Source of the DNA: Alphaproteobacteria bacterium
GTDB lineage: Bacteria > Pseudomonadota > Alphaproteobacteria > Rhodobacterales > Rhodobacteraceae
Reading direction: 5' to 3'
NCBI GenBank assembly: GCA_030830465.1
Contig: JAURMY010000260.1
Location: 1-9,391, forward strand
DNA length: 9,391 nucleotides
Shown here: positions 1-9,391 of the stretch, one piece after another
Numbering within the stretch: position 1 is the first letter of the stretch
Layout: the number at the start of each line of letters is the position of its first letter
Program-made: the position numbers and the translations under genes
Notes under the pieces: model-generated
The model's input: only the letters and a program-made list of their open reading frames with translations
Databases searched by the model: none
Told to the model about the DNA's origin: nothing

Positions 1-878
1 ATGCGCGTGATGCGGCGCGCCAAATAGCGCGGGTCTTCACCGCCCTGAAACATCCGCGCCAGCCAGTAAAGCGCCGCGTCAGGGTCGCTGCCACGCACCG
101 ATTTGTGCAGGGCGGAAATCAGATTGTAATGTTCCTCGCCGGATTTGTCATATTTTGGCGCCCGCCGCGACAGGCGGTTTGACAGACCCTCGCGGTTCAG
201 GGGCTTGGCGTCCTTCCAGGAAAAGCATTGCTCCAACAGGTTCAGCAGGGCCCGTCCGTCGCCATCAGCCATTTCCAGCAAAGCGTCACGCCCGTCAGCG
301 TCAACCGGCAGCGGCCGCGCCATTTCCGCCTCGGCCCGCTGTGCCAGCCGTTCCAGTTCGGACAGTGTCAGGCGGTTCAGAACCATCACCTGCGCCCGTG
401 ACATCAGGGCCGCGTTCAGTTCAAAGGACGGATTTTCCGTTGTGGCCCCGACCAGCAGGATGGTGCCGTCCTCCATATAGGGCAGGAACCCGTCCTGTTG
501 CGCTTTGTTAAAGCGGTGGATTTCGTCCACGAACAGCAGCGTGCCGCGCCCGTTGGCGCGCCGCAGTTTCGCAGCTTCAAACACTTTGCGAAGGTCCGGC
601 ACGCCCGTGAAAATCGCACTGATCTGCACAAAGGCCAGATCGGTTTCATCCGCCAAAAGCCGCGCGATGGTGGTTTTCCCGACACCGGGCGGCCCCCAGA
701 AGATGATGGAGGACAGGCTTTTGGAGGCCAGCATCGCGCCCAGGGGCCCGTCAGACCCCAGAAGATGTTTTTGCCCGATCACCTGCGACAGCGCCTTTGG
801 CCGCAGCCGGTCGGCCAAGGGGCGTGGTGCGGTCTGGTCGGCCTTGGGGCTGCCGGGTTGATCGAACAGGTCTGACAT
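1..878 (-). CDS. rarA: RarA/MgsA replication-associated recombination AAA+ ATPase (3' end missing)
   Basis: Cytoplasmic AAA+ ATPase of the clamp-loader-like RarA/MgsA/WRNIP1 family, which acts at stalled replication forks. Seen: 292 complete codons from an ATG at 876-878. Walker A GPPGVGKT is at residues 62-69 and Walker B LLFVDE ends at D118-E119. It is followed by the RarA-typical stretch HRFNKAQQDGFLPYMEDG and then GATTENPSFELN. The last visible residues, EDPRYLARRITR, belong to the helical part after the AAA+ core. Family members are about 430-440 aa, so roughly the last 145 residues, including the tetramerisation region, lie beyond the left edge. The start has no good Shine-Dalgarno sequence, but the N-terminus (an FDQP-type tail, then the PLADRLRP block) fits the family. 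It begins 45 nt after the protease stop codon on the same strand with no terminator between, so the two are probably cotranscribed. Identity is very secure. Confidence 0.95.
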   Translation of the reverse strand, partial: MSDLFDQPGSPKADQTAPRPLADRLRPKALSQVIGQKHLLGSDGPLGAMLASKSLSSIIFWGPPGVGKTTIARLLADETDLAFVQISAIFTGVPDLRKVFEAAKLRRANGRGTLLFVDEIHRFNKAQQDGFLPYMEDGTILLVGATTENPSFELNAALMSRAQVMVLNRLTLSELERLAQRAEAEMARPLPVDADGRDALLEMADGDGRALLNLLEQCFSWKDAKPLNREGLSNRLSRRAPKYDKSGEEHYNLISALHKSVRGSDPDAALYWLARMFQGGEDPRYLARRITR

Positions 879-923
879 GGCGGCAGTCTACGCCTGTGGC
901 CATGTCAGGAAAAGCCGCATTTC

Positions 924-2309
924 CTAAAGCCGGAACCGCATCGACAATTGCTGGCCGCCGCGTTCGATGGTGATGTCCCAGCGCCGGGTGTTTTCGCTGT
1001 TGGCATCGCGCGCATCGGAAGGCGTGTCGATCGCAGCCCCGTTCACCGATACCAGAATGTCGCCCGGCTGAAAGCCCAGTTGCCGCGCAATACCGTCAAC
1101 CGCCTCAACGACAACGCCGCTGGCGTTCACCGGCAGACCGATTTCCGCTATGATTGCCGGGTTGATCCGTGACAGGGTCAGGCCCTGCAAAGGCCCTTTG
1201 TTGTCAAGTTTCAGGGTGTTGCGCGCGGGGGATTCGGGCGCTTCGATCATGGCGATGCGGGCTGCCAGACGTTTGCCCCCGCGCAGATAATCAACCTCGG
1301 CATCGCTGCCGACACCCAGCACCGACATATGATAAAGCATCTCTGCCGGCCCGTTCACCGAATGGCCGTTGATCGACAGCAAAACATCCCCGACACGCAG
1401 CCCGGCCTTGGCAAAAGGGCTTGCCGGGTGCACATCCACCAAGGCCATGCCCTCGGGCCGGTCCAGGCCGAATTGTTGTGCCAGTGCGGCATCCACCAGC
1501 TGGCCGACAACCCCGGCCCAGGGACGCCTGAAATGGTCGTTTCCGGCCTGTGCCTGAACCAGAAAGCTGGCGACCAGATCGGCGGGGATGGCAAAGCCGA
1601 TACCGTTGGACCCCCCGGACCGGGTCAGGATCGAGGTGTTGATGCCCACCAGATCGCCGTTCATATCCACCAGCGCGCCGCCGGAATTGCCCGGATTGAT
1701 CGGAGCGTCTGTCTGGATGAAATAGGCCCGCGCATTCCCGACCGCGCCACCGGACCGCGCCAGCCCTGAGATGATACCGCTGGAAACCGTTTGCCCAACG
1801 CCAAACGGATTGCCGATGGCCAGAACCAGTTCGCCCACTTCCACCCCGTCCGATGGCCGAAGGGACAAGGCCGGCAGATCGTTCACACCTTCGATTTTCA
1901 GGACCGCCAGATCGCTTTGTTCATCCGCCAACAAAACTTTGGCGTCAAATTCACGCCGGTCATTCAACACCACACGGATATCGCTGGCACCCTCGATCAC
2001 ATGATAGTTCGACACAACCAGCCCGTCACGAGACAGAACAACCCCGGAGCCAAGCGAATTTTGCACCCTCTGAGTCGGCTGACCGAAACTTTTGAAGAAA
2101 TCAGAAAAGAAGGGATCGTTTGCAAATGCACCCTGTTGGGTCTGGACGATCCGCTTGGCATAGATGTTCACGACTGCGGGCGTTGTTTTCTTGACCACGG
2201 GCACAAAGCTGAGCGCCATTTCCCCTTTGGAAGCCGGAACTGAGGTTTCGGCAGTGACTGCGCCGCCCAGCGTGAAAGCCAATACCACAACCAAGAAAAA
2301 CCGCATCAT
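924..2309 (-). CDS. DegP/DegQ (HtrA)-family periplasmic serine endoprotease with two PDZ domains
   Basis: Secreted quality-control protease that degrades misfolded envelope proteins. Seen (461 aa, numbered from this start): a signal peptide at about 1-20 with a hydrophobic core and an AVTA cleavage site; a trypsin-like domain with catalytic H103 (SNYHVIEGA), D133 (SDLAVLKI) and S209 (PGNSGG); PDZ1 at about 264-351; PDZ2 at about 371-458. The linker after the mature N-terminus carries NDPFFSDFF and is short, more like DegQ than DegP, so I give no symbol. The open frame extends to a TTG at 2321, but the sequence GAGG (complement of 2316-2319) sits 6 nt before the ATG at 2307-2309, so I chose that ATG; the next codon is also ATG. 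It is separated from luxI by a terminator and has its own predicted promoter. rarA follows 45 nt downstream. Family is certain; the DegP or DegQ subtype is open. Confidence 0.93.
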   Translation of the reverse strand: MMRFFLVVVLAFTLGGAVTAETSVPASKGEMALSFVPVVKKTTPAVVNIYAKRIVQTQQGAFANDPFFSDFFKSFGQPTQRVQNSLGSGVVLSRDGLVVSNYHVIEGASDIRVVLNDRREFDAKVLLADEQSDLAVLKIEGVNDLPALSLRPSDGVEVGELVLAIGNPFGVGQTVSSGIISGLARSGGAVGNARAYFIQTDAPINPGNSGGALVDMNGDLVGINTSILTRSGGSNGIGFAIPADLVASFLVQAQAGNDHFRRPWAGVVGQLVDAALAQQFGLDRPEGMALVDVHPASPFAKAGLRVGDVLLSINGHSVNGPAEMLYHMSVLGVGSDAEVDYLRGGKRLAARIAMIEAPESPARNTLKLDNKGPLQGLTLSRINPAIIAEIGLPVNASGVVVEAVDGIARQLGFQPGDILVSVNGAAIDTPSDARDANSENTRRWDITIERGGQQLSMRFRL

Positions 2310-2343
2310 TTCAGGCCTCAAAAGTCCACGTCATGTTGCGTTC

Positions 2344-2371
2344 AATATAGGTGTCCACATGCCGTGATCAA
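2344..2371 (-). promoter_or_regulatory. Predicted promoter of the protease-rarA unit
   Basis: On the minus strand, TTGATC (2371-2366) is followed after 16 nt by TATATT (2349-2344). The predicted transcript start is near 2337, about 28 nt before the ATG. The -10 in its context CCTATATTG also resembles alphaproteobacterial heat-shock (RpoH) -10 elements, which would suit an HtrA protease, but the -35 is not a clean RpoH match. The nearby repeats GTCCAC at 2324 and 2352 are noted without a known binding factor. Prediction by eye only. Confidence 0.45.
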
Positions 2372-2412
2372 CGGACCGGCACCCAGAACCGCGGATAATG
2401 CCGAAATCATTG

Positions 2413-2449
2413 AAAAAGCCTCCGCCTCCCCTTTTGGGGAGGCAGGAGG
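2413..2449 (-). terminator. Intrinsic terminator after luxI
   Basis: An 8-bp perfect GC stem (GCCTCCCC with GGGGAGGC, 2424-2431 and 2436-2443) with a 4-nt loop is extended by 5 more pairs (2419-2423 with 2445-2449) across a one-base bulge. On the minus strand the stem is followed by CTTTTT (2418-2413). It lies 35 nt past the luxI stop codon, so it ends the luxR-luxI transcript and insulates the downstream protease gene. On the plus strand no T-run follows, so its direction is clear. Confidence 0.85.
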
Positions 2450-2484
2450 ATACTCGTTACACTGCAAGCAACAGAGCACCCGAA

Positions 2485-3072
2485 TCAATGCAGGTTGGAT
2501 GCCAAATGCATCAGCGCCACCTGATTGTTGGTGCCTTCGATTTCCATCTTGGGTCCGGCCTCTTCTGCATCCAGGCCCAAACGTCCGATCCAACGCGACC
2601 AGACTGCCGGGACCAACCCCAGAATTTGGGTCGCCCCCAGTGTCCGGGCGGCGGTGATCATTTCGCCCATCAGATTGGCCTGGACCCGCATCCGCATATT
2701 CGACGGCACGTTCTGCGACACAAACACCCGGCTTGATTCCCAGATATGCGGGGCCACGGGCGCCTCATAATACAGCAGATCGCGGGGGATCGAATCCAGC
2801 AACCCCTTTTGGGCGTCGCGAATCATGTAAGAATAGATACCGCAGCGCGCCGTGGTCGGAGTCAGGCGAATACCGGCCAGAACCTGACCGAATTCATGCA
2901 CCGCGATCCAGCGGCTGGCCGGGGTGTCATACTGATCGTATTCCATCCCGTTCGCTTCCGGCAGGTCCCAATTGTTGCGCACAATGAAGGATTGCTTGCG
3001 TGCCCTTAACAGGTTGGCAAACAGTTCACCGTGAACATGCATGTTTTCAAAGGATAGAGTGGTCGTCTTCAT
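2485..3072 (-). CDS. luxI: LuxI-family acyl-homoserine-lactone synthase
   Basis: Makes the AHL signal from S-adenosylmethionine and an acyl-ACP in the cytoplasm. Seen (195 aa from this start): the family's invariant residues at almost their LuxI positions, namely R25, F29, W35, E44, D46, D49, R69, E112 and R115, the last two in WESSRVFV. Length is normal for the family (about 190-220). The frame also has an ATG at 3078, but the GGAGG at 3085-3081 would be only 2 nt from it. It is 8 nt from the ATG at 3072, giving the N-terminus MKTTTLSFENMH, so I chose that. It follows luxR by 60 nt on the same strand, with no terminator or convincing promoter between, so it is probably read from the luxR transcript. 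The acyl chain length of the product cannot be read from the sequence with confidence. Family assignment is very secure. Confidence 0.95.
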   Translation of the reverse strand: MKTTTLSFENMHVHGELFANLLRARKQSFIVRNNWDLPEANGMEYDQYDTPASRWIAVHEFGQVLAGIRLTPTTARCGIYSYMIRDAQKGLLDSIPRDLLYYEAPVAPHIWESSRVFVSQNVPSNMRMRVQANLMGEMITAARTLGATQILGLVPAVWSRWIGRLGLDAEEAGPKMEIEGTNNQVALMHLASNLH

Positions 3073-3080
3073 TTTCATAG

Positions 3081-3085
3081 CCTCC
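3081..3085 (-). promoter_or_regulatory. Shine-Dalgarno sequence that decides the luxI start
   Basis: GGAGG on the minus strand lies 8 nt before the ATG at 3070-3072 and only 2 nt before the ATG at 3076-3078. Spacing favours the inner ATG. Confidence 0.7.
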
Positions 3086-3132
3086 AGCTAGGTTGATAAA
3101 TCTCAAGCCCTGCTGGTGCTGTAAAAACCCGG

Positions 3133-3744
3133 TCAAAGTAGCCTGTAGTCCTTGGCGCGCTGTATCGCCTCTGCGGTTGTTCTGGCCAACAAACGATTTC
3201 TGGCAGAGATCAACCGGGCTTTCAGCGCACTTTCGGATATTCCCAGTTTTGCTGCGGCAGCAGCATGGCGGTGGCCATCAGCGATCAACTGCAGGGCATC
3301 TTTCTGTGCTTTGGTCAGGCTGTCGGGCGGGTCCGTCACCTCGTGCAGCGTCTGAACCAGATTTGTGATTCGTCGAATTTCTTCATCGGTGAACTCCCGG
3401 TCCGAACGCGCGCAACCGCAGATCGATCGTGAGGTCAAAGGACCGGTCGAAACAACCACCCCGTATTTCAGCCCGTATTCTTCTGCCTGCTTAAATATCT
3501 TGAACGGATCAGGCAGACTGATCTCGCTCCAGCGGCTTGCGCCGTTCTTAAAAAACCCCCAGGCCACCATGGGATCGCGCAGCGCGTACCCGTTTTTTGT
3601 GTAGTGGTCGATCCAGGCCTGCTCGTAGGTCTGGAACTGTACCAGGGGGCCGGCAAAGCGGATATGCATGCCTGCCATGTATCCGGATGGCGCCTCGCCA
3701 TCCAGAAGACTTAAGATTCGGTCAAGGCCTATGTTTTTGGACAT
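3133..3744 (-). CDS. luxR: LuxR-family AHL-responsive transcriptional regulator
   Basis: Binds the cognate AHL in its N-terminal domain and lux-box DNA through a C-terminal FixJ/NarL-type helix-turn-helix. Seen (203 aa): ligand-pocket residues spaced as in TraR, namely Y40, W44, Y48, D57, P58 and W72, with a probable equivalent of the conserved glycine at G95. The HTH spans about residues 143-203, with conserved L151 and G157. The usual HTH glutamate (LTxxE) is glutamine (Q147). At 203 aa it is shorter than typical LuxR proteins (about 230-250). Against TraR it lacks about 13 residues at the N-terminus and about 18 between W72 and the HTH. There is no purine-rich ribosome site before the ATG (upstream is AAAAAGAC), and the predicted promoter starts transcription at or near the ATG. 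luxI lies directly downstream, so this is a cognate pair and not a LuxR solo. Function is secure. Confidence 0.93.
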   Translation of the reverse strand: MSKNIGLDRILSLLDGEAPSGYMAGMHIRFAGPLVQFQTYEQAWIDHYTKNGYALRDPMVAWGFFKNGASRWSEISLPDPFKIFKQAEEYGLKYGVVVSTGPLTSRSICGCARSDREFTDEEIRRITNLVQTLHEVTDPPDSLTKAQKDALQLIADGHRHAAAAAKLGISESALKARLISARNRLLARTTAEAIQRAKDYRLL

Positions 3745-3760
3745 GTCTTTTTAGACAGGT
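3741..3760. promoter_or_regulatory. lux box (LuxR operator) between luxR and the divergent small gene
   Basis: The minus strand reads ACCTGTCTAAAAAGACATGT, a 20-bp imperfect inverted repeat in which 7 of the 8 outer base pairs are symmetric. The outer hexamers ACCTGT-N8-ACATGT match the Vibrio fischeri lux box outer hexamers (ACCTGT-N8-ACAGGT) at 11 of 12 positions. It overlaps the luxR start codon (3742-3744) and the predicted luxR -10, and its right end touches the -35 of the divergent plus-strand promoter. I saw no second box this good elsewhere in the window. Confidence 0.8.
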
Positions 3761-3778
3761 TGCGAAAATCGCCGTCAA
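3750..3778 (-). promoter_or_regulatory. Predicted luxR promoter (possibly leaderless)
   Basis: On the minus strand, TTGACG (3778-3773; 5 of 6 to consensus) is followed after exactly 17 nt by TCTAAA (3755-3750; 4 of 6). Only 5 nt separate this -10 from the luxR ATG, so the predicted start falls at or next to the start codon. The -10 lies inside the lux box, so bound LuxR should block it. Confidence 0.5.
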
Positions 3779-3787
3779 CCATAAATT
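3760..3787 (+). promoter_or_regulatory. Predicted LuxR-activated promoter of the divergent small gene
   Basis: TTGCGA (3760-3765) is followed after 16 nt by TAAATT (3782-3787), each 4 of 6 to consensus, as expected for an activator-dependent promoter. The predicted start is near 3794, about 31 nt before the ATG at 3825. The lux box centre (3750.5) is then at about -43 and its edge overlaps the -35 by one base. This is the classical arrangement for LuxR activation (box centred at -42.5 in V. fischeri luxI). Confidence 0.5.
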
Positions 3788-3824
3788 GATCAGGTAACTA
3801 TTTCTAATTTGTAGCACGGTGAAT

Positions 3825-4010
3825 ATGGCCACTACGATCGACCCCCAATTGTTTTCCAAAATCATGACTCTGCCAAAAAAGGTACGCCTTGATGTCTTGG
3901 AATTCGCTGGTTCGACGCCCGTCGGACCGGTGCAGTTGGACAAGATTATTAACGACCTCATGTCCACTCCGGTTGACCCTGGTAAAGACGCTGCGGTTAA
4001 GGTGGCCTAA
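3825..4010 (+). CDS. Small protein of unknown family, divergent from luxR and probably quorum-controlled
   Basis: I do not recognise this 61-aa product. Seen: ATG at 3825-3827 with a weak upstream GGTGA; a GTG at 3819 is an alternative start that adds two residues. The protein has 7 acidic and 7 basic residues, no Cys or Trp, no signal peptide and no membrane segment. Residues 5-28 look like an amphipathic helix around LPKKVRLDVLEFAG, and a second helix may cover about 36-47. The LP-x-x-V-x-x-DVLEF pattern faintly recalls small DUF2281-type proteins, but this is too weak to assign. It is the only plus-strand gene, sits behind a predicted LuxR-activated promoter, and its TAA falls in the T-tract of the opposing rplQ terminator. 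The DNA is AT-richer than the ribosomal genes. It could instead be part of a regulatory RNA. Reality as a coding gene is likely but unproven. Confidence 0.6.
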   Translation: MATTIDPQLFSKIMTLPKKVRLDVLEFAGSTPVGPVQLDKIINDLMSTPVDPGKDAAVKVA

Positions 4011-4047
4011 AAGGCAGAGCCCCACAGGATCAACCTGCGGGGCTCTG
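4009..4047 (-). terminator. Terminator of the ribosomal operon, shared with the convergent small gene
   Basis: A stem of 9 bp (CAGAGCCCC 4015-4023 with GGGGCTCTG 4039-4047), then an A/C mismatch and 4 more pairs, has a 5-nt loop at 4029-4033. On the minus strand it is followed by CCTTTT (4014-4009), 26 nt past the rplQ stop codon. On the plus strand no T-run follows, so it should be a poorer terminator for the small gene. Confidence 0.75.
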
Positions 4048-4073
4048 TCACTAAATCCTGAAGATATGTTGGA

Positions 4074-4490
4074 TCAGGCTTCGGCGGCCTCAGCTTCCAG
4101 GCGGGCCTTGTCGGCGGCGCCTTTTGCGGCGGGGTCGCGGTCAACGAATTCAATGATCGCCATCGGGGCCATGTCGCCATAGCGGAAACCGGCCTTCATG
4201 ATGCGCACGTAACCGCCCTGGCGGTCCTGATAACGCGGGCCGAGTACGGCGAACAGTTTGGCGACATATTCATCCTGCTTCAGCTGCGAGGCGGCCTGAC
4301 GACGGGCGTGCAGGTCACCGCGTTTGGCCAGCGTGATCATCTTTTCGATGATCGGACGCAGTTCTTTGGCCTTGGGCAGGGTTGTTTTGATTTGCTCATG
4401 CTCAATCAGCGAACCGGCCATGTTGGCGAACAGCGCCTTGCGGTGTTCATGGGTTCGGTTGAGACGACGGTATCCACGTGCGTGACGCAT
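4074..4490 (-). CDS. rplQ: 50S ribosomal protein L17
   Basis: Structural protein of the large ribosomal subunit. Seen (138 aa): the L17 N-terminus [18 protein letters not shown], the central [19 protein letters not shown] block and the C-terminal [26 protein letters not shown] block, followed by an Ala/Glu-rich tail of about 20 residues common in alphaproteobacteria. AGGAGA sits 6 nt before the ATG. It is the last gene of the operon, followed by a terminator. The 165-nt spacer from rpoA is long for neighbouring genes of one operon and holds a hairpin. Identity is certain. Confidence 0.98.
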
Positions 4491-4623
4491 TTCTTTCTCC
4501 TAAGCTTTTGCTTTGTCCGGCAGCCGATGCGTGTCAGCCGCTCTCCTTGGGGCGGGATTGCCCTGGGTGAAATTCCGGTTGTCAGAACCCACCCGCTTCC
4601 CCGGCAGTCCGGGCATTTGCGTG

Positions 4624-4654
4624 CGGCCCCGCATCGGGATGCAGGGCCGTTTTT
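4624..4654. other. Hairpin in the rpoA-rplQ spacer, T-tract on the antisense side
   Basis: A stem of 6 bp (CGGCCC 4624-4629 with GGGCCG 4644-4649), a mismatch, then 4 bp (4631-4634 with 4639-4642) closes a 4-nt loop. On the plus strand it is followed directly by TTTTT (4650-4654), so it has terminator form for transcription antisense to the operon. On the operon strand no T-run follows, so there it is more likely an RNA-stability or processing hairpin just past the rpoA stop codon. The rest of the 165-nt spacer shows no ORF and no convincing promoter. Confidence 0.55.
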
Positions 4655-4655
4655 C

Positions 4656-5672
4656 TTAGAAGTGGTCTTCGTATTTCTTGGCCAGCTCTTCGATATTGTC
4701 TGGCGGCCAGTCGAGGATATCCATACCCAGATGCAGGCCCATCGCGGTCAGAACTTCTTTGATTTCGTTCAGCGACTTGCGGCCAAAGTTCGGGGTGCGC
4801 AGCATCTCGGCTTCGGTTTTCTGGATCAGATCGCCAATATATACGATGTTGTCGTTCTTCAGGCAGTTGGCCGAACGGACCGACAGTTCCAACTCGTCCA
4901 CTTTCTTCAAAAGCAGCGGGTTGAATTCCAGGTCGTCCTCTTCCTCGGCGCGACCGGCAGCTTCCGGTTCGTCGAAGTTGACGAAAACCGACAACTGGTC
5001 CTGCAGAATGCGGGCGGCATAGGCGATGGCGTCTTCCGGCGTCACCGAACCGTCAGTTTCCACTTTCAGCGTCAGCTTGTCATAGTCCAGAACCTGACCT
5101 TCGCGGGTCGGGGTAACTTCATAAGACACTTTGGTGATCGGCGAGAAAATCGCATCAATCGGGATCAGACCGATCGGCGCATCTTCCGGGCGGTTCTTGT
5201 CAGCCGCAACATAGCCCTTGCCGCTTTCGACGGTCAGTTCCATGAACAGGCTGGCACCGTCGTCCAGGTGACAGATCACATGGTCGCGGTTCAGTATGGT
5301 GATGCCGTTGCTTTCGGAAATGTCGCCGGCGGTGACAACGCCCGGACCTTTGGCCGAAATCGAAACGCGCTTCATGCCGTCGACTTCCATCGCAACGGCC
5401 ACGCCTTTCAGGTTCAGAACGATGTCGGTGACATCTTCACGAACGCCCGCAACCGAGGAAAACTCGTGCAGAACATTGTCAATCTGAACCGAGGTGATCG
5501 CGCCGCCCTGCAGCGACGACAGCAGCACACGCCGCAGCGCGTTGCCCAGCGTCAGGCCAAAGCCGCGCTCCAACGGTTCGGCAACCGCGGTTGCCTGCCG
5601 TTGCGGATCTGCACCCGGACGGATGTCCAGTTGCGCCGGACGGATAAGTTCTTGCCAGTTCTTGTGGATCAT
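4656..5672 (-). CDS. rpoA: DNA-directed RNA polymerase subunit alpha
   Basis: Alpha subunit, which dimerises to start RNA polymerase assembly; its C-terminal domain contacts UP elements and activators, LuxR-type regulators among them. Seen (338 aa, normal length): the N-terminal assembly domain at about 1-235, with [19 protein letters not shown] and the [18 protein letters not shown] block; an acidic linker (AEEEDDLE); and the C-terminal domain at about 255-325. R266 in [17 protein letters not shown] corresponds to E. coli R265, the key DNA-contact residue, and [14 protein letters not shown] follows. GGAGG lies 7 nt before the ATG. A terminator-like hairpin separates it from rpsK, so its expression may be set apart from the ribosomal proteins. 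rpsD, which lies upstream of rpoA in E. coli, is absent here, as is usual for alphaproteobacteria. Identity is certain. Confidence 0.99.
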
Positions 5673-5737
5673 AGTTTCGCCTCCATTCCAGTTCGCAGGT
5701 CTGGATCCTTGTGACCGCGAACACCCGAGGGTATTTC

Positions 5738-5782
5738 AAAAAAGCAAAATTGCACCGCCGCCAAGACCCGGCAGCGGTGCAA
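5738..5782 (-). terminator. Terminator-like hairpin between rpsK and rpoA (possible attenuator)
   Basis: A 9-bp stem (TTGCACCGC 5750-5758 with GCGGTGCAA 5774-5782), a mismatch and 2 more pairs close a 9-nt loop. On the operon strand it is followed by TTTTGCTTTTTT (5749-5738). It starts 8 nt after the rpsK stop codon. The form is that of an intrinsic terminator inside the operon, so partial termination before rpoA is likely. No strong promoter was seen between it and rpoA. Confidence 0.65.
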
Positions 5783-5789
5783 GAAAATA

Positions 5790-6179
5790 TCAGACCCGGC
5801 GACGTTTCGGCGGGCGGCAGCCGTTATGGGCCATCGGGGTCACGTCACGGATTGCCGTGATGTTCAGACCGACAGCGGCCAGCGCGCGCAACGCGGATTC
5901 ACGACCCGAACCGGGGCCTTGAACTTCGACTTCCAGCGTCTTCATACCATGTTCCTGGGCCTTCTTGCCGGCATCTTCCGCCGCCATCTGGGCCGCATAA
6001 GGTGTCGATTTACGCGAGCCTTTGAAGCCCATCGTGCCAGCCGAAGACCAGGCAATCGCGTTGCCTTGCACATCGGAAATCAGGATTTTGGTGTTGTTGA
6101 ACGACGAGTTCACATGCGCAACACCGGTGGCGATGTTTTTGCGCTCTTTTTTCTTCATGCGGGTTTTATCGCGTGCCAT
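5790..6179 (-). CDS. rpsK: 30S ribosomal protein S11
   Basis: Small-subunit platform protein that lines the mRNA exit region. Seen (129 aa, the usual length): the basic N-terminus [17 protein letters not shown], then the family signatures [35 protein letters not shown] and [15 protein letters not shown], and the C-terminus [25 protein letters not shown] lies about 9 nt before the ATG. It begins 15 nt after rpsM and is clearly cotranscribed with it. Identity is certain. Confidence 0.99.
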
Positions 6180-6194
6180 GATACGAGCCCTCCC

Positions 6195-6563
6195 TTATTT
6201 CTTCTTGCCAGCAATGGCTTTTGCAGGGCCCTTGCGGGTACGAGCGTTGGTGTGGGTCCGCTGACCCCGCACCGGCAGGCCGCGACGATGGCGCAGGCCG
6301 CGATAGCAACCAAGGTCCATCAGACGCTTGACGTTCATCTGGGTGTCGCGGCGCAGATCGCCTTCGACCATCAGGTTCGCGTCGATATGTTCGCGGATCG
6401 CCAGAACTTCGGCATCCGAAAGATCATTCACCCGGCGGGACTGTTCCAGGCCAACAGCGGCGCAGATTTCCTCGGCGGTTTTACGGCCGATGCCGTGAAT
6501 ATAAGTCAGTGCGATATGGACCCGTTTTTGGGTCGGAATGTTAACGCCAGCAATACGTGCCAC
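6195..6563 (-). CDS. rpsM: 30S ribosomal protein S13
   Basis: Small-subunit head protein contacting the P-site tRNA and the intersubunit bridge. Seen (122 aa, the usual length): N-terminus [20 protein letters not shown], helix-hairpin-helix [17 protein letters not shown], then [28 protein letters not shown] and a lysine-rich tail. AGGAGA lies about 7 nt before the ATG. It is preceded by a 215-nt spacer after adk with its own predicted promoter and leader hairpin, so it may head a separate rpsM-rpsK-rpoA-rplQ unit. Identity is certain. Confidence 0.99.
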
Positions 6564-6621
6564 GTTCTCTCCTATCTCTCATTGCGGTTCCGTCGTACCA
6601 GAACCTTTTTTCACAACTAAA

Positions 6622-6647
6622 GCCCAGCATCCGTGCGGCAGCTGGGC
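6622..6647 (-). other. Leader hairpin upstream of rpsM
   Basis: A perfect 7-bp stem (GCCCAGC 6622-6628 with GCTGGGC 6641-6647) has a 12-nt loop. On the operon strand it is followed by TTTAGTTGTG, a poor T-tract. It lies about 59 nt before the rpsM start codon. It could be an attenuation or ribosomal-protein feedback element, but I do not recognise a described leader motif. Confidence 0.45.
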
Positions 6648-6731
6648 CATGCCTCGTTCCGAGGGCTTGAGGAGCGCCCGATTCGCGGGAAACCCCATGA
6701 AATCAAGCGATTCTTGTAAACAAGATGGTGT

Positions 6732-6760
6732 CGTTTAGGGGCTTGGGGCCGGAACGTCAA
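6732..6760 (-). promoter_or_regulatory. Possible promoter of the rpsM-rpsK-rpoA-rplQ unit
   Basis: On the minus strand, TTGACG (6760-6755) is followed after 17 nt by TAAACG (6737-6732). The -35 is strong (5 of 6) and the -10 weak (3 of 6). The predicted start near 6725 is immediately followed by a perfect CTTGT-N2-ACAAG palindrome at 6713-6724, a possible operator. The 5' leader would be about 160 nt. Confidence 0.4.
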
Positions 6761-6777
6761 GGGGCAATGCCGCCCCT
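6760..6777. repeat. Repeated intercistronic hairpin, copy 1 (after adk)
   Basis: On the minus strand AGGGGC, six loop bases and GCCCCT form a 6-bp stem directly after the adk stop codon. An almost identical element (15 of 18 bases) follows rplO. No T-run follows, so it is at best a weak terminator; a 3'-end stabilising hairpin is the alternative. Confidence 0.55.
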
Positions 6778-6778
6778 G

Positions 6779-7432
6779 TCAACCCGCCTTTGACATGGCC
6801 GATTTGATACTTGCCTCAACCGCGTCCACCGAGGCCAAACCGTTAACCGATTGCAGCAGGTTCTTGGCGTAGTAATATCCGATCAAGGGCGAGGTTTTCT
6901 TGTAATATTCCAGCAACCGCACCTTCAACGAGTCCGCGTTGTCATCCGCCCGGTGCTTGAAATCATTGGCGCCGCACACATCGCAGGCACCGGCCCTGGC
7001 CGGCTTTTTGGTGACTTCGTGATAGACTTCACCGCATTTGCCGCAGGTAAACCGGCCGGAAATGCGCGCAACCAGCGCTTCATCGTCCACCGCCATTTCG
7101 ATCACTGTGTCCAGCTTTTGGCCGACTTTGGCCAGCAAACCGGCCAGCGCGTCGGCCTGACCCAAAGTGCGCGGGAAGCCGTCAAAGATGAACCCGCCCG
7201 GCGCTTTGGCTGTCGTCAGTTGCTCCGCGATCAGGCCGATGACGATTTCATCCGTGACCAGCGCACCGCTGTCCATGATCGCCGCGACCTTCTTACCCAT
7301 CTCGGTGCCTGAGGTGCGCGCCGCGCGCAACATGTCGCCGGTGGACAGTTGAACCATGTCGCGCTGATCGACCAGTTTACGCGCCTGTGTGCCTTTGCCG
7401 GCACCCGGCGGTCCCAGAAGGATAATATTCAT
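6779..7432 (-). CDS. adk: Adenylate kinase (zinc-type, long LID)
   Basis: Cytosolic enzyme converting ATP and AMP to two ADP, setting adenylate balance. Seen (217 aa): P-loop GPPGAGKGT at 7-15; AMP-binding DGFPRT at 84-89; a long LID with C130, C133, C150 and C153 (CGKCG and CDVCG) forming a predicted structural zinc site; and the R161-A-D-D catalytic segment. The length matches long-form bacterial adenylate kinases. Its ATG overlaps the secY stop codon by 4 nt (ATGA), so the two are translationally coupled. Placement between secY and rpsM is standard in alphaproteobacteria. Identity is certain. Confidence 0.98.
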
Positions 7433-8790
7433 CTGCGGGACGGTCCTTTCTTGGGCTTGGCGCGGCCTTTCCCGCGCAGCTTGCTGCGTTCGATCAGGCC
7501 TTCGTATTGATGCGCCAACATATGGCTTTGCACCTGATTGATCGTGTCCATCGTCACCGACACAACGATCAGAACCGAGGTGCCGCCGAAATAGAAGGGG
7601 ATCGCAAATTGCGAGCGCAGGATTTCCGGCAGCAGAGCAACGCCAACCAGATAGATCGACCCCAGAACCAACAGGCGGTTGACCACGAAATCCAAATACT
7701 CGGCGGTTTTGACACCCGGACGGATACCGGGCACAAAGCCGTTCTGGTTCTTGAGGTTGTCGGCCACTTCATCGGTTTTGAAGGCGACGTTGGCCGTGTA
7801 GAAATACGAGAAGAACACGATCATGCCCGAGAAGAACAGCAGATACAGCGGCTGTCCCTGCCCGAAATAGGCCAGAATGGTGTTCATGATGCCCGAGCTT
7901 TGGGTGCCCGAGAAGGTGCTGATCGTTGTCGGCAGCAACAGCAAAGACGAGGCAAAGATCACCGGAATAACGCCCGACGGGTTCAGCTTGACCGGCAGGT
8001 GGCTGCTTTCGCCGCCATACATTTTCATGCCGACCTGACGGCGGGGATACTGAATGTGGATCTTGCGCTGTGCGCGCTCGACAAACACAATCAGCGAAAT
8101 CACCGCGACCACCATGATCATGACGCCGATAATCACTGCCGGATGGATCGTACCGGCCCGGCCCTGTGCCAGAAAACGCGCAATGGCGGCGGGCAGTTCG
8201 GCGACGATACCGACGAAAATGATCAGGGAAATACCGTTGCCAATGCCACGCGCGGTGATCTGCTCGCCCAGCCACATCAGGAACAATGTACCGCCGACCA
8301 GCGTGATCACCGTGGAAACCTTGAAGAACAGACCCGGATCGGTGGCCAGATTGCCATGTTCGATACTGGCCGCCAGAGCATAGGCCTGGAACGTCGCCAG
8401 AATAACAGTGCCGTAACGGGTGTACTGGTTGATTTTCTTGCGGCCCTGCTCGCCTTCTTTTTTCAGCTGTTCCAATTGCGGCACCATGGCCGTCATCAAC
8501 TGAACGATGATCGAGGCGGAAATATAGGGCATGATCCCCAGTGCAAAAATCGCCATACGGCCGATCGCGCCGCCGGTAAACATCTGCAAAATGCCGCCAA
8601 TGCCGGTCTGGGCGTTTTCGACGAATTCACGCAAGGCAACGGCATCGATTCCGGGGACTGGAATGAAAGTGCCAAGGCGGTAGACAATCAACAATCCGAT
8701 GGCGAACAGAATGCGCTGGCGCAGTTCGGTTGCTTTGCCAAGGGTGCTCCAACTTAAGTTGGCTGCCATTTGTTCAGCTGCCGATGCCAT
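7429..8790 (-). CDS. secY: Protein translocase subunit SecY
   Basis: Pore subunit of the SecYEG translocon in the inner membrane. Through it the signal peptide of proteins such as the protease in this window would pass. Seen (453 aa): about ten hydrophobic membrane segments; N-terminal signature [85 protein letters not shown]; the cytoplasmic loop around [12 protein letters not shown]; and a very basic C-terminal tail. The frame also has an ATG at 8805 with no ribosome site. The ATG at 8788-8790 has AAGGGA 5 nt upstream and gives the N-terminus [14 protein letters not shown], typical of related SecY proteins, so I chose it. It overlaps adk by 4 nt. Identity is certain. Confidence 0.97.
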
Positions 8791-8866
8791 GCCTGTCCCT
8801 TTCATGGACGCGCCGCCAGACCCGCTTTTCTGGGGCCCCGCGGCACGAAAAAACTCTAGGTATCAT

Positions 8867-8890
8867 GTAAGGGGCGTTGCTGCCCCTCAC
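8867..8890. repeat. Repeated intercistronic hairpin, copy 2 (after rplO)
   Basis: On the minus strand GTGAGGGGC pairs with GCCCCTTAC (9 pairs, one of them G-U) around a 6-nt loop, 5 nt after the rplO stop codon. The core AGGGGC-N6-GCCCCT at 8870-8887 matches the element after adk at 15 of 18 positions. A T6 run lies 13 nt further downstream (8853-8848), too far for a standard intrinsic terminator. The rest of the rplO-secY spacer shows no convincing promoter. Confidence 0.55.
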
Positions 8891-8895
8891 AAGGC

Positions 8896-9372
8896 TTATT
8901 CTGCCGCAGGTGCCGGGGCTGTGACGGTCAGCGAGCCGCCGAGCGCCTCGACCGCAGCGATGGCCGACTTTGACGCGCCGGTCACTTCCAGCGTCACTTT
9001 TGCGGTCAGTTCACCCTTGGACAGAACCCGAACCCCGTCACGGATGCGGCGCACAAGGCCGCTTTCCACCAGTACAGCCTCGGTGATCGGCTTTTTCGCG
9101 TCGATCTTCTTGGCGTCGATGAATTTCTGCAACAGGCCGAGGTTTACGATCGCGTGATGCTTTTCGTTGATGTTGGTAAAGCCGCGCTTGGGCAGGCGCA
9201 TGTAAAGCGGCATCTGACCGCCTTCATAGCCGTTGATCGCCACACCCGAACGGGATTTCTGGCCCTTGATACCACGGCCGGCAGTCTTGCCCTTGCCCGA
9301 ACCGGGGCCGCGGGCGACGCGCTTTTTGGATTTGGATGCACCGGGATTATCCCGCAATTCATGCAGTTTCAT
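8896..9372 (-). CDS. rplO: 50S ribosomal protein L15
   Basis: Large-subunit assembly protein. Seen (158 aa): N-terminus [18 protein letters not shown], the glycine- and basic-rich [20 protein letters not shown] segment, then [17 protein letters not shown] and the C-terminal [23 protein letters not shown] fold (here [20 protein letters not shown]), with an Ala-rich tail. AAAGGAG lies about 8 nt before the ATG, inside the last 19 bases of the window. secY follows after a hairpin-bearing spacer. Identity is certain. Confidence 0.98.
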
Positions 9373-9391
9373 GTCGCTTCTCCTTTCCGGA

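Follow-up and report, generated by a model that had tools for sequence, protein, structure and literature searches.

A conserved GtaR-type operator between luxR and a divergent small gene in Rhodobacteraceae: a possible two-way switch

In an alphaproteobacterium of the Rhodobacteraceae (GCA_030830465.1, contig JAURMY010000260.1), a luxR gene and a small gene of the opposite strand lie on either side of a lux-box-like inverted repeat. The arrangement raises the question of whether one operator serves both promoters and, if it does, whether the regulator acts there with or without AHL. The window is the whole stretch of 9,391 nucleotides analyzed here. Its minus strand holds a ribosomal operon whose ORFs we take to be secY, adk, rpsM, rpsK, rpoA, and another ribosomal protein, and also rplQ, which was confirmed by search. 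After the ribosomal genes the same strand continues with luxR (3744–3133), luxI (3078–2485), a gene for a DegP-like protease, and the first part of rarA, named from its AAA/MgsA matches. The small gene is the sole gene in the opposite direction within the window. The features of this region are as follows.

3133..3744, minus strand: luxR, a GtaR/LuxR1-like AHL-binding regulator of 203 aa (Autoind_bind)
2485..3078, minus strand: luxI, an AHL synthase of 197 aa, located 3' of luxR (Autoind_synth)
3825..4010, plus strand: divergent small gene for a 61-aa protein of an uncharacterised family, predicted to form three helices
4015..4047, no strand assigned: stem-loop where the small gene and rplQ converge, possibly a terminator (14-nt arms, 93% complementary)

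The arms of the stem-loop are separated by 5 nt, and the structure was absent from the list given by the terminator scan. The closest genome locus was that of a Rhodobacterales MAG, whose LuxR is 86% identical. A luxI match was present in 75 of the 80 relative loci, and rpoA, rplQ, luxR, luxI, and rarA were found jointly in 57 of the 80, some of which end at contig ends. The L17-luxR-luxI-rarA neighbourhood also occurs in a Dinoroseobacter locus (L058). The search of a plasmid collection gave no match to window positions 3700–4074, no luxR relative was found in viral contigs, and Rfam at gathering thresholds returned nothing in the window.

The LuxR of the window matched the Pfam domain Autoind_bind (1.1e-12) and has six AHL-pocket residues (W44, Y48, D57, P58, W72, and G101), which were equated by spacing with W57, Y61, D70, P71, W85, and G113 of the published description (PMC11655674), the last being one residue off. 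The luxR start was identical in the window and 37 aligned relatives, and 203 aa was also the length of most among the best 120 database relatives. A start at Met23, as in a database entry of 181 aa (P0003), was rejected since the N-terminal 22 residues contain conserved positions. Such a start (window 3744–3678) may be chosen by gene callers when a leaderless start has no ribosome-binding site. According to one study, gtaR of Cereibacter sphaeroides, gtaR of Rhodobacter capsulatus, and luxR1 of Dinoroseobacter shibae are orthologs by phylogeny and synteny (PMC11655674). Based on the autoinducer domain, the pocket residues, the 203-aa length, the synteny in the 80 loci (a Dinoroseobacter among them), and this published ortholog group, we take the luxR of the window as a likely GtaR/LuxR1 ortholog.

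The initial annotation had proposed a 20-bp lux-box-like dyad at 3741–3760, where the window reads ACATGTCTTTTTAGACAGGT. As a bare inverted repeat, only 7 of its 10 arm positions are paired, and the repeat search of the window did not list it. Repeats equal to or better than this occur elsewhere near luxR in many relatives, so the palindrome score alone was rejected as evidence for a box. The dyad is nevertheless real: positions 3740–3761 match in full the GtaR-site motif RACMTGTCYWWWWRGACAKGTY, a motif that Hernandez-Valle et al. (2024, PMC11655674) built from the regions upstream of gtaR in 24 Rhodobacteraceae and located in 18 of them. When the window was dinucleotide-shuffled 200 times, this motif was never matched at three or fewer mismatches.

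3740..3761, minus strand: GtaR-type operator (20-bp dyad plus one base on each side), 22/22 to the motif; read from 3761 to 3740 on the luxR strand it is AACCTGTCTAAAAAGACATGTC
3726..3747, minus strand: weaker second dyad, reaching into the luxR coding region, 19/22

The same annotation looked to an alignment across relatives for support, and the alignment gave it: a box of at least 18/22 was present in identical register in 46 of 81 sequences (the window and 80 loci), a tally that, like the others on this set, counts related sequences as they came and not independent events. The loci of Celeribacter, Aliiroseovarius, Pacificibacter, and Maritimibacter in the set had no in-register box at that threshold. 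The second dyad, which the initial annotation did not mention, has the half-site GACATGTC in common with the main box. We found the second dyad at the same place, with 19–21/22, in eight of the 80 other loci (L005, L006, L010, L013, L014, L023, L058, and L074), the Dinoroseobacter locus L058 having 21/22. The overlap of the two dyads suggests that binding could extend in tandem into the luxR coding region.

The box lies on a promoter for luxR that reads, on the luxR strand, TTGACG (3778–3773), 17 bp, TCTAAA (3755–3750), AAGAC, and ATG (3744).

3773..3778, minus strand: putative luxR −35, TTGACG, its TTGAC bases each at 0.93–1.00 in the 46 box-bearing sequences
3750..3755, minus strand: putative luxR −10, TCTAAA, with a 17-bp spacer to the −35 and 5 nt before the ATG

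The succession of TTGAC, 17 bp, TCTAAA, 5 nt, and ATG is nearly invariant in the 46 box-bearing sequences, and the larger block CAATTTA-N-GGTTGAC-N11-CAACYTGTCTAAAAAG-NC-ATG is retained among them. With the −10 only 5 nt from the ATG, a leaderless luxR mRNA is predicted, and the luxR transcript is apparently of this kind. The earlier placement of the box over the luxR −10 and start codon agrees with the coordinates of both (3750–3755 and ATG 3744). GtaR is described as binding its own promoter across the predicted −10 and transcription start (Fogg, 2019, PMC6363796), so the part of the original proposal that had the box repress luxR agrees with what is reported for R. capsulatus. Since the box spans both the −10 and the start codon of luxR, and does so in register in 46 of the 81 sequences, the conserved layout makes luxR autorepression through it well supported.

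On the other side of the box, ATG 3825 is the most likely start of the small ORF, with GTG 3819 as a possible alternative; GGAG-like ribosome sites precede many small-gene starts in the family. A search with the single protein sequence found three database proteins, and a profile of 34 sequences found 109, all of them unnamed, hypothetical, or uncharacterised and none with a precomputed Pfam domain. Among 34 members, Pfam at E values up to 1 gave scattered matches only (best E 0.027), and NCBIfam gave no match at E 0.01. In searches with the small protein, no PDB sequence fell below E 0.36, and a PDB fold search with the small-protein model gave nothing below E 2.7. The AlphaFold model has three helices (mean pLDDT 79.7), and the family core is I-P--F---M-LP---R-DLLEFLGATPV-D-QL. 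We compared 51 within-group pairs, one of them identical; in all 50 informative pairs the in-frame pN/pS (0.08–0.57) was below that of both other frames, and the three pairs that include the small ORF of the window gave 0.27–0.35. The small gene is a real protein-coding gene under purifying selection.

The profile detected the small gene (E < 1e-3) in 34 of the 81 sequences, including L004, where the match is to the second half of the protein only, and L018, where it is weak. It was present in 32 of the 46 sequences with an in-register box and not detected in the other 14; the remaining two cases were L037, with a displaced box, and L027, with a box-like string of only 16. None of the 33 sequences without a box had a small gene detectable by the profile.

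Class II activation by LuxR-family regulators takes place from a position about −43 from the transcription start. The lux box of Vibrio fischeri LuxR, also of 20 bp, is centred near −42.5 and touches the −35 of the activated promoter, and the same layout is seen in the window.

3760..3765, plus strand: putative small-gene −35, TTGCGA, at the box edge (TTG, 15–16 bp, TA-NNN-T in 36 of 44 loci, allowing a few offsets, spacers of 15–18, and some other −10 strings)
3782..3787, plus strand: putative small-gene −10, TAAATT, 16 bp after the −35, with the predicted start at 3793–3794

Two bases at the 5' end of this −35 lie within the 22-bp box, whose centre is at −42.5 to −43.5 relative to the predicted small-gene start. 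The annotated overlap of the box end with a weak plus-strand −35, and a centre near −43, are both borne out. The plus-strand hexamers are weak by consensus, and a generic sigma-70 scan of 2500–5500 listed neither the luxR promoter nor that of the small gene; both promoters therefore rest on conservation and not on consensus score. The CAATTTA block, within which the putative plus-strand −10 falls, persists with looser conservation in the 14 box sequences without a detected small gene. As it is not confined to small-gene loci, it was rejected as a clean proof of the plus-strand −10, and it may serve luxR or another regulator. CAATTTA-N-GG sits at −44 to −35 upstream of luxR (window about 3779–3788) and is possibly the site of a second regulator; a similar string, CAATTTA-N-GGTTG, occurs in some Aliiroseovarius-type loci without a box.

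A sweep that started from the small-protein profile and not from luxR covered two overlapping family draws, one of 295 genomes, of which 29 gave a match, and one of 394, where 43 hits fell in 42 genomes. It gave 44 distinct loci, ten of which were already in the first locus set. A divergent GtaR gene stood beside the small gene in 40 of them, and 42 had a box of at least 18/22, the exceptions being L129 (16) and L153 (17). All four luxR-less loci kept the box, and three of them kept the small-gene promoter spacing; L122 had no clear −10 at the right place. The gene order is rplQ-small-box-rarA in L122 (20/22) and L125 (22/22), and rplQ-small-box-degP in L156 (22/22), where the luxR −35 is lost and the plus-strand TTGCGC-16-TAAATT is retained. 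At the fourth, L152, an additional copy of the small gene has a box of its own (19/22) and is divergent from a receiver-domain gene; the same genome has the usual locus elsewhere, and no rplQ or gtaR match was found near the additional copy. Two loci of genus relatives of the L125 genome (L165 and L166) also have no luxR between the box and rarA, with boxes of 20, and L165 has a stop within the small ORF. The luxR-less cases are few, three genera and one paralog, and might be recent losses. In L115 the luxR start is shifted off the box, and the dyad is a perfect palindrome.

The loci that have lost luxR and retain the box, three of the four with the plus-strand promoter spacing, favour control of the small gene by the box as well as of luxR, as far as can be read from sequence. 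To this extent the proposal of one box for two divergent promoters is supported, since the box stays beside the small gene in all four. The other half of that proposal, that AHL-bound LuxR is the repressing and activating form, probably has the sign reversed. The V. fischeri LuxR needs AHL to bind, whereas GtaR is reported to act without it. According to Hernandez-Valle et al. (2024), GtaR is reported to act without AHL, and C16-AHL to alleviate its negative effect on gtaR and gafA (PMC11655674). In D. shibae, luxR1 mRNA increased within 10 min when AHL was given to a luxI1 mutant (PMC6473078). A precedent exists in EsaR of Pantoea stewartii, which without AHL represses PesaR and activates PesaS, and which AHL removes (PMC13365800). 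The relief of GtaR by C16-AHL, the induction of D. shibae luxR1 by AHL, and the EsaR precedent together point to an AHL effect opposite to the one first claimed.

With modest confidence we lean towards a two-way switch resembling that of EsaR and esaS, in which free GtaR would repress gtaR-gtaI and activate the small gene, and AHL would reverse both effects. From the operator and its position we infer binding of GtaR here and activation of the small gene, and by analogy with R. capsulatus GtaR and P. stewartii EsaR the sign of the AHL response. Signal-free GtaR would bind 3740–3761, covering the luxR −10 and start and blocking luxR and, with it, luxI. The bound dimer, at about −43 on the divergent side, would touch the −35 and most likely activate the small gene. 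At low density gtaR-gtaI would be off and the small gene on; as AHL accumulates, GtaR would be released, gtaR-gtaI derepressed, and expression of the small gene would fall.

Simple autorepression, with the box belonging to luxR alone and the small gene an independent neighbour whose promoter merely overlaps it, appears rather unlikely. It fits the published binding of GtaR over its own −10 and start (PMC6363796), the 14 of 46 in-register box sequences in which the small gene was undetected, and the partial constraint that the ATG puts on the right box arm; it is hard to reconcile with the four luxR-less loci, which retain the box with its centre 62–70 bp away from where the small-protein model begins, and with the finding that none of the 33 box-less sequences has a detectable small gene. 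Bound GtaR might instead block both promoters, AHL freeing both, a reading to which we give a little less weight than to simple autorepression. The box does reach two bases into the plus-strand −35, and the named GtaR targets, gtaR and gafA, are both negatively affected (PMC11655674), but the fixed class II spacing, kept in three of the four luxR-less loci, is typical of activation, the weak plus-strand hexamers suggest a need for an activator, and the related CerM appears to be mainly an activator (PMC11655674).

The geometry by itself would equally suit a canonical AHL-dependent class II activator, that is, an AHL-bound LuxR that, when density is high, represses its own gene and activates the small one, as first claimed. 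Most characterised members of the LuxR family bind DNA only with AHL, which counts for this sign. We consider it improbable, given that the reported behaviour of GtaR is the opposite (PMC11655674) and that luxR1 of D. shibae is induced by AHL (PMC6473078). Least probable is that the conserved block is mainly core promoter, with no protein site and the dyad as a by-product. The left arm and the TAAAA run are indeed better conserved than the right arm, and several Rhodovulum loci have GTC for GAC; against this, the box outlasts the loss of luxR, the dyad of L115 is perfect away from the ATG, and boxes occur elsewhere in some genomes.

The EsaR-like switch that we prefer can be set beside several known systems, the closest being GtaR/GtaI of R. 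capsulatus, LuxR1/LuxI1 of D. shibae, and GtaR of C. sphaeroides. The window shares with the gtaR group the operator motif, a site over the −10 and start, and a luxR that adjoins luxI; it differs in that the published descriptions, in their available parts, mention neither a small gene in divergent orientation nor another promoter at the GtaR/LuxR1 site. With EsaR at PesaR/PesaS of P. stewartii, which belongs to a different bacterial class, the window appears to have in common one LuxR-family regulator, a box over one −10, and an activating position at a divergent promoter. The differences are that the divergent gene here encodes a conserved protein about 60 aa long, that the luxR promoter is apparently leaderless, and that control is inferred.

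The luxR side of the operator is already known, and the conserved uncharacterised partner gene is the new part. The literature on GtaR with small or divergent proteins does not describe the small gene among the matches listed, and no paper was found through presumed locus tags in the neighbourhood of luxR1 in D. shibae and of gtaR in R. capsulatus. A review names L17 and a 'conserved hypothetical protein' among the genes drawn beside luxRI operons (PMC3824088), so an earlier drawing may already include the small gene. GtaR of R. capsulatus governs the production of gene-transfer agents by way of gafA and also influences CtrA (PMC11655674; PMC6363796). If the proposed switch is true, a conserved small protein, retained with its box after the loss of gtaR-gtaI, would be an unrecognised output of the GtaR system, and an EsaR-like two-way switch would become testable in laboratory strains of alphaproteobacteria. 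A tentative further idea, which we hold more doubtful than the switch itself, is that the small protein belongs specifically to GtaR-type quorum sensing in Rhodobacteraceae, being made at low density from a divergent promoter that GtaR activates and acting on the circuit, for example on GtaR or CerM-like regulators, with GtaR-type control retained after gtaR-gtaI are lost.

The search for further boxes used the strict pattern ACNTGTC-N6-GACANGT. In 16 chosen genomes it occurred at 0–4 places per genome, that of luxR included (0 in three of the 16), and the reversed-pattern control gave 0 in all 16. The 10 chosen ORFs beside ten extra boxes had no shared theme, and five had no Pfam match. The best other R. 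capsulatus matches to a GtaR site model were unbound in vitro (Leung et al., as reported by Fogg, 2019, PMC6363796), and GtaR bound the gafA promoter although it has no such sequence (Fogg, 2019, PMC6363796). The motif alone is therefore a weak predictor of binding elsewhere in a genome. A histidine-kinase/receiver gene of Defluviimonas denitrificans is preceded, at a distance of about 110 bp, by a GtaR-like box (L094, 2536–2555), and that genome has three more strict boxes.

A regulator other than GtaR could act on the box in some genomes. CerM, of the CerM/CerN system of C. sphaeroides, is related to GtaR and binds a site that resembles that of GtaR (PMC11655674), so a CerM-like regulator could, by analogy, read the box where gtaR is absent from the locus. 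In three genomes (G285, G119, and G339) gtaR is absent at the small-gene locus and other LuxR homologs are present. Two of these, G285 and G119, have a neighbouring pair of LuxR homologs of which just one carries a DNA-binding domain, as in CerM/CerN; the homolog with the autoinducer domain only lies beside the full-length one, and the pair does not adjoin the small gene. A third LuxR-like ORF was observed beside the CerM/CerN-like pair in L161 and L162, whose genomes have the small gene and its box but no gtaR at the rplQ locus.
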